A DNA stretch of 64,000 bases, taken from the NCBI GenBank assembly GCA_021731045.1, contig JAKFYE010000039.1, forward strand, positions 1 through 64,000, given 5' to 3'. This DNA comes from Bdellovibrionales bacterium (GTDB taxonomy: Bacteria; Bdellovibrionota; Bdellovibrionia; Bdellovibrionales; JAKFYE01). Every line of letters starts with the position of its first letter. Position 1 is the first letter of the stretch. The notes below the pieces were generated by a model, which saw only the letters and a list, made by a program, of their open reading frames with translations, was not told where the DNA came from and made no database searches. This document shows positions 1 through 64,000 of the stretch, one piece after another. Both the position numbers and the translations under genes were made by a program.

Positions 1-44
1 TCATTCAAAACTTGAACCTTAACTTCAGCACTATATTTATTCAT
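1..44 (-). CDS. Partial CDS, N-terminus only, possibly a transposase subunit
   Basis: A leftward reading frame starts at an ATG at 42-44, preceded by a good ribosome site (CAGGAG about 6 bases upstream) and leaves the window after 14 codons. The visible start reads MNKYSAEVKVQVLN. This resembles the N-terminus of small helix-turn-helix transposase subunits (IS3 OrfA type), but 14 residues are too few to be sure. The repeat-rich gene-free stretch beside it would fit a mobile element. Alternative: any small DNA-binding protein. Confidence 0.4.
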   Translation of the reverse strand, partial: MNKYSAEVKVQVLN

Positions 45-293
45 TTGAACTCCTGACTTTGACGTAAACCATTTACACCATGTGTCCCTTGAAGGGAAGT
101 GTTCGGCTTATATCAGGGGTTGAAAGGATCTACCTTCAGGATGGAAATACATTTAGTCGGCATCCCACAACCGCAGCTGTCCTTAACAAGAAAGTAATCA
201 AACTCGTGTTGTCCCCAGCAAAGGGAACAACATCGTATCAATTTCCAAGACAAGATTCCGGAACCTCTGGCGGCCAAGTTTACAGTTGGTAAG

Positions 294-314
294 AAAAGGT
301 GCCTAGTACCTTTT
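294..314. repeat. Palindromic repeat copy 1 (AAAAGGTGC type)
   Basis: A 21-base near-palindrome with arms AAAAGGT and ACCTTTT around a short centre. It begins a longer imperfect repeat (about 294-400) whose features recur at 451-535: a region resembling ATATCTC, then CTAATTCTCTCAACC, then CACGAGAAA. Confidence 0.7.
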
Positions 315-450
315 AGGAGTGCCGCGAATCAAGAAAATATCTCCCTCCTTAGAAGTCCGACTTTACTAATTCTCTCAACCCATTCCACGAGAAACACCTG
401 TGGGCTGGCGTGGGTCCGCAAAGACCTCTTGAGCCAGCTTTCACGTGAAG

Positions 451-471
451 AAAAGGTGCCTAGCACCTTTT
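451..471. repeat. Palindromic repeat copy 2 (AAAAGGTGC type)
   Basis: A perfect inverted repeat: AAAAGGTGC, then CTA, then GCACCTTTT. The right flank GTGGATGCAATGAAT is also found, in reverse complement, beside copy 3, and CTAATTCTCTCAACC is shared with the flank of copy 1. The repeat unit is therefore longer than the palindrome. Confidence 0.75.
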
Positions 472-533
472 GTGGATGCAATGAATCGAGAACATATCTC
501 TCACTTCACTAATTCTCTCAACCCTTGCACGAG

Positions 534-625
534 AAAAAATATTTGCCAGGAATTGGCAAAGCGGCTTCAAGGGGGCGTTGGAGCCCCAACAGCCGCCATT
601 TGGGTTTTGAGTTAAAATATTTTTT
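534..625. repeat. Nested inverted-repeat element
   Basis: An 11-base terminal inverted repeat (AAAAAATATTT at 534-544, its complement at 615-625) encloses two hairpins: TGCCA/TGGCA (544-558) and GCGGCT/AGCCGC (561-596), the latter with an inner GGGGC/GCCCC. It could be a miniature mobile element or a structured RNA. No protein is encoded. Confidence 0.5.
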
Positions 626-709
626 GGAGCAGCTGCTTCGTATTTTTAGCGACAAAGGGTTAGAAATGGAGGGGTTGAGATTTGAAGATCGGTGTTGAAA
701 AGACTATTT

Positions 710-727
710 ACCTGTCGCGCGACAGGT
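710..727. repeat. 18-bp perfect palindrome with GTCGCGCGAC core
   Basis: ACCTGTCGCGCGACAGGT reads the same on both strands. A relative with 15 of 18 matches lies at 2356-2373 upstream of another gene. It may be a binding site or a dispersed repeat. Confidence 0.55.
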
Positions 728-769
728 GAGTTCTTACCAAGATACCTTTTGTTAATTCGTTGCATCCAC

Positions 770-790
770 AAAAGGTGGTAGGCACCTTTT
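770..790. repeat. Palindromic repeat copy 3, inverted
   Basis: The same AAAAGGT / ACCTTTT element in the opposite orientation to copy 2. The flank matches copy 2 in reverse complement (TGCATCCAC side). One arm position differs, giving an imperfect palindrome. Confidence 0.65.
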
Positions 791-851
791 GTTAGCATTA
801 ACATCTAAAATATATGAGTCACCAGTCAAAGGCAAAGTGAGCTCAGAATCT

Positions 852-1334
852 TTACCTAAAACCCATTTCGGAAGCGTAGCCGTGGAGTGGGATAATCAAG
901 CGCTGAGTAGCCGTTAAAAAGTTTTTCTTGCAAGTCATTTTGCCACTCGGATGTGTTTCACAAACTTCTGGAGCCTCAAATTTGACTTGAAATGTTTGCG
1001 TTGCGATTTTCAAGGTATACGAAGGCGAATCGATCGCATAATCGACAATTTTTAATTTTGCCTTTTTAGAAGAAGCTTTGCTTTTGCTCTCTTGAATCGC
1101 TTCTTTCGCCACTTTTAAAAGCTCAATGCAGTCCCTGCCTGTTACTTTTTTGATGATCGGTTTTGATTTTTTTTCGAGAGAGGAGCCCTCTAGTTGACAC
1201 TCCTTATTACTCTCAAGAAGCGATAATTTCCAAATAGGATTTTGACTTCCATAAGCCGTAAAAACTATTTGTACGGGCACCGCAAAAACGGATGAACTCC
1301 AAAATATAAAAACTAAAAATATTAACTTTCTCAC
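852..1334 (-). CDS. Secreted hypothetical protein
   Basis: 160 residues. A clear Sec signal peptide (MRKLIFLVFIFWSSSVFA, then PVQIV) predicts export to the periplasm or beyond. The mature part is rich in Lys, Ser and Glu and contains four Cys, so disulfides are possible. No family recognised. Its ATG overlaps the stop of the upstream metallopeptidase-like gene by 4 bases (1331-1334), which indicates translational coupling and a shared function, perhaps as an inhibitor, chaperone or substrate of that protein. That role is inference. Confidence 0.75.
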   Translation of the reverse strand: MRKLIFLVFIFWSSSVFAVPVQIVFTAYGSQNPIWKLSLLESNKECQLEGSSLEKKSKPIIKKVTGRDCIELLKVAKEAIQESKSKASSKKAKLKIVDYAIDSPSYTLKIATQTFQVKFEAPEVCETHPSGKMTCKKNFLTATQRLIIPLHGYASEMGFR

Positions 1335-2284
1335 TCTACCCGACTTTGGTTATCATCTACAGATTCTGATGGCGCCTTAGAGTTAAGACAAAATTTTTCT
1401 TTAAAAGAAGGTTCATCTAAAAAACAGGCAATATAATATTTAGGATGCGCATGCATCTTTTCCTGCCGGGCATTACACATATAGGCTATGGCTCCGGGTC
1501 CCATTTTGTGTGCAAAAATAGAATCGGCCAAAGCCTCTTCAGTCCAAGAATCAAAATTGACGATACCTTCATAATCACGGGCCCGTTTTAATCCCTTGAT
1601 GACACAATCGGCAGGTGTTTTTGTCAGGTAGCTGTGAATTTTATTTTCGAGAATTGCCGCAGATTGAAAAGTTCTCGGAACATCATTCCCAAAATGAGAG
1701 CTCCAAGTGCTGCAGGCATGTCCAAGCTCATGATACAATAGCCGATCGATGCAATCTGTACTCTGACATTGAGCAATAATCGAGACTGACATCTGCACAA
1801 CAGGAGGATTATCCCACGTAACTTCGGCAGTAAGAGTGCTCTGGCTCAAACCTTTTAAAATATTTAATTTTGTTTTCGACCATCCTTCTTTGCATGTTTG
1901 ATCTGTTCCACAGCAACGAGTTTGAAGCGTAGAATCTGCCGTAATTTCATAAAACTTTTTTTGGATATAGTTAAAATTATCAGCTCTCTTTTGCATCACT
2001 TGCTCTTCCGTCAAAAACTGGAGATCATCGCAGGTGATTGACATTCTCATCCCCATAGAACAATCAGTACGCCCGCTAACAGCCAGACATTCTTTTTCTG
2101 CTGCTTTACACATTCTGCCGATATCGGGGGGAGCGCAATCCAACTTAAAACTCAGTGATTTATTAAAGGTCGAACCGTATGAGTTTATTCTGGCTGCTGA
2201 TTCGGGGCAATAGCGATACGAACTGCCAAAGCTTTCCACTACAAACAACGAAATGATTCCAAATCCTATCAGCGAGATTTTCAT
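1331..2284 (-). CDS. Secreted Cys-rich putative zinc metallopeptidase (HELGH)
   Basis: 317 residues with an N-terminal signal peptide (about 1-20). A zinc-binding HExxH motif is visible as YHELGHAC (His185, Glu186, His189). About 60 residues later, WTEEALADS offers a third ligand in the gluzincin style (Glu250, with Asp254 following). At least 15 Cys residues suggest a disulfide-stabilised extracytoplasmic enzyme. I do not recognise a named family. It is the first gene of a two-gene operon with the secreted protein at 852-1334. Substrate unknown; peptidase activity is inferred from the motif only. Confidence 0.75.
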   Translation of the reverse strand: MKISLIGFGIISLFVVESFGSSYRYCPESAARINSYGSTFNKSLSFKLDCAPPDIGRMCKAAEKECLAVSGRTDCSMGMRMSITCDDLQFLTEEQVMQKRADNFNYIQKKFYEITADSTLQTRCCGTDQTCKEGWSKTKLNILKGLSQSTLTAEVTWDNPPVVQMSVSIIAQCQSTDCIDRLLYHELGHACSTWSSHFGNDVPRTFQSAAILENKIHSYLTKTPADCVIKGLKRARDYEGIVNFDSWTEEALADSIFAHKMGPGAIAYMCNARQEKMHAHPKYYIACFLDEPSFKEKFCLNSKAPSESVDDNQSRVE

Positions 2285-2330
2285 TGTCTAAGTTTATCTT
2301 TATTTCTTTTACGTTAGCTAGTTTTTTGAC

Positions 2331-2373
2331 AAGCGTTAACGCTTTCTAAAAAATCACCAGTCGCGAGACAAGT
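2331..2373. promoter_or_regulatory. Two adjacent palindromes upstream of the metallopeptidase-like operon
   Basis: AAGCGTTAACGCTT (2331-2344) is a perfect 14-base palindrome. At 2356-2373 lies ACCAGTCGCGAGACAAGT, an imperfect copy of the palindrome at 710-727. Both lie between the 2284 start codon and the next gene, where operators or dispersed repeats would be expected. No binding protein can be named. Confidence 0.4.
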
Positions 2374-2384
2374 AAACAAAACCA

Positions 2385-2744
2385 TCAACTCTCACGAATG
2401 GCATCAATCGCAGCTTTGTAGAATTTCAATTGATCTTGATCGGCAATTTTGACTAAGCGATCAAACATTCTTTCGGCTTCGCCTTTACTACTACCGGCAG
2501 GAACGCCCAAGACTTCAAAGGCATCCCAAGAATGACCATTATATTGAAAAATGACATTAATTGAACGCTCCCTTTGACCATCAGAGAAATTATTTTGTAG
2601 AGGTGAACCTTCTTTTAATTTTGTTTGTGATCCTAAATTAAGACGAGAGGGGCCGTCTTTTTTGCGGCTGCGCAAAAAAATCAACAGCACACACCCAATC
2701 AAAACCGCATTGAGAACCAAAAAAGCCTTTTGATCCAATCTCAA
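2385..2744 (-). CDS. Membrane-anchored protein with a J-like C-terminal domain
   Basis: 119 residues. One N-terminal membrane segment (about residues 8-25, followed by RSRKK) gives a single-pass protein with a cytoplasmic tail. The last 50 residues (WDAFEVLGVPAGSS...AERMFDRLV...FYKAAIDAI) match the start of J domains, where YxVLGV is typical, but no HPD tripeptide is seen, so DnaK stimulation is doubtful. The start is a TTG at 2744 behind a G-rich stretch. It is divergent from mrp with a 60-68 base gap. J-like fold is inference from the motif. Confidence 0.65.
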   Translation of the reverse strand: MRLDQKAFLVLNAVLIGCVLLIFLRSRKKDGPSRLNLGSQTKLKEGSPLQNNFSDGQRERSINVIFQYNGHSWDAFEVLGVPAGSSKGEAERMFDRLVKIADQDQLKFYKAAIDAIRES

Positions 2745-2812
2745 GCCCCCCAGAACAAATCTCCATTAATTATTTCTTGGTCTTGATCTAATTTCAAGAT
2801 AGATTGCGCCTC

Positions 2813-3610
2813 ATGCAACCACAAAATCCTTTTAGCCAACAGTCGCCTATTCCTGGAGTTAAACACATCGTTGCTATTGCTTCAGGCAAAGGTGGCGTCG
2901 GTAAAAGCACCGTTAGCGCGAACCTTGCGGTGGCTCTCGCGAAAACAGGGTCCAAAGTAGGACTTTTGGATTGCGATATTTACGGGCCAAGTATCCCGCG
3001 ACTTTTTGGAACAATTAACCAAAAGCCTGCCATCAGTGAAGCCGGCCGAATTCAGCCTATCGACCGGTATAATGTACGATTGATGAGCATTGGGTATCTG
3101 GTAGATGAAAATTCGGCGGTCGTATGGCGCGGCCCTATGCTCTTTAAAGCCATCGATCAATTTATTAAAGACGTCGAATGGGGTGAACTAGATTATTTGC
3201 TTATAGATCTTCCACCAGGAACTGGCGACGTGCAGCTCACGATTGCACAGAAAGTTCCACTTTCGGGCGCCCTTACCGTTTGTACACCTCAGAATTTAGC
3301 GCTTATTGACGTTAAAAAAGCTCTCGATATGTTCATGCGTATTAATGTTCCTATTTTAGGTCTCATTGAAAATATGTCTTATTTTGCGAATCCCACTACG
3401 GGCGAAAAAATCCAAATGTTTCCCAAGGGAGAGCTTGAAAGCTTTTTAGATAGAACTAAAATTCCTAAATTAATAGAGCTGCCTTTTTATACAACTCTGG
3501 CCAAAGCTTCTGAAGTCGGAATTCCTGTCTGCGAAGGCACGCCCGACTCTGATGAAGCCAAACTTTTCCAACAGCTTGCGGGTATTTTAAAAGCTAAACT
3601 TGAAAAGTAA
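2813..3610 (+). CDS. mrp: Mrp/ApbC family ATPase (iron-sulfur cluster carrier), CxxC absent
   Basis: 265 residues from the ATG at 2813 (a TTG at 2804 would add three). P-loop of the deviant Walker type SGKGGVGKST (residues 24-33), the family signature DCDIYGPSIPR (53-63) and LPPGTGD (133-139) are all present. Mrp proteins carry or insert Fe-S clusters, and the cluster is normally bound by a C-terminal CxxC just after ENMSYF. Here that segment reads ANPTTGEKI (192-200), with no Cys, so cluster bridging by the usual ligands is not possible. It is followed by the ncRNA region. Family call is firm; function in Fe-S transfer is less sure. Confidence 0.93.
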   Translation: MQPQNPFSQQSPIPGVKHIVAIASGKGGVGKSTVSANLAVALAKTGSKVGLLDCDIYGPSIPRLFGTINQKPAISEAGRIQPIDRYNVRLMSIGYLVDENSAVVWRGPMLFKAIDQFIKDVEWGELDYLLIDLPPGTGDVQLTIAQKVPLSGALTVCTPQNLALIDVKKALDMFMRINVPILGLIENMSYFANPTTGEKIQMFPKGELESFLDRTKIPKLIELPFYTTLAKASEVGIPVCEGTPDSDEAKLFQQLAGILKAKLEK

Positions 3611-3745
3611 AATCTCGCAAATTTTCACGCCTTGAACAGAATCAAAAGCTTCGTCTTTTTTCTCATTCTAAGACACTTTTGTGTCTCAGTTCGACTGACT
3701 CGTTCCCTGCAGATGTTCCAAGTTGAGAGAATTTCTTAAATAATT

Positions 3746-3773
3746 TTGAAAACTTGACGCTTTGCGATATTCT
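3746..3773 (+). promoter_or_regulatory. Sigma-70 type promoter of the GEMM RNA
   Basis: TTGAAA (3746-3751), a 16-base spacer, then TATTCT (3768-3773). Predicted transcription start is about 3779-3781. The next genes on this strand are far away, so it serves the RNA at 3780-4161. Confidence 0.55.
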
Positions 3774-3965
3774 AGGCGACATGAAACACATCATCCTTAT
3801 CGGTTACATTATCAAGGGCAAAAGAATTCCACGTGAGCTTAACCTGGATAGTCCACCAAAGTGACGACGCTGTAGGCTTATTTAAACAAAATCTGTTTAT
3901 AAGTTTGGTTTGTTCGCAACTCGGAGGTGGATCGAAATCTAGCAACCTTGCATATAACTCCTCTT

Positions 3966-4055
3966 CTGCACAGGTAAACCGATCGGAAACGACGGGGCAC
4001 AAAGCTACAGGGGCTTCGGTCAAAAAAGTAGACCATGCCAGCCAGTCTGCCAGGG
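3966..4055 (+). promoter_or_regulatory. GEMM-I riboswitch aptamer
   Basis: The conserved order is AGGTAAACC, GNRA-loop hairpin (CCG-A-TCG GAAA CGACGG), ACAAAGC, purine-rich GGG, a hairpin with GGTC/GACC, then ATGCCAGCC. This is the layout of c-di-GMP-I riboswitches. Some deltaproteobacterial members prefer 3',3'-cGAMP; ligand choice cannot be settled by eye. Confidence 0.75.
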
Positions 4056-4131
4056 GAACTTGGGATACAGCACTGAGGGGACAGTCATAGCGCTACAGGG
4101 ATTTATGCGCAGGACAAAAAGATTTCCTTTT

Positions 4132-4161
4132 ACCCGCTCGCAAAGCGGGTTTTTCTTTTTT
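4132..4161 (+). terminator. Intrinsic terminator of the GEMM RNA
   Basis: Stem ACCCGCT / AGCGGGT (4132-4138, 4144-4150) followed by a T-rich run. The T-run is only on the plus strand, so it belongs to the ncRNA and not to mltD, which ends at 4160 on the other strand. Confidence 0.85.
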
Positions 4162-5596
4162 AATTCGGAATTTGAATTCGAGATCCTACAAGAATGCGAG
4201 AACGGGCGCGCATATTATTCGCACCGGCAATTTCTCTCATTGAAACCCGATACTTTCGGGCAATTCCAGCAAGCGTATCGCCTCGTTTCACAACATGTAT
4301 TGTCGCACTGTCTTTTGATTTCTGAAACTCACTGACTTTAGATTTCTTCGATTTGCGCTCAACCTGATATTCAGCAACTCTACGTGAAACTGATCCTTTT
4401 TGCGGAACTAATATATTGTGCCCGACCAGTAAGTTCGCGCGTGGACTTAATTTATTGGTTTTAGCTAGCTCGGCGATCGTGACATTATAGCGATTCGCAA
4501 TCTCGGTTAGCGAATCTCCCTTACGAATTTTATAATGAGAATACACTGGCCCTTCTGCCGTTCGTCCCGCTGCTAATATCACACGCGTATCACGCACGCG
4601 CGCCTCCGCAATCATTCGACCCGCATCATCCGCACGTCCAACCGGTACGCGAAGAACAAAGTCGCCACCACGTGAAGACATCGCGTAATCAGTCTTGTAT
4701 CCCGGATTCAACGCTTTTAACTCAACATAATCTAAATTCATCTTGGTCGCGAGTCGACGAAGACTAATGGTCCCATCAATTTTAATTTCGTCATAAGCAA
4801 ACGGTGTCGCATAATTAATATTATCAAATCCATACTTTCCTGGATTTTTTGCAATCAAACTAGCCGCCAAAAATTTCGGCACGTAATTAATGGTTTCAAC
4901 CGGCATACGTCCCTTTCCGATTAACTCCCAAAAATCACGCGTATGATGTGTCATAATTAACCGTTTAATTTTATTTTCGCCGGCATTGTAACTCGCGATG
5001 GCCAAATACCAAGAACCAAACAAATTATAAAGCCCACTAAAATAATCAGCAGCCGCTTGCGTTGATAAAACTGGGTCACGTCGTTCATCGATCAGCGAAT
5101 TAATTTTTAAACCATAATCTCGCCCAGTCCCACGCATAAATTGCCAATACCCGACTGCACCAACACGGCTGAGCGCCGTTGGACTAAAACCTGACTCAAT
5201 CAAAGCAACGTAAACAAGATCTTCGGGCATACCGCGCTCTTTTAAGATCTTTTTCATAATCGGCAAATAACGAGACGAACGGGCAAGATATCGCTCCATA
5301 TGTAGGCGTCCACGCCCTTGAAAGTAATCAATCCATTTTACTACGAGCGAGTTAATTTCAATCGGGATTTGCGCCAAATCCTCTGCATTTTGATAGTCAC
5401 GATTTGTTTTTGGTAACTGACTGATTTCGTCAATTTCTTCAACCTCAGCATCGCCCGTGGCCATTACTAACGCTTTAGAATCGGGCGCTTTGCTATTCGC
5501 CTCTTGTGTCTTCTTTTTTGCAGAAGAACATGAAATCAACATCAACGAAGAAAACACAAGTAATGACAATCGGAGTATTCGTAGATCTTCGCGCAA
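4160..5596 (-). CDS. mltD: MltD-like membrane-bound lytic murein transglycosylase with two LysM domains
   Basis: 478 residues from a TTG at 5596, chosen because GGGAGGA sits 5-6 bases upstream; a GTG at 5608 is possible. A lipobox (LISC, Cys23) predicts a lipoprotein. The SLT domain (about 115-235) holds the catalytic Glu in ALIESGFSP (Glu134), then GAVGYWQFM and ASYNAGENKI. Two LysM peptidoglycan-binding repeats lie at the C-terminus (about 355-400 and 432-478; KGDSLTEIA and RGDTLAGIA). It cleaves glycan strands to 1,6-anhydro products. Preceded 53 bases upstream by the slt-like gene, so probably co-transcribed. Confidence 0.95.
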   Translation of the reverse strand: MREDLRILRLSLLVFSSLMLISCSSAKKKTQEANSKAPDSKALVMATGDAEVEEIDEISQLPKTNRDYQNAEDLAQIPIEINSLVVKWIDYFQGRGRLHMERYLARSSRYLPIMKKILKERGMPEDLVYVALIESGFSPTALSRVGAVGYWQFMRGTGRDYGLKINSLIDERRDPVLSTQAAADYFSGLYNLFGSWYLAIASYNAGENKIKRLIMTHHTRDFWELIGKGRMPVETINYVPKFLAASLIAKNPGKYGFDNINYATPFAYDEIKIDGTISLRRLATKMNLDYVELKALNPGYKTDYAMSSRGGDFVLRVPVGRADDAGRMIAEARVRDTRVILAAGRTAEGPVYSHYKIRKGDSLTEIANRYNVTIAELAKTNKLSPRANLLVGHNILVPQKGSVSRRVAEYQVERKSKKSKVSEFQKSKDSATIHVVKRGDTLAGIARKYRVSMREIAGANNMRARSRILVGSRIQIPN

Positions 5597-5649
5597 AATT
5601 CCTCCCACACTTTCAAGCTATATTTGTAACCTCAAGAATACGTGAATCG

Positions 5650-7947
5650 TTACTTTGTGTCCACAGATTCAGCCATCCAAATCGGGGAAGAAAGAAGGAC
5701 TCGACTATAGTTCTGATCATTTGTTTTGATCGATGATGCCGCTAAGCTACGATACAAAATCAAATTGCGTAAAATAGCTTTCACATAAAATCGAGTTTCG
5801 GACCACGGCAATTCTTCGATCCATATTTCACGCTCTGGGTCCGAGGTCGGGGCCAGTTCAATCTTGCGTGACTCGAGCCACTTTTGAATTCGTGTTGGCC
5901 CCGCATTATACGCAGCTAATGCCGCCGGAAGATTTCCACCAAAACTTTTTAAAACCTTGGCTAAATAGTACGTGCAAAAAATTAAATTCTTTTCGGGGTT
6001 AAACATATCGTCTGGCAAATTTATATTTTTATATTTTAAATCTTGTGCAACCTCTTGAACCGTTGGCGGAATCATTTGCATCAATCCCAAAGCGCCGCTT
6101 CGACTCTTGGCCGTATAGTTAAACGCACTTTCCTGACGGATCAAACTTCTCACCCAATTAGGGTCGAGGCTGTTTTTCTTTGCCTCGCGAGTGATCCATC
6201 CATCAAATTCCATCGGAAACGAATTTCTAAAAAAGGGGTTTTCTTGCAATCGCGCATCAGCATCCCAACCCTCCGCAAATAATTTGATGGCGCGGGGATA
6301 GCTAAATGCCGAAACCCAATACTGCGCCAAAAAGGCTCTCACGACAGGATCCTTAGGATGCGGAAACTCTTCCAATTCTTTTTGCGCCTCTACCCACCAG
6401 CCACCGCCAAGCAAAATTTGAATTCGCTCCCAAGATTTCCTCTCTTGTTCCGTCACCCAAAAATTTGCACTCAACGGGGTGTTCGGCTTCAAATTAGGTA
6501 GCTCTAAAGCTCCCCCATTTAACTCGGATTGCGCTCGCAATCCATAATAAGTAAAAGGAAATTCTGTCGCTAATGTTTTCGCTTCGATCTCGGCGCGTGC
6601 CGGGTCTATCTTCTGTAAGGATCTCCAAAGCCAATATCGTGTTTCAAGCTCAAGATCATCCGTTTGCGGAAGAACCAACAGCCGTTCAAAATCCGCGAGA
6701 CTCGCTGTATACTGCTTAGCCCGATATTCAAGTAATCCTAAATAAAACAAAGCCGATCGCGCCTCGCTCGTACCTGCATGCTTTAAAATTAATTCGTTAA
6801 ACCATTTTCGCGCATCGCGGTCTTCACCCAAAAAAGTGGCCGCACGCGCCGTCATTAAAATTAAAGCCGACGTGGGAGAGCTCACACCGATTTTTTTAAT
6901 CGCCTGCTCACTGAGCGCGAATGCATCTGCATATTGTGAAAGTTTAAAAAATTGATTTGCCCAATCTGAAAGTCGCCGTCCATCGGCTCGCGACATCTGT
7001 TTAACAATCCGAGATTTTAGTAAAATATAATTTGGATCAGCCTTGCTACTCACATTTGAATACGATTCAAAAATACGCTCGCTCGCCCATTGTGCGCGGG
7101 TGCCCCAAGGAAACTCCTCAATTAAATTCATTCCATCTTCAACTGCCGAAACGATATCTCCAGAGCGTAGAGCAATTTTCATTCTCTCATAAAGTTCGAG
7201 TTCACGCTCGCTAGCTTCTAATTTTTCATCTTTAGCCGCTTTGGACTCTGGTACCTTTGGGGAACTTGCCAGCTCTCCCGTTTTAAGCACCGACTCTATC
7301 GAATTCAACTTAGCTTTTAATTTTTCGTCGTCTCGAAACTCCAAGCTTCTTTCAATAAATCGCTTAGCTGCCGAAAGTTTTTGGCGCAAAAAAGCAAGCT
7401 CACCTGCTTGTCTAAAAGCATCCGCCTTTTGATTCGTTGTCATCCATTCTTGATAATTTAATAGGTCTTCAGCAAACTTCCATGCTTCCTGTGGCACCAG
7501 GTGACTGTGCCAGCTTAGGTACATAAACTTTGCATCAATCAAAGCCTTACGTAAAAAATCAGAGTACGGACCAAACAAAAGCCAATCTTTTTCTTTTTCT
7601 ATTTTTTTTATTGCGGTTAACAATCGACTGGCGTCTTCGTGTTTACCCTTTAATTTCGTTAGACAATCTAATTCGTTGATGCTGAGCCATGGGCCAATTT
7701 GCGCAATTTTTTTTTCCGCTTGCGCCGCCAAATCCGCACATTTCAGAAACTCTCCGCTCGATTGGGCGATGCGAATTTTCTCTAAAAGGCTGATCTCTTT
7801 TTTAGGTGTTCGCCCCTTATCATTAAATATTGCACGAGAGATCGGCGGCTTTTTTTCTTTATTAAATTTTATTTCACTGAGATCGGCATAAGTGAGGAGA
7901 GGACATATCAAAACCAATAGACAACTTAGCCGTGTTGCAGCAGACAT
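5650..7947 (-). CDS. slt: Slt70-like soluble lytic murein transglycosylase
   Basis: 765 residues from ATG 7947, chosen because it begins the signal peptide (MSAATRLSCLLVLICPLLTYA) and has AAGAAAGG about 8 bases upstream; a longer frame begins at 8013. A long alpha-superhelical region with TPR-like helices (about 60-570) precedes the SLT domain, with catalytic Glu606 in RQESAFN, then SGALGLMQM and AAYNAGPTRI. This is the domain order and roughly the length of Slt70-type enzymes (about 620-750). It acts in the periplasm on peptidoglycan, probably together with the adjacent MltD-like enzyme. Confidence 0.94.
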   Translation of the reverse strand: MSAATRLSCLLVLICPLLTYADLSEIKFNKEKKPPISRAIFNDKGRTPKKEISLLEKIRIAQSSGEFLKCADLAAQAEKKIAQIGPWLSINELDCLTKLKGKHEDASRLLTAIKKIEKEKDWLLFGPYSDFLRKALIDAKFMYLSWHSHLVPQEAWKFAEDLLNYQEWMTTNQKADAFRQAGELAFLRQKLSAAKRFIERSLEFRDDEKLKAKLNSIESVLKTGELASSPKVPESKAAKDEKLEASERELELYERMKIALRSGDIVSAVEDGMNLIEEFPWGTRAQWASERIFESYSNVSSKADPNYILLKSRIVKQMSRADGRRLSDWANQFFKLSQYADAFALSEQAIKKIGVSSPTSALILMTARAATFLGEDRDARKWFNELILKHAGTSEARSALFYLGLLEYRAKQYTASLADFERLLVLPQTDDLELETRYWLWRSLQKIDPARAEIEAKTLATEFPFTYYGLRAQSELNGGALELPNLKPNTPLSANFWVTEQERKSWERIQILLGGGWWVEAQKELEEFPHPKDPVVRAFLAQYWVSAFSYPRAIKLFAEGWDADARLQENPFFRNSFPMEFDGWITREAKKNSLDPNWVRSLIRQESAFNYTAKSRSGALGLMQMIPPTVQEVAQDLKYKNINLPDDMFNPEKNLIFCTYYLAKVLKSFGGNLPAALAAYNAGPTRIQKWLESRKIELAPTSDPEREIWIEELPWSETRFYVKAILRNLILYRSLAASSIKTNDQNYSRVLLSSPIWMAESVDTK

Positions 7948-8163
7948 GCGCGCGTACCTTTCTTGCGGATTTACTTTTCTTTGATTATCCGCACCACGCA
8001 TAACATTATTCAACTTATTTTGATTTTCTTCATAATTAACTTCGAGAAGAACGCCTGAAAAACATTTTAAAGCGTGTACGAAAAAAAAGGTCTAGGCTAT
8101 CTATGGTAAATCAAACTTTGAAAGCAAGCTCCGCCATCAGAGCGAACAAGTTTAAAACAAAAA

Positions 8164-8190
8164 AAAAGGGCTTCTTGAAGAAGCCCTTTT
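8164..8190 (-). terminator. Terminator after the second lipoprotein paralog
   Basis: AAAAGGGCTTC / GAAGCCCTTTT stem with a four-base loop, 26 bases beyond the stop at 8216. Flanking A and T runs make it potentially bidirectional. Confidence 0.8.
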
Positions 8191-8215
8191 AGTTCTCATT
8201 GTACTGAGAGAGATT

Positions 8216-8953
8216 TTATTTCCCCAAAAACATTTCTTTTATCAGCGTATTCACGCCCTCAGGTCCCATCCCAGTCGTATCGGCGGCAGTCGAAATTCTC
8301 TTAGAAAGAGAGTCAAAGTTGCCTTCTTTTACGTCATTTTGAAATTCTGTGATTGTTGATCCTACTAACTCCTTAGAGAACGCGTCATAGTCTTTAGAAT
8401 TATATGTTCCCTTCGGAGATTTTTCGATTTTATAAGCAAAGCGAGCGGCATCCAAACTCTTTTCTGCCGACAATCCATAATCTGCTTGTAGCTTATCGGC
8501 CATTTTTCCAATTGCAAGCTGCTCTTTGATGGCTTTCATCTTAGAAAGATTTTTGCTTGAAGCAACCGTCTTCTCAAATCGTGTATTCGTAAAAAAATCG
8601 AAGTACGTTCCGCCGTCTTCTGCCATCAGTTGAAAGTGAAACAAGTACTTATACTCGCTCCAATATGTCACAAAATCGTCTCCGCTATTAAAGCTTCCAA
8701 TATAATAGGCGTTGTACGAATCTAAAGAGCGATCATAAGCGACGATGTAATCGCTTTGTAGAGATTGAGTTTTGACCAACTCAAGATCAAAGCCTACGAA
8801 CTCGGCCCTATAGCGTGCAAGGAACTCTTGTGCCACTTCTTCGTGAGTCATAGGACTGCGCCCACTCGGAGATGGCGTGTCGCCCCCACCGCATGCCGTA
8901 GTGATTAAGGCTACAAGTGCAAGTGCTGTTAATGCCTTTATGGAAACCTTCAT
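8216..8953 (-). CDS. Lipoprotein, paralog A of a tandem pair
   Basis: 245 residues from ATG 8953, chosen for GGGAGGA upstream and because it matches the length of the neighbouring paralog; an upstream in-frame extension to 9067 lacks a signal sequence. Signal peptide with lipobox (ITTAC, then GGGDTPSPS). Tyr/Phe-rich middle (YDRSLDSYNAYYIGS). The C-terminal half is about 85 percent identical by eye to the gene at 9148-9885 (KMADKL.ADYGLSAEKSL, ISTAADTTGMGPEGVN). No family recognised. Each copy has its own terminator, so they are separate transcription units. Confidence 0.85.
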   Translation of the reverse strand: MKVSIKALTALALVALITTACGGGDTPSPSGRSPMTHEEVAQEFLARYRAEFVGFDLELVKTQSLQSDYIVAYDRSLDSYNAYYIGSFNSGDDFVTYWSEYKYLFHFQLMAEDGGTYFDFFTNTRFEKTVASSKNLSKMKAIKEQLAIGKMADKLQADYGLSAEKSLDAARFAYKIEKSPKGTYNSKDYDAFSKELVGSTITEFQNDVKEGNFDSLSKRISTAADTTGMGPEGVNTLIKEMFLGK

Positions 8954-9089
8954 TGAGTCCTCCCAGATATTGGAACTGAGTGCGTCAGTATCTTTACTAA
9001 TTTTCGTATTGATTGGGTTATGCCCCAACTGAACATGAGAAGGTAGACATTTTATTTTATTTTGCAAACTCTATAAAATCTTAACAAAA

Positions 9090-9119
9090 AAAGAGGCTTC
9101 CTTATTAGGAAGCCTCTTT
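9090..9119 (-). terminator. Terminator after lipoprotein paralog B
   Basis: AAAGAGGCTTCCT / AGGAAGCCTCTTT stem (9090-9102, 9107-9119), 28 bases past the stop at 9148, with a T-run on the minus strand. Confidence 0.8.
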
Positions 9120-9147
9120 GACTTTGAGCTAAATTAAAACGTAGAGA

Positions 9148-9885
9148 TTATTTACCTACAAACATCTCGTTGATCAACTTATTCACACCCTCAGGGCCCA
9201 TACCGGTCGTATCTGCTGCCGTTGAAATTCTCTTAGAAAGAGATGTTAAATCACCAGATTTTACGTCTTTTTGGAATTCAGAAATTGTCGAACCTACCAA
9301 TTCTTTTGCAAACGCATCGTAATCTTTAGAATTGTATGTTCCCGCTGGAGATTTTTCGATTTTGTATGCAAAACGAGCCGCGTTTAAGCTTTTTTCTGCC
9401 GATAGGCCGTAATCTGCACGTAATTTATCAGCCATTTTGCCAATCGTGAGCTGTTCTTTAATCGCTTTCATTTTAGAAAGGTTTTTGCCAGAAGTCGCTG
9501 ATTTTTCAAATCGTGTTCCGGTGTAATAATCGTAATAGGTTCCGCCACCTTCAGGAATCAAATCGTAATAAAACCAGCTTTCGTAGGAATTAAGATAATT
9601 TCCTAAATTTTCGCCCACATTGTAATTACCAATGTAGTACGCATCGTAAGAGCCGTAATCCCAGTCATAAACAACAATGTAGTCATATTGCAAAGTGGTG
9701 CTTTTTACGAGTTCGATATCAAAATTACCGATATCGGTATTCACACGTCTTACGAATTCACGAGCCAGTTCGTCGTGCGTAAAATAGGTCCCACCTGTCG
9801 ATACACTTCCACCACCACCGCCGCATGCCGCTACAACTAGTGTTGTGAGTGCAAGGGATGCAATGGATTTTATAGAAAACTTCAT
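9148..9885 (-). CDS. Lipoprotein, paralog B of a tandem pair
   Basis: 245 residues, start ATG 9885 with GGAGAGGCTT upstream. Lipobox VVAAC followed by a Gly/Ser linker. The middle is unusually Tyr-rich (YDWDYGSYDAYYIGNY, GGTYYDYYTGT). The C-terminal helical half is conserved with paralog A at 8216-8953, while the N-terminal half has diverged more. Same length as paralog A, so a recent gene duplication is likely. Probably an outer-membrane lipoprotein; function unknown. Confidence 0.85.
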   Translation of the reverse strand: MKFSIKSIASLALTTLVVAACGGGGGSVSTGGTYFTHDELAREFVRRVNTDIGNFDIELVKSTTLQYDYIVVYDWDYGSYDAYYIGNYNVGENLGNYLNSYESWFYYDLIPEGGGTYYDYYTGTRFEKSATSGKNLSKMKAIKEQLTIGKMADKLRADYGLSAEKSLNAARFAYKIEKSPAGTYNSKDYDAFAKELVGSTISEFQKDVKSGDLTSLSKRISTAADTTGMGPEGVNKLINEMFVGK

Positions 9886-10025
9886 AAGCCTCTCCTTATT
9901 TTTACGAAACCGCTTTGGCTTCGAATTTGTTTATATACTCAGTGACATTTTGGATGTCTGTACGAAGTTATGCATTCGTTGTACCAGAGGATGTACCTTT
10001 TTAATTTTGACCTGTAATCTCTATA

Positions 10026-10054
10026 ATTCTTTTAACGGTTCCAACTGGTGTCAA
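10026..10054 (-). promoter_or_regulatory. Putative sigma-70 promoter of lipoprotein paralog B
   Basis: On the minus strand TTGACA (10054-10049), a 17-base spacer, then AAGAAT (10031-10026). This leaves a 5' leader of about 130 bases before the ATG at 9885. Confidence 0.45.
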
Positions 10055-10167
10055 AACTGAAACATAGATTTCTAAAGTTAAACTCCAAGAGTCACTTTAA
10101 CACCGAGAGACATAAGAAAATCCGCCCACGGTGAAAGGGCATTTCGCCCTCCTTTTATCGTAAAGTT

Positions 10168-13098
10168 CTACTTAAGTTCGATAAATTTCAGGCTGGAGTG
10201 ATCTGATTCACGACACAAAAGTGTTAGCGCATAACCTGAAATAAACTTAGCCGGGTTCATGGCCTTACATCCTTCGGGTACTTCAAAGCTTAATCGCAGT
10301 GGCACAATCAATTCATTGCGCTCGTTTAATGTCCACGCCGCAATTGTTGGAGAAAACAGTAACGTGTTGTCGACGTAGAGAGCCGGAGTTTTATTGATGT
10401 CCTTTCCGACAAACATTGGAAAGAATCTTTGGGTAAAAAACTGACCCGGCAAGAAGCTCGAACGATAAATAGGACTATCCACGTTAAAGCTTTTGCCGTT
10501 ACGAGTTCCTACCGCATTTAATCGTGTGTCGGCTTCGTAAAACGAAATACTTTCGTTATTAACTTCGAAGGTTTTTACTAAGCCTAAAATTCGTTCATAA
10601 GGATCTAAAAGATTAAACGGCAGCACGTTGGCGATGTTTGCAAAACCTGTGTGTCTGTTTAATACGATCGCACGCGATTTTGTTTGCGTAAAAACACCGA
10701 CGATATTGGATCCTACAGACTCTCCTGATGCATCGCTAGTTAACGTCTCGTCGATAACTTGTTTTAATAAATCCAAGCCTTGGTAATCTGCCTTTACGAT
10801 TTCAACTTCTTGATTTTGTAAACTCGTACTCGAAATATTTAAAATAAAATATTGCCTGACAATTCCAGACCCGCTCGAAGATAAAATACGAACTTGACCC
10901 TTATTGTAGTCGGCTTCGGACTGCGAAAGAGAATTTTGAATTAAAAGATCGACCGCCGCGCTTAAACCTAATGTTTTTCGTAATTCTTTAAGAGATCGAT
11001 AATTAAAAAAGCTGCGTGTTTGAAATATGATTTTTTCGGCATCTAGTGTCGGCTCTAAATAATACAATCTCCAAGCACTTGTGTTTTGCTCGAATGCAAA
11101 AACATCAGGATTTTGGTCCGCGGAAGGAATTGTGCCTTCGGTAAAAAATACGGGCACGGCAATTAGACCTAATGAAGGCGATTGATATTGACCAAATCGC
11201 AAACCTTTAAGCGACGGAATCACATTTTCGTATTTAAGGACAATATGGGACTGATCTCCGAACAGACCTTTAAGGTCGTGTCCAATGTACGAATATTGTA
11301 AGTCTTTAGCATTTCCCTCGGCATCACGTATGAGCCCACCAACCAGGTAATCCATTTGGCCATCGTAGTTAGCATCTATGCGAAGAACCGAAATATCCGC
11401 TAATAACTCTGAAACATTTGGAAGCACAAATGAGCCGGCTTCCGACAGCTGCATACTGTTTAAACGATAAATGCGAACCTTCAAACCTTCATCTATTTTT
11501 TCGGCGCTCCAATATTCAGGATCAACATTACGAATTCCGTAAGTGCGGACCGACGACAAGTTCAGAGTTTCGATATTTTCTTGCGTGTTGATGGTAACTG
11601 TACGCACGGCCGAATCATTATTTAAATTTCGAGTGAGTTGAACTTGATGCTCAAATACCACTCCCGAAATTTTAACTTCGTAAGGAAGAGTCGCACTACC
11701 ATCGACATTATTGATTGTGCCGGCGAACTGAAGCGTTTGCGAAGAGTTTGCGGCTAAAGTTGCTGTTTGAGTCGCAGCATTAAGACTAACGTGTATATTT
11801 TTAGAATTGACCGACACGTTTACGTTTTTCGCATCACCTAAGTTCTGAATCGTAACCGGTAGACTGAACGTTTTAGTTGCGCGATTAAACGTGATGTGGT
11901 CGAGCGTTTTGAAAACAGGAATTATAATTTGTGAAGTAGGAGCCTCCACGGACTTTTTAATATTAATTAAACCTTTTAAAGAAAAGGCCTCTGAAGATGA
12001 ACTTTGAGCTCCGAACAGTAAACGCGCGCGCAATTCGCTAGTTGAAATTTGCGGAAAAATACCTTTTAAAATGGCCGCAGCTCCTGATACATACGGCGTT
12101 CCCTGACTCGTACCCGATTTAATTTCATAGCCCTTAGGTCCAAATTGCTGCGACATTTTTAGCATAGGCCAGGTACTTAAAATATCTCCTCCAGGGGCTA
12201 AGACATCGACGTGCCCACCGTAGTTTGAAAAGCGAGAGACTTGACCGTCCAGATCCACCGAGCCTACGCAAATCACTCCCGGATGCGCACACGGATAGAT
12301 TTGCGCTTCGTGACGATCGTTGCCGGCTCCCGCTACAATAATAATGCCGGCGTTCAGTGCCGCATCGATCGATTTTTTTACTTTGTCGGTGTTATTTACT
12401 ATAGGCCAACCGAGACTTAAATTAATGACATCGGCTTTACGTAAAACAGCGTAATCAATTGCCTGTGAAACACGATCACTAATGGAGGTTCGCTTTGTAA
12501 CCGAACCACTCTCTTCTTTTTCATCATAAACTTTAAGCGATAAAATTTTAATTCTGTTTGAGAGACCCGAAATGCCGATTCCATTATTAACGGTTGCCGC
12601 GATAATTCCGGCGATGTGCGTACCGTGGCCAATGTCGTCATCTGTTAAACGTGCGCGTTTTTTATCAAGCGCAACAAAACTCCAACCTTGACAATCTCCT
12701 TCAAAACCATTGCCATCGGGATCACCCGTTGGGCCGGTTTGAATTTTTCCATCTACACACTCTTTTTCGTTGAGCGCAAAGTGACCTTTTAGGTCTTCAT
12801 GCTCAGGATCCACACCGCTATCCACAACCGCAACAACAACGTCTCTTGTAAATTGTGAATCTAAATTAGGATCCCAACCAATATCGGCAAGAAAATTAGA
12901 TTTCACTTCGACCGAATGTACGTCGTCGATATCATGAGTTACAGATTGGCCTTGATTCTTTAAGGCCCACTGATACCCAATATACGTGTCATTTGTTAGC
13001 GTGGTGTTTGTCACCGGTGTAATGTTCGCGACGGCGACTGTGGATATAAAAAAAGTTAAGAGAGCAAAATTTGAAGTTGAGGTATTTTTAAAAAACAT
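10168..13098 (-). CDS. Secreted subtilisin-family (S8) serine protease with long C-terminal region
   Basis: 976 residues with a signal peptide (about 1-24, FISTVAVA). The peptidase domain spans about 35-365 with the Asp-His-Ser triad: VVDSGVD (Asp93), GHGTHIAG (His158), SGTSQGTP (Ser331), and the oxyanion Asn in AGAGN (Asn260). All catalytic residues are intact. After residue 400 come a CARDB/Ig-like stretch (VTIQNLGDAKNVNVSV) and about 450 residues with no recognised fold. It is 8 bases downstream of the 1037-residue secreted protein, so the two are co-transcribed. Likely an extracellular or periplasmic protease; substrate unknown. Confidence 0.93.
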   Translation of the reverse strand: MFFKNTSTSNFALLTFFISTVAVANITPVTNTTLTNDTYIGYQWALKNQGQSVTHDIDDVHSVEVKSNFLADIGWDPNLDSQFTRDVVVAVVDSGVDPEHEDLKGHFALNEKECVDGKIQTGPTGDPDGNGFEGDCQGWSFVALDKKRARLTDDDIGHGTHIAGIIAATVNNGIGISGLSNRIKILSLKVYDEKEESGSVTKRTSISDRVSQAIDYAVLRKADVINLSLGWPIVNNTDKVKKSIDAALNAGIIIVAGAGNDRHEAQIYPCAHPGVICVGSVDLDGQVSRFSNYGGHVDVLAPGGDILSTWPMLKMSQQFGPKGYEIKSGTSQGTPYVSGAAAILKGIFPQISTSELRARLLFGAQSSSSEAFSLKGLINIKKSVEAPTSQIIIPVFKTLDHITFNRATKTFSLPVTIQNLGDAKNVNVSVNSKNIHVSLNAATQTATLAANSSQTLQFAGTINNVDGSATLPYEVKISGVVFEHQVQLTRNLNNDSAVRTVTINTQENIETLNLSSVRTYGIRNVDPEYWSAEKIDEGLKVRIYRLNSMQLSEAGSFVLPNVSELLADISVLRIDANYDGQMDYLVGGLIRDAEGNAKDLQYSYIGHDLKGLFGDQSHIVLKYENVIPSLKGLRFGQYQSPSLGLIAVPVFFTEGTIPSADQNPDVFAFEQNTSAWRLYYLEPTLDAEKIIFQTRSFFNYRSLKELRKTLGLSAAVDLLIQNSLSQSEADYNKGQVRILSSSGSGIVRQYFILNISSTSLQNQEVEIVKADYQGLDLLKQVIDETLTSDASGESVGSNIVGVFTQTKSRAIVLNRHTGFANIANVLPFNLLDPYERILGLVKTFEVNNESISFYEADTRLNAVGTRNGKSFNVDSPIYRSSFLPGQFFTQRFFPMFVGKDINKTPALYVDNTLLFSPTIAAWTLNERNELIVPLRLSFEVPEGCKAMNPAKFISGYALTLLCRESDHSSLKFIELK

Positions 13099-13106
13099 TT
13101 TGGCTC

Positions 13107-16100
13107 CTATAACCTGTTAAGTAACCAGTAAATAAACATTTCGCCCTCACCTACACCCACTTGATTTTGAATCGAGCGGAGCGGGCCACTGGGTTGCGTC
13201 GATCCAATTTGACCGAGCGTGTGCGAAAAAATATCGTTATCGCCGTTTTCATCGCCTACGCGAAAACCACGAATCACACCTTTAGCAAAAAGATTTTGTT
13301 CTCCTCCGACTGCGGTTTTAAACCCAACGTATGTGAGGGTACTTTCAGCGTGATTGACGAGCTTGGCGACTTTTTCGGCCACTTCTGAAGTATCGCCCTT
13401 AGCATGTGCAGATTTAATTTTTTTAATGTATCCGCTAAATTGTCTCATCCATGTTTCCAAAAACTCTTTAGGATGATTTGGATAAGCATTATATGACGCA
13501 TACAATGCGCCGATCTGAGCATCTGTTAACGAAATTAAGTTTTGAACGGCGTCTTCGTAAAGATTGACCGTTAATTCAATCGAATAAAATTGAATTTTCT
13601 TAGTTTCGTTTAACGTAAATTTAGGAAACAAATTTTGTCCGTACTTCTGAGACATTTTATCTAAAATATTTTGTGCTGCAGAATTTGAAATATCCCAACC
13701 TTTCCATCTGTAATCGATGCCAAGGTACGCATTTGATAAGTCAATTTGGCTGGTGCCATTATTCACACCGATCTCGCCCTCAAAGTTAACCTGATGGGTA
13801 TACGATTTACCTTTAAAGGTATCGCCGGGATTTCCGTTATTGGTTGTATTGAGATTTACGTTCTTGCCAGTGTATTCGCTTACCAAACTCTCAACAACGT
13901 CGATCGTAACGCTCTCGTAGTCATTCCCAGTTCTTTTGCCAATTGTTTTACGAATAAAGTCTTTGGCTTGTCCTTCAGGATGCGTAATTTTAATTTTATC
14001 AAAAGAGTTCGCGCTCAAGTAGCGGAGCCACAGAAAATTAAAATGGAAGTCTTTCTCGGCAAAATCGTGATCAAAAAGCCACGGTTTTTGAATTTTCTTA
14101 ACCGCGTCGGTACGACTTTGACGAAGAACTCGGCGTACAGCGGCCAAGTTTTCAAATAATTTTGGATTCGCCTCGAGATCACCACTAACATCTAATTGAT
14201 AAAATTCAGTACGGGCCGAACCTTTTATCCATGACCAACCCAAATCTAAGACTTGAATTTTAGCATTGAGCCCTAATGAAATATCTAAAACATTATAAAC
14301 AGCAGGATCACGATAAATTTGAATCGTGTTTTCATCTTTGCGATAAATATGCAAACGTGTGAGTGCCGTGAGCTTATCTCGTAATGTTACGTACGCTTGA
14401 AGATCTTTAGTAATTCCGTATCCGACAGCAAAACTGAGATCTGGTCCAACGCTGGTTTGTACAATTAGAGATTCGCCCACACCTAAACGTTTTTTGAACT
14501 CTTCAAGCTGCTCTTTTAACTGCTTATCAAATTCTTCTTCGCCTAATTTTTCTCGACTTTTCTCAAGATCAAGAATGCGATCTATTGGATTGGCTTGATT
14601 AGATTTTAGCCAGGGTACGATCATATTGCGAAACGGCTCTTTAAGTGCTGCTTTTATACTGTGAATTGGCTTTAAGTGTGTGTACGTACGAACTAAAAAC
14701 GCCTTAGCTTGGGCATTGAACATGACCTTTGCCGGTAAACCATCAGCTCCTATAAATATGCCGTAGTCTGCCGCCACGCCAACGGTGTCGGCAACTTGAA
14801 CTAAATTTTCGCTGCCAAGATAGTTGCCCGCTACGACTTCACGCGAGATAATGACGTTTCCATTATATGTCGGAGTTGCCCAAAAACCGAAAGGTACAGC
14901 TTTAACTTCGCCCGTGGTAATAAATTGCGCAAATTGATGAGCGGCTACATCTAATTGATGATCGATGAGCTTATATCCTAAATCAGCTTTAGGAACGTAA
15001 CGGTTGTTAAATTCGCTCACGACATTGCTTATGACGTTAGACATGGCTTTTGATTTAAATAATCCAAAAATTTCGTCTCCCGACAAAGGAGAATCAGGAT
15101 CTGTTGCGGCAAAACGAGAGGCGTAACCATCCCACTTTTCTCCGATGAGTTTACCTTGCTGTAAACGCGCGGTTGTCGAAATCTTGGAATCGACGGGAAG
15201 TTCAACTGACTCCGTGATGAGATTTAATTTTTCTCTTAAAAAATTACGACGCGCGACGAGTTTTTCTAAAAGAAGATTCGCCACTTCAAGGGGATATTCG
15301 GCACTTGCCACTACGTCTTGCAAGTCAGCGCGTGTGAGCTTAAGAATACGACGTGTTATCCAACGCGCGTCTTCGTAGCTTGTAGAAAATTCTTCGGCAT
15401 CGGCATAAGGCAAACTAAGTTGACTATTAAAGATACGGCCGGGGTTCCACGGGAACACGTTAAGACTTTCCGTCACATCCGTAAAATTATAAGGTACAAG
15501 TAACGCGTTCATTAAACGACGTCCTTGAATCACACTGGCCGACATATCTCCACGTGCAAGGTTATAGATCGAATCATTTGTTCCTTCAAAAACGATTGCA
15601 TCTTGAACAATGAGATCTCCATCTTCGGTCTCTTTACCTTCAACAATCCAACGATCGTTTTCAAGAAACGTTTTGCGCTCAATTTCTTTAACAAATTCAC
15701 TCTTAGAAAAGGCTCCTTTAAATCGAATTTTAAATTTGGCCAATCGTTGTGTAGGAGGAACTTGATATCCTAGTTTTCTAAGCAGAGTTTTTCGCAGTAA
15801 AACGTTATGTGATTGGACGTCGAAAAGAATTTGGTAAGAACGAGTTTTGCCATCAATATTTTTTTTGGAAACGATAAATCCAAATCGACCATTAGGGACT
15901 TCGGTTTCAGACACATAATCAAACTCATCATATTGAATATTGAGGCCCATTTCGTCTTGTTGAGTAAAAGGACCTTTTGGTAACTCGTTCTTCCAAATAA
16001 CTGAATCGCTGATAGGATTGAGATCTGCGAGGTCTTTTATTTGCCCGCTTTCATAAAGTTTACGGGCTTCGTCTGGCAGAAGAATTTTACCTTTAAACAC

Positions 16101-16220
16101 AAGATCCGAAGCGGCTTGTCTCTCATATTTAAGTGGAATCGTGCCCGGAAAATCACTAAACGGAGCGGCGAAGCTGAGTTGTGCAATAAGCAGTGGGAGC
16201 AGAAATAATATCCGAAACAT
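13107..16220 (-). CDS. Large secreted protein of unknown function, partner of the S8 protease
   Basis: 1037 residues from ATG 16220, chosen because it begins a signal peptide (MFRILFLLPLLIAQLSFA) and has GGAGG 6 bases upstream; the frame is open to 16286. No family recognised. The sequence has repeated beta-type segments (for example LQAYVTLRDKLTALTRLHIY, kept short here) and charged helices around residues 590-640. It is first in an operon with the protease at 10168-13098, 8 bases apart. It could be a substrate, scaffold or secretion partner of that protease; this is inference from position only. Confidence 0.8.
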   Translation of the reverse strand: MFRILFLLPLLIAQLSFAAPFSDFPGTIPLKYERQAASDLVFKGKILLPDEARKLYESGQIKDLADLNPISDSVIWKNELPKGPFTQQDEMGLNIQYDEFDYVSETEVPNGRFGFIVSKKNIDGKTRSYQILFDVQSHNVLLRKTLLRKLGYQVPPTQRLAKFKIRFKGAFSKSEFVKEIERKTFLENDRWIVEGKETEDGDLIVQDAIVFEGTNDSIYNLARGDMSASVIQGRRLMNALLVPYNFTDVTESLNVFPWNPGRIFNSQLSLPYADAEEFSTSYEDARWITRRILKLTRADLQDVVASAEYPLEVANLLLEKLVARRNFLREKLNLITESVELPVDSKISTTARLQQGKLIGEKWDGYASRFAATDPDSPLSGDEIFGLFKSKAMSNVISNVVSEFNNRYVPKADLGYKLIDHQLDVAAHQFAQFITTGEVKAVPFGFWATPTYNGNVIISREVVAGNYLGSENLVQVADTVGVAADYGIFIGADGLPAKVMFNAQAKAFLVRTYTHLKPIHSIKAALKEPFRNMIVPWLKSNQANPIDRILDLEKSREKLGEEEFDKQLKEQLEEFKKRLGVGESLIVQTSVGPDLSFAVGYGITKDLQAYVTLRDKLTALTRLHIYRKDENTIQIYRDPAVYNVLDISLGLNAKIQVLDLGWSWIKGSARTEFYQLDVSGDLEANPKLFENLAAVRRVLRQSRTDAVKKIQKPWLFDHDFAEKDFHFNFLWLRYLSANSFDKIKITHPEGQAKDFIRKTIGKRTGNDYESVTIDVVESLVSEYTGKNVNLNTTNNGNPGDTFKGKSYTHQVNFEGEIGVNNGTSQIDLSNAYLGIDYRWKGWDISNSAAQNILDKMSQKYGQNLFPKFTLNETKKIQFYSIELTVNLYEDAVQNLISLTDAQIGALYASYNAYPNHPKEFLETWMRQFSGYIKKIKSAHAKGDTSEVAEKVAKLVNHAESTLTYVGFKTAVGGEQNLFAKGVIRGFRVGDENGDNDIFSHTLGQIGSTQPSGPLRSIQNQVGVGEGEMFIYWLLNRL

Positions 16221-16303
16221 CCAAGGCCTCCGTTCGTAAACCGGGCCACAAATACCATGCATCCAGTTTTTACAGGAGATTCGCACTAAAAAATGTAAGA
16301 AAT

Positions 16304-16319
16304 TCCTAGAGTTCTAGGA
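16304..16319 (-). terminator. Hairpin after batD
   Basis: TCCTAGA / TCTAGGA stem about 36 bases past the batD stop; a T-rich stretch follows on the minus strand. It separates the Bat operon from the next gene pair. Confidence 0.5.
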
Positions 16320-16354
16320 GCGGGCCTTAAGATTGTTACGCGTCTGATACAGTC

Positions 16355-18256
16355 CTAAGATTTTTGGTCATCAGTACCAATATCGATTGCCTTCATTAGA
16401 ATACGATCCAATTGACGAAATTTCTCCTTACTCTGAGCACTCATTTGCTCGGCCATGGTCGCTGGGGCAAATGCCAGCGCGTGAAAATAACTGACCAGTT
16501 CAGATAAATCCTTCTCCAGCTCACGTCTCACACTTGGCGGAGTCTTTTGAATCAATTTTTCAAAAGAAGCGTCTGCGGCCCCATCCTTAGAAAGCTCACC
16601 TAAAACCATATTAATGGAGTTGATGCCCTCGGCGCCAACTTTTCGGTAATCACTTTGAGCAAGAGTTTTTGACAGAACTTTAAGGCGTTTTTGAACCCGC
16701 TCTCGTAGTCCGCGTTTGCGCTGACCGATACCCAACTGAGTGCGAAGTTTTAACACTAGACCCATCGTAATACTCAAAAATACTAAAACCCAAATACCAG
16801 CCCATACTTTAGGGTCTAAAGTGTGAGCCGACGCATATTCAATCATGGGAGGGGGGAGCTCCTTGCCACGCTGAACGTTTTCTTTTGTGGATAAATTTAA
16901 CGGAGATGTTTGGTAAGATTCTCCGGCTTTTCCCTCTCCAACTTCAATATCAAATGAGTCTGTACGTGATTGGATATATTGACCTTTTTCGGTATCAAAA
17001 GAGCTGATCGTAATAGCTGGAATCGTGAATTTTCCTTGTTTGCGGGGAATCAAAAATAATTCAAATTCTTTATAACTTGTGCCATCTCGAAAAAATTTAG
17101 AATCCACTTTTGTGTCGTAAGTTTCAAGATCTTGGGGCAGTTGCAATGGTGGAAGCTCTACCACTTTCGCGTTACCACGACCTTCGAGTCGAATTTTTAG
17201 TGAGAACGGTTGGTTGACGGGAACACGCTTACCAGGCGCTTCGAGTTTTGAAGTCACTTGAAAGTGTCCTACAGCACCGGAAAAATCTTGAGGCTGATTG
17301 GCTTTAGGTAAAGGTTTTACCTCTACGTATACAGGCTGACTTGCTTTTGTAAACGAATACGGAGTTCCAATACCGAGCATGTTTTGATTCGTTACGATCG
17401 TGCATTTAGCCTTGTAGGGATCGACCTGCGTTTTACCGGCTTTTAACGGAAAAAGCGCATAACTTGCCAACAAAGCCGAGTTGTAAGCGACGCCATTAAT
17501 AACTTCGCGTTGAAAATTCAAACGTGTCGCGATTTCAATGTCTTCTTTCCAGAATCCTTTTAACGACGGGTATTTAAGCGTATCGATGTCGCGCACATTA
17601 TAAGGTGTTACAAGATAATAATTAGCGGTGACTTGTTCGCCCTCGTAGGCCGAAGTTTTGTCGACTTCGAGTTGGATAAAAAACGCTTCGTTCTCGTTGA
17701 TGGGTTGAGTTTTAATTCCACCCGGAGATGGCAAAACACCTCGGCGTTGCAAAAGTTGCGAAAAAAGATCATCAGCATCTTGAAAAAATGGATCTTCTTC
17801 AAGTGGATCTTTTTGCTGTGGTTTTTGTCGACGCTGTGCTTGCGCTCCTGCGGCTCCTGGTGGCCCTACATCGATCGTAATTGGCTTAGATTTTAAACTT
17901 TGATTACCCACAACGACTTCAGCAGGACCAATCGTCAACTTACCTTGACGAAGCGGTGAAAGCACAAAATAAAAATTCTTTTTTTGAACATACTGAAATT
18001 GACCGTTAATAAAGGTACTACGAGATTCAATATTTTCGCTACGACTTAAAACATCAAAACCTTCAACTGAAGACAACCGTGGTGATCCAACATTCACGCT
18101 GTCGGAGGTTTCTATACTAATTGTGAGCGTGACGGCCTCACCAAAAGATACTTTGTTTTGATCAACCGTTGCCGTAACGGTGCTCTCAGCATATGCGGTC
18201 GAATTCAACGCAAAAAACAGTATTGTGAATAATAAAATATCACCAATCTTTTTCAA
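16355..18256 (-). CDS. batD: BatD family protein (aerotolerance operon)
   Basis: 633 residues from a TTG at 18256, chosen because AGGAG lies 8 bases upstream and the signal peptide (KKIGDILLFTILFFALNSTAYA) begins there; an ATG at 18301 is less likely. The exported part has repeated Ig-like beta domains with BatD hallmarks (VTATVDQNKVSFGEAVTL, FYFVLSPLRQGKLTIGPA). One membrane segment (about residues 500-522, WAGIWVLVFLSITMGLVL) is followed by a cytoplasmic helical tail. Last gene of the moxR-bat operon, overlapping the TPR gene by 17 bases. The operon is linked to envelope stress tolerance in other bacteria. Confidence 0.9.
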   Translation of the reverse strand: MKKIGDILLFTILFFALNSTAYAESTVTATVDQNKVSFGEAVTLTISIETSDSVNVGSPRLSSVEGFDVLSRSENIESRSTFINGQFQYVQKKNFYFVLSPLRQGKLTIGPAEVVVGNQSLKSKPITIDVGPPGAAGAQAQRRQKPQQKDPLEEDPFFQDADDLFSQLLQRRGVLPSPGGIKTQPINENEAFFIQLEVDKTSAYEGEQVTANYYLVTPYNVRDIDTLKYPSLKGFWKEDIEIATRLNFQREVINGVAYNSALLASYALFPLKAGKTQVDPYKAKCTIVTNQNMLGIGTPYSFTKASQPVYVEVKPLPKANQPQDFSGAVGHFQVTSKLEAPGKRVPVNQPFSLKIRLEGRGNAKVVELPPLQLPQDLETYDTKVDSKFFRDGTSYKEFELFLIPRKQGKFTIPAITISSFDTEKGQYIQSRTDSFDIEVGEGKAGESYQTSPLNLSTKENVQRGKELPPPMIEYASAHTLDPKVWAGIWVLVFLSITMGLVLKLRTQLGIGQRKRGLRERVQKRLKVLSKTLAQSDYRKVGAEGINSINMVLGELSKDGAADASFEKLIQKTPPSVRRELEKDLSELVSYFHALAFAPATMAEQMSAQSKEKFRQLDRILMKAIDIGTDDQKS

Positions 18257-18986
18257 CGGGACTCTCCTGTCTACGTTTGTCGTTAAATTTTGCACGTACA
18301 CCTTCTTCTTGTCTCTTCAATTCATCTAATATTTTTTTTACGTCTTGTTGATTCAATTCTTTGCTTTGAAAAGGCTGCGGCTTAGGCTTAGATTTGGGCT
18401 CGTCCTTTTTATCTTGATCCGGCTTAGGCTCTTGAGGCTGCTTTTGTTTATCTTTGTCTTGCCCTTGGTCGTCCTTTTTTTGTTCTTTATTTTCGCCTTC
18501 TCCCCCTCCACCCGAGTTCGCCATTAAAAGTTCGATATTTGTTTTGGTTTCGACAGAGTCTGGGTTTATTTCTAATGCTTGTTGATAAAGTTGTAGGGCT
18601 TGGTCCCTTTGTTTTAATTCGCCCGCCATACGAGCGGCGTTAAATAATGCATTAAATTTTAATTCAGGTTCTTCGGAGTTTTTTGATGCCGATTGGTAAA
18701 GCTGAAACGCCTTGTCTTTTTCTTCGTTAGATTCAAATATTTGTCCTAAATTATAATTTAAAACTGGCTCTTGAGGATGTTCGACTAAAGTATTTGAAAG
18801 TATATCGTAAGCCTCGGCTTTACGTTCATTTGATAATTCTTTTAACGCTTTATTATTTTTTAAAATCGTATCAATAGAGGCCGCCCAAACTAAATGTGGG
18901 CTTAGCGCAATCCAAATCACCAAAAGTCGGCGAGCTATTTCGCTGTCAATCTTACAATTGATTCTTCGCGCGAGTGTCTTCATCAT
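18240..18986 (-). CDS. BatC-like TPR protein of the Bat operon
   Basis: 248 residues. A hydrophobic N-terminal segment (LLVIWIALSPHLVWAA) is a signal or anchor. Three TPR repeats follow (about 60-155; LNYNLGQIFESNEEKDKAFQLY, ALFNAARMAGELKQRDQALQLY, seen in part), then a low-complexity Gln/Lys/Pro/Asp region (165-210) and a charged helix. This matches BatC, the TPR component between BatB and BatD. Start overlaps batB by 4 bases. TPRs likely mediate contacts among Bat proteins in the periplasm. Confidence 0.85.
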   Translation of the reverse strand: MMKTLARRINCKIDSEIARRLLVIWIALSPHLVWAASIDTILKNNKALKELSNERKAEAYDILSNTLVEHPQEPVLNYNLGQIFESNEEKDKAFQLYQSASKNSEEPELKFNALFNAARMAGELKQRDQALQLYQQALEINPDSVETKTNIELLMANSGGGGEGENKEQKKDDQGQDKDKQKQPQEPKPDQDKKDEPKSKPKPQPFQSKELNQQDVKKILDELKRQEEGVRAKFNDKRRQESPVEKDW

Positions 18987-20044
18987 TGGGCAACCTCAAA
19001 TCGGCCACGCCAAAATCGGGCATCACGTTTTCGCTCACCGAGCAAAAACTCAATCAAAGCTAAAAAGATGGCGACAGCTAAGAGGGATTGGTATTTTTCG
19101 TCGTAGTTTGTTGCAAAATCAGAGTCGAATTCTGATTTTTGCATTTTATCTATATCTTTTTTAAGAGACTCAACGGCTTGGCCAGAAAAATCAGCATGAT
19201 AGTAGGCCCCCCCGCCCGCTTGGGCGAGTTCTAAGAGAGCTTCTTCTTTTGCCGTCGAAAGAATGGTCTTATTCGACTTGTCTTTTTTATAACCTTGTAG
19301 ATTTCCAAATTCATCACGCTCGGGAATTGGAGCCCCAGCACGAGTTCCCAAACCTAAAGTAAAAATACGAAGACCTTCTTTTGCTGCCTTTCTAGCCATA
19401 TCTAAAGCATCGCTAGTTGTCGACTCTCCATCGGTCACTAAAACCATAATTTTTGTTACGTGTAGCTGTTCATCAGAGTCTAATCCCCCACGCTTCATCG
19501 CGTTTAATCCAACTTCAATCGCCGATTTAAAATCGGTTCCCTGTGTGCTGACTGAATTCGGAGTGGCCGAATCTACAAACATGCGAATTGCCGAATAATC
19601 GTTGGTCATCGGTGACAATAATAAGGCAGAACCGGCAAAGGCCACGAGTCCCACCTTATCTCCCGAGAGAAGGCTTAAAAGTCGGCCAATTTCGTTTCGT
19701 GCATGTTCGAGACGATTGGGCTTCATATCTTCAGCCATCATACTATTGGAAACATCAAGAGCTACGATCACTTCGATCCCTTGGCTTCTGACTTTTTGCG
19801 ATGACTGACCATACTGAGGACGCGCTAAAGCAAATACGGCAAAAATTACCACTAAAACTTCTAGTACAATTTTAAACTGACGCTTTCGCACCGAACGTGA
19901 AGAAACTAAAAATGGTTTTAACCTCGCATTCAAAGCTTTTTCTAAATTTTTTTCGCGCATCCGCCACGCGATGACGATAAAAATCAGAAGTATTGGCAAA
20001 ACAAATAAATAATTAAAAGCCGAGGGGTTTTCAAACCGAAACAT
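18983..20044 (-). CDS. batB: BatB, von Willebrand factor A domain membrane protein
   Basis: 353 residues. Two N-terminal membrane segments (about 10-26 and 58-76) and one near the C-terminus (about 322-340) flank a VWA domain. The metal site MIDAS motif is intact as ALDVSNSMM (DxSxS) with Thr in TQGTDFKSAI and Asp in VTDGES. The ALARPQYG junction is typical of BatA/BatB. Its start codon directly follows the stop of batA. Probably part of a membrane complex with BatA and the MoxR ATPase. Confidence 0.93.
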   Translation of the reverse strand: MFRFENPSAFNYLFVLPILLIFIVIAWRMREKNLEKALNARLKPFLVSSRSVRKRQFKIVLEVLVVIFAVFALARPQYGQSSQKVRSQGIEVIVALDVSNSMMAEDMKPNRLEHARNEIGRLLSLLSGDKVGLVAFAGSALLLSPMTNDYSAIRMFVDSATPNSVSTQGTDFKSAIEVGLNAMKRGGLDSDEQLHVTKIMVLVTDGESTTSDALDMARKAAKEGLRIFTLGLGTRAGAPIPERDEFGNLQGYKKDKSNKTILSTAKEEALLELAQAGGGAYYHADFSGQAVESLKKDIDKMQKSEFDSDFATNYDEKYQSLLAVAIFLALIEFLLGERKRDARFWRGRFEVAQ

Positions 20045-21055
20045 CTATGGCCCCCTTCTTATCAAAACACGATTTAAGAAAATCGAAATAATATAAAGTA
20101 AAACAGCCCATCTTAAATAAGATTGAAAGAGCTCTGTGTATTTGGTGTATTTATTAACTTCGATTTTTGTCTTTTCTAATCGGGAAATATCATTGAAAAC
20201 ATTTTGTAACGCTTGAGTGTTGGTCGCGCGATAATACTTTCCACCGGTTTCTGTTGCGATCTTACCGAGAAGGTCATCGTTAACAGAGCTGTGCATAGCT
20301 TGATAGCGTTTGCGTTTGTTTCCAAAAGCATCCTGATAATAAATAGGTAATTGCGACATGCCGTCAACACCAATGCCGATCGTATAAACACGAATGGCAT
20401 ATCCCTTCGCAATTTCAAGTGCGGTTTCGGGATCGATCGTACCGCTGTTGTTTTCACCATCTGTTAGCAAAATAATCACACGGCTTTTTGCGGTTGAGTC
20501 TTTAAGTCGCGCCACTGCGTTTGCTAAAGCCACGCCAATCGCCGTTCCCATTTTAATTAGACCTTCGCCGGTCGTAATACTCGAAACTCCCCCTAAGAGA
20601 ATTTTATAGTCTAAAGTCGGCGGCACTTTTGTAAACGCTTCTCCACAAAATAAAACCAATCCGATGCGATCAGAGACGCGCTTTTCAATAAACTCTTTGG
20701 CAACTTGCTTAGCCGCCTCTAGGCGATTTTCTGCCGGGGGCATGTCTTCGATAAGCATCGAGTCGGAAATATCGATCGTCATAACAATATCAATACCTTC
20801 GACGTTACGTTTTATTTTTGAATCTGATATTTGTGGACGCGCCAATGCCACAATCATAAGAATAATCGCAATAATTTTTAAAAGTGCGGGAAGAAACTGT
20901 GCGCGCGAACGCCAGCTTGGTGAGAGCTGAGAGAACAATTGAATATGACTGAACTGGAGAGAGGGACGACGTTTACGTTTGTTGGCGATAGTCCAGATCA
21001 CTACAATTGCCAATGCACCCAAAACTGAAAAATAAAAAGGATCGCTAAAACTCAC
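20045..21055 (-). CDS. batA: BatA, von Willebrand factor A domain membrane protein
   Basis: 336 residues from a GTG at 21055 (AAAAGGGG 5-6 bases upstream; short N-terminus VSFSDPFYF is typical of BatA); an ATG at 21079 would add 8 residues. Two N-terminal membrane segments, then a VWA domain with MIDAS motif TIDISDSML, TGEGLIKMGTAIG and LTDGENNSG, and a C-terminal membrane segment (LLYIISIFL). A paralog of batB next door. It overlaps the upstream DUF4381-like gene by a few bases. Confidence 0.92.
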   Translation of the reverse strand: MSFSDPFYFSVLGALAIVVIWTIANKRKRRPSLQFSHIQLFSQLSPSWRSRAQFLPALLKIIAIILMIVALARPQISDSKIKRNVEGIDIVMTIDISDSMLIEDMPPAENRLEAAKQVAKEFIEKRVSDRIGLVLFCGEAFTKVPPTLDYKILLGGVSSITTGEGLIKMGTAIGVALANAVARLKDSTAKSRVIILLTDGENNSGTIDPETALEIAKGYAIRVYTIGIGVDGMSQLPIYYQDAFGNKRKRYQAMHSSVNDDLLGKIATETGGKYYRATNTQALQNVFNDISRLEKTKIEVNKYTKYTELFQSYLRWAVLLYIISIFLNRVLIRRGP

Positions 21056-21947
21056 GAGCACCCCTTTTATTTTTTGCATTTACAGCTTTAAAAATACTTT
21101 CTGAAACCTCAAGACTCATAAGATAAAGCTGTCGACAGTCGGTCACTGTGACGTTTGATTTTTTTGCTCTTTCAAACTCTTTAAGTAAACGTCGAAGATT
21201 TTTTTCGTTTTCAATCCAAACCACACGATGTTTAGATTTTATTTCTTTAAGAATAGCGCGATCCGACCAGGTATTGGCCGGAACGATCAATTCGCGAACG
21301 AGGTACAGTCGAAACGCTTTCTCAAGATCTGCGACGTAACCTTTCGTATCATTGGGCTCCACACCGTATTTTTTTTCTAGAATTCGAATTTCACGATGAT
21401 ACTCATCAAACGGCAGTCGGGCTGTTTTTAATTTTTTAAGAGATTCGATTAAAACTCGTCGCTGTTTTTGCTTTATAAAAATTCGCAAAATCCCCGCGAT
21501 AGGACCGATAATCAAAAGTGCGATCAAAATAATAAACCAAAATGGGATCGACATCGCCCACGGTGGATATGCAGGATACGGTTTATTCTCTTGGTTCGGT
21601 TGCAATATACTCGTAACGGTAAATTTTAAATTTTGAAGGGCCACTTCGTTTTTACCGTCAGTTAAGACAAAAAAATCATCATGCTCATACTTACCGACCA
21701 AATAACTTGTCGCTACGGCTTGGATTTCGTGATCATTGACATTCTTAACTTCAAGAATTTTCAAATTGTTGAGTGATGCCTGTTGGGTTTGTGAATCTAA
21801 CTCTTTGGCATAAATCATCACTTGATCTGTTTTCAGAGGCACAGCTTCGCCACTACAATTGATTTGAAAATGTGTGCCCACATTGATCTGGGGAGGAGCC
21901 TCAACCTGACAATTCCAAATAGGAAGTTTTGACTGTGGCGTACTCAT
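21045..21947 (-). CDS. Bat operon membrane protein, DUF4381-like
   Basis: 300 residues. No Sec signal peptide is obvious. An extracytoplasmic beta-rich part (about 1-130, IWNCQVEAPPQINVGTHF) is followed by a membrane segment (about 133-158, FWFIILIALLIIGPIAGIL) and a cytoplasmic helical domain. The latter (RLPFDEYHREIRILEKKYG ... FRLYLVREL) matches the DUF4381 type found between the DUF58 gene and batA in many operons. Overlaps the DUF58 gene by 4 bases. Role in the complex unknown. Confidence 0.75.
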   Translation of the reverse strand: MSTPQSKLPIWNCQVEAPPQINVGTHFQINCSGEAVPLKTDQVMIYAKELDSQTQQASLNNLKILEVKNVNDHEIQAVATSYLVGKYEHDDFFVLTDGKNEVALQNLKFTVTSILQPNQENKPYPAYPPWAMSIPFWFIILIALLIIGPIAGILRIFIKQKQRRVLIESLKKLKTARLPFDEYHREIRILEKKYGVEPNDTKGYVADLEKAFRLYLVRELIVPANTWSDRAILKEIKSKHRVVWIENEKNLRRLLKEFERAKKSNVTVTDCRQLYLMSLEVSESIFKAVNAKNKRGAREF

Positions 21948-22813
21948 TTGTGACGGCCCTTAAAAAACGCTATCAGCGGGTCTACAAAATCTTCTTTAGA
22001 GGTGACACGAATAATGTCGACTTGAGATTTACGAAGCTCTTGGTCTCGTAATTCTCGACGTTTTTTAGTTTGCTCCTCATAGCGATGACGAAAACTTTTA
22101 TTTGAAGTGTCGACCGTGATGATGTCTCCTGACTCGGCATCTTGCACGTCCATTAAACCGACGTCTGGCAAGACTTGTTCGGCAGGATCTTCAACGGCAA
22201 TCGCAATAACATCGTGCTTTCGGCCCAATTGACGTAGACGTTGAAAGAAACCATCCGTTAAAAAATCACTCAAGACAAAAATGGTCGAGCGTTTTTTGAG
22301 CATGCCCTGAAGATGCTCGCACGCAATCGCGATATTCGTACCGCGACTTTGCGGTTTAAAAAATAAAATATCTCGCAAAATACGATGCGTATGACCGCGA
22401 CCTTTTTTGGGAGGTACGTAATGTTCGATTTGATCAGAAAACAACAAAAGCCCGACCTGATCGTTATTCCTATTTGCACTAAAACCTAAGATTGCCGCGA
22501 GATACGTAAGGACTTCGCCTTTAAAATACTTTTGCGTTCCAAAATCACCCGAGCCACTGATATCCACGGCAAGAATCATCGTGAGCTCACGTTCTTCTTC
22601 GTATTTTTTTATGTAGGGCTTTCCAGCCTTTGCGGTGAGAGTCCAAGAAATCGCGCGCACATCATCGCCCGGAACATACTCGCGAAATTCTGCAAACTGC
22701 ATCCCTTGACCTTTGAAGGCCGTATGATACTCGCCCGCAAATAAATTATTCACTAATTTACGAGTGCTGAGTTCAAGCAGTTTAACTTTTTTTAGTATCT
22801 CTGGAGGTAGCAT
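21944..22813 (-). CDS. DUF58 domain protein of the MoxR-Bat operon
   Basis: 289 residues. Contains the DUF58 signature EYVPGDDVRAISWTLTAK followed by a VWA-like fold (ILAVDISGSGDFG, GLLLFSD, SRGTNIA, FVLSDFL). No membrane segment, so cytoplasmic. DUF58 proteins are regular partners of MoxR ATPases. Nine bases downstream of moxR and overlapping the next gene by 4 bases. Confidence 0.93.
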   Translation of the reverse strand: MLPPEILKKVKLLELSTRKLVNNLFAGEYHTAFKGQGMQFAEFREYVPGDDVRAISWTLTAKAGKPYIKKYEEERELTMILAVDISGSGDFGTQKYFKGEVLTYLAAILGFSANRNNDQVGLLLFSDQIEHYVPPKKGRGHTHRILRDILFFKPQSRGTNIAIACEHLQGMLKKRSTIFVLSDFLTDGFFQRLRQLGRKHDVIAIAVEDPAEQVLPDVGLMDVQDAESGDIITVDTSNKSFRHRYEEQTKKRRELRDQELRKSQVDIIRVTSKEDFVDPLIAFFKGRHK

Positions 22814-22822
22814 GCGCGCCTA

Positions 22823-23809
22823 TCACACTTCAATACGCTGTAAAATCTCCGCAATAACTTGATCACTCTTCATGTCTTCGGCCTCGGCTTCATACGTTAA
22901 AATTAAACGATGACGTAAGACTTCGTAAGCAATCGCTTTGACGTCGTCTGCAGTGACGTAGCCACGCCCTTCAAGAAATGCATGCGCCATCGAAGCACGC
23001 GTGAGACTGATCGTCGCTCTTGGAGATCCCCCAACTGCAATCAAACTTGAAAGTCGACCCAATCCATACTCAGATGGTTTTCGTGTTGCCATCACGATAT
23101 CAACAATATAGTTTTTAACTTTGTCGTCGAGGTAGACCTGATTCACGAGCTCACGTGCCCGCATTAATTCCGCCGTATCAATAACAGGATTTATTTTTTC
23201 GAGTTTATCTTGGGACATGCTATCTAAAATCATGCGCTCTTCTTTTTTATCGGGATAGGTCACAATAATTTTAAACATGAAACGATCCATTTGGGCTTCG
23301 GGTAATGGATATGTTCCCTCTTGTTCGAGTGGGTTTTGAGTCGCTAAAACTAAAAACGGTATCGGTAACTTGTAGGTTTGGTCTCCGATGGTCACTTGCT
23401 TTTCTGCCATCGCTTCAAGAAGGGCTGATTGCACTTTTGCCGGAGCCCGGTTGATCTCGTCGGCCAAAACAATGTTAGTAAACACGGGGCCTTTTTTTGC
23501 GGCAAAATCACCGGTTTTTTGATTAAAGATCATCGTTCCGATTAAATCAGAGGGAAGAAGATCAGGAGTAAATTGTAATCTCTGAAAACCAAGTGACGTC
23601 GCTTGCGACATCGTAGAAATCGTCAAAGTTTTTGCAAGCCCCGGAACCCCTTCAAGCAAAACATGTCCACCTGTTAGAAGACCAATTAGAATTCCCTCTA
23701 ACATTTCTTTTTGTCCCACAACGACTTTAGAAACTTCAGTCAATATTTTGTTTATAAATTGGCTCTCAGCTTTGATTTGCTGATTGAGAACGACTAAATC
23801 GACGGGCAT
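22823..23809 (-). CDS. moxR: MoxR family AAA+ ATPase
   Basis: 328 residues. Walker A GVPGLAKT (about 57-64), Walker B VLADEINRAPAKVQ (about 112-125), sensor 1 LATQNP and the C-terminal lid typical of MoxR (GGSPRATISLTRASMAHAF). Ribosome site GAGGAG before ATG 23809. First gene of the seven-gene bat operon running to 16355. MoxR ATPases act as chaperones with VWA-domain partners. Confidence 0.96.
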   Translation of the reverse strand: MPVDLVVLNQQIKAESQFINKILTEVSKVVVGQKEMLEGILIGLLTGGHVLLEGVPGLAKTLTISTMSQATSLGFQRLQFTPDLLPSDLIGTMIFNQKTGDFAAKKGPVFTNIVLADEINRAPAKVQSALLEAMAEKQVTIGDQTYKLPIPFLVLATQNPLEQEGTYPLPEAQMDRFMFKIIVTYPDKKEERMILDSMSQDKLEKINPVIDTAELMRARELVNQVYLDDKVKNYIVDIVMATRKPSEYGLGRLSSLIAVGGSPRATISLTRASMAHAFLEGRGYVTADDVKAIAYEVLRHRLILTYEAEAEDMKSDQVIAEILQRIEV

Positions 23810-23944
23810 GGTGACTCCTCTTGTTGCGAGACTCTATTTCAAGACGCTAAGGCACTAGAATCAACGGGATTTTAATAATTTATTTTTCATGGTTCTCGCG
23901 GCGCATAAATTGACAGACGCCAAAAGGGTCTATACGCTTTTTTT

Positions 23945-24775
23945 ATGTTCACTCGTCAGACCCGAATTTGGATCACAGTCGGTCTTATTTCATTTGGCCT
24001 CATGTTAGCTGGTTACTTGATCGGTGAACGCCAAGGTTTACTTGCGGGTCTTTTACTTGCGCTCGGCATTAATTTTTTAATTTATCACTACACGACTCAA
24101 CATTGGATTGAATATTTCAAAGCCACAGAAATCGAGGGTCAAGATCCGTGGAATCTTCTTGCGATGACTCGCGATATCTCGGTGCGCGCGCGCATACCAA
24201 AACCGCAAGTTTATTTAATTAAGTCTGATTTTCCTACGGCATTTTCGGTTGGAAAATCTGTTAAGAGCAGCTCGATCATCGTGAGCGAAGGGTTACTAAA
24301 ATATTTCACACTCGAAGAACAGGAGGCTGTCATCGCGTGTGAAATGTCAAAAATTCGCAGACTGGATATTTTGAATTTAGGATTGATCAGTGGGCTCACC
24401 GCGCCTCTTTTTATTTTTTGTAAATTGCTGGATGCAACCCTAACATTTTTAAGTTTTGGACTTTTAAAAAACAAAAAGATTTTTAATCATCTGTGTATTC
24501 GACTTATGGAACTGATCGCGCGCCCGATTATTGGACAAAAAGGATGTTTTGAGTCTGACTATCATGCCGCTCAGCTGTTAAAAAGTCCGGAACAACTCGC
24601 AAAAACGCTTTGGAAGTTGAAAAGTTATGCTACAACGCGAAAGCTTGAAATTCCTGCACATGCGGCTCCCTTTTTAACGGTTAATCCGCTTACGAGCGGC
24701 CAAACGCGCTACTTTCATATTCAACCTTCTGTTGATGAGCGCATTGAAAAATTGGTTGGACGCTTTCCTATTTAA
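23945..24775 (+). CDS. HtpX-like M48 family protein with lost zinc site (pseudoprotease)
   Basis: 276 residues. Two N-terminal membrane segments (about 8-26 and 31-48), two more around 143-180, and the M48 core follow the HtpX plan: NAFSVGKS-like PTAFSVGKS, GLLKYFTLEEQEAVIACEMSKI and HIQPSVDERIEKL. In active HtpX the motif AHELSHI carries the zinc ligands; here it reads ACEMSKI (Cys132, Glu133, Lys136), so both His are gone. The third ligand region ESDYHAA (Glu202, Asp204) remains. Likely non-proteolytic, perhaps a membrane quality-control cofactor. Followed by DUF1844 and htrA on the same strand. Confidence 0.8.
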   Translation: MFTRQTRIWITVGLISFGLMLAGYLIGERQGLLAGLLLALGINFLIYHYTTQHWIEYFKATEIEGQDPWNLLAMTRDISVRARIPKPQVYLIKSDFPTAFSVGKSVKSSSIIVSEGLLKYFTLEEQEAVIACEMSKIRRLDILNLGLISGLTAPLFIFCKLLDATLTFLSFGLLKNKKIFNHLCIRLMELIARPIIGQKGCFESDYHAAQLLKSPEQLAKTLWKLKSYATTRKLEIPAHAAPFLTVNPLTSGQTRYFHIQPSVDERIEKLVGRFPI

Positions 24776-24883
24776 TACCGTTATTTGATAACCGAATATC
24801 GCAATATGAAAAGATATTTATTTGACCGAACAACCTATTCTTAGTCATAAATGAAGTGATGTTTTTTACTTGAGGAGTCAGTT

Positions 24884-25141
24884 ATGCAGCAGCAAATGGA
24901 CGCGTCCTTATCAACCTTGGTTCTTTCTATAGGATCTTCGGCCGCAATCGCTCTTGGGCTTGCGCCCGAACCCGCTACCGGAAAAAGTATGAAAGATCTT
25001 AACATCGCAAAGTTCAACATCGACTTGTTAATGGTTTTGCAAAATAAAACAAAAAATAATTTATCTGCAGACGAAGTGCAGTTTTTATCTCGAATCATTT
25101 CGGATCTTCAAATGAAGTATCTCGAGGAGTCTAAAAAATAA
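24884..25141 (+). CDS. DUF1844 domain protein
   Basis: 85 residues, cytoplasmic, no signal peptide. Matches DUF1844 along its length: LSTLVLSIGSSAAIALGLAP, NIAKFNIDLLMVLQNKTK, LSADEVQFLSRIISDLQMKYLE (each under 23 residues in the family core). Small proteins of this family are common in Deltaproteobacteria and of unknown function. Ribosome site TGAGGAG upstream. Ends 10 bases before htrA, so the two form an operon. Confidence 0.85.
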   Translation: MQQQMDASLSTLVLSIGSSAAIALGLAPEPATGKSMKDLNIAKFNIDLLMVLQNKTKNNLSADEVQFLSRIISDLQMKYLEESKK

Positions 25142-25151
25142 GGAGTTTTAA

Positions 25152-26609
25152 ATGAGGACATCTTTGGTCTTAACGGTGACACTTGTTTTGGGAATTCTTA
25201 TTGGCCCCTATGTTTCGCAGGTCGAGTTTTTTCCGCAGGCGATTTCGGCTTCTGAAAACCCGGCTTTACGGAGTGGCGATCCTTTGCCTGAAAACATTTT
25301 TATAGAACTTGCAAAAGTCGTCAACCCGGCCGTCGTAAATGTCGCAGTTTCATTTGCAGCACGTGGTGGATATCGCGATCCTATTTTTGATCTTTTTGAA
25401 CAATTTATGGGTCCGCAAGGTCGCGGCGGTGGCCCCCAACAAAGACCCGACGCTCAAGGTCTCGGAACAGGATTTATTATCGAAAGCAATGGCTTGATCG
25501 TAACCAACAATCACGTTATTGATGGCGCCGATCTTATCAAAGTACAAATGATCAATGAGCCAGGAACGTATCACGACGCGACGGTCATTGGTCGTGATCC
25601 GCGCACTGACATCGCATTGATTAAAATTAAATCGAATAAAAAAGATTTTCCTATTTTAAAACTCGGAAGCAGCAAAGACGTACAAGTAGGTCAATGGGTG
25701 GCGGCGTTTGGAAATCCTTATGGACATACATTTAGTATGAGCAAAGGTATTATTTCGGCCATCGGGCGACAAATTCGCGAGATCAATGCGCTCCCGTTTA
25801 TTCAAACTGATGCAAGCATTAACCCCGGAAATTCTGGTGGCCCGCTCGTTAACACTCGAGGCGAAGTCATTGCCGTTAATAGCGCCATCGATGCTCGCGC
25901 TCAAGGCATCGGCTTTGCGATCCCGATAGATCACGTAAAAGATCTTATTCCGCAATTAAAAGAAAAAGGAAAAGTCGTTCGTGGTTACATCGGCGTTGGG
26001 ATTGACGAAATCAATCCGCGCGCCAAACAGGCCTTGCAACTTCCGACGATGGAAGGCGCGCTCATTATGAGCGTCGAAGACGGCAGCCCGGCTAATAAAG
26101 GAGGCATTGAGCCTTACGATGTCATCATTGAGTTCAATGGTAAAAAAGTCGACTCCGCACGAGATCTCGGAGATGCGGTGGCCGACACTAAAATCGGAAG
26201 CTCCGCTAAAGTTTCGCTCTACCGCAACGGCAAAAAACTGACGAAGCAAGTCACCGTAACAGAACCACCAGAAATGCGCCAACGCTGGAGACAAGCGCGC
26301 AAACCAACTCCTGAATCTAACCGCTCACCGATGAACGCCATTGGCCTCGATGTTATCGATTACTCCGAAAGCAAAGCCCGTGAGCTTCGCATGCCACCCA
26401 ATACGCCTAAAAAACCGATTGTGGTGGGCGTTCAAGACGGCAGTCCTGCTGCGCTTGCAGAGCTTCGCCCCGGAGATGTGATTTTAGAAGTCAACCGTGT
26501 GAAGGTTTCAACTGCTGCCGACGTTGCTAAAAATTTGCAAACAGGCTCCAATATGATTCGCGTGCAAAATGGCAATCAAGTTGGAATTGTATTTTTAAAT
26601 ATTCCGTAA
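25152..26609 (+). CDS. htrA: HtrA/DegP-type periplasmic serine protease
   Basis: 485 residues. N-terminal hydrophobic segment (about 4-20) for export or anchoring. Trypsin-like domain with triad His121 (VTNNHVID), Asp153 (RTDIALIKI) and Ser228 (NPGNSGGPL). Two PDZ domains follow (about 265-355, RGYIGVGID; and about 400-480, NAIGLDVIDY). Residues 70-105 are a Gly/Gln-rich loop as in DegP. It degrades misfolded envelope proteins. Operon with the DUF1844 gene, ribosome site AAGGAG. Confidence 0.96.
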   Translation: MRTSLVLTVTLVLGILIGPYVSQVEFFPQAISASENPALRSGDPLPENIFIELAKVVNPAVVNVAVSFAARGGYRDPIFDLFEQFMGPQGRGGGPQQRPDAQGLGTGFIIESNGLIVTNNHVIDGADLIKVQMINEPGTYHDATVIGRDPRTDIALIKIKSNKKDFPILKLGSSKDVQVGQWVAAFGNPYGHTFSMSKGIISAIGRQIREINALPFIQTDASINPGNSGGPLVNTRGEVIAVNSAIDARAQGIGFAIPIDHVKDLIPQLKEKGKVVRGYIGVGIDEINPRAKQALQLPTMEGALIMSVEDGSPANKGGIEPYDVIIEFNGKKVDSARDLGDAVADTKIGSSAKVSLYRNGKKLTKQVTVTEPPEMRQRWRQARKPTPESNRSPMNAIGLDVIDYSESKARELRMPPNTPKKPIVVGVQDGSPAALAELRPGDVILEVNRVKVSTAADVAKNLQTGSNMIRVQNGNQVGIVFLNIP

Positions 26610-26776
26610 ATAAATTGCTCGCGTCAGATCGACACGAGCCCCCATGTTTCAAAAACATACGCTTTCTTTTTTCTGTTTCATTTTGAAACAGGATTCTACT
26701 TTCGTCCTAAAGTTTTTAAAAAATTTTTCCGTTCAATGATATGAGTCACCATGTCAACAGCATGAGGAGTAGTCTT

Positions 26777-27094
26777 ATGAACATCACCGAGATCAAAGTC
26801 TTTCCCGTTAATGAGGAACGCCTGAAGGCGTACGTGTCGATTACGATCGATGCGTGCTTTGTTGTGCGCGATTTAAAAATCATAAATGGAAACAACGGAC
26901 TGTTTGTTGCCATGCCCAGTAAAAAACGCAAGGACGGACAGTTTAAAGACATTGCCCACCCTCTTAATCCCGAAACACGTGACATGATCGAAGCCGCTGT
27001 CTTTGAGGCTTACGAAAAAGAGGTAAAGTCCATGGGTGAATCTCTAGGGGGATTAGCCCGCCGTAAAAACGACGATTACGACGACGGCTACTAG
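26777..27094 (+). CDS. spoVG: SpoVG family RNA/DNA-binding regulator
   Basis: 105 residues from ATG 26777, chosen for the GAGGAG at 26764-26769 and because [11 protein letters not shown] is the usual SpoVG start. Family core is intact: [50 protein letters not shown] (adjacent blocks). SpoVG proteins bind nucleic acid and act as global regulators in several phyla. The C-terminal tail ends in an Asp-rich stretch. A hairpin (27129-27149) follows. Confidence 0.95.
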
Positions 27095-27128
27095 AACCTT
27101 CTTTACAAAACCCAACCCACCCAAGAAA

Positions 27129-27149
27129 CGCAATGCATCAGGCATTGCG
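27129..27149 (+). terminator. Hairpin downstream of spoVG
   Basis: CGCAATGC / GCATTGCG stem with a five-base loop, 35 bases past the stop. There is no T-run, so termination is uncertain. Confidence 0.4.
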
Positions 27150-27192
27150 AACCCACTCAATATGAGCGATTTTGTCTCCTAGCAAACCATGT

Positions 27193-27267
27193 TGGGGCGT
27201 CGTCAAGTGGTAAGACTCTGGATTTTGATTCCAGCATTCACAGGTTCGAATCCTGTCGCCCCATCCA
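27193..27267 (+). tRNA. tRNA-Gln (anticodon UUG)
   Basis: Acceptor stem TGGGGCG pairs with CGCCCCA. D arm contains CAAGTGGTAAG. Anticodon stem CTGGA/TCCAG has loop TTTTGAT, anticodon TTG. T arm CAGGTTCGAATCCTG is perfect. CCA is encoded (27265-27267). Confidence 0.96.
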
Positions 27268-27331
27268 TTTTTCCTTCTAATAAATCAGGTACCTCAGAAA
27301 AGCCCAATCGGGCTCAATAGTTATTTAATTT

Positions 27332-27403
27332 GGTTCTACGGTTCTACGGTTCTACGGTTCTACGGTTCTACGGTTCTACGGTTCTACGGTTCTACGGTTC
27401 TAA
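27332..27403 (+). repeat. Tandem octamer repeat GGTTCTAC x 9
   Basis: Eight perfect GGTTCTAC units and a ninth ending in A, without interruption. The array abuts the ribosome site AAGGAGG (27402-27408) of the gene starting at 27413. Arrays of this kind change unit number by slippage and can act as expression switches. Confidence 0.95.
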
Positions 27404-27412
27404 GGAGGTTTT

Positions 27413-27601
27413 ATGTACAATTTATTGATTAAATTATTTATCGCCGCTGCTTTGCTGGAACTCGGGATGAGTGTTTCCAGTTTCGATGATTGCCCATCAC
27501 GGGCTTGTCTTGCCCGCATTGATCGGGCTTCTCGGAAGGTTCTCAAGATCGACTGGAAGCCTATTTCTGTGTTCCCTAGAGAGGCAAAAAGGTTTCGATA
27601 G
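27413..27601 (+). CDS. Small exported or membrane protein behind the octamer array
   Basis: 62 residues. An optimal AAGGAGG lies 4 bases before ATG 27413, which supports a real gene. The N-terminus (MYNLLIKLFIAAALLELGMS) is a signal peptide or membrane anchor. The rest is basic and has two Cys (DDCPSRACLARI) that could pair. No family recognised. The upstream spacing array may alter its transcription. A hairpin at 27632-27660 ends it. Confidence 0.6.
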   Translation: MYNLLIKLFIAAALLELGMSVSSFDDCPSRACLARIDRASRKVLKIDWKPISVFPREAKRFR

Positions 27602-27631
27602 GATCGAACGGTCATTTTTTAAGAAGTAATT

Positions 27632-27660
27632 GAGGCATTTCTCTGACAAAGGAATGCCTC
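27632..27660. terminator. Hairpin between convergent genes
   Basis: GAGGCATT / AATGCCTC stem. It sits between the small plus-strand gene and the minus-strand antiporter gene, so it may serve both. Confidence 0.5.
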
Positions 27661-27667
27661 TCAACAT

Positions 27668-28933
27668 TTAAAAATAGAAACAAATTGCTGCAATAATAGT
27701 CGGTACTAATGCGGCCAAGAAAAGACGGAAAGGACTAATTCCCTCATCTCCAAAACAGCTATTTAGTATTCCATAACCTGCTGGATTAGGCGCGTTTGCA
27801 ATGATCGTCAACCCACCGCCCACTACGCTACCCGCAACAAGCGCATACTTTGAGGCCTCAGTGATAGTAGGCACTTGCGAGCCGAGATAAGTAAGGGCGG
27901 CATTGTCCGTAAAGGCCGTGAGACCGATGGCTCCCAAATAAAGCATTGAAGAAGACATACTGCCCAATAAAGGCTCAAGCCACCATCGTTGAGGGGCTCC
28001 TAAAATTATCAACCCTCCAAGAAAGAATGAAACAAGCAAACCTTCTTTTATTTTTAACTCGTCTTGATATTCTTTTGTGACATTCGCTAGCCCTAAGAAA
28101 AACAAAAACAGTAATATAAATGCCGAAATATAGTGTGAATATAAAACAATTAGAAACAGCATGATAAGATGAACTAATATAATCCATGATGGGATCATTT
28201 CAGTTTTTATCTTAGTTATTGGAATTTGTGCGAGCTCTCTTCGAAAAACAAATGCTGTTAATACCGTAGATGCGCAAACAGCAACGAGTGCCTTCCAACC
28301 AAAATTAGCCAGCATAAAAGAAATGTCCCAATTCCATTTGCTTGCAACCATCAATACAGGGGGAGCAGCATATGGCGTCAGTGTGCCCCCAATAGATACG
28401 TTTACAAAGAGAAGTCCAATTGTCGCATATTTAAGTCGCGTAGAAATACTCTGGCTATACAGCCTTTCTAACAATAACAAAGCGGTTACAGTCATAGCTG
28501 CGGGTTCAGTAATAAAACTCCCCAGGAGCGGGCCCAGAATAAGAGTCGCCACAAAAAAAGAAATACTCTTATTTAATGGCAATAACTTAGCGACTAAATC
28601 TATGGTTTTACCCGCGAGTATCAATAGTGGCTTACTTGCACAAACAACCATAATAACAAAAACAAAAGCTGGCTCCGTAAAATTTCTGTCTTCCAAGTAA
28701 TGTAGAGCATTTTGTGATCCTTTGGTAATACCTAACAATAAAAGATAAATTCCCGACCAAATTCCAAAAACCACTTCAATTTCACCCAGTAAATGAAATA
28801 GGTTTTCCAAAACTGATCCTGATGGAAACTTTGAAGCTAGATGTTGAAATTTTTTAACAAGAAAAGTGTGCAAAACTGCTAATCCAAAACATGCTGTCGC
28901 CAAGATATTTTCTATGCCTACAGTTTCTATCAC
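27668..28933 (-). CDS. Putative Na+/H+ antiporter (ArsB/NhaD-like ion transporter)
   Basis: 421 residues with about 11 membrane segments. Motifs FITEPAAMTVTALLLLE, SIGGTLTPYAAPPVLMV and GGGLTIIANAPNPAGYGIL (three blocks) are typical of the putative Na+/H+ antiporter family related to ArsB/NhaD. The conserved GGxLT and ANAPNP helix breaks near both repeats suggest an inverted-repeat transporter fold. Likely exchanges cations across the inner membrane. Its start overlaps the stop of the 63-residue gene upstream by 4 bases. Confidence 0.85.
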   Translation of the reverse strand: MIETVGIENILATACFGLAVLHTFLVKKFQHLASKFPSGSVLENLFHLLGEIEVVFGIWSGIYLLLLGITKGSQNALHYLEDRNFTEPAFVFVIMVVCASKPLLILAGKTIDLVAKLLPLNKSISFFVATLILGPLLGSFITEPAAMTVTALLLLERLYSQSISTRLKYATIGLLFVNVSIGGTLTPYAAPPVLMVASKWNWDISFMLANFGWKALVAVCASTVLTAFVFRRELAQIPITKIKTEMIPSWIILVHLIMLFLIVLYSHYISAFILLFLFFLGLANVTKEYQDELKIKEGLLVSFFLGGLIILGAPQRWWLEPLLGSMSSSMLYLGAIGLTAFTDNAALTYLGSQVPTITEASKYALVAGSVVGGGLTIIANAPNPAGYGILNSCFGDEGISPFRLFLAALVPTIIAAICFYF

Positions 28934-29121
28934 TTTTTCTTCTCCTTAAAATATATGGAGATAAAGCCGAGAATTATACCTACCGGAATTAAAACTGATA
29001 ACACTTCAGTTAATTTCGAACTTCCTTCTTGAGCAAAGGCAAATTCCGATGCGAATAAAAACATAAGAATAAAAAAGAAAATAATTAGAGATAGCCTGAT
29101 ATGTTTGTTTTTGAAGTTCAT
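28930..29121 (-). CDS. Small two-helix membrane protein upstream of the antiporter
   Basis: 63 residues: signal-like helix (LIIFFFILMFLFASEFAFA), a short polar stretch, then a second membrane helix (VLIPVGIILGFISIYF) and a Lys-rich end. The 4-base overlap with the antiporter gene suggests coupled translation and a role as a small accessory subunit. No family recognised. Its start lies just after an inverted repeat at 29123-29146. Confidence 0.6.
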   Translation of the reverse strand: MNFKNKHIRLSLIIFFFILMFLFASEFAFAQEGSSKLTEVLSVLIPVGIILGFISIYFKEKKK

Positions 29122-29122
29122 A

Positions 29123-29146
29123 GGTCACCATTGTGCAATGGCGACC
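29123..29146. promoter_or_regulatory. Inverted repeat overlapping the ribosome site of the small membrane gene
   Basis: GGTC, one mismatch, CCATTG, TG, CAATGG, one mismatch, GACC. On the minus strand the GGTGACC arm lies 1-8 bases before ATG 29121. The hairpin could hide the ribosome site or be an operator. Confidence 0.5.
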
Positions 29147-29235
29147 CTACCACTGGAAAACTTCCACTTACTCATTATAAGTAGAACCCGTTCTGCTCTT
29201 AAAGATTAAGACCTCTTGCCGATAATGTCACATTG

Positions 29236-29814
29236 TTATTTCCATTCTGGTCTATCGCTTTCATTTTCTCGAACTAAATGTCTAACAACATCATCAAACC
29301 CATTCTGATAGTGCTTACGCTGTCTTGAGTAACTTGGCCCCTTTAAAATAATTGTTTCCATAAATTCGAATAGAGGTTCGTATGCACACGACTTTATAAT
29401 AGATTCCATAGATCTCCGCATCTCTTGCCATACCTCCAAAAAAGGCACCGACTTCCCAGCTAAATCTTTAATGAGATCACATTGGACACCATGCCTTGAG
29501 GCCCGCCACTTATTTTCTCTCAATATCCATTCAGGCGGCGGCGAAAATCTCCTGCCAGCACTTAATTCACGATCAATAAATATAGCCATGCAATGAACGA
29601 GGGCAACTATCGCCTCAACCTCTTTTATTGTTGGAGGGCAATCAGCGATTCGAACCTCAATAGTTCCGTATTCAATATTGGGCCGAATGTCCCACCATAA
29701 ATCTTTAATTGATGAAATTGATTTTAAGTGTTCTGTTGAAAGCAGTCCCTGTGCCTTGTCTTTTAAAGAATTGTGTTGAGAGTGCATCTCCGTGGCCCTC
29801 TGAGGAAAAGCCAC
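29236..29814 (-). pseudogene. C-terminal remnant of a YbdK-type carboxylate-amine ligase (GCS2 family)
   Basis: The 192-residue frame matches the C-terminal half of the GCS2/YbdK family: DLWWDIRPNIEYGTIEVRI, ENKWRASRHGVQCDL, and the Ser-Arg-Gln end segment. Full-length enzymes are about 370 residues; the N-terminal ATP-binding half is missing and not found upstream in any frame. No good ribosome site lies before the frame. It is therefore probably a decayed gene rather than an active ligase. The frame itself is intact, so a short product cannot be ruled out. Confidence 0.75.
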
Positions 29815-30328
29815 TTACAATCGTTGAGTCCGTTGATTTCAAATCCTTCTTGAAAGATTCACCTGGGCCCGATTACAGAAACAATCGACTCAAAGCCCAC
29901 TAAAATTTTCTGCGTTCAGCGCCATTTGAAGAGTTAGCTAAGTACCGCGCGCAATTCTGCTGTCTCTCTCACGATTTTAAGAACAATTCGAATCCTAGTT
30001 TCTGCCGACAATAATCCACTTGTTTGAGCAAGTTTCTCCGAATTCAAAAGTATAGCAGTCCCGACCGAGTCAGATTTTGGACTCGGTCGAAACTCTTTTT
30101 TCATGATGGGCCTGAGTCCTGCGCTTTTATGGGCACAGGCTTCCACTCACAACTCACAATTTTTTTGCCGCCGCTGCGCTACTTCTGCCCGACTTACCTT
30201 ATGCGGGACTTATCACTTTTGCGCAGGTTTATTGTCGATAGCCTCACGCTACCAGGTCGTGGCGTTCCGCTCGAGTCTTCTGGCCTTCGTTTCTCGAGTG
30301 GCCGTTGCGTATGATATCCGTCTCTTCC
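29815..30328. other. Gene-poor stretch between the ligase remnant and marR
   Basis: No convincing gene. A 56-codon minus-strand frame (29934-30104, start MKKEFRPSPK) has a weak AGG upstream and might be a small gene. A strong hairpin GACCGAGTC / GACTCGGTC lies at 30063-30088. The rest looks like degraded sequence, consistent with loss of the first half of the ligase gene or an old rearrangement. Confidence 0.4.
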
Positions 30329-30772
30329 TTAAAATCTACCGATGAGCCCCGGCGAGTGTCGTCTCTCTTTCGGGCGAGTACCCGATGCTTTTATTTCACG
30401 GTCCACTATATTCAATAGATCATCAATCTGACTCTCAAATAGTCCTAATGCTTTGTTGCCTTTCGAAGTTAGACTAAGAATTTTCTTTCTTGAATCCTTA
30501 AGGTCTTCACCTACAAATATTAATCCTCTTTTCGAAAGTCTTTTTGTACTTTGAGTAAGCGTACTAGGATGCATCCCCACGGCTCGAGCAAGTAGAAGTG
30601 GGGATGTTGCAGGCATGTCGCGCAAAGTATTTAAAAAATGATATTGAACTAAACTTATGCCTAATCTTTGCTCTACTAATTTATTCAAATTATGAAATTT
30701 CAGGCTCATCATCACTAGGCGTCTAACCGAATTTTGCGTATTATTTTCGGATTCAGCTATCACTTTTTGCAT
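30329..30772 (-). CDS. MarR family transcriptional regulator of the trehalose module
   Basis: 147 residues. Winged helix-turn-helix of the MarR type: LGISLVQYHFLNTLRD, LARAVGMHPSTLTQSTKRLSKRGLI (recognition helix), then the wing DLKDSRKKILSLTSKG. No Cys or obvious ligand site is visible. The start overlaps the otsB stop by 13 bases, so it is the last gene of otsA-otsB-marR. The palindrome at 33785-33806 upstream of otsA is the likely operator, giving autoregulation. Ligand unknown. Confidence 0.9.
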   Translation of the reverse strand: MQKVIAESENNTQNSVRRLVMMSLKFHNLNKLVEQRLGISLVQYHFLNTLRDMPATSPLLLARAVGMHPSTLTQSTKRLSKRGLIFVGEDLKDSRKKILSLTSKGNKALGLFESQIDDLLNIVDREIKASGTRPKERRHSPGLIGRF

Positions 30773-31530
30773 AGTCTTACCTGCTCAACTAACAATTTTG
30801 TTAAAGCATTAATCTCACTTTGTCTTCGTATATAAAATTGAGCTTGGGAGGAGTTCTTTTGACCAACCCGCACCGAAATAATTTTTCCATCTGGGATAGA
30901 AAAAACATCTTCATCTGTATCATCATCACCTATATAAAAGGCACATTTCAAATTTAGCTTTTTCATTGTCTCAAGTAATGCTGCTCCTTTATGTGGAGCT
31001 CCTGTAGGAACTAAATTAATTACTGATTTTCCAAGAATAATTCGAGGCGACGGATCTAGCATTGCAATTTTTTTAAATAGACTTGCTCTTGCCTTCTTTT
31101 TATTTCTCGAACCTCTATAATGAATCGCCAAAGAGTAAGTTTTGTCTTCGATAAACACGCCGCTATCTGACTTTAGATCGTTCCAATTCTCTTCAAGATT
31201 GAATTTCCAAAGCGTACATAATTTCCCTGCTTGAAGAATTGATTTCGTGCGTGTCGATAGGCCTTCTAAACCATGGTTACCAATCAATTGGCATGGAATT
31301 TCGTTAACCTTGTCTTTGAGATCCTTGAGAGATCTGCCTGATATTATGGCTACAGGGGTTAACTTTGCTAGCTCCCGAATAAGCTCCATAGTTTTCGTTG
31401 GCATAGCAGCAGCATCTGGACTTCCAACGATTGGAGAAAGCGTTCCGTCAAAATCAAAAGCGTAAAGTGTTTTCGTAAAACTCAAAGATTCAAGAACTTG
31501 AACTCCCGTAGACGTAAACAGATACTTCAT
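30760..31530 (-). CDS. otsB: Trehalose-6-phosphate phosphatase
   Basis: 256 residues, HAD superfamily. Motif I YAFDFDGTLSP (Asp25, Asp27), motif II VAIISGRSL, and motif IV GDDDTDEDVF. The GNHGLE and LVPTGAPHKGAAL (family: KPxxxxKG) segments are as in OtsB. It dephosphorylates trehalose-6-phosphate to trehalose in the cytoplasm. Overlaps otsA by 4 bases. A paralog sits at 37478-38269. Confidence 0.94.
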   Translation of the reverse strand: MKYLFTSTGVQVLESLSFTKTLYAFDFDGTLSPIVGSPDAAAMPTKTMELIRELAKLTPVAIISGRSLKDLKDKVNEIPCQLIGNHGLEGLSTRTKSILQAGKLCTLWKFNLEENWNDLKSDSGVFIEDKTYSLAIHYRGSRNKKKARASLFKKIAMLDPSPRIILGKSVINLVPTGAPHKGAALLETMKKLNLKCAFYIGDDDTDEDVFSIPDGKIISVRVGQKNSSQAQFYIRRQSEINALTKLLVEQVRLCKK

Positions 31531-33773
31531 ATTGAAAAATTCCCTTGATGAGAACTCTGTGATTCTCTGATGCGGCCTCTCAAACGAGCGCGCTCTTTCA
31601 TCCGCGCAGCATCCTTCAACATTCGCGCAGCCCAGCGGTAAACATTAAACTCCTGGACCAAACTTCTCATACTACGCATACGCGCTTTCTGTTCACTATC
31701 TGGCATAGTCAGAGCTATTTGCAGTGCATTTGCACATTGTGCAATATTGTAGGGGTTTACTATTAAGGCCTCAGGCAATTCACGCGAGGCTCCGGTAAAT
31801 TGGCTTAGTATCAAAACACCCTTGTTGTCGTCCCGGGCAGAAATAAATTCTTTCGCAACCAAATTCATTCCGTCATGCAGACTTGTCACCATACAAATAT
31901 CCGCCGCCCTATAATATTCAAATACTTGTTGGGGAGTATGATGCTCAACTTTAAGATAGATCGGCTGGTATCCATCCTTTCCATAACGAGTATTAATTTT
32001 TTGTGCAAGAGCTCGAACTTCGCTCTCAAAGTTCTGATACTGTTCGATACTACTTCTAGAAGGTGCGGCAATTTGAATAAAAGTAAAACGCCCTATCCAT
32101 TCGGGAAACTTCTCCAATAATTTTTCGACGGCTAAAAATCTCTCGAGGATTCCCTTGGTGTAATCCATACGGTCAATGCCTATTCCTAAAAGTATATTCT
32201 CAGGCAAATTATTGACCCTTCGAATTTCCGTTCTGGTTTCTAGAATAGATTTTTGATCTTTGCTCCATCGACTAGGCCACTCAATGGAAATCGGATATTC
32301 TTTTACCGCTGTTAATTTGCCACCATAAGATACCGTGGATGTTTCGTTATCAATTCGGGCTTCCAAAAACCTATCTACTGTGTCTAAAAAATTATTGCAG
32401 TGAAACCTTGTGTGAAAGCCCATAATGCTGCTTCCAAGTAGTCCGTGTAAAATTTCTTCTCTCCAAGGACAGATTCCAAAAGCTTCTGGATTCGGCCACG
32501 GTATGTGCCAAAAAGAAATAATAGTCGCTTTCGGTAGTTTTTCACGCACCATGCGTGGCAGCAGAGCTAAATGATAATCCTGAATTAAAATAACAGGATC
32601 TTCAGTTTTTGCTTCTTCCAAAACAACAGCTGCGAATTTTTCATTAACTTTGACGTAATAGTCCCAATCTTCAACACGAAAAATCGGGCGCGTATGTGCA
32701 ATATGACAAAGTGGCCATAGCCCTTCATTAGAAAATCCGTAGTAATAGCCAGCTTCTTCCTCTTTACTTAACCACACTCGACGAATGGCGTATGCAGGTT
32801 CTTCTGGAGGCACTAGGACACGATCATGCTTATCAACCACACTTCGATCAGCAGTTCCACTGCCATGAGCTATCCAAGTTCCCGAACACGCTCGCATGAT
32901 TGGTTCCAACGCGGTAACAAGGCCACTTGCCGGAACCTGAACTTCAATTTTATTATTCTTTTGTAAATGAATATAAGGTTCACGATTTGACACAATTAGA
33001 ACTTCTTCTCCGATGAGCTCTTCCTTAAGAATCTTTTTTAATGACGCCGCTGTCCATAGCGCATGACTTTCGTCTTTGGAAGTACGGTTAAGCTCCAGAT
33101 CGCGAACTAGATCTCTCAAATCTTTTGCGAGAGGCAACAACTCGGGACGTGAAAATTGACTCCTCGGATCGAGTACACCCTCACCTCGAAGAAGCGTTCT
33201 CATTCCGCTTACCCAGCCTCTCCAACTTAAATGCGCTAAAAGAACAGTAACCAACGAAATCACGATAGCCAAAGCAACAAATAAATATAAAACGTATTTT
33301 CGTGTGTCCGCTCCACGTCTAGTAATAAAACTCATGTCGTGAACCAATATTAGTCGTCCTATCGCCTTTCCCTTGTAATCGATAGGGTGAGCCGCAATAT
33401 GAATTGACCCCTTTTCCAAGGGCAATACGGTGCTATTGGTCGCATTCGTCAAAAGATCAGAATTACAATTAAAATCTTTCAGAAACGTGTCGGTTTGATA
33501 TTGAAGGACGCCATTTAAATCACAAAAGCCAATTGCAAATAGTCTTTCATCTTGAACAACACTTTTAAAAAAAATTAATATTTTGGCTTTCGAATTAGCA
33601 TTTATTAATTCGGAGAGAGGCTCTTCCATTGTATTTGTCACGAGTCTTGATCTTATATCCAAATCGCGTATAAACCATCGCATTGTGAATGTATCTACGA
33701 TTGGTAAGGTGACATAAGAAAGTATTGCCAAAACAAAAACCAAAGGTAACACGAATCGAATAGATAGTTTCAT
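31527..33773 (-). CDS. otsA: Trehalose-6-phosphate synthase with N-terminal membrane sensor region
   Basis: 748 residues. Residues about 257-735 form a GT20 trehalose-6-phosphate synthase (SNREPY, GTWIAHGSG, IQDYHLALLP, FWHIPWP, GIDRMDYTKG, SLHDGMNLVAKEF). This joins UDP-glucose and glucose-6-phosphate. Uniquely, the enzyme is preceded by a membrane segment (about 5-25), a periplasmic region of about 130 residues (36-155) and a second segment (about 160-183), then a HAMP-like linker. The plan is that of a sensory receptor, so membrane-controlled synthesis is possible. Normal OtsA proteins are about 450-500 residues and soluble. Confidence 0.93.
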   Translation of the reverse strand: MKLSIRFVLPLVFVLAILSYVTLPIVDTFTMRWFIRDLDIRSRLVTNTMEEPLSELINANSKAKILIFFKSVVQDERLFAIGFCDLNGVLQYQTDTFLKDFNCNSDLLTNATNSTVLPLEKGSIHIAAHPIDYKGKAIGRLILVHDMSFITRRGADTRKYVLYLFVALAIVISLVTVLLAHLSWRGWVSGMRTLLRGEGVLDPRSQFSRPELLPLAKDLRDLVRDLELNRTSKDESHALWTAASLKKILKEELIGEEVLIVSNREPYIHLQKNNKIEVQVPASGLVTALEPIMRACSGTWIAHGSGTADRSVVDKHDRVLVPPEEPAYAIRRVWLSKEEEAGYYYGFSNEGLWPLCHIAHTRPIFRVEDWDYYVKVNEKFAAVVLEEAKTEDPVILIQDYHLALLPRMVREKLPKATIISFWHIPWPNPEAFGICPWREEILHGLLGSSIMGFHTRFHCNNFLDTVDRFLEARIDNETSTVSYGGKLTAVKEYPISIEWPSRWSKDQKSILETRTEIRRVNNLPENILLGIGIDRMDYTKGILERFLAVEKLLEKFPEWIGRFTFIQIAAPSRSSIEQYQNFESEVRALAQKINTRYGKDGYQPIYLKVEHHTPQQVFEYYRAADICMVTSLHDGMNLVAKEFISARDDNKGVLILSQFTGASRELPEALIVNPYNIAQCANALQIALTMPDSEQKARMRSMRSLVQEFNVYRWAARMLKDAARMKERARLRGRIRESQSSHQGNFSI

Positions 33774-33784
33774 GATTTACACAG

Positions 33785-33806
33785 TTTACTTTGATATCAA
33801 AGTAAA
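33785..33806. promoter_or_regulatory. Perfect 22-bp palindrome, probable MarR operator
   Basis: Half-site TTTACTTTGAT and its exact complement, centred in the 47-bp gap between divergent otsA and the GH15 gene. TTTGATATCAAA-like cores are usual for MarR family operators, and a marR gene ends the otsA operon. It is 12 bases from the otsA start and 15 from the GH15 start. Confidence 0.75.
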
Positions 33807-33820
33807 ATAAACTTCTATTT

Positions 33821-35596
33821 ATGTATAATTACGGACTTGTGGGAAACTGCAACATTTCTGCTCTGATCAGCAATACAGGCTCAATAGATTGGCTTTGTTT
33901 GCCAAGACCAGATAGCGAACCTATTTTTGGAAGAATACTTGATGAAGAAGGTGGAGCTTTTTCTATCATTGCTCCTGATGGAACGGAGCCACAATCTCGC
34001 CAACACTATATTGAAAATACAAATATTCTTGTCACTGAGCTGCATCTAAAAAACGGGGATGCCTTTAAAATCACAGATTTTTGTCCACGCTTCGAGCAGC
34101 ATGGTCGAATGTTTAGACCGCTGAGTCTATTTAGAATTGTTGACCCGATCAAGGGCACTCCAAAAATCCAAGTTAAGTGTAAACCCATCGCTGGATGGTC
34201 AAAGGAGGCGGCTCCACCGGCTCGAGGCAATAGCCATTTACGCTTCGATATTCGTGGTGAACAGCTTCGACTCACAACAAATATGCCGCTTACCTATTTA
34301 AGCGAAGAAACTTCGTTTCAACTCACCGAGAAACTCTACTTCGCACTTACGTGGAACGCCCCAATTGAAGGTGACTTGCCTCAGATTTCCGAGAACTTTC
34401 TTTTTCAAACCGAACACTACTGGCGCATGTGGGTTAAACATTGTTCGATACCAAGTCTTTTTCAACGCGAGACAGTTCGATCAGCTCTAACTCTGAAGCT
34501 GCATTGCTTCGAGGATACTGGCGCAATTTTGGCCGCCCTCACAACAAGCCTTCCCGAGGAAATTGGGGGCCAGCGCAATTGGGATTACAGATACTGCTGG
34601 CTCCGTGATTCGTACTTTGTTCTCACCGCATTTCACCGTCTAGGGCACTTTGAAGAAATGGAAGGCTTCATCAAATTTTTACTAAATATTGCTCACAAGC
34701 ATGAATCATCTCGTGACCGACTCGCGCCAGTATATACTCTTAGTCAAGAATTGCCCTTGCCAGAAATCATACACCCAAATTGGGCAGGCTTTAAGAATAG
34801 CCCACCCGTGCGAATAAAAAACCAAGCGGCTGAACATATTCAAAACGACGTATATGGCGAGATGATTTTAACATTGGCACCTGTATTCTTTGATGAGCGC
34901 TTTTATCATTTGAGGACAAAAGATCACGAAAGCCTTCTTGAAAATCTAGCGCACCTTAGTGTTAAGTCGATTGGACAACCTGATGCCGGGCTTTGGGAAT
35001 TGCGAGAGGGCTGGCAAGAGCATACGTTTACAAATCTAATGTCTTGGGCAGGACTCGAACGATTGAAACGAATTCAGAAGTTAGGCTATCTGAAGAATCT
35101 AAAAATTAATTTACATAATGAATGCGAGCGCGCAGAGGCCGCCATTGATCGCGCACTGAAAGACGGGATTTTTAGAAATAGTCCAAATGACGCTAGCGTT
35201 GACGCTTCTCTCGCGCTGTTCTCTATTTTAAATTACCCACAAACAGAAGCCATCTTAAAAACTCTTGCGAAAATATCAGAGGAGCTGCGCACTGACAAAG
35301 ACACAAAGAGTTTTTATTACCGCTATATCAGAAGTGATGATTTCGGAAATCCAAAATCTGCTTTCGTAATATGCTCGTTCTGGATGGCACAGGCGCTAGC
35401 GCGCTCAGGTCAGGTTGAAGAAGCAAAGTCTATATTAAATCAGACTTTGCGGGCTGCAAATCATCTTGGACTCTATTCTGAACATTTCTCTACCAGGGAC
35501 AACATGCAAATGGGGAACTTTCCACAGGCGTACTCACATGTGGGATTGATCAACTCGGCATTTGCCGTGAGCCCTCCTTGGTCAGATGTGCTTTAA
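33821..35596 (+). CDS. Glycoside hydrolase family 15 (glucoamylase/trehalase-like)
   Basis: 591 residues, no signal peptide, so cytoplasmic. GH15 features: N-terminal beta domain (YGLVGNCNISALISNTGSIDWLCLPR in part) and the (alpha/alpha)6 domain with GGQRNWDYRYCWLRDS and the region GLWELREGWQEHTFTNLMSWAG. Cytoplasmic bacterial GH15 enzymes of this length include trehalases, which fits its place opposite otsA. Substrate trehalose is inference; maltodextrin is also possible. It probably answers to the same operator as otsA. Confidence 0.9.
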   Translation: MYNYGLVGNCNISALISNTGSIDWLCLPRPDSEPIFGRILDEEGGAFSIIAPDGTEPQSRQHYIENTNILVTELHLKNGDAFKITDFCPRFEQHGRMFRPLSLFRIVDPIKGTPKIQVKCKPIAGWSKEAAPPARGNSHLRFDIRGEQLRLTTNMPLTYLSEETSFQLTEKLYFALTWNAPIEGDLPQISENFLFQTEHYWRMWVKHCSIPSLFQRETVRSALTLKLHCFEDTGAILAALTTSLPEEIGGQRNWDYRYCWLRDSYFVLTAFHRLGHFEEMEGFIKFLLNIAHKHESSRDRLAPVYTLSQELPLPEIIHPNWAGFKNSPPVRIKNQAAEHIQNDVYGEMILTLAPVFFDERFYHLRTKDHESLLENLAHLSVKSIGQPDAGLWELREGWQEHTFTNLMSWAGLERLKRIQKLGYLKNLKINLHNECERAEAAIDRALKDGIFRNSPNDASVDASLALFSILNYPQTEAILKTLAKISEELRTDKDTKSFYYRYIRSDDFGNPKSAFVICSFWMAQALARSGQVEEAKSILNQTLRAANHLGLYSEHFSTRDNMQMGNFPQAYSHVGLINSAFAVSPPWSDVL

Positions 35597-35794
35597 GAAA
35601 ACCGTCCACCATTGGTTTCAAAGTTTTCGTATTCATATTTCTTTATACCTATTTGCAAAACGTAGAAGAAAATCTGATGCCTTGCAAACAAACTCATATA
35701 TATATCAACAGTCTGAGAATCGACATATTTGGGGCAATCTTTGGTTTCCATAAAAATAATTGGCAAAGGTCTATCATGAGTCTAGTTTAAACTG

Positions 35795-37153
35795 GTGCAC
35801 CAAGATGATTCAAATAAGACATTACATACAAACCGGCTACAGAAATACGTAGATTCAATTGCCAAACTCTTTTCTTTAAAGGAAGTGCCCTACTGGGGTG
35901 CTGCACTGATTACGGGTTTTCTAGCCGTTGGGTATGCAAAGTTTTTTGTCTTTGCCGAAAGAGAATCAAGGCATCTAATTAATACTCACCCTTACTATCT
36001 GTTTTTATTGACCCCACTCTCTTTTCTTGCTGGCTGGTGGCTTGTGTTTCGATTTGCTCCAGAAGCGCAAGGCAGTGGGATTCCGCAGGTCATGGCGGCG
36101 ATTGAGACACACAAATTTAAAAATCAAGACCAATTTCTAGAGAGGTTATTAGGTGTTAAAACTATATTAATTAAGATTTTGAGTTCTGGTTTATGCGTTA
36201 TCGGTGGAGGATCCGTCGGGCGTGAGGGGCCGACAATTCAAATGGGTGCCAGCATCTTTCATCTTATTGGAAAAAAGACAGAAAAAATTTCTAGCCAACT
36301 ACAACATGATTTTTGGATCATCACGGGTGGCGCCGCCGGAATTGCGGCTGCTTTTAATACGCCATTAGGCGGTTTAGTTTATGCGATTGAGGAACTCACA
36401 ACAACGCACTTTAATAAATTTAAAACATCACTCATATCCGCGGTTATTATTTCTGGGCTAGCTTCACAATGGATTACAGGTTCTTACTTATACCTGGGCT
36501 TTCCTAAACTCTTAGATACAACACTTGCTAATGTACCGTGGACCCTACTTGTCGGCGTATTGTGTGGTTCTGCCGGATCTGTTTTTGGAAAATTACTATT
36601 TAAATTTTCAACTAGGCGCAGGCAGCTACTTAAGGCTAAATCATTTGCTATAGTAGCTATTGGTAGTGGACTTGTTGTGGCAACCCTTACAGTGTTTTTT
36701 GATTCGCGCACTTCTGGTTCTGGCAAAGAGGTCATCGCCCAACTTCTCTTTTCTGAAACATCAAATCCAGACTGGGAACTCATGTTGGCAAGATTTGTAT
36801 CGCCACTGCTTACTTATCTTTCTGGCTGCGCAGGTGGCATTTTTGCACCTTCGCTAGCAGCCGGTGGCGCTATTGGAGCATTTCTCGCAAATGTTTTTAG
36901 TATTGGAAACAGCAACTTGATTATTCTATTAGGTATGATCGCTTTTCTTACAGGTGTGACTCATGCGCCTTTTACATCATTTGTATTAGTACTTGAAATG
37001 ACAGACAAGCACGCGGCAATCTTCCCGATGATGTTAGCCGCGCTTTCGGCTTCAATGATTTCAAAAGTTATTGATCATCAATCTTTTTATGAACATATCA
37101 AGGGTTACTATGTAATGACTCTGAAATCGACTACCGAGAATCAAACTACTTAA
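35795..37153 (+). CDS. clcA: ClC family chloride/proton antiporter
   Basis: 452 residues, start GTG 35795 (weak ribosome site; start uncertain). About 11 membrane segments with the ClC selectivity filter: GSGIPQV, GREGPTIQMGA (gating Glu present) and the third GGIFAPSLA. YAIEEL aligns with the internal proton-glutamate region, so exchange rather than a channel is likely. No C-terminal CBS domains. ClC antiporters aid acid and osmotic responses, in keeping with the trehalose genes around it. Confidence 0.92.
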   Translation: MHQDDSNKTLHTNRLQKYVDSIAKLFSLKEVPYWGAALITGFLAVGYAKFFVFAERESRHLINTHPYYLFLLTPLSFLAGWWLVFRFAPEAQGSGIPQVMAAIETHKFKNQDQFLERLLGVKTILIKILSSGLCVIGGGSVGREGPTIQMGASIFHLIGKKTEKISSQLQHDFWIITGGAAGIAAAFNTPLGGLVYAIEELTTTHFNKFKTSLISAVIISGLASQWITGSYLYLGFPKLLDTTLANVPWTLLVGVLCGSAGSVFGKLLFKFSTRRRQLLKAKSFAIVAIGSGLVVATLTVFFDSRTSGSGKEVIAQLLFSETSNPDWELMLARFVSPLLTYLSGCAGGIFAPSLAAGGAIGAFLANVFSIGNSNLIILLGMIAFLTGVTHAPFTSFVLVLEMTDKHAAIFPMMLAALSASMISKVIDHQSFYEHIKGYYVMTLKSTTENQTT

Positions 37154-37161
37154 CCCAAACA

Positions 37162-37296
37162 TTACTGGAAAATAGCAATTTGAGTTGCGTTCTGCGTGAA
37201 TACGTTAGGGCCGATCAGTGACCCCGAAAGTAAAAGTGTAATCGCCAACATCAAAACTAGCGCGGTTATTGAAAATGATTTCTTTAAGCTACTCAA
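37162..37296 (-). CDS. Possible 44-residue membrane protein
   Basis: A TTG-initiated frame (AGGA about 9 bases upstream) encodes MSSLKKSFSITALVLMLAI and continues with a hydrophobic helix, then a polar tail ending AIFQ. It has the typical basic start and one membrane helix. It fills the gap after clcA, running convergent to it. No family recognised. It could be a chance frame. Confidence 0.4.
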   Translation of the reverse strand: MSSLKKSFSITALVLMLAITLLLSGSLIGPNVFTQNATQIAIFQ

Positions 37297-37477
37297 TTGA
37301 AATCATCCTAACTTTAATAAGTTTCTATCCTCATAACAGTATAACTGATTTGGGATTTGAGTCCTACCGGCTTTAGTTTAGCATTTGAAATACAATTTTT
37401 GTTTATATATTTGAAGTACTGATTGATAAAAAGACTTTGCGCCAAAGTCTATAGTCAAAAAGAGAAAAACATTGCAG

Positions 37478-38269
37478 TTATAGAAAGTGAGCATTTTTTT
37501 TATGTAAATGGCGATTATAGTCTAAGAGGTGTCTGAGAAGCTTATTAACATCGTTTTGAACTTTTAAATAAAATTGCGCATTTGAGTTTTCTTTTTCTCC
37601 AATACGAACTGTAACAATATTATTATAATTAAGCGAAAAGACGTCTTCGTCAGTGTCATCATCACCAACATATAATGCACTTTCGACTTGCTCATGCATC
37701 ATGAGCTTTAAAAAAGAAGCGCCTTTATTAGGGACGCCAGAAGGTATAATATTAATTACGGCCTTACCTAGAATAACTCTTGACGAAGTCTCCAGGTTAG
37801 CAATGCTGTTTAGTATCTCTAGGCGGGATTTACCTTTGTCCTCGGCTTTACGAAAATGAACTGCTATGGAGCAGCCTTTGTTTTCAATTTCAATGCCTAA
37901 AAGATTTTTTTCTATTAGTAAGCTGTTCTCAAGAAAGCGGCTCCATTGATTACACGTCTCCAGTGCCTCCCCTAGCCCAGGAGACTCTTCGTCAAAACCA
38001 TGGCTTCCAATTACATACTTCGGCTTAAACAACAGCCTTGATTCAAGATCTTTCTCGTTACGTCCTGAAATAATCGCAAGTGGAACCAGGTCATTAAGTT
38101 GCTTTAAATAACCGTATGTCATTTTTGAAATCTGAGCCTCCTCATGTGACTGAACAATAGGCGCAAGAGTTCCATCAAAATCAAATGCGTAAAGCGCCCT
38201 TCGTTTTGCTAAACTTTCCAAAACAACTAAATTGTCCTCCGTAAAAAGTGGCTTCATCAATTTTAGCAT
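37478..38269 (-). CDS. otsB: Second trehalose-6-phosphate phosphatase (OtsB paralog)
   Basis: 263 residues. Motif I YAFDFDGTLAP (Asp30, Asp32), VPLAIISGRN, GSHGFDEESPG, NIIPSGVPNKGASF and GDDDTDEDVF: all HAD/OtsB motifs intact. Roughly 40-50 percent identical by eye to the otsB at 30760-31530, so an old duplication. It has its own upstream region and is not part of the marR operon, which suggests separate control. Confidence 0.92.
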   Translation of the reverse strand: MLKLMKPLFTEDNLVVLESLAKRRALYAFDFDGTLAPIVQSHEEAQISKMTYGYLKQLNDLVPLAIISGRNEKDLESRLLFKPKYVIGSHGFDEESPGLGEALETCNQWSRFLENSLLIEKNLLGIEIENKGCSIAVHFRKAEDKGKSRLEILNSIANLETSSRVILGKAVINIIPSGVPNKGASFLKLMMHEQVESALYVGDDDTDEDVFSLNYNNIVTVRIGEKENSNAQFYLKVQNDVNKLLRHLLDYNRHLHKKNAHFL

Positions 38270-38355
38270 TACTCCTATTCATTAATCTGACAAATGTTAA
38301 TTAGGCTAATTGCCTAAATCATATTAATTACAAAAACCAACTCCGATCACTATTC

Positions 38356-41079
38356 CTACTGTGCTTCTCGTGAGAAGTATTTTAGCCAATTTTCTTTCGA
38401 CCTGTAGAAGCACATAGGTTTTTCGGAGCTATTCAAAAGCAGCTGCGAATATAATCCCGAAAGTGAAGCTGCCGTGCCACCTGTCAAATTTGCGTCTATC
38501 GTTTCTGTTGTCCATGCTGTGGCCGTAGAAGATTTACTGGCAATTGCCATTCCTTGATTTGCACCGGAATAGTAAGACACCCATTTTGTCCCGTCAGATG
38601 CCAACTCAATTTGAGGTGATTGGGCGACGGTAATAGTTGAGCCAGTTCCACCAATACTTTCGCCTGTGAAAGCATTAGAAGATATACCTGAGGCTATCGA
38701 AGAGGATGTCACAACTCGAACCTGGTTTAACGTTGAATCATAATGTGCAATTGAAGGAACATCGGTGGAACTTAACTCCATATCAATACCTTCACCACGA
38801 ATGGATCCGCTCGAATCTATCGGACGACATGTCCAAGTAAATGTTGAACTCGTAACCGCTTCGTCAGCCATTGCAATATATAAACCTCCACCCCGTTGGT
38901 AAGTAATCACCGGCTTCCCCGCGCTGGTGAAGCGCAATTTCGCGTATTTTCCTGCATCTGCAGCCGCAGAGCAACCCGATCCAGTAACTCCCGTAGTGCC
39001 ATCCACATAAAATCGTTTCCAGCCCTTTGTGGGCGTGTATCTTGCAAATTTAAGAGCAGTTGTTTGAACTGTAGGCCCCACCTCATAATACGCAATCCCA
39101 ATGGATGTTCCGCTTGTTCTGGCACTTGGATAGAGCCCTGTGGTGAGAGATGTGTCATCAATTACATGAATACTAAAACTTGCACCATTGTTAGATGATC
39201 GTGCAAGACGAAGATTGGCCTCAGTTACCAAAGAATTGTAATACGCAATCATCGGCTGATTATTTGCGTCGTATGCTAATGAAGGATAAATACCGACCAA
39301 AAGACCGGCAGCAGATTCGTTATAGTTAACGACGTTTACTAGCGAAAATGTCGGGTTCGTAGATGTTCCGCCACGAGTTCCGTAATAAAGTTTTGAATCG
39401 GCAACAGTAGGATCTGTATATAAATACGCATACCCAATTGTGCCGTTAGCAGCTTTCGCCGCTGAAACCATAGGAATTGCCGTTGTTGGAAACACGTTAC
39501 TTGTTTGATCAACGATATCCATAATGAATTGTCCCGTAGCAATCGTTCCATTAATATCCATTGTTGATCCACTTGCGACCACAACATCATTACCAATTAA
39601 AGTAGCTGCCGCTCCCGGCAGCTTTGCATACGACATGTAAACCACATCATTTAAAGTATCATATGCCATTCCGATACCTTCACCTGCGGCCCAAGCTACG
39701 CCAGTCTCTACCAGCGTAGGACCAACAAAGGCTCCCGCTGCGGCTCGCTTGTTCATTAAAAAATGAGTTGTGCTCCTAGAATATCCAATAAGATGGTCAG
39801 TGCCCGCTGATGCTAACTCAAAACCATTTAATCCGTCATTTGCAGTACCTGTGCTAGTTAGTGCGCCCCAAGAAGTCGCGCCAGCTGGTTGTGCAGTAGC
39901 ACAATCATTTGGGAGTGTTGCTGTGTAAGTAAACGTATTCGTAGTCGAAAAGATTCCAACTATTGGTTTGTTGTCTGAACCCACTACGACGCCCGATCTT
40001 ACACCTGAGTTAGCCCCTAAAGCTGTCGAAAAACATGCTCCCCCACAACCCGTCATCACATTTGTCGCGACAACGCTTGAAATCCCACTACTACTCACAT
40101 TGGCAGTTACCAAAATGGGTTGGTTATTAATCCCGGCTGCCCCCGTGGTTACGGCGGTCGTTGCGACAAGATATTGATTTCCGCCTGATGTACACAAATA
40201 TAATCCAGATTGCAAAACACCTTGGTTGATAGCGGTAATAGTGCCGCCAGCAACGATGGTGGCTAAATCTGTTTCGGTCCAAGTTCCTGTTGATGACCTA
40301 AAAAGATGTTTCTGCCGACTGCTGGCAATAGTTGCAGAATACCATGCATAGGCAATATGAATGTTATCGTTTGAATCCACGCGAATCTTTATTCCTTTTA
40401 TCGGATCTACAGCAAGTGTGTTTGCAACCCCTGTGCCCCCAGCCGAAGAAGAATAACTGGCCGCAACTGAAACAGTCCAATTGCCCGAGGAATCTCTTTC
40501 AGCAACTCTAATTTGTTTATGACCTCCTGTTGTATTTAAGCTCGCACCATAAACATACGCGACAACAGGTAGGCCTGTTGACTTGAATGTAATTGCGATA
40601 ATGTCCGCTATTGACCCCGTCGCTGAATTCGGCGCCCCTACGCAATAGCTGAACGCTGTGCCACATGCGATTGCGCCGGTAGTACTATAGTTGTAATCAA
40701 TGACTTCAATATTCCAAGCGCCGTAAGTGTCGACATAGGCGTATTTTAGCGCTCCCAATGTAGTCGAACCCCCGCCTGCCGTGGAGTTTTTATCGTAGTA
40801 TGCGATAGCTGGGTGATAGGTGGACGGATTTATTGCTACAGCGTTAGTTCCACCAGTCATATTATTAAAAGTCAAACTTGGACCAGTAGTAACAATTTTG
40901 AGTACATCTGTGGTAGAGGAACCCGCGGCACCACCAGTGCCTCCGCTTGTTCCGCCGGTTCCCCCACCACTCCCCAAGGTCACGCCACCTGAAACACTAC
41001 CCTCCTCGCAGGCCGCGAGAACAAAGACAAAACACAATATTTTTAAAGAATTAAATACTGCTTTCAAAGTTTTCATCAT
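38356..41079 (-). CDS. Large lipoprotein with repeated beta-propeller-like modules
   Basis: 907 residues. Lipobox VLAAC (about Cys24) followed by a Gly/Thr/Ser linker (30-55). The rest holds about ten spaced motifs of the pattern PxIAYYD or its variants (HPAIAYYDKN, LPVVAYVYG, IHIAYAWYS, QPMIAYYNS, IGIAYYEVG, KPVITYQRG, PSIAHYDST, WVSYYSG), the layout of sialidase-like propeller blades. Surface exposure is likely. Exact fold and ligand unknown. Six bases downstream of the beta-barrel gene at 41086, so co-transcribed. A ribosome site AGGAGATA precedes ATG 41079. Confidence 0.8.
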   Translation of the reverse strand: MMKTLKAVFNSLKILCFVFVLAACEEGSVSGGVTLGSGGGTGGTSGGTGGAAGSSTTDVLKIVTTGPSLTFNNMTGGTNAVAINPSTYHPAIAYYDKNSTAGGGSTTLGALKYAYVDTYGAWNIEVIDYNYSTTGAIACGTAFSYCVGAPNSATGSIADIIAITFKSTGLPVVAYVYGASLNTTGGHKQIRVAERDSSGNWTVSVAASYSSSAGGTGVANTLAVDPIKGIKIRVDSNDNIHIAYAWYSATIASSRQKHLFRSSTGTWTETDLATIVAGGTITAINQGVLQSGLYLCTSGGNQYLVATTAVTTGAAGINNQPILVTANVSSSGISSVVATNVMTGCGGACFSTALGANSGVRSGVVVGSDNKPIVGIFSTTNTFTYTATLPNDCATAQPAGATSWGALTSTGTANDGLNGFELASAGTDHLIGYSRSTTHFLMNKRAAAGAFVGPTLVETGVAWAAGEGIGMAYDTLNDVVYMSYAKLPGAAATLIGNDVVVASGSTMDINGTIATGQFIMDIVDQTSNVFPTTAIPMVSAAKAANGTIGYAYLYTDPTVADSKLYYGTRGGTSTNPTFSLVNVVNYNESAAGLLVGIYPSLAYDANNQPMIAYYNSLVTEANLRLARSSNNGASFSIHVIDDTSLTTGLYPSARTSGTSIGIAYYEVGPTVQTTALKFARYTPTKGWKRFYVDGTTGVTGSGCSAAADAGKYAKLRFTSAGKPVITYQRGGGLYIAMADEAVTSSTFTWTCRPIDSSGSIRGEGIDMELSSTDVPSIAHYDSTLNQVRVVTSSSIASGISSNAFTGESIGGTGSTITVAQSPQIELASDGTKWVSYYSGANQGMAIASKSSTATAWTTETIDANLTGGTAASLSGLYSQLLLNSSEKPMCFYRSKENWLKYFSREAQ

Positions 41080-41085
41080 TATCTC

Positions 41086-41922
41086 CTAAAGTTTGAGTCT
41101 TAATTCGAAAGGCACCATGTAGTTAACAAATTGCTCGCTCGCATCAGAGATACCACGGCTTTCCGCACCTGTTCCCGATCCCGAAAATGAAACTGAATCG
41201 TAATTAATTTGAATGCCTACAGCTAAATCAACATTTTCGGTATAAACATAAGCAACTTTTAAATTTAGAATACTTGATATGCCAAATTTGTATCTACCCG
41301 TTACGGTATTGGATTCTTGAAAATAATTTGAAAAACCAATTGTGATACCACTTTCATAGAAAGTTTTTGAAGAGAGGGTGTTTGTATATCCTAAAGATAC
41401 CGTGGGGCCCGCAATGTAACTCGCTGCAATCACAGCAGGCGAAACCCTATCTGATGATCTTTCAGCATAGTAGTAACCTAACCCAAAAGTTGGAATTCCA
41501 TTATCAGTGCCGTTAACTAATCCAATGTTAAATCCAACATCAGTTCGCGCATTCTTTTGATTAAAACTTGAAGGAGTAGCGCCTGCAACGTCCTCATATC
41601 TTACGGAGCTAATTGAGTGCCGAAAATATACATTCGTATTCGAATCACTAAGACCATAGTTTATCTCTCCGCCATAATTTGACCCAAAAGTGCTTGGCAT
41701 TTTTGAGTTCATTCCAACACCTTCAATAGTGTTGGACATTACGCTTGCGCCACCATTAACAAAAATATTTAAACCTTTGTATAAACGATGATCTGCGGGC
41801 TGAGTGGCTACCGTAGAAGTCTCAGGCAGCTTTACTTGAGCATTTTCAATATTGTTCTGCGCCTGAACCACGTTAACCAAACACAAGACTAAGATATGTA
41901 GAACTAAGAATCCGGCTTTCAA
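41086..41922 (-). CDS. Putative outer-membrane beta-barrel protein
   Basis: 278 residues, start TTG 41922 behind AGGAG. Signal peptide (VLHILVLCLVNVVQAQ). The mature part alternates hydrophobic and polar residues in strands such as GGEINYGLSDSNTNVYFRH and LKVAYVYTENVDLAVGIQI and ends in FELRLKL, a barrel-type end though Leu rather than Phe is last. First of a two-gene operon with the propeller lipoprotein. It may anchor or export that protein (inference). Confidence 0.65.
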   Translation of the reverse strand: MKAGFLVLHILVLCLVNVVQAQNNIENAQVKLPETSTVATQPADHRLYKGLNIFVNGGASVMSNTIEGVGMNSKMPSTFGSNYGGEINYGLSDSNTNVYFRHSISSVRYEDVAGATPSSFNQKNARTDVGFNIGLVNGTDNGIPTFGLGYYYAERSSDRVSPAVIAASYIAGPTVSLGYTNTLSSKTFYESGITIGFSNYFQESNTVTGRYKFGISSILNLKVAYVYTENVDLAVGIQINYDSVSFSGSGTGAESRGISDASEQFVNYMVPFELRLKL

Positions 41923-42231
41923 ATTGTGCTCCTCTCCATCGCTGAAAGTCTTTAGTGGTTTCAGATTATGTATACAATCGGTCGATGACTATCAGGCGTT
42001 GGACCAGAAAACGTGATTTTATATAAAAATAATTAGGAATGTTTTTAGCATCTCACACCTGTGGCAGGGATCATTTTAGTAACTCAAACTAATCACTAGG
42101 TTCTTTTCGGTAAACTAGACGCCTCGATAAAATGTCAAAAAAGTGATTTCTTTGAGAGTGATTTTTGGAGTTTTTCGTTATTTTAATTAGATTTTAGTAA
42201 TTTAAAAAAGTAAATATATGAAGTAACATTA
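41923..42231. other. Intergenic region upstream of the beta-barrel gene
   Basis: AT-rich, no gene seen. It must hold the promoter of the 41922 operon; TATACA/CATAAT on the minus strand near 41971 is a plausible -10. The lipoprotein gene at 42232 ends here; no clear terminator found. Confidence 0.4.
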
Positions 42232-43338
42232 CTAGTTACCAACTACAGTTACATTACTAATCGCTTTTACAAAACTACTTTGGAAGATAAGAGGCGTCGT
42301 AGCAGCCTTACTTAAAGTTGATCCGTCATAGTTAAGCTTAATAACTGATCTGAAGTTTGTACCAACTAACACAAAACGTTCTGAAGTTGTTCTGTAATAC
42401 GCTAAGGATGACGATAGCGATCCAGGTGTTGCGCTAACTGTTGCGATATCTCCTGATGTATCATTGAAAAGCAAAGTTGCATTATTAATTGCGGTTGGCG
42501 TGACATCAAAACTCCAAATCTGGGCGTTTGTGGTAGATGCAGTAAACGGATAATAGAGAACCAGTAGTTTGTTTTCTTCAGTAATGTAAATCATATCAAC
42601 TGGCCACATCGTAGTTGCGGGGCCGGCAAGAGCAACGCCAGAGATACAACCACCTGTCGCGCCATTGTACAAATTGACTTTGTTATTTGGAGATGTCGCT
42701 CCGTTCGACGCGATTACATATTCAGATCCCGAAAGCATGAGTTGCACGGCTGCGGTGCCCGCGGTAATTGTACAGCCTCCACCAGTTAAATATCTTGCGG
42801 CTGCTCCAACACGTTGTTTGGCCGAGTTAAATCTTTCTACTCCCGCAGTACGCGTAATTAAATATCCTCCATCGGTGGTAGCTGTTAGGCGTCTTGTGCC
42901 TGCGGCCATTGCTGTTGAATTTTGAAAATATTGAGAAAAATTTGATCCATCGGGATCCGCAATATCAACTTCGCCAACAGTGCCATTGAAGGCCAAAAGC
43001 AGCATCTTCATCCCACTCGTCAGACTTTGAAACACTACTGTCTGAGGCATAAACCCAGGGTTTCCTGCGTAATCACGTACTATATTAATAAGCTTACCCT
43101 GCTGGTTCCAGCGAGATACAATTCCAACACCTGAAGCAACTGGAAAACCACTTGAAACATAGATACTGTAATTATCGGAAATTGATGAGACACTCTCATT
43201 TTCAACAGTACAATTGTCGGTGTTGTATAGCACTTTCTCAGTGTCGCCTGCATCACACTTCTTACCACAACTAGTGAGACTCAAGAGTGCTAGTATACCA
43301 ATCAATACAAAAATCAGAGCTCTTATAGAAATGTGCAT
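42232..43338 (-). CDS. Lipoprotein of unknown function
   Basis: 368 residues from ATG 43338, chosen because AGAGG lies 5 bases upstream and a signal peptide starts there (MHISIRALIFVLIGILALLSL, then TSC lipobox); the frame is open to 43404. Gly, Ala and Thr-rich with short beta-type repeats (LLVLYYPFTAS, GGYLITRTAG), similar in flavour to the propeller lipoprotein at 38356. CGKKCDAGDTEKVLYNTDNC near the N-terminus has several Cys. Probably surface lipoprotein. No family recognised. Confidence 0.75.
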   Translation of the reverse strand: MHISIRALIFVLIGILALLSLTSCGKKCDAGDTEKVLYNTDNCTVENESVSSISDNYSIYVSSGFPVASGVGIVSRWNQQGKLINIVRDYAGNPGFMPQTVVFQSLTSGMKMLLLAFNGTVGEVDIADPDGSNFSQYFQNSTAMAAGTRRLTATTDGGYLITRTAGVERFNSAKQRVGAAARYLTGGGCTITAGTAAVQLMLSGSEYVIASNGATSPNNKVNLYNGATGGCISGVALAGPATTMWPVDMIYITEENKLLVLYYPFTASTTNAQIWSFDVTPTAINNATLLFNDTSGDIATVSATPGSLSSSLAYYRTTSERFVLVGTNFRSVIKLNYDGSTLSKAATTPLIFQSSFVKAISNVTVVGN

Positions 43339-43659
43339 TGTAACCTCTTTGTCGGAAATCATTTTTTCAAGAAGACTCGCATCACTACATCGACAGAAGA
43401 TCAACTTTAGATCAGCTCAAATTTAAATATCGCAAATTCTTTATTTTAAATTACTGACTTGATCATATCTTTTTTCTTTTTTAAATCCAACGGCTTGGCC
43501 TTTTCTTTTAAACAGGACCTTGTTAGTTGAAAACAAGCACGCTTTTATAGAATTAACTTTGATGATCGAACTACATCGCATAGTTTATTTCTTACTACGA
43601 ATTACTTTTTGGATTAAACAACTGTGCGTTCAGCACTGCCAAACAACAGGAGAACTTTT
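43339..43659. other. Divergent intergenic region between two lipoprotein genes
   Basis: AT-rich, no gene visible. It should contain both promoters. TTGATG, 16 bases, TAGTTT at 43558-43585 is a weak candidate for the plus-strand gene. No clear operator. Confidence 0.35.
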
Positions 43660-44064
43660 ATGAAATATCTAAAACCACTTCTACTTATCTCACTCTTTAC
43701 AGTTGCATGCGCTACTACCAAAAAACCATTAGATACGAATACCCTCATTGAAGCACCAGTTCAATCTCCACCAAAAACTGAGAAAAACGTCGCTACTCCT
43801 AAGAAAGCTGAGGGTAACAACAATAATAAAACCGTTGTTTGCAAGGTAGAGAGCGATACGAGAACCATTACTCATGTTCTTGGCTCAAACGGAACAAAAT
43901 TAGAGGATAATCGAAAATGTCAAATTACATACAAAACGTTCAATAGCGATGACGTAGTAGCGTACGCTCACCATCAAGAAGAGTTTTGCGCAGACGTATT
44001 TGATAAAGTAATTAAGAACCTTCAGAACGGTGGATTTGTTTGCCTCGGAGAGACAAACAAATAA
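43660..44064 (+). CDS. Small lipoprotein with Cys-containing C-terminal domain
   Basis: 134 residues from ATG 43660 (CAGGAG 7 bases upstream; the frame is open to 43624). Signal peptide MKYLKPLLLISLFTVAC with lipobox TVAC. A Lys/Asn/Thr-rich linker (about 20-55) precedes a compact domain with four Cys (VVCKVESD, RKCQITYK, EEFCADVF, FVCLGET), so two disulfides are likely. Convergent with the dapB-like pseudogene, 6 bases apart. Function unknown. Confidence 0.75.
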   Translation: MKYLKPLLLISLFTVACATTKKPLDTNTLIEAPVQSPPKTEKNVATPKKAEGNNNNKTVVCKVESDTRTITHVLGSNGTKLEDNRKCQITYKTFNSDDVVAYAHHQEEFCADVFDKVIKNLQNGGFVCLGETNK

Positions 44065-44070
44065 AAGCTT

Positions 44071-44841
44071 TTAAAAATCTAGTTCTTGTATTTGTTTTTT
44101 GAATTTCTCATGAAAAACTTGTTCCATGGAATATAGACCAGGAGGTTTATCATATAACCACTTACCCGCAAAGGCTGCACCAGTACCAAAAGCCGCTCGA
44201 TTGATGCTTTCATGTGTTAGTCGAATCGTTTGGTAAGGGAGTCCAAAAATGACTTCATGCTTACCGACGATTCCACCTACGCGAATAGAATTTACATGCT
44301 TATTTGGTTCAAGATCTAGCTGGTGTGCCAATCGCAGGGCTGTTCAAGAAACTTCATTTTTATCTCTAAAATGTTCTTCAACAATTTCAACATCCGCGTG
44401 AGGGATTACTTTCTTTAACATCTTTGAGGCAATCATAAGCCAATTAATTCCCAATGTAATGTTAGGCGAATACAAAATTGCAGTCTTTTCGCTAGCAATT
44501 TTTACGGTTCGCAAATCATCTTCAGAATATTTTGAAATAGCCGTTACTATGCGGGTTCCAGCAAGTGCTAAAGTATAGTAAGCTTTAGTCGCGTCAGTTG
44601 AAGAAAAATCAATTATCAAATCAACTGGATTTTTTTGTAAAAACCCGCCGTCCAATTTAGAAAAAGTTATAAAGGGAGCAAAGTTATCATCAAATCCAAG
44701 CGCATGACTGGCGTACATCAAATTTGATTGAACATTTTTTCTACATACCCATTCTAGGGAAAACGACGAGTCTGCAACAATCTCTTTCGCAACGACAGAA
44801 CCAGTGCGACCAAAACCAAATAGGCCAACTCTGATAGACAT
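44071..44841 (-). pseudogene. dapB: DapB-like dihydrodipicolinate reductase interrupted by an in-frame TGA
   Basis: One 257-codon frame from ATG 44841 (GGAGGA upstream) to 44071. N-terminal Rossmann part (RVGLFGFGRTGSVVAKEI, PVDLIIDFSS, AGTRIVTAIS) and the C-terminal part (SIRVGGIVGKHEVIFG, FGTGAAFAGKWLYDKPPGLYSM) are both intact. At 44344-44346 a TGA replaces the Gly of the SGTA motif, giving EVS-stop-TALRLA. The two halves are exactly in frame, so a single GGA to TGA change explains it. TGA is a stop elsewhere here. Either a recent pseudogene or a sequencing error; a second dapB may exist elsewhere. Confidence 0.85.
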
Positions 44842-45302
44842 AGCTATTCCTCCGGCGGAAAGCGACCCTACTTTCCAGTAACTACAGGAGGAACCTGCAC
44901 CCATTTTTAATTTTTCTTAATCAGAGACTAGAAAGAAGATCACAATTTTGCACATCACGACGAGTCAATTTGCACTTGAATTATTCTACAATCGTCGTGT
45001 GTCGTATTAATTTTTCTAATCGCTTTACTCAGCACCAATAAAAAGATTGAGTGTAAGTATATTAGACAGCAAATTTAAATTAACACACGGTTGCATTCGA
45101 TGTTCTTTTCAATTCGTGCCTATGGCCAACACTTAAATATTAAGCTTTTTAAAATCTCAAATTTAAAATGTAGGCTTTACACATTTCGCTCAAACCCATG
45201 CGTTGATGCTGTGGTTTTGTTTCAAAAAACCACACATCTTGCAGTATTTTTAAATTATAAAAAATAACGAACATAAATCCTTTTAAGGCCACAACTCGAT
45301 GT
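44842..45302. other. Intergenic region after the DUF1700-like gene
   Basis: No convincing gene. CACGACGA (44956-44963) and TCGTCGTG (44992-44999) form an inverted repeat upstream of the dapB-like gene. TGTGGTTTT / AAAACCACA (45210-45234) is a hairpin suited to end the gene at 45303. A short frame at 45149-45337 overlaps that gene and has no ribosome site. Confidence 0.45.
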
Positions 45303-46739
45303 CTAATAATTTCCAACAAAAAACGATGGTGTTGCAATAGCTATGAGTTCAGCTCCTATGGCTCGGCGATAAAATGGGATGTGGCGGCCCAATAGATATT
45401 TATAAGTGGTCCAACTCGGCACCGAACTGAAGTTTTTTGGGTCTGAAAATATGGTGCTAATGAAGTTAGTGTCGTCCTTCCAAATTAATTTTGCATAAGG
45501 TAGACGGCACTCTGATCCTCTTTGTTGGACGATATGATTAAGTAACTTTAATTTTTCTTCGAATGCAGATTCAAAGGGAAGGTTTCCAACCATAAATGTC
45601 CTGCCAATGAGAACGCGAACCATTCCTTCGCTAAGAGATGCGCACAGTCCTGCGTGGCTTGAGGAACCATAGAAGACGCTTTTGAGAACGGTTGAATCTG
45701 TGTTCAAATCAAAGAGCCCACTGTATGCAAACGTCGCTCGACGTGCGCGGTCTAAAAACTCACTTTCATAAGCTTGCCACTGCTCGCTATTTATGAGACC
45801 CAAGGTTGCACCTTTCTCGAAGGCTTGGCGCTCACTACGGAGAATCGCAATGGCAATTAGTTCACTACCTAACATTTCTTGAGAAAAAATTAATTTTGCA
45901 AGTTGGCGGACCTCACGTAAAGCGGGAAAAAGATTTTTTTCAGCTAACCCTTTCATCAAACGCAATTTTGCTAGTGTTTGTAGTGCCCCGAGATCAGGAA
46001 CAGGCATCGTGAATATATTAAAGTTAGATCTTCCCGATTTAATCACATCTGAAAGTGGGCCAAAAGCGAATAAATCCCAATGATCGTAGTGATTCAATTC
46101 GTTCATCCATGATAGATCCAAATCATATTTGGTTACGGCCTTTGCATGATCAACCCAGCTTTTGCTCCAAGACCCATTTAATTTAGCCCGCAAATCAGGT
46201 GGCGGGATAATCTCTGGCCAACGATTCATTAAAATCGAGAGAGGAGAACTCTCGTCGTAACTCCACTGAATTTTTGAGTTTAGCAACTCGCCAGCATCAT
46301 GTTTCTTACCGGGAAGTGCAAAAAAATTATCACTGGAAATTAAATTTTGATCATTTAAAAACAAATCAATTTTAGCAGTTATTTGCTTTTGATAGTCTTG
46401 TGATTTTTTTTGCGATCTTAAAAATATTAATTCCGAATAAAGTAGACCACTAAAGATCGAAAAGAAAATCAACGAAAGGACAATAGCAATCGGTTGCATA
46501 TACCATGGACGATGAACTTTGTTAAACTGCAACCCTATTTCTACGGGATTTCCCAGTTTAAGTATCGCGAGTTCAATGGCATCATCAAGCGACAGTCCGT
46601 TTGAAGTTTTATCCTCTACGAAGTCCTCGAGATGGCCAAAAAGCTCGCAGCGAATTTGAGTGCGCTTCTGTTGATTACGAACTTTTTGGCAAACAGCATC
46701 TAAAAATTCCTGAATTTTTTTATTTTGTTCTAACTTCAT
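45303..46739 (-). CDS. Membrane protein with permease-prefix/DUF1700-like N-terminus
   Basis: 478 residues. N-terminal cytoplasmic helical domain (about 1-75; IRCELFGHLEDFVEDKTSNG, LDDAIELAILKLGNPVEIG in part) resembles the permease-prefix and DUF1700 type that pairs with PadR regulators. One membrane helix (about 85-105) follows, then a 370-residue extracytoplasmic region with no recognised fold. Its start overlaps the PadR stop by 4 bases. Such PadR partners often sense or buffer membrane stress, which is inference here. Confidence 0.75.
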   Translation of the reverse strand: MKLEQNKKIQEFLDAVCQKVRNQQKRTQIRCELFGHLEDFVEDKTSNGLSLDDAIELAILKLGNPVEIGLQFNKVHRPWYMQPIAIVLSLIFFSIFSGLLYSELIFLRSQKKSQDYQKQITAKIDLFLNDQNLISSDNFFALPGKKHDAGELLNSKIQWSYDESSPLSILMNRWPEIIPPPDLRAKLNGSWSKSWVDHAKAVTKYDLDLSWMNELNHYDHWDLFAFGPLSDVIKSGRSNFNIFTMPVPDLGALQTLAKLRLMKGLAEKNLFPALREVRQLAKLIFSQEMLGSELIAIAILRSERQAFEKGATLGLINSEQWQAYESEFLDRARRATFAYSGLFDLNTDSTVLKSVFYGSSSHAGLCASLSEGMVRVLIGRTFMVGNLPFESAFEEKLKLLNHIVQQRGSECRLPYAKLIWKDDTNFISTIFSDPKNFSSVPSWTTYKYLLGRHIPFYRRAIGAELIAIATPSFFVGNY

Positions 46740-47089
46740 TTTGAAATACCCAATGAGAATTTCGCAGAGGATAAAACTTGATCAATTAGAGATCTGAAAT
46801 CATGCCATTCTTGGGTTCGTTCTTTAAGTAAGGCTTTACCCGCTTTTGTGAGCCGATAATATTTGCGGCGTCTAGTATCCGCTTTTTCTTCCCAATAGGA
46901 TTCCACCGCGCCTTCTTTTTCTAAAGAATGAAGAATAGGATACAAAGTTCCCTCTTTAAGTGAGAGCGCGCCGCCGGATGTACGTTCAATTTCTTTGATG
47001 AGTTCGTATCCGTAAGCGCTTTTACGATTTAAAACCGTCAATGCGAGAGTCGCGACACTTCCTTTAAGTAATTCTTTGTTCACTTTCAT
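46736..47089 (-). CDS. PadR family transcriptional regulator
   Basis: 117 residues from ATG 47089 (GGAGGG 5 bases upstream). PadR winged-helix signature YGYELIKEIERTSGGALSLK, EGTLYPILHSLEKEGAV, and RRRKYYRLTKAG, which is textbook. The inverted repeat at 47104-47133 directly upstream is the likely operator, so autoregulation is expected. Co-transcribed with the membrane protein at 45303. Confidence 0.94.
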   Translation of the reverse strand: MKVNKELLKGSVATLALTVLNRKSAYGYELIKEIERTSGGALSLKEGTLYPILHSLEKEGAVESYWEEKADTRRRKYYRLTKAGKALLKERTQEWHDFRSLIDQVLSSAKFSLGISK

Positions 47090-47103
47090 TGAACCCTCCA
47101 AGG

Positions 47104-47133
47104 CCTAGGATACCTATATATCGGACTCCTAGG
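47104..47133. promoter_or_regulatory. Probable PadR operator
   Basis: CCTAGGA, 16 bases, TCCTAGG, with an overlapping TACCTA/TAGGTA pair. The centre contains TATATA on the minus strand, a plausible -10. Located 15 bases before the padR start. Confidence 0.6.
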
Positions 47134-47224
47134 TATAAGCTTTAGCAGACCTAGACTATTTTTATTTTAGAAGACTGGTGAATTTTGCCCCACCGAATAT
47201 AAGGTTCTACTGCTTGAACTCTTC

Positions 47225-47833
47225 TTAAGAAAATTTTTGCTTCCAGAGATTTGGAACTTTGGTACAAATAGCATCCGCGAGTAAATAAAGGTTTTGAAAT
47301 TTAGAAATAGTATCTGTTGGTTGCCCGTGAAGCTCTGGCGAAACTAAACATATTTTAAAGTCAGACTTTAACGGCGCGAATTCGTCTGCGTTCAAAGGAA
47401 TCCCGTTAAAACAATCAATCCAGAGCCACTCGATCTTATTTTTAAAAGTAGTCGCCATAACTGCCGGCTCATAAGCCGAAATACGTAAGGCAAATTTATT
47501 ATTATTTTGTATCACCGCGTGCTTAACTAATGTCGGTAACGCAGTATCCAGAAAAAAATAATTCGAAATTCCCCGCTGTTTTAAAATATCTTCGGCCGCT
47601 GATTCTAATCCATCCTCTTTTGTATTTAAAATAATCGGCCCAGAAATTTTACGTGCTTTGAAAGCGTCAGCCCAATCTGAAAACGAATCGCCAAGAGTCC
47701 ACGCATCGTGTGAAAGATGAAGGCTGCTCTTTACATTAACGTTCGAACGCAAATCAATCTCGACCCCATTTTGCGTTTCGACATTCGCTAATTCTGAAAT
47801 TTTATTTATACGGTGCTGAATATAGAGCGGCAC
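47225..47833 (-). CDS. GDPD-like (glycerophosphodiester phosphodiesterase fold) protein
   Basis: 202 residues, no signal peptide. The N-terminus has GDPD-type spacing: YIQHRIN (HR), GVEIDLR (ExD) and LSHDAW (HD). GPIILNTKEDGLE and YFFLDTALPTLVKH also fit the TIM-barrel. The full set of GDPD metal ligands is not certain, so activity is open. Last gene of the glycan cluster, starting one base after the fusion gene's stop. A phosphodiester cleavage or transfer role in the same pathway is inference. Confidence 0.7.
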   Translation of the reverse strand: MPLYIQHRINKISELANVETQNGVEIDLRSNVNVKSSLHLSHDAWTLGDSFSDWADAFKARKISGPIILNTKEDGLESAAEDILKQRGISNYFFLDTALPTLVKHAVIQNNNKFALRISAYEPAVMATTFKNKIEWLWIDCFNGIPLNADEFAPLKSDFKICLVSPELHGQPTDTISKFQNLYLLADAICTKVPNLWKQKFS

Positions 47834-49860
47834 TAAACACTCCTCGTCTCTGACATTTGCGACTGCAGCAGAGCCACCGTCACCAATTGCGTTACGCCAT
47901 CAAACCCACCCCGCCATTTTGGAGGGTACCAGGCCCGCGTGATATGACGTAAATTTGGAAATAGTCGATTGGCGATGTCTTCAACCGTTTCTTTTGTCGG
48001 GCCGGTTCGTATTTCTACAATCATACGATCTATTCCCACATCGACTTGATTATGCAAAATTGAGCATTGCGTGGTTTCACTTAATGCCGAAACTAAATCA
48101 AAAACAGGGGCATCGTTCCACAATACGTAACGCATAATGAGTTCAGATGTTTTTCCGCTCAACACCTCTTCGCGCGAACTTTCTTTCACGGGAAGATACT
48201 CAATAATCCAATCGGCAAATTGTCTTTGTGGTCCAATATGCGTCATCGCATCGTCTTGTCGACGCTCCCAACTGGTGAGGACTTTCTCTGGCGAGTGTCC
48301 ACGACTTTCTACATCACGCGCCAACTTCCATCCCAAACGAACCATATCATTAGGCGCTAAGAAAATTTTAAGGTCTAAACGAGATCTCATATCTCGCAAA
48401 TAAAAAGTATGAAGCCCTTGAAGAATGACAGTTTTGTGCGGTTTGATTTCTCTAGGTGCTGAGAATGTCCCGATATCGTGATCATATTGCGCTTGCTTGA
48501 CTGCCAACCCACGTACCAATTGAGATGTATGTGAGGACATTTCCGGAAGATGATTCGCTCGTGGATCAAGATGTGTAAGACGCTCCCACTGTTCGTGATT
48601 GCGCTCCCATTTATGATAGTCATCCCCTTCAAGAGAAATCGTATTATTCGGACTAAAAATATCAATGAGAAGCTCGCTGAGATAATTTTTGCCAGAAGCG
48701 GAATCGCCCGCAATCCCAATAAGCTGAGGACGTGCTCGGCCGCGCAAAACAGCTTCATGCCGAATCACGAGCGTCCACATCCCGGTTAGAATTCCTAAAG
48801 TCGAGGCTTGAAGAACCGTAAAAAAGAATCCTTTGACGATTGTGGGTTCAAACATCTCCCCACCTAAAAAATAAATTAAATAAAATACAACGAAGCTTGC
48901 AAACAAACCCTTATGTAAATTTTGGTGAACAGCAAAGAGCACGCTAAAAAAAGGTACTACCCAAATATACCAACCGGCGGCCGATGAAGTCGCAATCAAC
49001 AACGTACCGAGTATTAATCCACTACCAAAAAACAATCCCCGCTCAGTCACTCTTGTCGAAATACAAAGGCGACCCAAAACTCCTAATACTAGCAACACCC
49101 CTAAGTAAACAGTCTGATCGTTTCCGAGATTGAGTTGCGCACCAAAAAGTCTCAAGGCCTCCGGAGATGAGGTGCTCGCATAGAAAAACTTGTGAGCCAA
49201 CAGAAGCGGTAAAAAACCAATAACTGTTATTCCTGCCCAGATAGAAATAAACAGTGTCATTTTTTTTATAGCTTCTCGCGCAAAGAGTCCGTTCCAGAGA
49301 TAAACCAAAAAGAACGGCAACAAGATCACCACGTGAAACTTACTCAGAGTTGCTAGCGCCAGTAAAACCGCCGACCAAGTCACCCTTTTTTGCCCTAAAA
49401 GTAAAACGGCCGCTAAAGAAAATATAGTGGAAACCAAATCGAGTTGCCCATGCACGTAAGAAACGTAAATGACGATGGGGTTTAGCCAGTAAAACAATAT
49501 AATTTGTGTCTTTCGGGCTTTCGCCACATGGCTTAATAAAACAAGTGCTAAAAAATCGATGGCTAGCAACGGCAGTTTCATTAAAAACAAACTTAATCCG
49601 GTTGAACCTAAAGAAGCCGACCCAAATAGAAAAAATCCAATTTGTTTTGGTATATACAAAAGCAAAAATAAAACAGATCCATACGGAAAAAAATGTGGTG
49701 GGTTGACTTCCCATGGATTCACAAATGGTCCCGAGACGGTGGAATCAACAAAAGGTATGAAAAGTTCAGACATGTAGTGAGAATCAAAAAGCGGCATCAT
49801 CACCAAACGAATAACTAAACCTAACCAGAAAATTTTGGATTTAAAAAATTCTTGTATCAA
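47833..49860 (-). CDS. Fusion of GT-C membrane glycosyltransferase and uridine-kinase-like domain
   Basis: 675 residues. Residues 1-365 hold about 9-10 membrane segments in the style of GT-C polyprenyl-phosphate-sugar transferases (FYWLNPIVIYVSYVHGQLD, LATLSKFHVVILLPFFLV). Residues about 378-600 are a P-loop kinase of the uridine kinase/phosphoribulokinase type: GIAGDSASGKNYLSELL (Lys391, Asn392 where Ser or Thr is usual), EGDDYHKW, LQGLHTF, RLGWKLARDVESRG. The last 75 residues are unassigned. Overlaps the GT2 gene by 4 bases. The fusion implies coupling of a phosphorylation step to lipid-linked sugar transfer. Confidence 0.85.
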   Translation of the reverse strand: MIQEFFKSKIFWLGLVIRLVMMPLFDSHYMSELFIPFVDSTVSGPFVNPWEVNPPHFFPYGSVLFLLLYIPKQIGFFLFGSASLGSTGLSLFLMKLPLLAIDFLALVLLSHVAKARKTQIILFYWLNPIVIYVSYVHGQLDLVSTIFSLAAVLLLGQKRVTWSAVLLALATLSKFHVVILLPFFLVYLWNGLFAREAIKKMTLFISIWAGITVIGFLPLLLAHKFFYASTSSPEALRLFGAQLNLGNDQTVYLGVLLVLGVLGRLCISTRVTERGLFFGSGLILGTLLIATSSAAGWYIWVVPFFSVLFAVHQNLHKGLFASFVVFYLIYFLGGEMFEPTIVKGFFFTVLQASTLGILTGMWTLVIRHEAVLRGRARPQLIGIAGDSASGKNYLSELLIDIFSPNNTISLEGDDYHKWERNHEQWERLTHLDPRANHLPEMSSHTSQLVRGLAVKQAQYDHDIGTFSAPREIKPHKTVILQGLHTFYLRDMRSRLDLKIFLAPNDMVRLGWKLARDVESRGHSPEKVLTSWERRQDDAMTHIGPQRQFADWIIEYLPVKESSREEVLSGKTSELIMRYVLWNDAPVFDLVSALSETTQCSILHNQVDVGIDRMIVEIRTGPTKETVEDIANRLFPNLRHITRAWYPPKWRGGFDGVTQLVTVALLQSQMSETRSV

Positions 49861-50585
49861 GATAACCGACCTTCGGTTTGCGAGAGTGTGCGCATATATT
49901 TAAGCATTCCCCAAATCGTTTTATAGCGCCCAATAAACGTCGAAGCCCAACGAGAAACGCCATGCACTCGAGGTGGAAACAACACATCGATCGTTTTGGT
50001 TTGATAACCCGCACGAGCTGCGACGTAAAGAACGTACAGATCAAACGCGAACGTTTTGGGTGGATTTTTTATTTCTTTTAGAAGCTCTTTAGGAAACACT
50101 TTGGGTTGCGCGTTGACTTCGTACACCTTCAAACCCAAAAAAAGACGTGCGAAGAATTCAAAAACGCGACTCACACACACGTCTTTCCAATTGCGGCCAA
50201 ACCGTACGCCCTTGACTAAAGTTTTAGGATCAGACGATTTCAGTACATCGAGCGCTTTAAACGCATCTTTAGGATCACATTGTTGATCGGCATGCGACCA
50301 CGCAACATATTTTGCTGTTGCGGTTTTAAGACCTGTTGAAAGACCAAACCCATAACCTTGATTGACTTCAACATGGACAGAACGAAACCAAGATCCTAAT
50401 TCTGACGTCTTCAGTTTTTGAAATACGGATTGGCTATGGTCGCGGCTTCCGTTATCTACAAGTACTAATTGAAATCGTGTCGAGTCATATCCTGCGGACT
50501 CTGCAGCCGCACATGCACGCTTTAAAAGAGCTTCGATGGAATCACCCTCGTTGTAACATGGTAGAACCAATTCAAATTCTAACAT
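49857..50585 (-). CDS. GT2 family glycosyltransferase (DPM synthase-like)
   Basis: 242 residues from ATG 50585 (AGGAGAG upstream). GT-A fold with LVLPCYNEGDSIE, LVLVDNGSRDHS and VAWSHADQQCDP (DxQ/DxD region). The C-terminal part (EVNAQPKVFPKELL, FDLYVLYVAARAG) fits dolichol-phosphate-mannose-synthase-like enzymes, which load sugars onto polyprenyl phosphate. It could supply the donor for the adjacent GT-C domain. Overlaps both neighbours. Confidence 0.9.
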   Translation of the reverse strand: MLEFELVLPCYNEGDSIEALLKRACAAAESAGYDSTRFQLVLVDNGSRDHSQSVFQKLKTSELGSWFRSVHVEVNQGYGFGLSTGLKTATAKYVAWSHADQQCDPKDAFKALDVLKSSDPKTLVKGVRFGRNWKDVCVSRVFEFFARLFLGLKVYEVNAQPKVFPKELLKEIKNPPKTFAFDLYVLYVAARAGYQTKTIDVLFPPRVHGVSRWASTFIGRYKTIWGMLKYMRTLSQTEGRLS

Positions 50586-52171
50586 GAGCTCTCCTGAACT
50601 CCAGGAAAGCGTGGTCGTGCTTCTATGGTTCGACAACAAAAAATCTCTTCCCAGTAAAGCGCCTCGGCTAAAGAGTCGGGATCGCCCCAGCCTATGTATC
50701 CGTCCAAAGGAATCATTCTCACATTCAAACTCTGTTGCATGAGAACTTCAAAAACTGAATCTAAATAGAGTTCACCATTTATGCGGATATCTTTTTTTTG
50801 CAGGTCTTCAATACCCGAGCGCAATATGTCTGCAGTTCGAAACCAAAACGTTCCGACTAAAACATGATCTTGATCCGGAGTTTCTGAAACTGGTTTTTTT
50901 ACAGAGACAGACTTCACCTTAGGGAATTTTTCGCTTTCATTTTGAGGCACAACATAGGCATATGCCTGAGGACGCTCTTGAGCTCCAGGATACCCTTTCA
51001 TTGTAAAAATAGCCGCATCACAATTCGGCTGAGAGCGAAACGCTTTCCATGCTTGAGGATTTAATACAATTCCATGATCGCAAGAACTCACGACCACATC
51101 TTGATTCGCCGTGAGCGCAGAAACTCCAGCCATTGTCGACAACGCCTGGCCCGAAGGCGTTGTTTCTAACGATATTGTTTTTGTTTTTTCATTCTTTAAA
51201 AGACGCGAAGAAAATGAGTTTAGCGCAACAAGAACCGTTGTTTTTGCTCGAGGCAAAGTCTCTAGAGCACGAATGTACATAGGCTTTGTTCCGACAGGAA
51301 TGAGCGGCTTAGGATTATCTGTGATCGACGTAAAGCGCGATCCCAATCCGGCCATTGGCATTAAGACTTGATCTATTTCAAGCTTGTAGCCTGCATTGCG
51401 ATTATAAGCTGAAAATGTTTTTTCCCAATATTCAAAACGCTTTAAATCTTGCGGTGTTCCCCATTGAAAAAAACCAGGGATTTCAAAAACACGCACGTGC
51501 GCGTGAGGATTAAACTTTAAGAGCGCTTCGACGGTCAGACTCGTATAGTATTCACCATTCAAACTTAAATTATTTTGGGTTTGAAATTGTAAAGCATCAT
51601 GAAGAATTTGAGCGGTTCGAAAATAATAGCCACCACTTGAAGCGTATTCATTCTCGCGCGTCTCCGTGAAACTTCCTTTTTCGCGCACTTCAACAACCCG
51701 CTCGCCATCCATGCGACAGTACGCATACGTTACCGGATTTAAATAATGTGCATGAAAACCGCGATAACACACAACGCACGCATCACACTGGCTTTGATTT
51801 ATAAAACGTACGAACTGCGCAGAATCCCAAACCATTCCGTAATCACAATAAGAAACAAAAACTTTTTCATTTTTAGGAATAGTCTCAAGGCCTTTTTCGA
51901 TAGCGCGGCCTGGTCCGAGTGCATGAGGTTCAACGTAAGAAATTGTGGATGTTGGTCGAAGTGATTTTAATAAAGTCGGAAGCTCCGTCTGCCGATGATT
52001 TTCTGCGAGCACAAAATGACATACCCAATCGAGAGGATAGTTTTCAAGCGTACGCATAATCATTGGTATGTCATTGACAGGAACTAAGGGCTTCGGCTGC
52101 GTATACCCGGCCTTATGATAGCGTACCCCTTGCCCTGACATCGGAATGAGTAAATGAATTTTATCGCTCAT
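50579..52171 (-). CDS. Tandem double nucleotidyltransferase
   Basis: 530 residues with two NTP-transferase domains in one chain. Domain 1 (about 1-245): LIPMSGQGVRYHKAG, QPKPLVPV. Domain 2 (about 260-520): LMPMAGLGSRFTSI, PKPLIPVG. Both keep the GxGxR and PKPL pyrophosphorylase motifs, and both share later motifs (VSYCDYGMV and VSSCDHGIV; NGEYYTSL and NGELYLDS; GTPQDL and GDPDSL). It may activate one or two phosphorylated sugars or polyols. An internal duplication; such fusions are unusual. Confidence 0.88.
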   Translation of the reverse strand: MSDKIHLLIPMSGQGVRYHKAGYTQPKPLVPVNDIPMIMRTLENYPLDWVCHFVLAENHRQTELPTLLKSLRPTSTISYVEPHALGPGRAIEKGLETIPKNEKVFVSYCDYGMVWDSAQFVRFINQSQCDACVVCYRGFHAHYLNPVTYAYCRMDGERVVEVREKGSFTETRENEYASSGGYYFRTAQILHDALQFQTQNNLSLNGEYYTSLTVEALLKFNPHAHVRVFEIPGFFQWGTPQDLKRFEYWEKTFSAYNRNAGYKLEIDQVLMPMAGLGSRFTSITDNPKPLIPVGTKPMYIRALETLPRAKTTVLVALNSFSSRLLKNEKTKTISLETTPSGQALSTMAGVSALTANQDVVVSSCDHGIVLNPQAWKAFRSQPNCDAAIFTMKGYPGAQERPQAYAYVVPQNESEKFPKVKSVSVKKPVSETPDQDHVLVGTFWFRTADILRSGIEDLQKKDIRINGELYLDSVFEVLMQQSLNVRMIPLDGYIGWGDPDSLAEALYWEEIFCCRTIEARPRFPGVQESSC

Positions 52172-53109
52172 GAATCCGCCCTCACAACTCCGAGGCGCGC
52201 CTTTTCTGTCGGAAGGGACGCCACATGATTCACGATATTCGCATCTAGTTCCGAGATTTGTGGATACAAAGTTTCAAGCACGCGCGTCGCCCACCAAATT
52301 TCGCGAAGATCAAGAGAAGCCTGATTTGAAAGTTGAAAACGAGAATCTCCCGGTGCTTTCTGCAAAACAGACTTGAGTTGAGAAGCATAAACCGCCGCAT
52401 CCGGAAATAAATAACGTAGATGTCCTGGTTGTTTTTGAACATTCTGCAGCCATTCATCCGTAACGGTGGACAAGCCGAAGTCTTTAAAAAATTCCTTTTC
52501 TAAAGTTTGCCAAAATTTCAGAAATTCTAAAACTTTTTCGGCGTCCTCGCTGTCTTGAAACTGCAAAATCAAACCATGGTTTTGCAAAATATAAACGGAC
52601 GCATGAGGATGTAACGACAAAGTATGTGAAAGCGACCAACCCGGCATGTGGTTCTGAATAAATTCAAATGATTTATTGAGTTTTTCTTTCAACCAGCTTT
52701 TCATTTTTTGAGATTTTGACTCATCAAAATAAAATTCGGCCATGAGGATTGCGGCTAAAGAATGAAAGTGTAAGACCCAGCGCCCTGGTAGGACGGCATG
52801 AAAACCGGTTTCCATAGAGGGACGTCCTAACGAAGAATCAGAAGAGGATCGAATCAATTGCGAATAGTCGGCTTCGGTGTTGGCACTTTTTTTCAGTTCA
52901 GAAAAACATTTATGAAATTCGGGTAAACGCACGCAAGCAAATCCTTGAGTTGCCGAAACCGCATCCAAACGACGGCCAGAGGCTTTTATCCACAGATGTT
53001 CATTATCTTTGACGGAGACATTTCCACCAGCGCCTTGATTCCACATGGGAACAGCACGCCCGATGAATTGACAAATACGAACAAAGGACTCGTTTAGGTC
53101 TTTACGCAC
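52168..53109 (-). CDS. Class II aldolase/adducin family protein
   Basis: 313 residues from a GTG at 53109, chosen for AGGAG 7 bases upstream; ATG 53154 is also open. Class II aldolase features: GAGGNVSVKD, WIKASGRRLD, RPSMETGFHAVLPG, VLHFHSLAAI and YILQNHGLIL, the His pair that binds zinc. Such enzymes split or join phosphorylated sugars or act as epimerases. It overlaps the HAD gene and the nucleotidyltransferase gene by a few bases, so it is in the same operon. Confidence 0.88.
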   Translation of the reverse strand: MRKDLNESFVRICQFIGRAVPMWNQGAGGNVSVKDNEHLWIKASGRRLDAVSATQGFACVRLPEFHKCFSELKKSANTEADYSQLIRSSSDSSLGRPSMETGFHAVLPGRWVLHFHSLAAILMAEFYFDESKSQKMKSWLKEKLNKSFEFIQNHMPGWSLSHTLSLHPHASVYILQNHGLILQFQDSEDAEKVLEFLKFWQTLEKEFFKDFGLSTVTDEWLQNVQKQPGHLRYLFPDAAVYASQLKSVLQKAPGDSRFQLSNQASLDLREIWWATRVLETLYPQISELDANIVNHVASLPTEKARLGVVRADS

Positions 53110-53797
53110 GCGATATCTCCTGTAAAACGAGAGGTAAGTTTGCGAGTCGGTCAATCGCGTGACTCCCCACAGGTACTTTTGGCCGATTATTTTTTTGAAT
53201 AAACTCTGTCGTCCATACCGCGCGACTTCCCATTTTTAGAGCGGGTACAATGTCGTTATCAATATCATCGCCGACCACAACGCAGTCTTGAGGTTGCAAA
53301 TTTAAACGCGCATACACCTCACGAAATACTGTCTCGTGAGGTTTTTCAACACCAACATCTTCAGAGGTTACAACGATTTTAAAAAAATGCGATTTGGGAT
53401 CTAGGCTTGAGAGTTTTAGAAGTTGAGTTCGCGCCGTTTCGTTCGTGATCACAGCCAACACATATTTCTCTTTTAACTCATTAAAAAGCTGAGGCCGATT
53501 TAGCGCCTCCCATTGATCACGATAACTTTTTTGCAAAGTGACTTCATACTGCGCAGTCATTTCTAAAGCCGCAGAGTGCGAATAGAGACCTTTTTGCTCT
53601 AACCATTGCTTAAAATAAAGCAATCGATGATGAGCCGACGTATGACCTTGAGGCAGTCGGTGTTTTACGCTCTGTCGGCATGCTTGAAAAAAAGCGTCTT
53701 CATCTTTAAAACCCACCGACTCTTGTGCAACTTTATAAGCTAAAGAGGCGTCCACCAGAGTTGAATCTAAATCAAAAATTAAAGCTTTCAAGGGCAT
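53102..53797 (-). CDS. HAD superfamily hydrolase (Cof/Gph-like)
   Basis: 231 residues from ATG 53797 (53812 and 53818 are alternatives; none has a good ribosome site). HAD motifs: ALIFDLDSTLVD (nucleophile Asp), AVITNE (motif II), VEKPHETVF (Lys) and VVGDDIDNDIVPAL (acidic pair). The cap type resembles Gph phosphatases. Likely removes phosphate from the sugar made by the aldolase next door. First gene of the glycan operon to 47225. Confidence 0.88.
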   Translation of the reverse strand: MPLKALIFDLDSTLVDASLAYKVAQESVGFKDEDAFFQACRQSVKHRLPQGHTSAHHRLLYFKQWLEQKGLYSHSAALEMTAQYEVTLQKSYRDQWEALNRPQLFNELKEKYVLAVITNETARTQLLKLSSLDPKSHFFKIVVTSEDVGVEKPHETVFREVYARLNLQPQDCVVVGDDIDNDIVPALKMGSRAVWTTEFIQKNNRPKVPVGSHAIDRLANLPLVLQEISRA

Positions 53798-53864
53798 GAG
53801 ATTTGTTAACATGTTCATGCTTTTGGAGCTACACTCAGAGACGCACTATGCGCCGCGACAGACT

Positions 53865-54713
53865 TCATTTGGGCATGAATTTTTGAATATGGTCAAGAGC
53901 GAGCCGATAATGTTCCGATTGAAGGTGCAGCCCATCGAGGAAATAGGAATTAGGCAATATCAAAAGTGCCTCAAAGTAATTCGTAAACATGGGATCAAGC
54001 CCCTCCCCATGAATACGGGCTTTCATATCCGTAAAATCCAAATTGCCTTTGTCAGAAATGGGATTCGGTAAAATATGAAGTTCTACGCCTTCCTCTTTAC
54101 ACAACCTTGCCATTTGCTTCAGATACTCAACAGAGACGTCCGACATAATTGGTTTGTATTGAGAAAAAGGCTCTACATACTTGTCAGCTCCTAAAAAATA
54201 TTGGCTGTAATCGAAATTTAAAAAGTTATTAACTTTAAAAATTGAAAACAGACCTAAATAAAATAAAGGCTTACGTGTCAATTTTTCAACTACGATGGGC
54301 GAAATTTCCGCAAAATTGCTCGGCCAAATAAAACTTTTTACCACATCCCGAAAGGTATACGGCTGATCAAGATCGTTTGAAAATGAATGCGGTATATACG
54401 CCAAGATCGCGTGGCGTATTTTCTTAGGATTAGCTTTTAAAACATTTTTTAAAATCTGATATTGGCCGAATACCGAAATACTTTGCGTGGTTAATAATCG
54501 GAATGAGTGTGGATCGATTATAAAAACTTGATGCCCCACGCTGTCGCCGAGTATGACCTGGTCAAAACTAATATTGGTCTTTTGACTCTCCAAAACAATT
54601 TGGCGGTTTGGCAACGCAGAATAAAGAAATTCTGGCACAATAAGGTTCAAGATCGGACCCACAATTATAAGTCCGATACAGCCAAATGTGAGCGCATGTA
54701 AGATAGGTTTCAT
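53865..54713 (-). CDS. SGNH-like membrane-anchored partner of the MBOAT acyltransferase
   Basis: 282 residues. N-terminal membrane anchor (about 5-25), then an extracytoplasmic region. VILGDSVGHQ carries the GDS block and YFLDGLHLQSEHY the DxxH block of SGNH-fold enzymes, the organisation of AlgJ/AlgX and DltD proteins that finish O-acylation after an MBOAT protein. Its start is two bases after the MBOAT stop. Target polymer unknown. Confidence 0.75.
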   Translation of the reverse strand: MKPILHALTFGCIGLIIVGPILNLIVPEFLYSALPNRQIVLESQKTNISFDQVILGDSVGHQVFIIDPHSFRLLTTQSISVFGQYQILKNVLKANPKKIRHAILAYIPHSFSNDLDQPYTFRDVVKSFIWPSNFAEISPIVVEKLTRKPLFYLGLFSIFKVNNFLNFDYSQYFLGADKYVEPFSQYKPIMSDVSVEYLKQMARLCKEEGVELHILPNPISDKGNLDFTDMKARIHGEGLDPMFTNYFEALLILPNSYFLDGLHLQSEHYRLALDHIQKFMPK

Positions 54714-54714
54714 A

Positions 54715-56163
54715 TTAAAATTGAAAATAAATAAACCTTTGCTCTAAAGATGATGTTCCAAATAAAAATATACTAATAATAAGAGCGTAATAACACGACC
54801 AGCGCACAGCCGTCGGCATGGCCATAAACTTCTGTTTAAATCCCAAATTTCTTATTGAATATTGTACGAGCTCCAAAAATAAAACCGCCCCAATCGCAAA
54901 ATACCAATCAAACCGAGTAAAGCTAAAAGCCGCTCCCACGTTTTTTAAATTAAATACACTAAAGGTTTCGAACGAAAGAATTTTATTTAACATATAATAA
55001 CCAGATTTAAGTGAATTTGCTCTAAAAAAAATCCAAGTGATATTGATAAGAATAAAGGTTACAAGCACCGAAATAAAAGACGGAAGCTGCCAATGCGCCT
55101 CAGAAAAATACCGCGTTTTAAACGCGCCGATCCCGCGCTCCAACCCTACAAAGAGTCCGTTGAGCCCACCCCATACAACAAAAGTCATGTGGGCCCCGTG
55201 CCATAAACCACTTAATAAAAATGTGATCATCAAATTAGTAAAAACTCTAAACTCTGAAGCACGATTCCCGCCCAACGGCAAATACACATAATCACGAAAC
55301 CAACTCGAGAGGGAAATATGCCAGCGTCTCCAAAACTCTCCTACCGAACGACTTGCATATGGATCATTAAAGTTTTTCATAAAGTCAAAACCCATAATAC
55401 GCGCAGTCCCTATCGCGATGTCAGAATATCCCGAAAAATCACAATAAATTTGATATGCAAACGCTATGGTCGCCACCGCTAAAGCAGATCCATTGAATTG
55501 TGTAGGACTTCCATATGCTTCGTTGGCTAAGATTGCCAATTTGTCGGCGATGACTATTTTTTTAAAAAAACCCCAAAGCATTAAACGTAGGCCCGAGTAG
55601 AGTCGATCCCAAGAAAAATATTTTGAAAAATAAAACTGCGGCAATAAATTTTGAGGCCGTTCAATCGGGCCTGCGACTAATTGAGGAAAAAAAAGAACGT
55701 ACAGCGCGTACACATCTAGACGTCTCTCTGCAGGTATTCGATTTTTATAAACTTCAATCGTATACGCCATTGACTGAAAAGTATGAAAAGATAATCCGAT
55801 TGGCAAAAGAAGCGCTAGATATGGAATATTAAAACTCCAGCCTAAATACGTACCTGCGTAATTTGTGTAACCCGCAAAAAAATCGTAGTATTTAAAAATG
55901 CCTAAAATAAATAAATTAGACGTTAAACTTAAAATCAAAAGTAATTTTCGTTGTGGCTGGGGGACTCTTATCATCACAAGAGCGGCCCAATAATCAATCA
56001 CGATGAGCAAAAACAGGATCAAAGTATAATAGGGATTAAAAACCGAATAAAAATACACGCTCGCCAGTAATAATACGATGGTTTTAAGTCGGCCGGGCGA
56101 TATAAAGTAAAGACATAAAACAACAGGAAAGAAAATCAAAAAGTGCAGCGAGTTAAATAACAT
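54715..56163 (-). CDS. MBOAT family O-acyltransferase (AlgI/DltB-like)
   Basis: 482 residues with about 10-11 membrane segments. Family hallmarks: FFPQLVAGPIERPQNLLPQ, CDFSGYSDIAIGTARIMGF, NFNDPYASRSVGEFWRRWH and the catalytic His in LLSGLWHGAHMTF. It moves acyl groups (often acetyl) across the inner membrane to a glycan. Operon with the SGNH-like partner. Length is usual for AlgI. Confidence 0.95.
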   Translation of the reverse strand: MLFNSLHFLIFFPVVLCLYFISPGRLKTIVLLLASVYFYSVFNPYYTLILFLLIVIDYWAALVMIRVPQPQRKLLLILSLTSNLFILGIFKYYDFFAGYTNYAGTYLGWSFNIPYLALLLPIGLSFHTFQSMAYTIEVYKNRIPAERRLDVYALYVLFFPQLVAGPIERPQNLLPQFYFSKYFSWDRLYSGLRLMLWGFFKKIVIADKLAILANEAYGSPTQFNGSALAVATIAFAYQIYCDFSGYSDIAIGTARIMGFDFMKNFNDPYASRSVGEFWRRWHISLSSWFRDYVYLPLGGNRASEFRVFTNLMITFLLSGLWHGAHMTFVVWGGLNGLFVGLERGIGAFKTRYFSEAHWQLPSFISVLVTFILINITWIFFRANSLKSGYYMLNKILSFETFSVFNLKNVGAAFSFTRFDWYFAIGAVLFLELVQYSIRNLGFKQKFMAMPTAVRWSCYYALIISIFLFGTSSLEQRFIYFQF

Positions 56164-56269
56164 AGAGTCGTTACATGCTGACTTTTTGCACTTAAATCGT
56201 CAACTAAAAGTATAAGTTTTTAACTCATCTTGTGTTCGGTATTTCGAGTTTACTTCAAATCTCCAATTC

Positions 56270-58681
56270 TTAATGGGATTCGAGTGTTAAACGGTGCGAG
56301 CCTGCGCCCATTAATTTAAAGCGCGCGACACCTTGTGAACTCACCGTCAAAGCTGTTGGCGAACCTTGATCCACCGTGATTGTCCATGCCTTAGCTGAAT
56401 TTAAGTCCATCAAATATAAGTCCGTCGTAGACGTGCTCGTGCTCGCGGAGAAGCTATAGCCTGTGTCTAAAATACGGAATTTTTTAAGTCGAGCATGAAG
56501 AGTCGGATCCGGAGTATAGATACCGTTGGCATTAACAGATGCGGTTAGTTTTTGCCCCACTTGGGCGCTAAACATCGCAATCACATTGTTCTGTCCCGAT
56601 CTAGCAACGACCACTCCATCAACAGGAGAACCTTGATCAGATTTAATCAAGGTATTTGTTGTTGATGACGTTGCATCAGAAACCTCGAGAACGTTTAAGA
56701 AGGTGTCGAACGCTTGCTCAACTGATGGATACAAACGTATATTATAGAAGTTCCTTTCAGGCGCAGAAAAGTAACCGTTTAGCAATTCAACCGCTTCATT
56801 TTGCACTTTTGTTTGTGTTTGCAAAGGAAGCAAAGTTTCCATGTTAACTTTTTGACCGCCTGCCGTTTGCCAATTTACTTTCTTGCCTGAAATTGTTGGC
56901 GCCATCGGCATATGAATAATCCATTGCTTTAAAGCAACTTGAGCTTCAATTTTTGTTCTTACATCTGGATAGTAACGATCATATCCCGGAAGATTTTTTG
57001 GATTATCCGCGTAGACACGATTGTGGATGATCATAGTATCTGAACTTTTATTGTCAGTTGATAAATAGAGGATGCTTCGTGTGTCCTCATGAATAAACAC
57101 GGGCGGTGGGTTACCATAGCCACCCCAAACGTAGTAAAAAGAAGGACCGCCACCGGTCGTCGTGGCCGTATAAGTGTATTCCCCGTTAGCGCCTCGTTCT
57201 TCAGCCACCATTCCACGCGCTTCATCGGCACCGCCACTTCCGGCAATCAATACGGTATTTACGGCTGCACTTTCAGGTGCATACGCACCAGGATGTGTGA
57301 TGGCCCATTCTCCTTTGCGATACAGCTGATAATCATGACCCCAGACAGGTGCGTGATCAACGACACCATTGGGTGGGTTGTGAACGGCTAACAAACTATC
57401 ACTGTCAGTCCAACCTGTTCGTGAAAGTACAATACCTTGTCCCTCAGACACATGGTAATTGCTAACTTTTGTACGCCAATCTGTGGCTTTTGGAGCATAA
57501 GGATTATAAAAATAAAAATGACGAGCATTAGGTTGTTTGAAAAAACTTTCGTGAGGATTTTTATCTTGAAGTTCCATGAAGAAGCCATGAAACACAGGTC
57601 CAATTGGATCGCCTTGCGTAAACCCTGCTAACATTCCATACAGCGGAGCCCGCGACCACGAAAGTAAGCTTCTTGCATCTTCAACGTCTCCCCATTGAAA
57701 CGCATGTTTTAAATCAGGCGTAATTTCATGAATCATCGTCAAGGCGAGTTCTTTTGTATATGAGGTCACTTCAGGAAAATGATCTTGACCGGTCGCCGTC
57801 TTAATACCTTCGGCCCCCATCATTAAAAGTTGAGTTGTACCTAAATTATAAGCGGAACCTTCGATCCATTGTCCGCCCTTACCCAAACTCATGTAATAGC
57901 CAACTTCGTTTCTCATCGTGCCGCGAAACGCTGACGTCATATCTAATCCACCAAATGGATACGGAATTCCCAATGATTCTTTAAGTGTTTCGGTTAAAAA
58001 TGATTTAGCACGAGAATTGGTATCGGCAGTTACGGTCGCAATTAACGCCGTTCCCATATATTGCCCGATCACTTCGTCAGAATCTCCAAATCTTGAGCCC
58101 CAAGGCATACTAGGAACTTTATCAAGACAAAGATCTGCTAAATAATTTAAAAAGGTAATATATCGACTCCGTTCGGTCTGCGTGAGGGCTGGAAGAATCC
58201 AATCGTAAACAAAGACATGTTCAATAATCGACTCACGAGTGTAATTGTGAGAATGATACCAAAGTTGTTCTCCTGGAACTCTTAACTCTCGGCTCGCAAC
58301 TTCCCATGCTTTGCGAGCATATTTTGGGTCCCCTGTAATTTGATAAGCCAAAGCGCCCCAACGACCTGTATCCACATAACGTTCGCAGGGAGTATTACTA
58401 CATTCAGCATTTGATTGAATCAATTGCCACCACGAATGGTTTTCATTTTTCATTTTGTTAAAAATAAATTGTCTTTGAGGGGTCCAAAACATTTTTGGAC
58501 GTCGACCCGTAGGGGATTCTGCACCATCCGCTGGGAGTGGACCAGGAGGATTTGAAATCAAATCCTCAGGCGTACCGGCTGACAACAAGTTCGCCGTTCC
58601 TGACGAGCTTTTAGGTGAAAAGCCCTTCGTACATCCAAAAGACATTACGGCTAAAAAAAGAACAATTATGTATAATCTCAT
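56270..58681 (-). CDS. Lipoprotein with heparinase II/III-like polysaccharide lyase plan
   Basis: 803 residues from ATG 58681 (GGGGG before it; an upstream TTG at 58705 is less likely). Lipobox MSFGC. Residues about 60-420 look like an (alpha/alpha) toroid (WGALAYQITGDPKYARKAW, EHVFVYDWILPALTQTER), and about 430-800 are beta-rich (VLSRTGWTDSDSLLAVHN, GVVDHAPVWGHDY) with the His-rich site typical of heparinase II/III lyases. It probably trims an acidic polysaccharide at the surface. Adjacent to the acylation pair. Confidence in exact family moderate. Confidence 0.75.
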   Translation of the reverse strand: MRLYIIVLFLAVMSFGCTKGFSPKSSSGTANLLSAGTPEDLISNPPGPLPADGAESPTGRRPKMFWTPQRQFIFNKMKNENHSWWQLIQSNAECSNTPCERYVDTGRWGALAYQITGDPKYARKAWEVASRELRVPGEQLWYHSHNYTRESIIEHVFVYDWILPALTQTERSRYITFLNYLADLCLDKVPSMPWGSRFGDSDEVIGQYMGTALIATVTADTNSRAKSFLTETLKESLGIPYPFGGLDMTSAFRGTMRNEVGYYMSLGKGGQWIEGSAYNLGTTQLLMMGAEGIKTATGQDHFPEVTSYTKELALTMIHEITPDLKHAFQWGDVEDARSLLSWSRAPLYGMLAGFTQGDPIGPVFHGFFMELQDKNPHESFFKQPNARHFYFYNPYAPKATDWRTKVSNYHVSEGQGIVLSRTGWTDSDSLLAVHNPPNGVVDHAPVWGHDYQLYRKGEWAITHPGAYAPESAAVNTVLIAGSGGADEARGMVAEERGANGEYTYTATTTGGGPSFYYVWGGYGNPPPVFIHEDTRSILYLSTDNKSSDTMIIHNRVYADNPKNLPGYDRYYPDVRTKIEAQVALKQWIIHMPMAPTISGKKVNWQTAGGQKVNMETLLPLQTQTKVQNEAVELLNGYFSAPERNFYNIRLYPSVEQAFDTFLNVLEVSDATSSTTNTLIKSDQGSPVDGVVVARSGQNNVIAMFSAQVGQKLTASVNANGIYTPDPTLHARLKKFRILDTGYSFSASTSTSTTDLYLMDLNSAKAWTITVDQGSPTALTVSSQGVARFKLMGAGSHRLTLESH

Positions 58682-58922
58682 GATGCCCCCTAAACCCAAT
58701 TTCAATACAAAAAAGAGGCCAAAAAGTATGAGGGTCGAAAAAAAATGTTGAGTTATTTCAATTAGTAAGAAGGTGAATCAAAATGAGAAATCGTCTATTT
58801 TTTATAAATGTTTGATTTATTGACGATTCAAAGTGAAATGGAACTTGATTCTTAATAGTCTCAATTTGATCCGCTCGTGAAAAAAATGTTGAAGCTAAAA
58901 TGATCAGTACAAAAAATTAGTT

Positions 58923-59192
58923 CTATTCTAAAAATTTAATTCCAATGGTCGACACTTCATCATCGAGATGTTTAACCCAAGCTACTTCTGCGAGAAATGG
59001 ACCAACTTTTCCAACTGTAATTTTGCATCGATCACCAGAAACTACATCGCTTGTCCTGAGCACACATATACTACAACCACCCTGGGCTTCTGTGATAACA
59101 AGTCCGACGACATCTTTTTTTGAAGCCACAGTGATGACGGCGATAGTTCCATTTTCTGAGGGAAACCGAATATGCTTACGTTGATTTTTCAT
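58923..59192 (-). CDS. PilZ-like domain protein
   Basis: 89 residues, nearly only the domain. RKHIRFP gives the RxxxR c-di-GMP motif at the start, and the beta-barrel pattern follows (GTIAVITVAS, GLVITEAQGG, ITVGKVGPFLAEVAWVK, STIGIKFLE). The second motif (D/N-x-S-x-x-G) is degenerate as EAQGG, so ligand binding may be weak. Small stand-alone PilZ proteins act as adaptors. Its neighbours do not define a role. Confidence 0.75.
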   Translation of the reverse strand: MKNQRKHIRFPSENGTIAVITVASKKDVVGLVITEAQGGCSICVLRTSDVVSGDRCKITVGKVGPFLAEVAWVKHLDDEVSTIGIKFLE

Positions 59193-59342
59193 ATTTTATA
59201 TTAAAGCAGCCGCTTGTAGAAAGAGTCAAAGCTTTGATTACAATCGTTGGATAGCAGAGCTCATTATTACGGGTCGCTAATGACACATATTCCTATGCCG
59301 CGGCTATCAGCTTGCGAAAGAGTTGATGGCCGATAACCACTT

Positions 59343-62300
59343 TTAACCTTCCGTTTCAAACACGAGAGCTTTTAGTTTTGCTTGTTGGCCTCTGAGCTGA
59401 TCCTTTTTTAATACACTCGAAACCTTACCATCGGCCATCTCTATAATTTGGTCACAGTCGGCCACCGTTCCTAAACGGTGGGCAATAATCACCATTGTGG
59501 TTTCAGCTAAAGATTCACGAATGACTTTTTGAATGAGCGCGTCGGTTTGCACATCTACGCTCGCCGTGGCCTCGTCCATAAAAATAACTTTGGCGTTTAG
59601 CAAAAGCGCACGCGCCAAACATAAAAGTTGGCGTTGACCTTGGCTCAAATTACTTCCGCTCTCTACGACCGGACTTTGCAACTGTCGTGGAAGACCTTTT
59701 ACATAAGGTTTGAGACCAGTTTTGCTGAGGGCTGTCCACACGTCTTCATCTGTGTATTCATTGTAGCGATCCAAATTGCTACGGAGAGTACCTAAAAATA
59801 AAGTAGGATCTTGGGGTACGATCGCGAGTGAACGACGCAGTCTTTCAAGAGGGACCGTTGAAATATCGATGCCGTCTAACTCGATTTTTCCGTGTTCGAT
59901 TTCAACGAAGCGGTAAAATGTTTGAAACAACGTACTTTTGCCACTACCCGTTCGCCCAATGATTCCAACTTTTTGCCCTGGCGCTACTTGAAAGCTCACA
60001 CCTTGAAGAACCAAAGGCAAATGCGGAGCATACCGCGCACGCACATCCGAACATTTGAGCTCACCCGATTTTGGCCAAGATTCTTGAGGTAAAAACATTT
60101 CGCCTTTTCCCTCAGGTTCAATCGAAGAGTAAAATTTTAATCGTTCTACCGAAGTCATACGCGATTCAATATCTGCAAAAATTCGAATACTCCAATTGAG
60201 TTGTCCCCAAAAAGACATCGAATAGATTGTGAGAAGTCCGGCTGTTCCCGCCGTTATCCAATTGGATTGTACGCTGAGAACGACCGCCACAATTGTCGAA
60301 AGCGAAATCACTCCTCCCACGAGTGGAACACGTGACGAAAACCAACGATTAAACATATAATGTCCGTAGAACATTCTTTGGCTGTGGCGCAACCGCACGA
60401 AAAACTCCGACTTAAACCATTCTTGCTTATTAAACGCACGAATCACAACCAAACCCATAAGGGTTTCTTTAAAATGCGCATACCGAGGAGATCTCGCGAT
60501 AGAATCTAAGCGCTTCGCTTCTCGTGCGGGACGACGATAATTATTTTGCAAGTGATAATACATCCACAAAGACGGCAAAATAACGATCACCATCGCGGGC
60601 ATAACCACCAATATCAAAACCAGCGAAACCAACACTTGTAGCAGACAATGAATAAACGATTCAAAGCTCCATTGTAGGTAAATATCGACAGACTCTATGT
60701 CTCTCGAAAATCTTTGTAAAATTCGACCGACCGGAGTCGAATCAAAAAAGCGAATCGGAGCTTTGAGCAAACTCTGAAGCATGCGTTCGTGCATATCTTT
60801 ACCCGCAGCGATGCCCCGACTTAACCAAAACATTTGGTTTGTTAAACTTCCAACCAAAACGCAAACTCCTAAGCCTCCGTAAATCCAAACGCCTTGATAG
60901 GCCGACCACTCACTTTGATGAGTTGAATAAAACGAAAGCCACCATTTTTGCAAAAGTGGTAGGCTCGTTGCCGCGATGGCTCCTAAAGCTAAAGTTGCAA
61001 GTATCCAATATTTTTGCGCGCCCGAACCACCTAAAGATAAAATGTAATCGCGATACACTCCCGATTTGACAGCGCCTTTTTCACGCTCTTCGTCTTCAGT
61101 AATACGGCTCTCTGTTTTTTCTTCGCCGCTTCCGATGGTTTCTGCAACAGCGCGTGTGGCTTGAGATTTTTCTGCTTGGCGTTTGTGCTCTGAATAAAAT
61201 TCGGCAAACTCCTGTGAATTCGACAGCATTTCAGAAAAACTCCCTTGCGCCGTGATTTGGCCGTCTTTAAGAAAGAGCACGCGATCAAACTGATCGAGAC
61301 TTTCTAAACGATGAGTCACAACAATTCTGGTTTTATCTTTCCACAAACCAAAAAGAAGACGCTCACAAATCATACGCTCCGTCTCGACATCAACGGCCGA
61401 GAGAGGATCATCAAGTAAAATCACTTCGGGCTCAACTAAAGCTGCGCGTGCCAGACTGACCCGTTGTTTTTGTCCACCGGAAAGATTAACGCCTTTTTCT
61501 CCAATTTCGGTTTTAAACCCGGCAGGCAAATCTCGAATGTCTTTATCTAAACACGCAGCATGCACGCACTTTCTAAAGAATTCTTTGGTCGCTAAGTTCG
61601 AACCAAATTTAAGATTTTCTAACAGCGAAGAATTAATAATGTACGCCTCTTGCGGCACATAGGCCCAAGGCCCACTGGCATTTTTTCGTTGAATGGTGCC
61701 CGCGCTGGTTCGACATTCTCCCAAAAGACCGTAGAGCAATGAGGATTTTCCAGACCCAACCGAACCAACAATCGCAATGGCCTCACCCGATTTTATCTCG
61801 AGAGAAATATTTTTTAGAACGGATTCTTGCGGTGTCGAGTGATAAAAATCGACTTTATGTAACTTCAAACTCAGATTTTGGCTGTTATCCAAAAAGCCAA
61901 TTTCGTTTTTGACAACATCTAACTCTAAAAATTTTTTAAGTCTTTGAACCGCGACGATAGCCTGACCGATTCGCGAAAACAAACGCGAGAGTTGCCCAAA
62001 TGGCTCTTCTAAAAGTGCAAATAAAGACAAACATGTAAAGAGCATTGCCGCATCCAGAGTATTCCCACGCCACACATGCACGATCAGCGCGACAAAGAGC
62101 ACGACTGTTCCGACCGCGAGATAGCTTGCGCCCGAAAGGACTTCGGCCTTCGCGAGTCGCTGTCGTGAATCAAGCTCCGCATTACGAATACCATTAATCT
62201 CATTTGAAACAGCTCGCTCCCAAGAGAAAAACTTTACAACTCGCATCGCATTTAAAACCTGATTAATCAGGGTCACTCGAGAGTCTCTTTCAGAGCGCAG

Positions 62301-63020
62301 TTTTTCTTCAAAATAAATAAAGCGTTTGGCTATGATTTTTGTCATAGGCGCCAGAGCCGCCATCACCGCAAGCGCGGCTAAAGCCGACCAACCAATATAT
62401 AAAAAAAGCATTCCCGAAACGCCAATTATAGTGATGATCGCCCAAACCAAATCTCCCCATATCGCGGTAAAATCGGCGATCGAATCCGAATCACTACTCA
62501 TGTGATTTACAATATCTCCAACTTGCGATTGTCCACGTGATTGCAACGAAAGATGAAGTGACTGTGAAAAAATAATTTCGTTTAAATCATTCGTGATAAG
62601 TTGATACGTAGCTAAGTGATTATAATAGTAATGTTGAAAAAACAGTCCAATCATAATCCCTGAAAATGCTAGAGCTAAACCCGCAATTAAATTCCCGGTC
62701 AAATCTGCATGATTGGAAAGTCGCTCAATAAAAATATGAATAAGGTTTGGCGAAACTAAGGAACAAATCAAAGCCAAAGTAAAAAATGTATACGCTTTGA
62801 ATGTTCGCTCTCGATAAATAGGAATTAACGAGAGTAAAAACCAGAGCGGCCGCTTGTTCCAATCCAATTTATTTTTAGTTAGGATATAACCCGGCTCCAG
62901 ATTTTTAGGTAAAACTAAAAAATCGTCCTCAGAAATAACCTTTTTCTTCGATAAACGAATCAAAGGTGTGCTCTGTGAAAAAAAAGCGTTGTAAAAAAAA
63001 TGTTTTAAAAAATTAGGCAT
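59343..63020 (-). CDS. Full-length double ABC transporter (ABCC/MRP-like)
   Basis: 1225 residues with TMD-NBD-TMD-NBD in one chain. NBD1 (about 395-610): GSVGSGKSSLLYG, LSGGQKQRVSLARA, DDPLSAVDVE. NBD2 (about 995-1215): GRTGSGKSTLFQ, LSQGQRQLLCLARA, MDEATASVD. Each is preceded by about six membrane segments. This fused plan, with the DDPLSAVD/DEATASVD pair, is that of eukaryotic ABCC proteins such as Ycf1; most bacterial exporters are half-transporters. NBD1 and NBD2 catalytic Glu/Asp differ (Asp in NBD1), as in ABCC. Likely an exporter of conjugates or drugs. Confidence 0.93.
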   Translation of the reverse strand: MPNFLKHFFYNAFFSQSTPLIRLSKKKVISEDDFLVLPKNLEPGYILTKNKLDWNKRPLWFLLSLIPIYRERTFKAYTFFTLALICSLVSPNLIHIFIERLSNHADLTGNLIAGLALAFSGIMIGLFFQHYYYNHLATYQLITNDLNEIIFSQSLHLSLQSRGQSQVGDIVNHMSSDSDSIADFTAIWGDLVWAIITIIGVSGMLFLYIGWSALAALAVMAALAPMTKIIAKRFIYFEEKLRSERDSRVTLINQVLNAMRVVKFFSWERAVSNEINGIRNAELDSRQRLAKAEVLSGASYLAVGTVVLFVALIVHVWRGNTLDAAMLFTCLSLFALLEEPFGQLSRLFSRIGQAIVAVQRLKKFLELDVVKNEIGFLDNSQNLSLKLHKVDFYHSTPQESVLKNISLEIKSGEAIAIVGSVGSGKSSLLYGLLGECRTSAGTIQRKNASGPWAYVPQEAYIINSSLLENLKFGSNLATKEFFRKCVHAACLDKDIRDLPAGFKTEIGEKGVNLSGGQKQRVSLARAALVEPEVILLDDPLSAVDVETERMICERLLFGLWKDKTRIVVTHRLESLDQFDRVLFLKDGQITAQGSFSEMLSNSQEFAEFYSEHKRQAEKSQATRAVAETIGSGEEKTESRITEDEEREKGAVKSGVYRDYILSLGGSGAQKYWILATLALGAIAATSLPLLQKWWLSFYSTHQSEWSAYQGVWIYGGLGVCVLVGSLTNQMFWLSRGIAAGKDMHERMLQSLLKAPIRFFDSTPVGRILQRFSRDIESVDIYLQWSFESFIHCLLQVLVSLVLILVVMPAMVIVILPSLWMYYHLQNNYRRPAREAKRLDSIARSPRYAHFKETLMGLVVIRAFNKQEWFKSEFFVRLRHSQRMFYGHYMFNRWFSSRVPLVGGVISLSTIVAVVLSVQSNWITAGTAGLLTIYSMSFWGQLNWSIRIFADIESRMTSVERLKFYSSIEPEGKGEMFLPQESWPKSGELKCSDVRARYAPHLPLVLQGVSFQVAPGQKVGIIGRTGSGKSTLFQTFYRFVEIEHGKIELDGIDISTVPLERLRRSLAIVPQDPTLFLGTLRSNLDRYNEYTDEDVWTALSKTGLKPYVKGLPRQLQSPVVESGSNLSQGQRQLLCLARALLLNAKVIFMDEATASVDVQTDALIQKVIRESLAETTMVIIAHRLGTVADCDQIIEMADGKVSSVLKKDQLRGQQAKLKALVFETEG

Positions 63021-63539
63021 AAAAATAAAAATCCATATTCAATTATAATTAGTGTTTCAGGAGCATTTACGAAGTCGAGAGTCTGCTAAAGTGCTAGAGT
63101 CTTCGTTGAGAAATTCGTCATGGGGTTTCCAGGAGAATAGTCAGAACGTAGTTGCGACTTTGAGCTTAAATTGTTTTTTAACATTGCAACCATGACGATC
63201 CTCCTTTCAATGTGTTTTTTTAAAGTAGCAACGTCGGACGTGTATGTCCAGAAAAAGTATCGCCTTCGCTATTTTTATTTTTTAGAATGCTTATGTAACT
63301 TAAAGCAATTCTTAACGGATACTCAGTGGCTTAAAAAGTTCGACGATAACTCAGACCAAAGTAGAGACTCTTAGAATTAATACAGCTCAAATTCTATTTT
63401 GACGATACGAGATGAGCAGAACCGGTCTCATAAATACTCGCTACTGCGACCGACAAGACGATTGCAGCCAGTCGCAGTAGCGAGTATTTATGAGACCGGC
63501 TCTAGCAAGGCTTATTAACTCGCAACAGAATTGGTCATC
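63021..63539. other. Intergenic region between the ABC transporter and the thioredoxin-fold gene
   Basis: No convincing gene. A plus frame at 63171-63374 uses TTG and lacks a ribosome site. The stretch is AT-rich and contains the large inverted repeat at 63418-63503. Confidence 0.5.
63418..63503. repeat. Large near-perfect inverted repeat (34-bp arms)
   Basis: Arms 63418-63450 and 63471-63503 pair over 29 perfect bases (63422-63450 with 63471-63499) plus a short outer part with one mismatch; the loop is 20 bases. Such a hairpin could be a small mobile element or an integration-type site. No T-run follows. Confidence 0.9.
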
Positions 63540-64000
63540 ATGCGTACATGGCAAATCATTCTTATTATCTCCGTTCTATACGGTCTTTTTACTGAAGGTC
63601 AAAAGTGGTTGCGCCATCGTCAACAAGCAAAAATTCTAAGCCAAGTGATGACTTCGGGCGCTTTGGGTCTTGCGACCGCAGGAATCCCACAAAACTGTGC
63701 CGGAAAAAAATATTGTGTCACCGTATTTGTCGCTCCTTGGTGTGGAGTGTGTCTCTCATCGGAACCCACATTTAAAGCGATTCAAAAATATTTGCCACTT
63801 CACCGAACAGATGTTGGCTTTGGACTCGTAATTGGCACCGCTAGTGCCTCTGAAAATTCGCAAAAACAAAAAGACCTTATGCCGATTGAATCTTATGTGG
63901 ATGATTCCGGAGATATTATGAGCCTGCGGCAGATCCAAGCTTTTCCGACATGGATTACAACGAACGAAAATGGCCAAGAGGTCTTTCGCCAAGCCGGCGG
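63540..64000 (+). CDS. Thioredoxin-fold protein, C-terminus off the window
   Basis: 153 codons visible from ATG 63540, no stop before the window end. N-terminal hydrophobic segment (IILIISVLYGLF) suggests a membrane anchor or signal. Thioredoxin-like features: VFVAPWCGVCLSSEP (CxxC as CGVC) and QAFPTWITTNENG (cis-Pro loop). Likely a periplasmic thiol-disulfide protein. The ribosome site is weak, and the large inverted repeat lies 36 bases upstream. Confidence 0.8.
   Translation, partial: MRTWQIILIISVLYGLFTEGQKWLRHRQQAKILSQVMTSGALGLATAGIPQNCAGKKYCVTVFVAPWCGVCLSSEPTFKAIQKYLPLHRTDVGFGLVIGTASASENSQKQKDLMPIESYVDDSGDIMSLRQIQAFPTWITTNENGQEVFRQAG

What the first reader, a model, noticed from the sequence alone, without database searches (positions are those of the whole stretch)
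3746..4161. Orphan GEMM aptamer RNA with promoter and terminator, merRNA-like
Seen: a sigma-70 type promoter, a GEMM-I core (AGGTAAACC, ACAAAGC, ATGCCAGCC blocks), and a strong plus-strand terminator, with no downstream gene. Known: Bdellovibrio merRNA is a c-di-GMP-riboswitch RNA without a controlled gene, massively expressed in attack phase. Inferred: this is a relative, perhaps a c-di-GMP sponge or store.
Basis: partly seen in the sequence, partly recalled or inferred. Interest (0 to 1): 0.9.

Follow-up and report, generated by a model that had tools for sequence, protein, structure and literature searches.

The report
Bdellovibrio-type c-di-GMP RNA with micro-gene
A bacterium related to the predator Bdellovibrio carries the counterpart of a known, very abundant stand-alone RNA that should bind the signal molecule c-di-GMP, and comparison across relatives shows that this RNA, so far called non-coding, usually also contains a tiny conserved gene.

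Summary
Window 3963-4054 scores 46.5 bits against Rfam c-di-GMP-I (cut-off 35), the only copy found in its genome, between a promoter shared with relatives and a terminator; the next large gene is convergent. It is an ortholog of Bdellovibrio merRNA: the single hit in the HD100-sized genome lies inside the published merRNA coordinates, with mrp upstream in both. 90 of 143 class genomes have a hit, each exactly one, wider than the published 'Bdellovibrio lineage'.

The new point: merRNA is usually not purely non-coding. In 60 of 88 order genomes the leader has a Shine-Dalgarno-led micro-ORF of 9-19 codons, mostly ending Pro-Lys/Glu-stop; shuffled leaders give 0.8. Differences between neighbour pairs fall 31/38/89 on codon positions 1/2/3, against 31/30/32 and 32/27/26 in flanking controls. 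The window keeps its end (..LNLDSPPK-stop), but has AUU where relatives have a standard start, or a nearly leaderless AUG. A start-less AAGGAGG is also conserved (52 of 89; 1.8 expected; the window has GGAGG). Ligand binding, expression and function were not testable.

The parts
3746..3773 (+). promoter: -35 TTGAAA (3746-3751), -10 TATTCT (3768-3773); start of transcription inferred at about 3780
   Evidence: 9 of 12 matches, weak alone; motif shared with related leaders
3814..3818 (+). Shine-Dalgarno-like AAGGG of micro-ORF1
   Evidence: sequence; position compares with the AAGGGG of relatives such as G061 (by eye)
3826..3864 (+). micro-ORF1: by homology starts at ATT 3826 (12 codons, .PRELNLDSPPK-stop, TGA 3862-3864); alternatively an in-frame, nearly leaderless ATG at 3781 (27 codons)
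   Evidence: added by hand, does not meet the start-codon rule; motif D[SP]PP[KE]-stop in 0 of 20000 shuffles of this leader
3873..3907 (+). A+U-rich hairpin between micro-ORF1 and aptamer
   Evidence: predicted fold; not tested for conservation
3923..3927 (+). GGAGG, a Shine-Dalgarno-like element without a start codon at working distance
   Evidence: GGAGG in -90..-15 of the aptamer in 77 of 89 loci against 10.8 expected, 67 of the 77 without a start codon downstream
3962..3968 (+). 5' strand of outer helix P1 (TCTTCTG), pairs with 4051-4057 (two G-U pairs)
3963..4054 (+). c-di-GMP-I (GEMM-I) aptamer; compensatory pair U3975-A3999 where 84 of 90 loci have C-G
4051..4057 (+). 3' strand of outer helix P1 (CAGGGGA)
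4132..4160 (+). intrinsic terminator
2804..3610 (+). upstream neighbour: mrp/apbC-type P-loop NTPase (context, not part of the RNA)
   Evidence: PF10609, 312.9 bits; conserved neighbour
4160..5608 (-). convergent neighbour: MltD-like transglycosylase with LysM (context)
   Evidence: PF01464, PF01476; conserved neighbour in many relatives

Best explanation
This is the merRNA ortholog of another family of Bdellovibrionales: an independently transcribed and terminated RNA of about 380 nt with one c-di-GMP-I aptamer and no cis-controlled protein gene. Shown at sequence level: aptamer, single copy, shared neighbourhood, promoter and terminator, P1 helix, a coding micro-ORF in the leader of most relatives, and a start-less Shine-Dalgarno element. 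Inferred: it binds c-di-GMP, and because the RNA is known to be massively abundant in HD100 attack-phase cells, it holds a sizeable share of the cell's c-di-GMP. Also inferred: ribosomes load on the leader micro-ORF (and perhaps on the start-less Shine-Dalgarno element) and either stabilise the RNA or tie c-di-GMP binding and release to translational activity. It would then act as a small dual-function RNA and not as a bare aptamer.
For: RF01051 46.5 bits, only copy found. In genome G030 (contig of 3,782,950 bases) the single hit at 1073868-1073951(-) lies inside the published merRNA, 1,073,741-1,074,185(-) (PMC3627812). One hit per genome in 90 of 143 class genomes. mrp found within the fetched flanks (up to 5 kb) in 47 and mltD in 44 of 61 loci, the window included in both counts, and both in the 2 loci of another order. 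Compensatory U-A for C-G in the core in 3 of 90 loci, the window among them. Strict terminator in 67 of 86, 4.8 expected. ORF1. AAGGAGG in 52 of 89, 47 of these without a start codon downstream, 1.8 expected. Own genome has 6 GGDEF and 11 PilZ matches.
Against: No RNA-seq or binding data for this organism. The window scores lowest but one of the 88 order hits. Its ORF1 lacks an ATG/GTG/TTG with a Shine-Dalgarno sequence, so translation here is uncertain. ORF1 is absent by the rule used from 27 of 88 genomes, including all 5 of family f5, so the RNA persists without it. 5 of the 60 rule hits, HD100's among them, rest on two special endings that I added to the rule. The proposed pairing of AAGGAGG with the strand just 5' of the aptamer is not above chance genome by genome (median p 0.22 over 87). 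P1 covariation is modest (mean helix score 14.79 for own strands, 14.29 for swapped strands, highest of 20 swaps 14.65). The full-length minimum-energy fold does not stand out (z -1.0). The RNase J C-terminal domain was not found in this 83.5%-complete genome, while RNase E/G was, which weakens the comparison with Bacillus RNA stabilisers.
Confidence: 0.72

Rival explanations
1. Purely non-coding c-di-GMP reservoir (the published merRNA idea): only the aptamer's mass action matters, and the micro-ORF plays no part in its function.
For: Published abundance and aptamer (PMC3627812); ORF1 missing in 27 of 88 genomes by the rule used while the aptamer stays; the window's ORF1 has no standard start codon with a Shine-Dalgarno sequence.
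Against: Differences in ORF1 fall on third codon positions (31/38/89, p 5e-9, 22 pairs; differences treated as independent) and not so in the flanks; 60 of 89 leaders have it against 0.8 in shuffles; stops TGA, TAG and TAA occur 43, 14 and 4 times at the end of the frame.
Confidence: 0.3
2. Ordinary cis-acting riboswitch of a downstream gene.
For: The aptamer class is mostly cis-acting (recalled); in 26 of 82 loci the first downstream frame of at least 100 aa is on the same strand, 5-458 nt after the aptamer, and these products were not compared. In Bdellovibrionaceae a second short frame (..DWFHSP-stop) follows the aptamer with its frame kept (47 of 49 distances divisible by 3).
Against: Next large gene convergent in the window and in 56 of 82 loci; strict terminator in 67 of 86 loci. 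The second short frame was not found in the window and shows no synonymous bias (16/24/19).
Confidence: 0.07
3. Degenerate, non-functional remnant of merRNA in this lineage.
For: Low score relative to relatives; AUU at the ORF1 start position.
Against: Compensatory core pair U3975-A3999; P1 retained with G-U pairs; promoter and terminator present.
Confidence: 0.08

Closest known systems
merRNA of Bdellovibrio bacteriovorus HD100 (PMC3627812; passages read)
   Same: Single orphan c-di-GMP-I aptamer, mrp upstream, own promoter and terminator, similar lengths before and after the aptamer; the HD100-sized genome also has the micro-ORF (MRTHEHHDDELK)
   Different: About 380 (inferred) against 445 nt; no second short frame downstream; ORF1 end ..LDSPPK as in other families, not ..HHDDELK; expression unknown
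c-di-GMP-I (GEMM-I) riboswitches, RF01051
   Same: Aptamer core and, by residue numbering recalled for the Vc2 structure, G20, A47 and C92 at 3973, 4001 and 4050; a G at the G20 position favours c-di-GMP over cGAMP (recalled)
   Different: No expression platform with a controlled gene found
STAB-SD 5' stabilisers of Bacillus (cryIIIA; passages of review PMC3997798)
   Same: Strong Shine-Dalgarno sequence without a start codon, in an RNA that accumulates strongly (in HD100)
   Different: Internal and not at the 5' end; RNase J C-terminal domain not found here; a resemblance, not a membership

Membership tests
merRNA | c-di-GMP-I aptamer, single copy in the genome | tested here: met
   (assembly 83.5% complete)
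merRNA | same genomic neighbourhood as HD100 merRNA | tested here: met
   Mrp and the 119-aa frame upstream in the same order and orientation in window and G030; mltD is next to it in the window but not within 5 kb in G030
merRNA | own promoter and terminator, no downstream gene | tested here: met
   (sequence level only)
merRNA | massive attack-phase expression | not testable with these tools
   no RNA-seq for this organism
merRNA | binds c-di-GMP | not testable with these tools
   core residues kept (residue numbering recalled); no binding assay seen in the HD100 paper passages read
c-di-GMP-I riboswitch (RF01051) | score above the curated cut-off | tested here: met
   46.5 against 35 bits
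c-di-GMP-I riboswitch (RF01051) | controls a gene in cis | tested here: not met
   no + strand frame of 100 aa or more before the convergent gene, and a terminator between; sequence level only

The most novel reading that the evidence does not exclude
merRNA is a ribosome-coupled c-di-GMP device: an abundant dual-function RNA, widespread in the class, in which translation (or Pro-Pro-Lys-stop slowing) of a conserved 9-19 aa micro-ORF, with extra start-less Shine-Dalgarno sites, sets the RNA's stability or its hold on c-di-GMP. Resumed translation after prey entry could then trigger release of the signal; or the micropeptide itself is an abundant attack-phase product.
Probability: 0.3. Interest if true: 0.88.

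Novelty: new variant of a known kind. Interest (0 to 1): 0.62.

Why it matters
In attack-phase HD100, merRNA is reported to draw about as many reads as all protein-coding genes together and to be expressed twice as highly as tmRNA (PMC3627812, passages). I saw no experimental test of its function in the held papers that name it (one search lists 3; passages of 2 read). If it carries a translated, selected micro-ORF, the sponge idea is incomplete. A start-codon mutant and an aptamer mutant in HD100 could then separate the coding role from the ligand role. The class-wide spread gives the alignment needed to design such mutants.

Tried and rejected
Pairing of AAGGAGG with the CUUCCUU strand 5' of the aptamer looked conserved by eye but was not above shuffles per genome (fraction with p<=0.05 is 0.057 of 87). 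A hairpin TTTGCC..GGCAAA that would mask the aptamer was chosen by RNAalifold, but TTTG is as well explained by its P1 partner CAAAGG, so I do not claim it. The full-length fold of the window RNA is not unusually stable (z -1.0). The second micro-ORF of Bdellovibrionaceae keeps its frame, but its substitutions are not coding-like: left inconclusive. FliA promoter: HD100 merRNA is not marked as FliA-dependent in the paper's Table 2, and the shared motif is sigma-70-like. A covariance model R1 was built but not used. A named-relative search with MltD gave only one distant hit (34%, Desulfuromonadales). Low-scoring Rfam matches in the tail (GadY, Trp_leader, anti-hemB) are far below their cut-offs. 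Papers: 3 held papers contain both Bdellovibrio and merRNA (one of them, PMC7468853, was seen as a listing only). The listings and the passages showed no report of an ORF in merRNA. This covers an open-access subset only.

The rule used to find ORF1 was written after looking at these sequences and holds two special endings (5 of its 60 hits). Its controls are the shuffles (0.8 of 89), the reverse strand (1 of 89, n) and the 260 nt beyond the terminator (0 of 86 on each strand). Three further ORF1-like frames (G087 and G099, listed; G140, leader printed) were seen by eye and are not in the counts; the window's own ORF1 was added by hand and left out.

Full report
What is there. The c-di-GMP-I aptamer at 3963-4054 passes Rfam's curated cut-off (46.5 against 35 bits) and is the only one found in the 2.58 Mb genome assembly (83.5% complete). 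In front of it is a promoter-like pair at 3746-3773, weak on its own. A motif search across 61 leaders, window included, gives TAT.CT as the common -10, with the HD100-sized genome scoring highest (24.2) and the window 11.9; one of the search's 33 starting points was the window's promoter, and its weakest fits look misplaced. Behind the aptamer is a terminator at 4132-4160. The loose pattern is no more frequent than in shuffles (4 against 3.9), but a strict form follows the aptamer in 67 of 86 loci against 4.8 in shuffles, the window included. The gene beyond is convergent: an MltD-like transglycosylase with LysM domains ending at 4160.

Identity. In 98 same-order genomes 61 had a hit, in 140 order genomes 88, in 143 class genomes 90; the window's genome is in each count, and every genome with a hit had exactly one. 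Genome G030 has a contig of 3,782,950 bases, which I recall as the size of B. bacteriovorus HD100. Its hit at 1073868-1073951 on the minus strand lies within the published merRNA at 1,073,741-1,074,185 minus (PMC3627812, passages read). Of 61 loci searched with the window's neighbours (up to 5 kb each side, some cut by contig ends), 47 had the Mrp-type NTPase, 44 the MltD-like enzyme and 42 the 119-aa frame; these counts include the window itself. G030 has Mrp and the 119-aa frame at similar distances, but no MltD within 5 kb. In G004 and G095 the RNA is inverted relative to mrp, and in G022 relative to mltD. In two genomes of another order mrp and mltD are both nearby. The 2013 paper found no conservation outside the Bdellovibrio lineage; these data extend merRNA to several families and a second order. 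By family code the 90 hits are f8 59, f3 15, f10 8, f5 5, f11 2 and the window's own f1 1. The other 53 of 143 genomes had no hit under the stricter filters used; these were not examined further.

The aptamer in the window is divergent but looks maintained. Where 84 of 90 loci have C and G at one core pair, the window and two others have U and A. The outer helix P1, which the Rfam model does not include, is CCUUUG/CAAAGG or a close variant in most loci, UCUUCUG/CAGGGGA in the window, and UCUCUA/UAGAGA in two genomes; a few loci pair best in another register or only weakly (G122, G124). Pairing a genome's own strands scores slightly better than swapped strands (14.79, against a mean of 14.29 and a highest value of 14.65 in 20 swaps), so the covariation is modest.

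A micro-ORF in the leader. Reading 30 of the loci side by side showed a Shine-Dalgarno sequence, a start codon and a short frame ending in ..LDPPPK-stop..DKSPK-stop or similar. A rule (Shine-Dalgarno of at least 4 bases, ATG/GTG/TTG, 7-24 codons, end pattern) found it in 60 of 88 genomes, lengths 9-19 codons (the window was added by hand, making the 61 printed there). The same rule gives 0.8 of 89 in shuffled leaders, 1 of 89 on the reverse strand, and 0 of 86 on either strand of the 260 nt beyond the terminator (n of the reverse strand). The rule was tuned on the data, and 5 of the 60, HD100's among them, pass only by two special endings, so the independent test matters. Between 22 nearest-neighbour pairs of ORF1 sequences (window left out) the differences at codon positions 1, 2 and 3 are 31, 38 and 89 (p 5e-9, differences treated as independent), with 65 synonymous and 53 non-synonymous codon changes. 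The stretch after ORF1 gives 31/30/32 (13 pairs) and the stretch before gives 32/27/26 (9 pairs). The last codon but one is Pro in 56 of 61 and uses CCG, CCA, CCC and CCT; the stops are TGA 43, TAG 14, TAA 4. ORF1 is therefore a coding sequence in most of the hit-bearing genomes. It is missing by this rule in 27 of 88, including all 5 of f5, 4 of 15 of f3, 1 of 8 of f10 and 17 of 59 of f8; some of the missing (G087 and G099) have a variant end.

ORF1 in the window. The frame ..PRELNLDSPPK-stop (stop at 3862-3864) aligns by eye without gaps to MPKDLRLDPPPE-stop of G061 and resembles MYKLPKDWRLDSPPK-stop of G136. Its end motif appears in 0 of 20000 shuffles of this leader. At the place of the relatives' ATG stands ATT (3826), 7 nt after AAGGG; AUU is a rare start codon (recalled for infC). 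The same frame is open up to an ATG at 3781, about one base from the expected transcription start, so a leaderless 27-codon version is also possible. Sequence alone does not decide, and an assembly error or a decayed ORF cannot be excluded.

Other conserved elements. AAGGAGG lies 15-90 nt before the aptamer in 52 of 89 loci (1.8 expected), and in 47 of the 52 no start codon follows at working distance; the window has GGAGG at 3923-3927. Purine-rich GGAAGG/GGAGG/GAGGA follows the aptamer in 65 of 90 loci (19.2 expected). I tested whether AAGGAGG pairs with the strand 5' of the aptamer and could not show it. Start-less Shine-Dalgarno sequences stabilise some Bacillus RNAs (review PMC3997798, passages), but the RNase J C-terminal domain was not found here and RNase E/G was, so that analogy is only a lead. 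In Bdellovibrionaceae (by my reading of family f8, which holds G030) a second short frame follows the aptamer with its frame kept over nine lengths (47 of 49), but without coding-like substitutions; its end is near-invariant in nucleotides. It was not found in the window.

How it most likely works. Shown by sequence: a separate transcription unit, an aptamer with signs of structural selection, and a selected micro-ORF in most relatives. Known from HD100: the RNA is covered by about as many reads as all protein genes together in attack phase and is about 5000-fold lower in growth phase (PMC3627812, Table 2); it is down in stator mutants with altered c-di-GMP (PMC11323537, one passage). Inferred: the RNA binds c-di-GMP in bulk, and ribosomes on its leader stabilise it or gate binding. 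The own genome has 6 GGDEF and 11 PilZ matches, so c-di-GMP signalling is present. Slowing at Pro-Pro-Lys-stop is a guess from known polyproline slowing (recalled).

Verdict. A merRNA ortholog in another family, with a real correction to what merRNA is thought to be. The interest lies more in the family than in this one locus.

Noticed in passing
L071 (HD100-sized genome), minus strand about 4921-4965; also most Bdellovibrionaceae loci: Second short frame after the aptamer (MEGTNTYKDWFHSP in L071) whose last bases GGTTTCATTCCCCTTA are nearly invariant just before the terminator; frame kept, but substitutions not coding-like.
   Followed up: partly
L041 (G004), L084 (G095), L090 (G022): merRNA is inverted relative to mrp (G004, G095) or to mltD (G022) compared with the other loci in which these genes were found.
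   Followed up: no
window 4160-8013 (-): Two lytic transglycosylase genes in tandem (MltD-like with LysM, then a Slt-like enzyme with an SLT domain) next to merRNA; both found near merRNA in many relatives (MltD 44, Slt 31 of 61 loci, window included).
   Followed up: partly
53 of 143 class genomes without an RF01051 hit: No hit in any of the 8 genomes of families f2, f4, f6, f7 and f9 listed; whether this follows lifestyle or filter loss is open.
   Followed up: no
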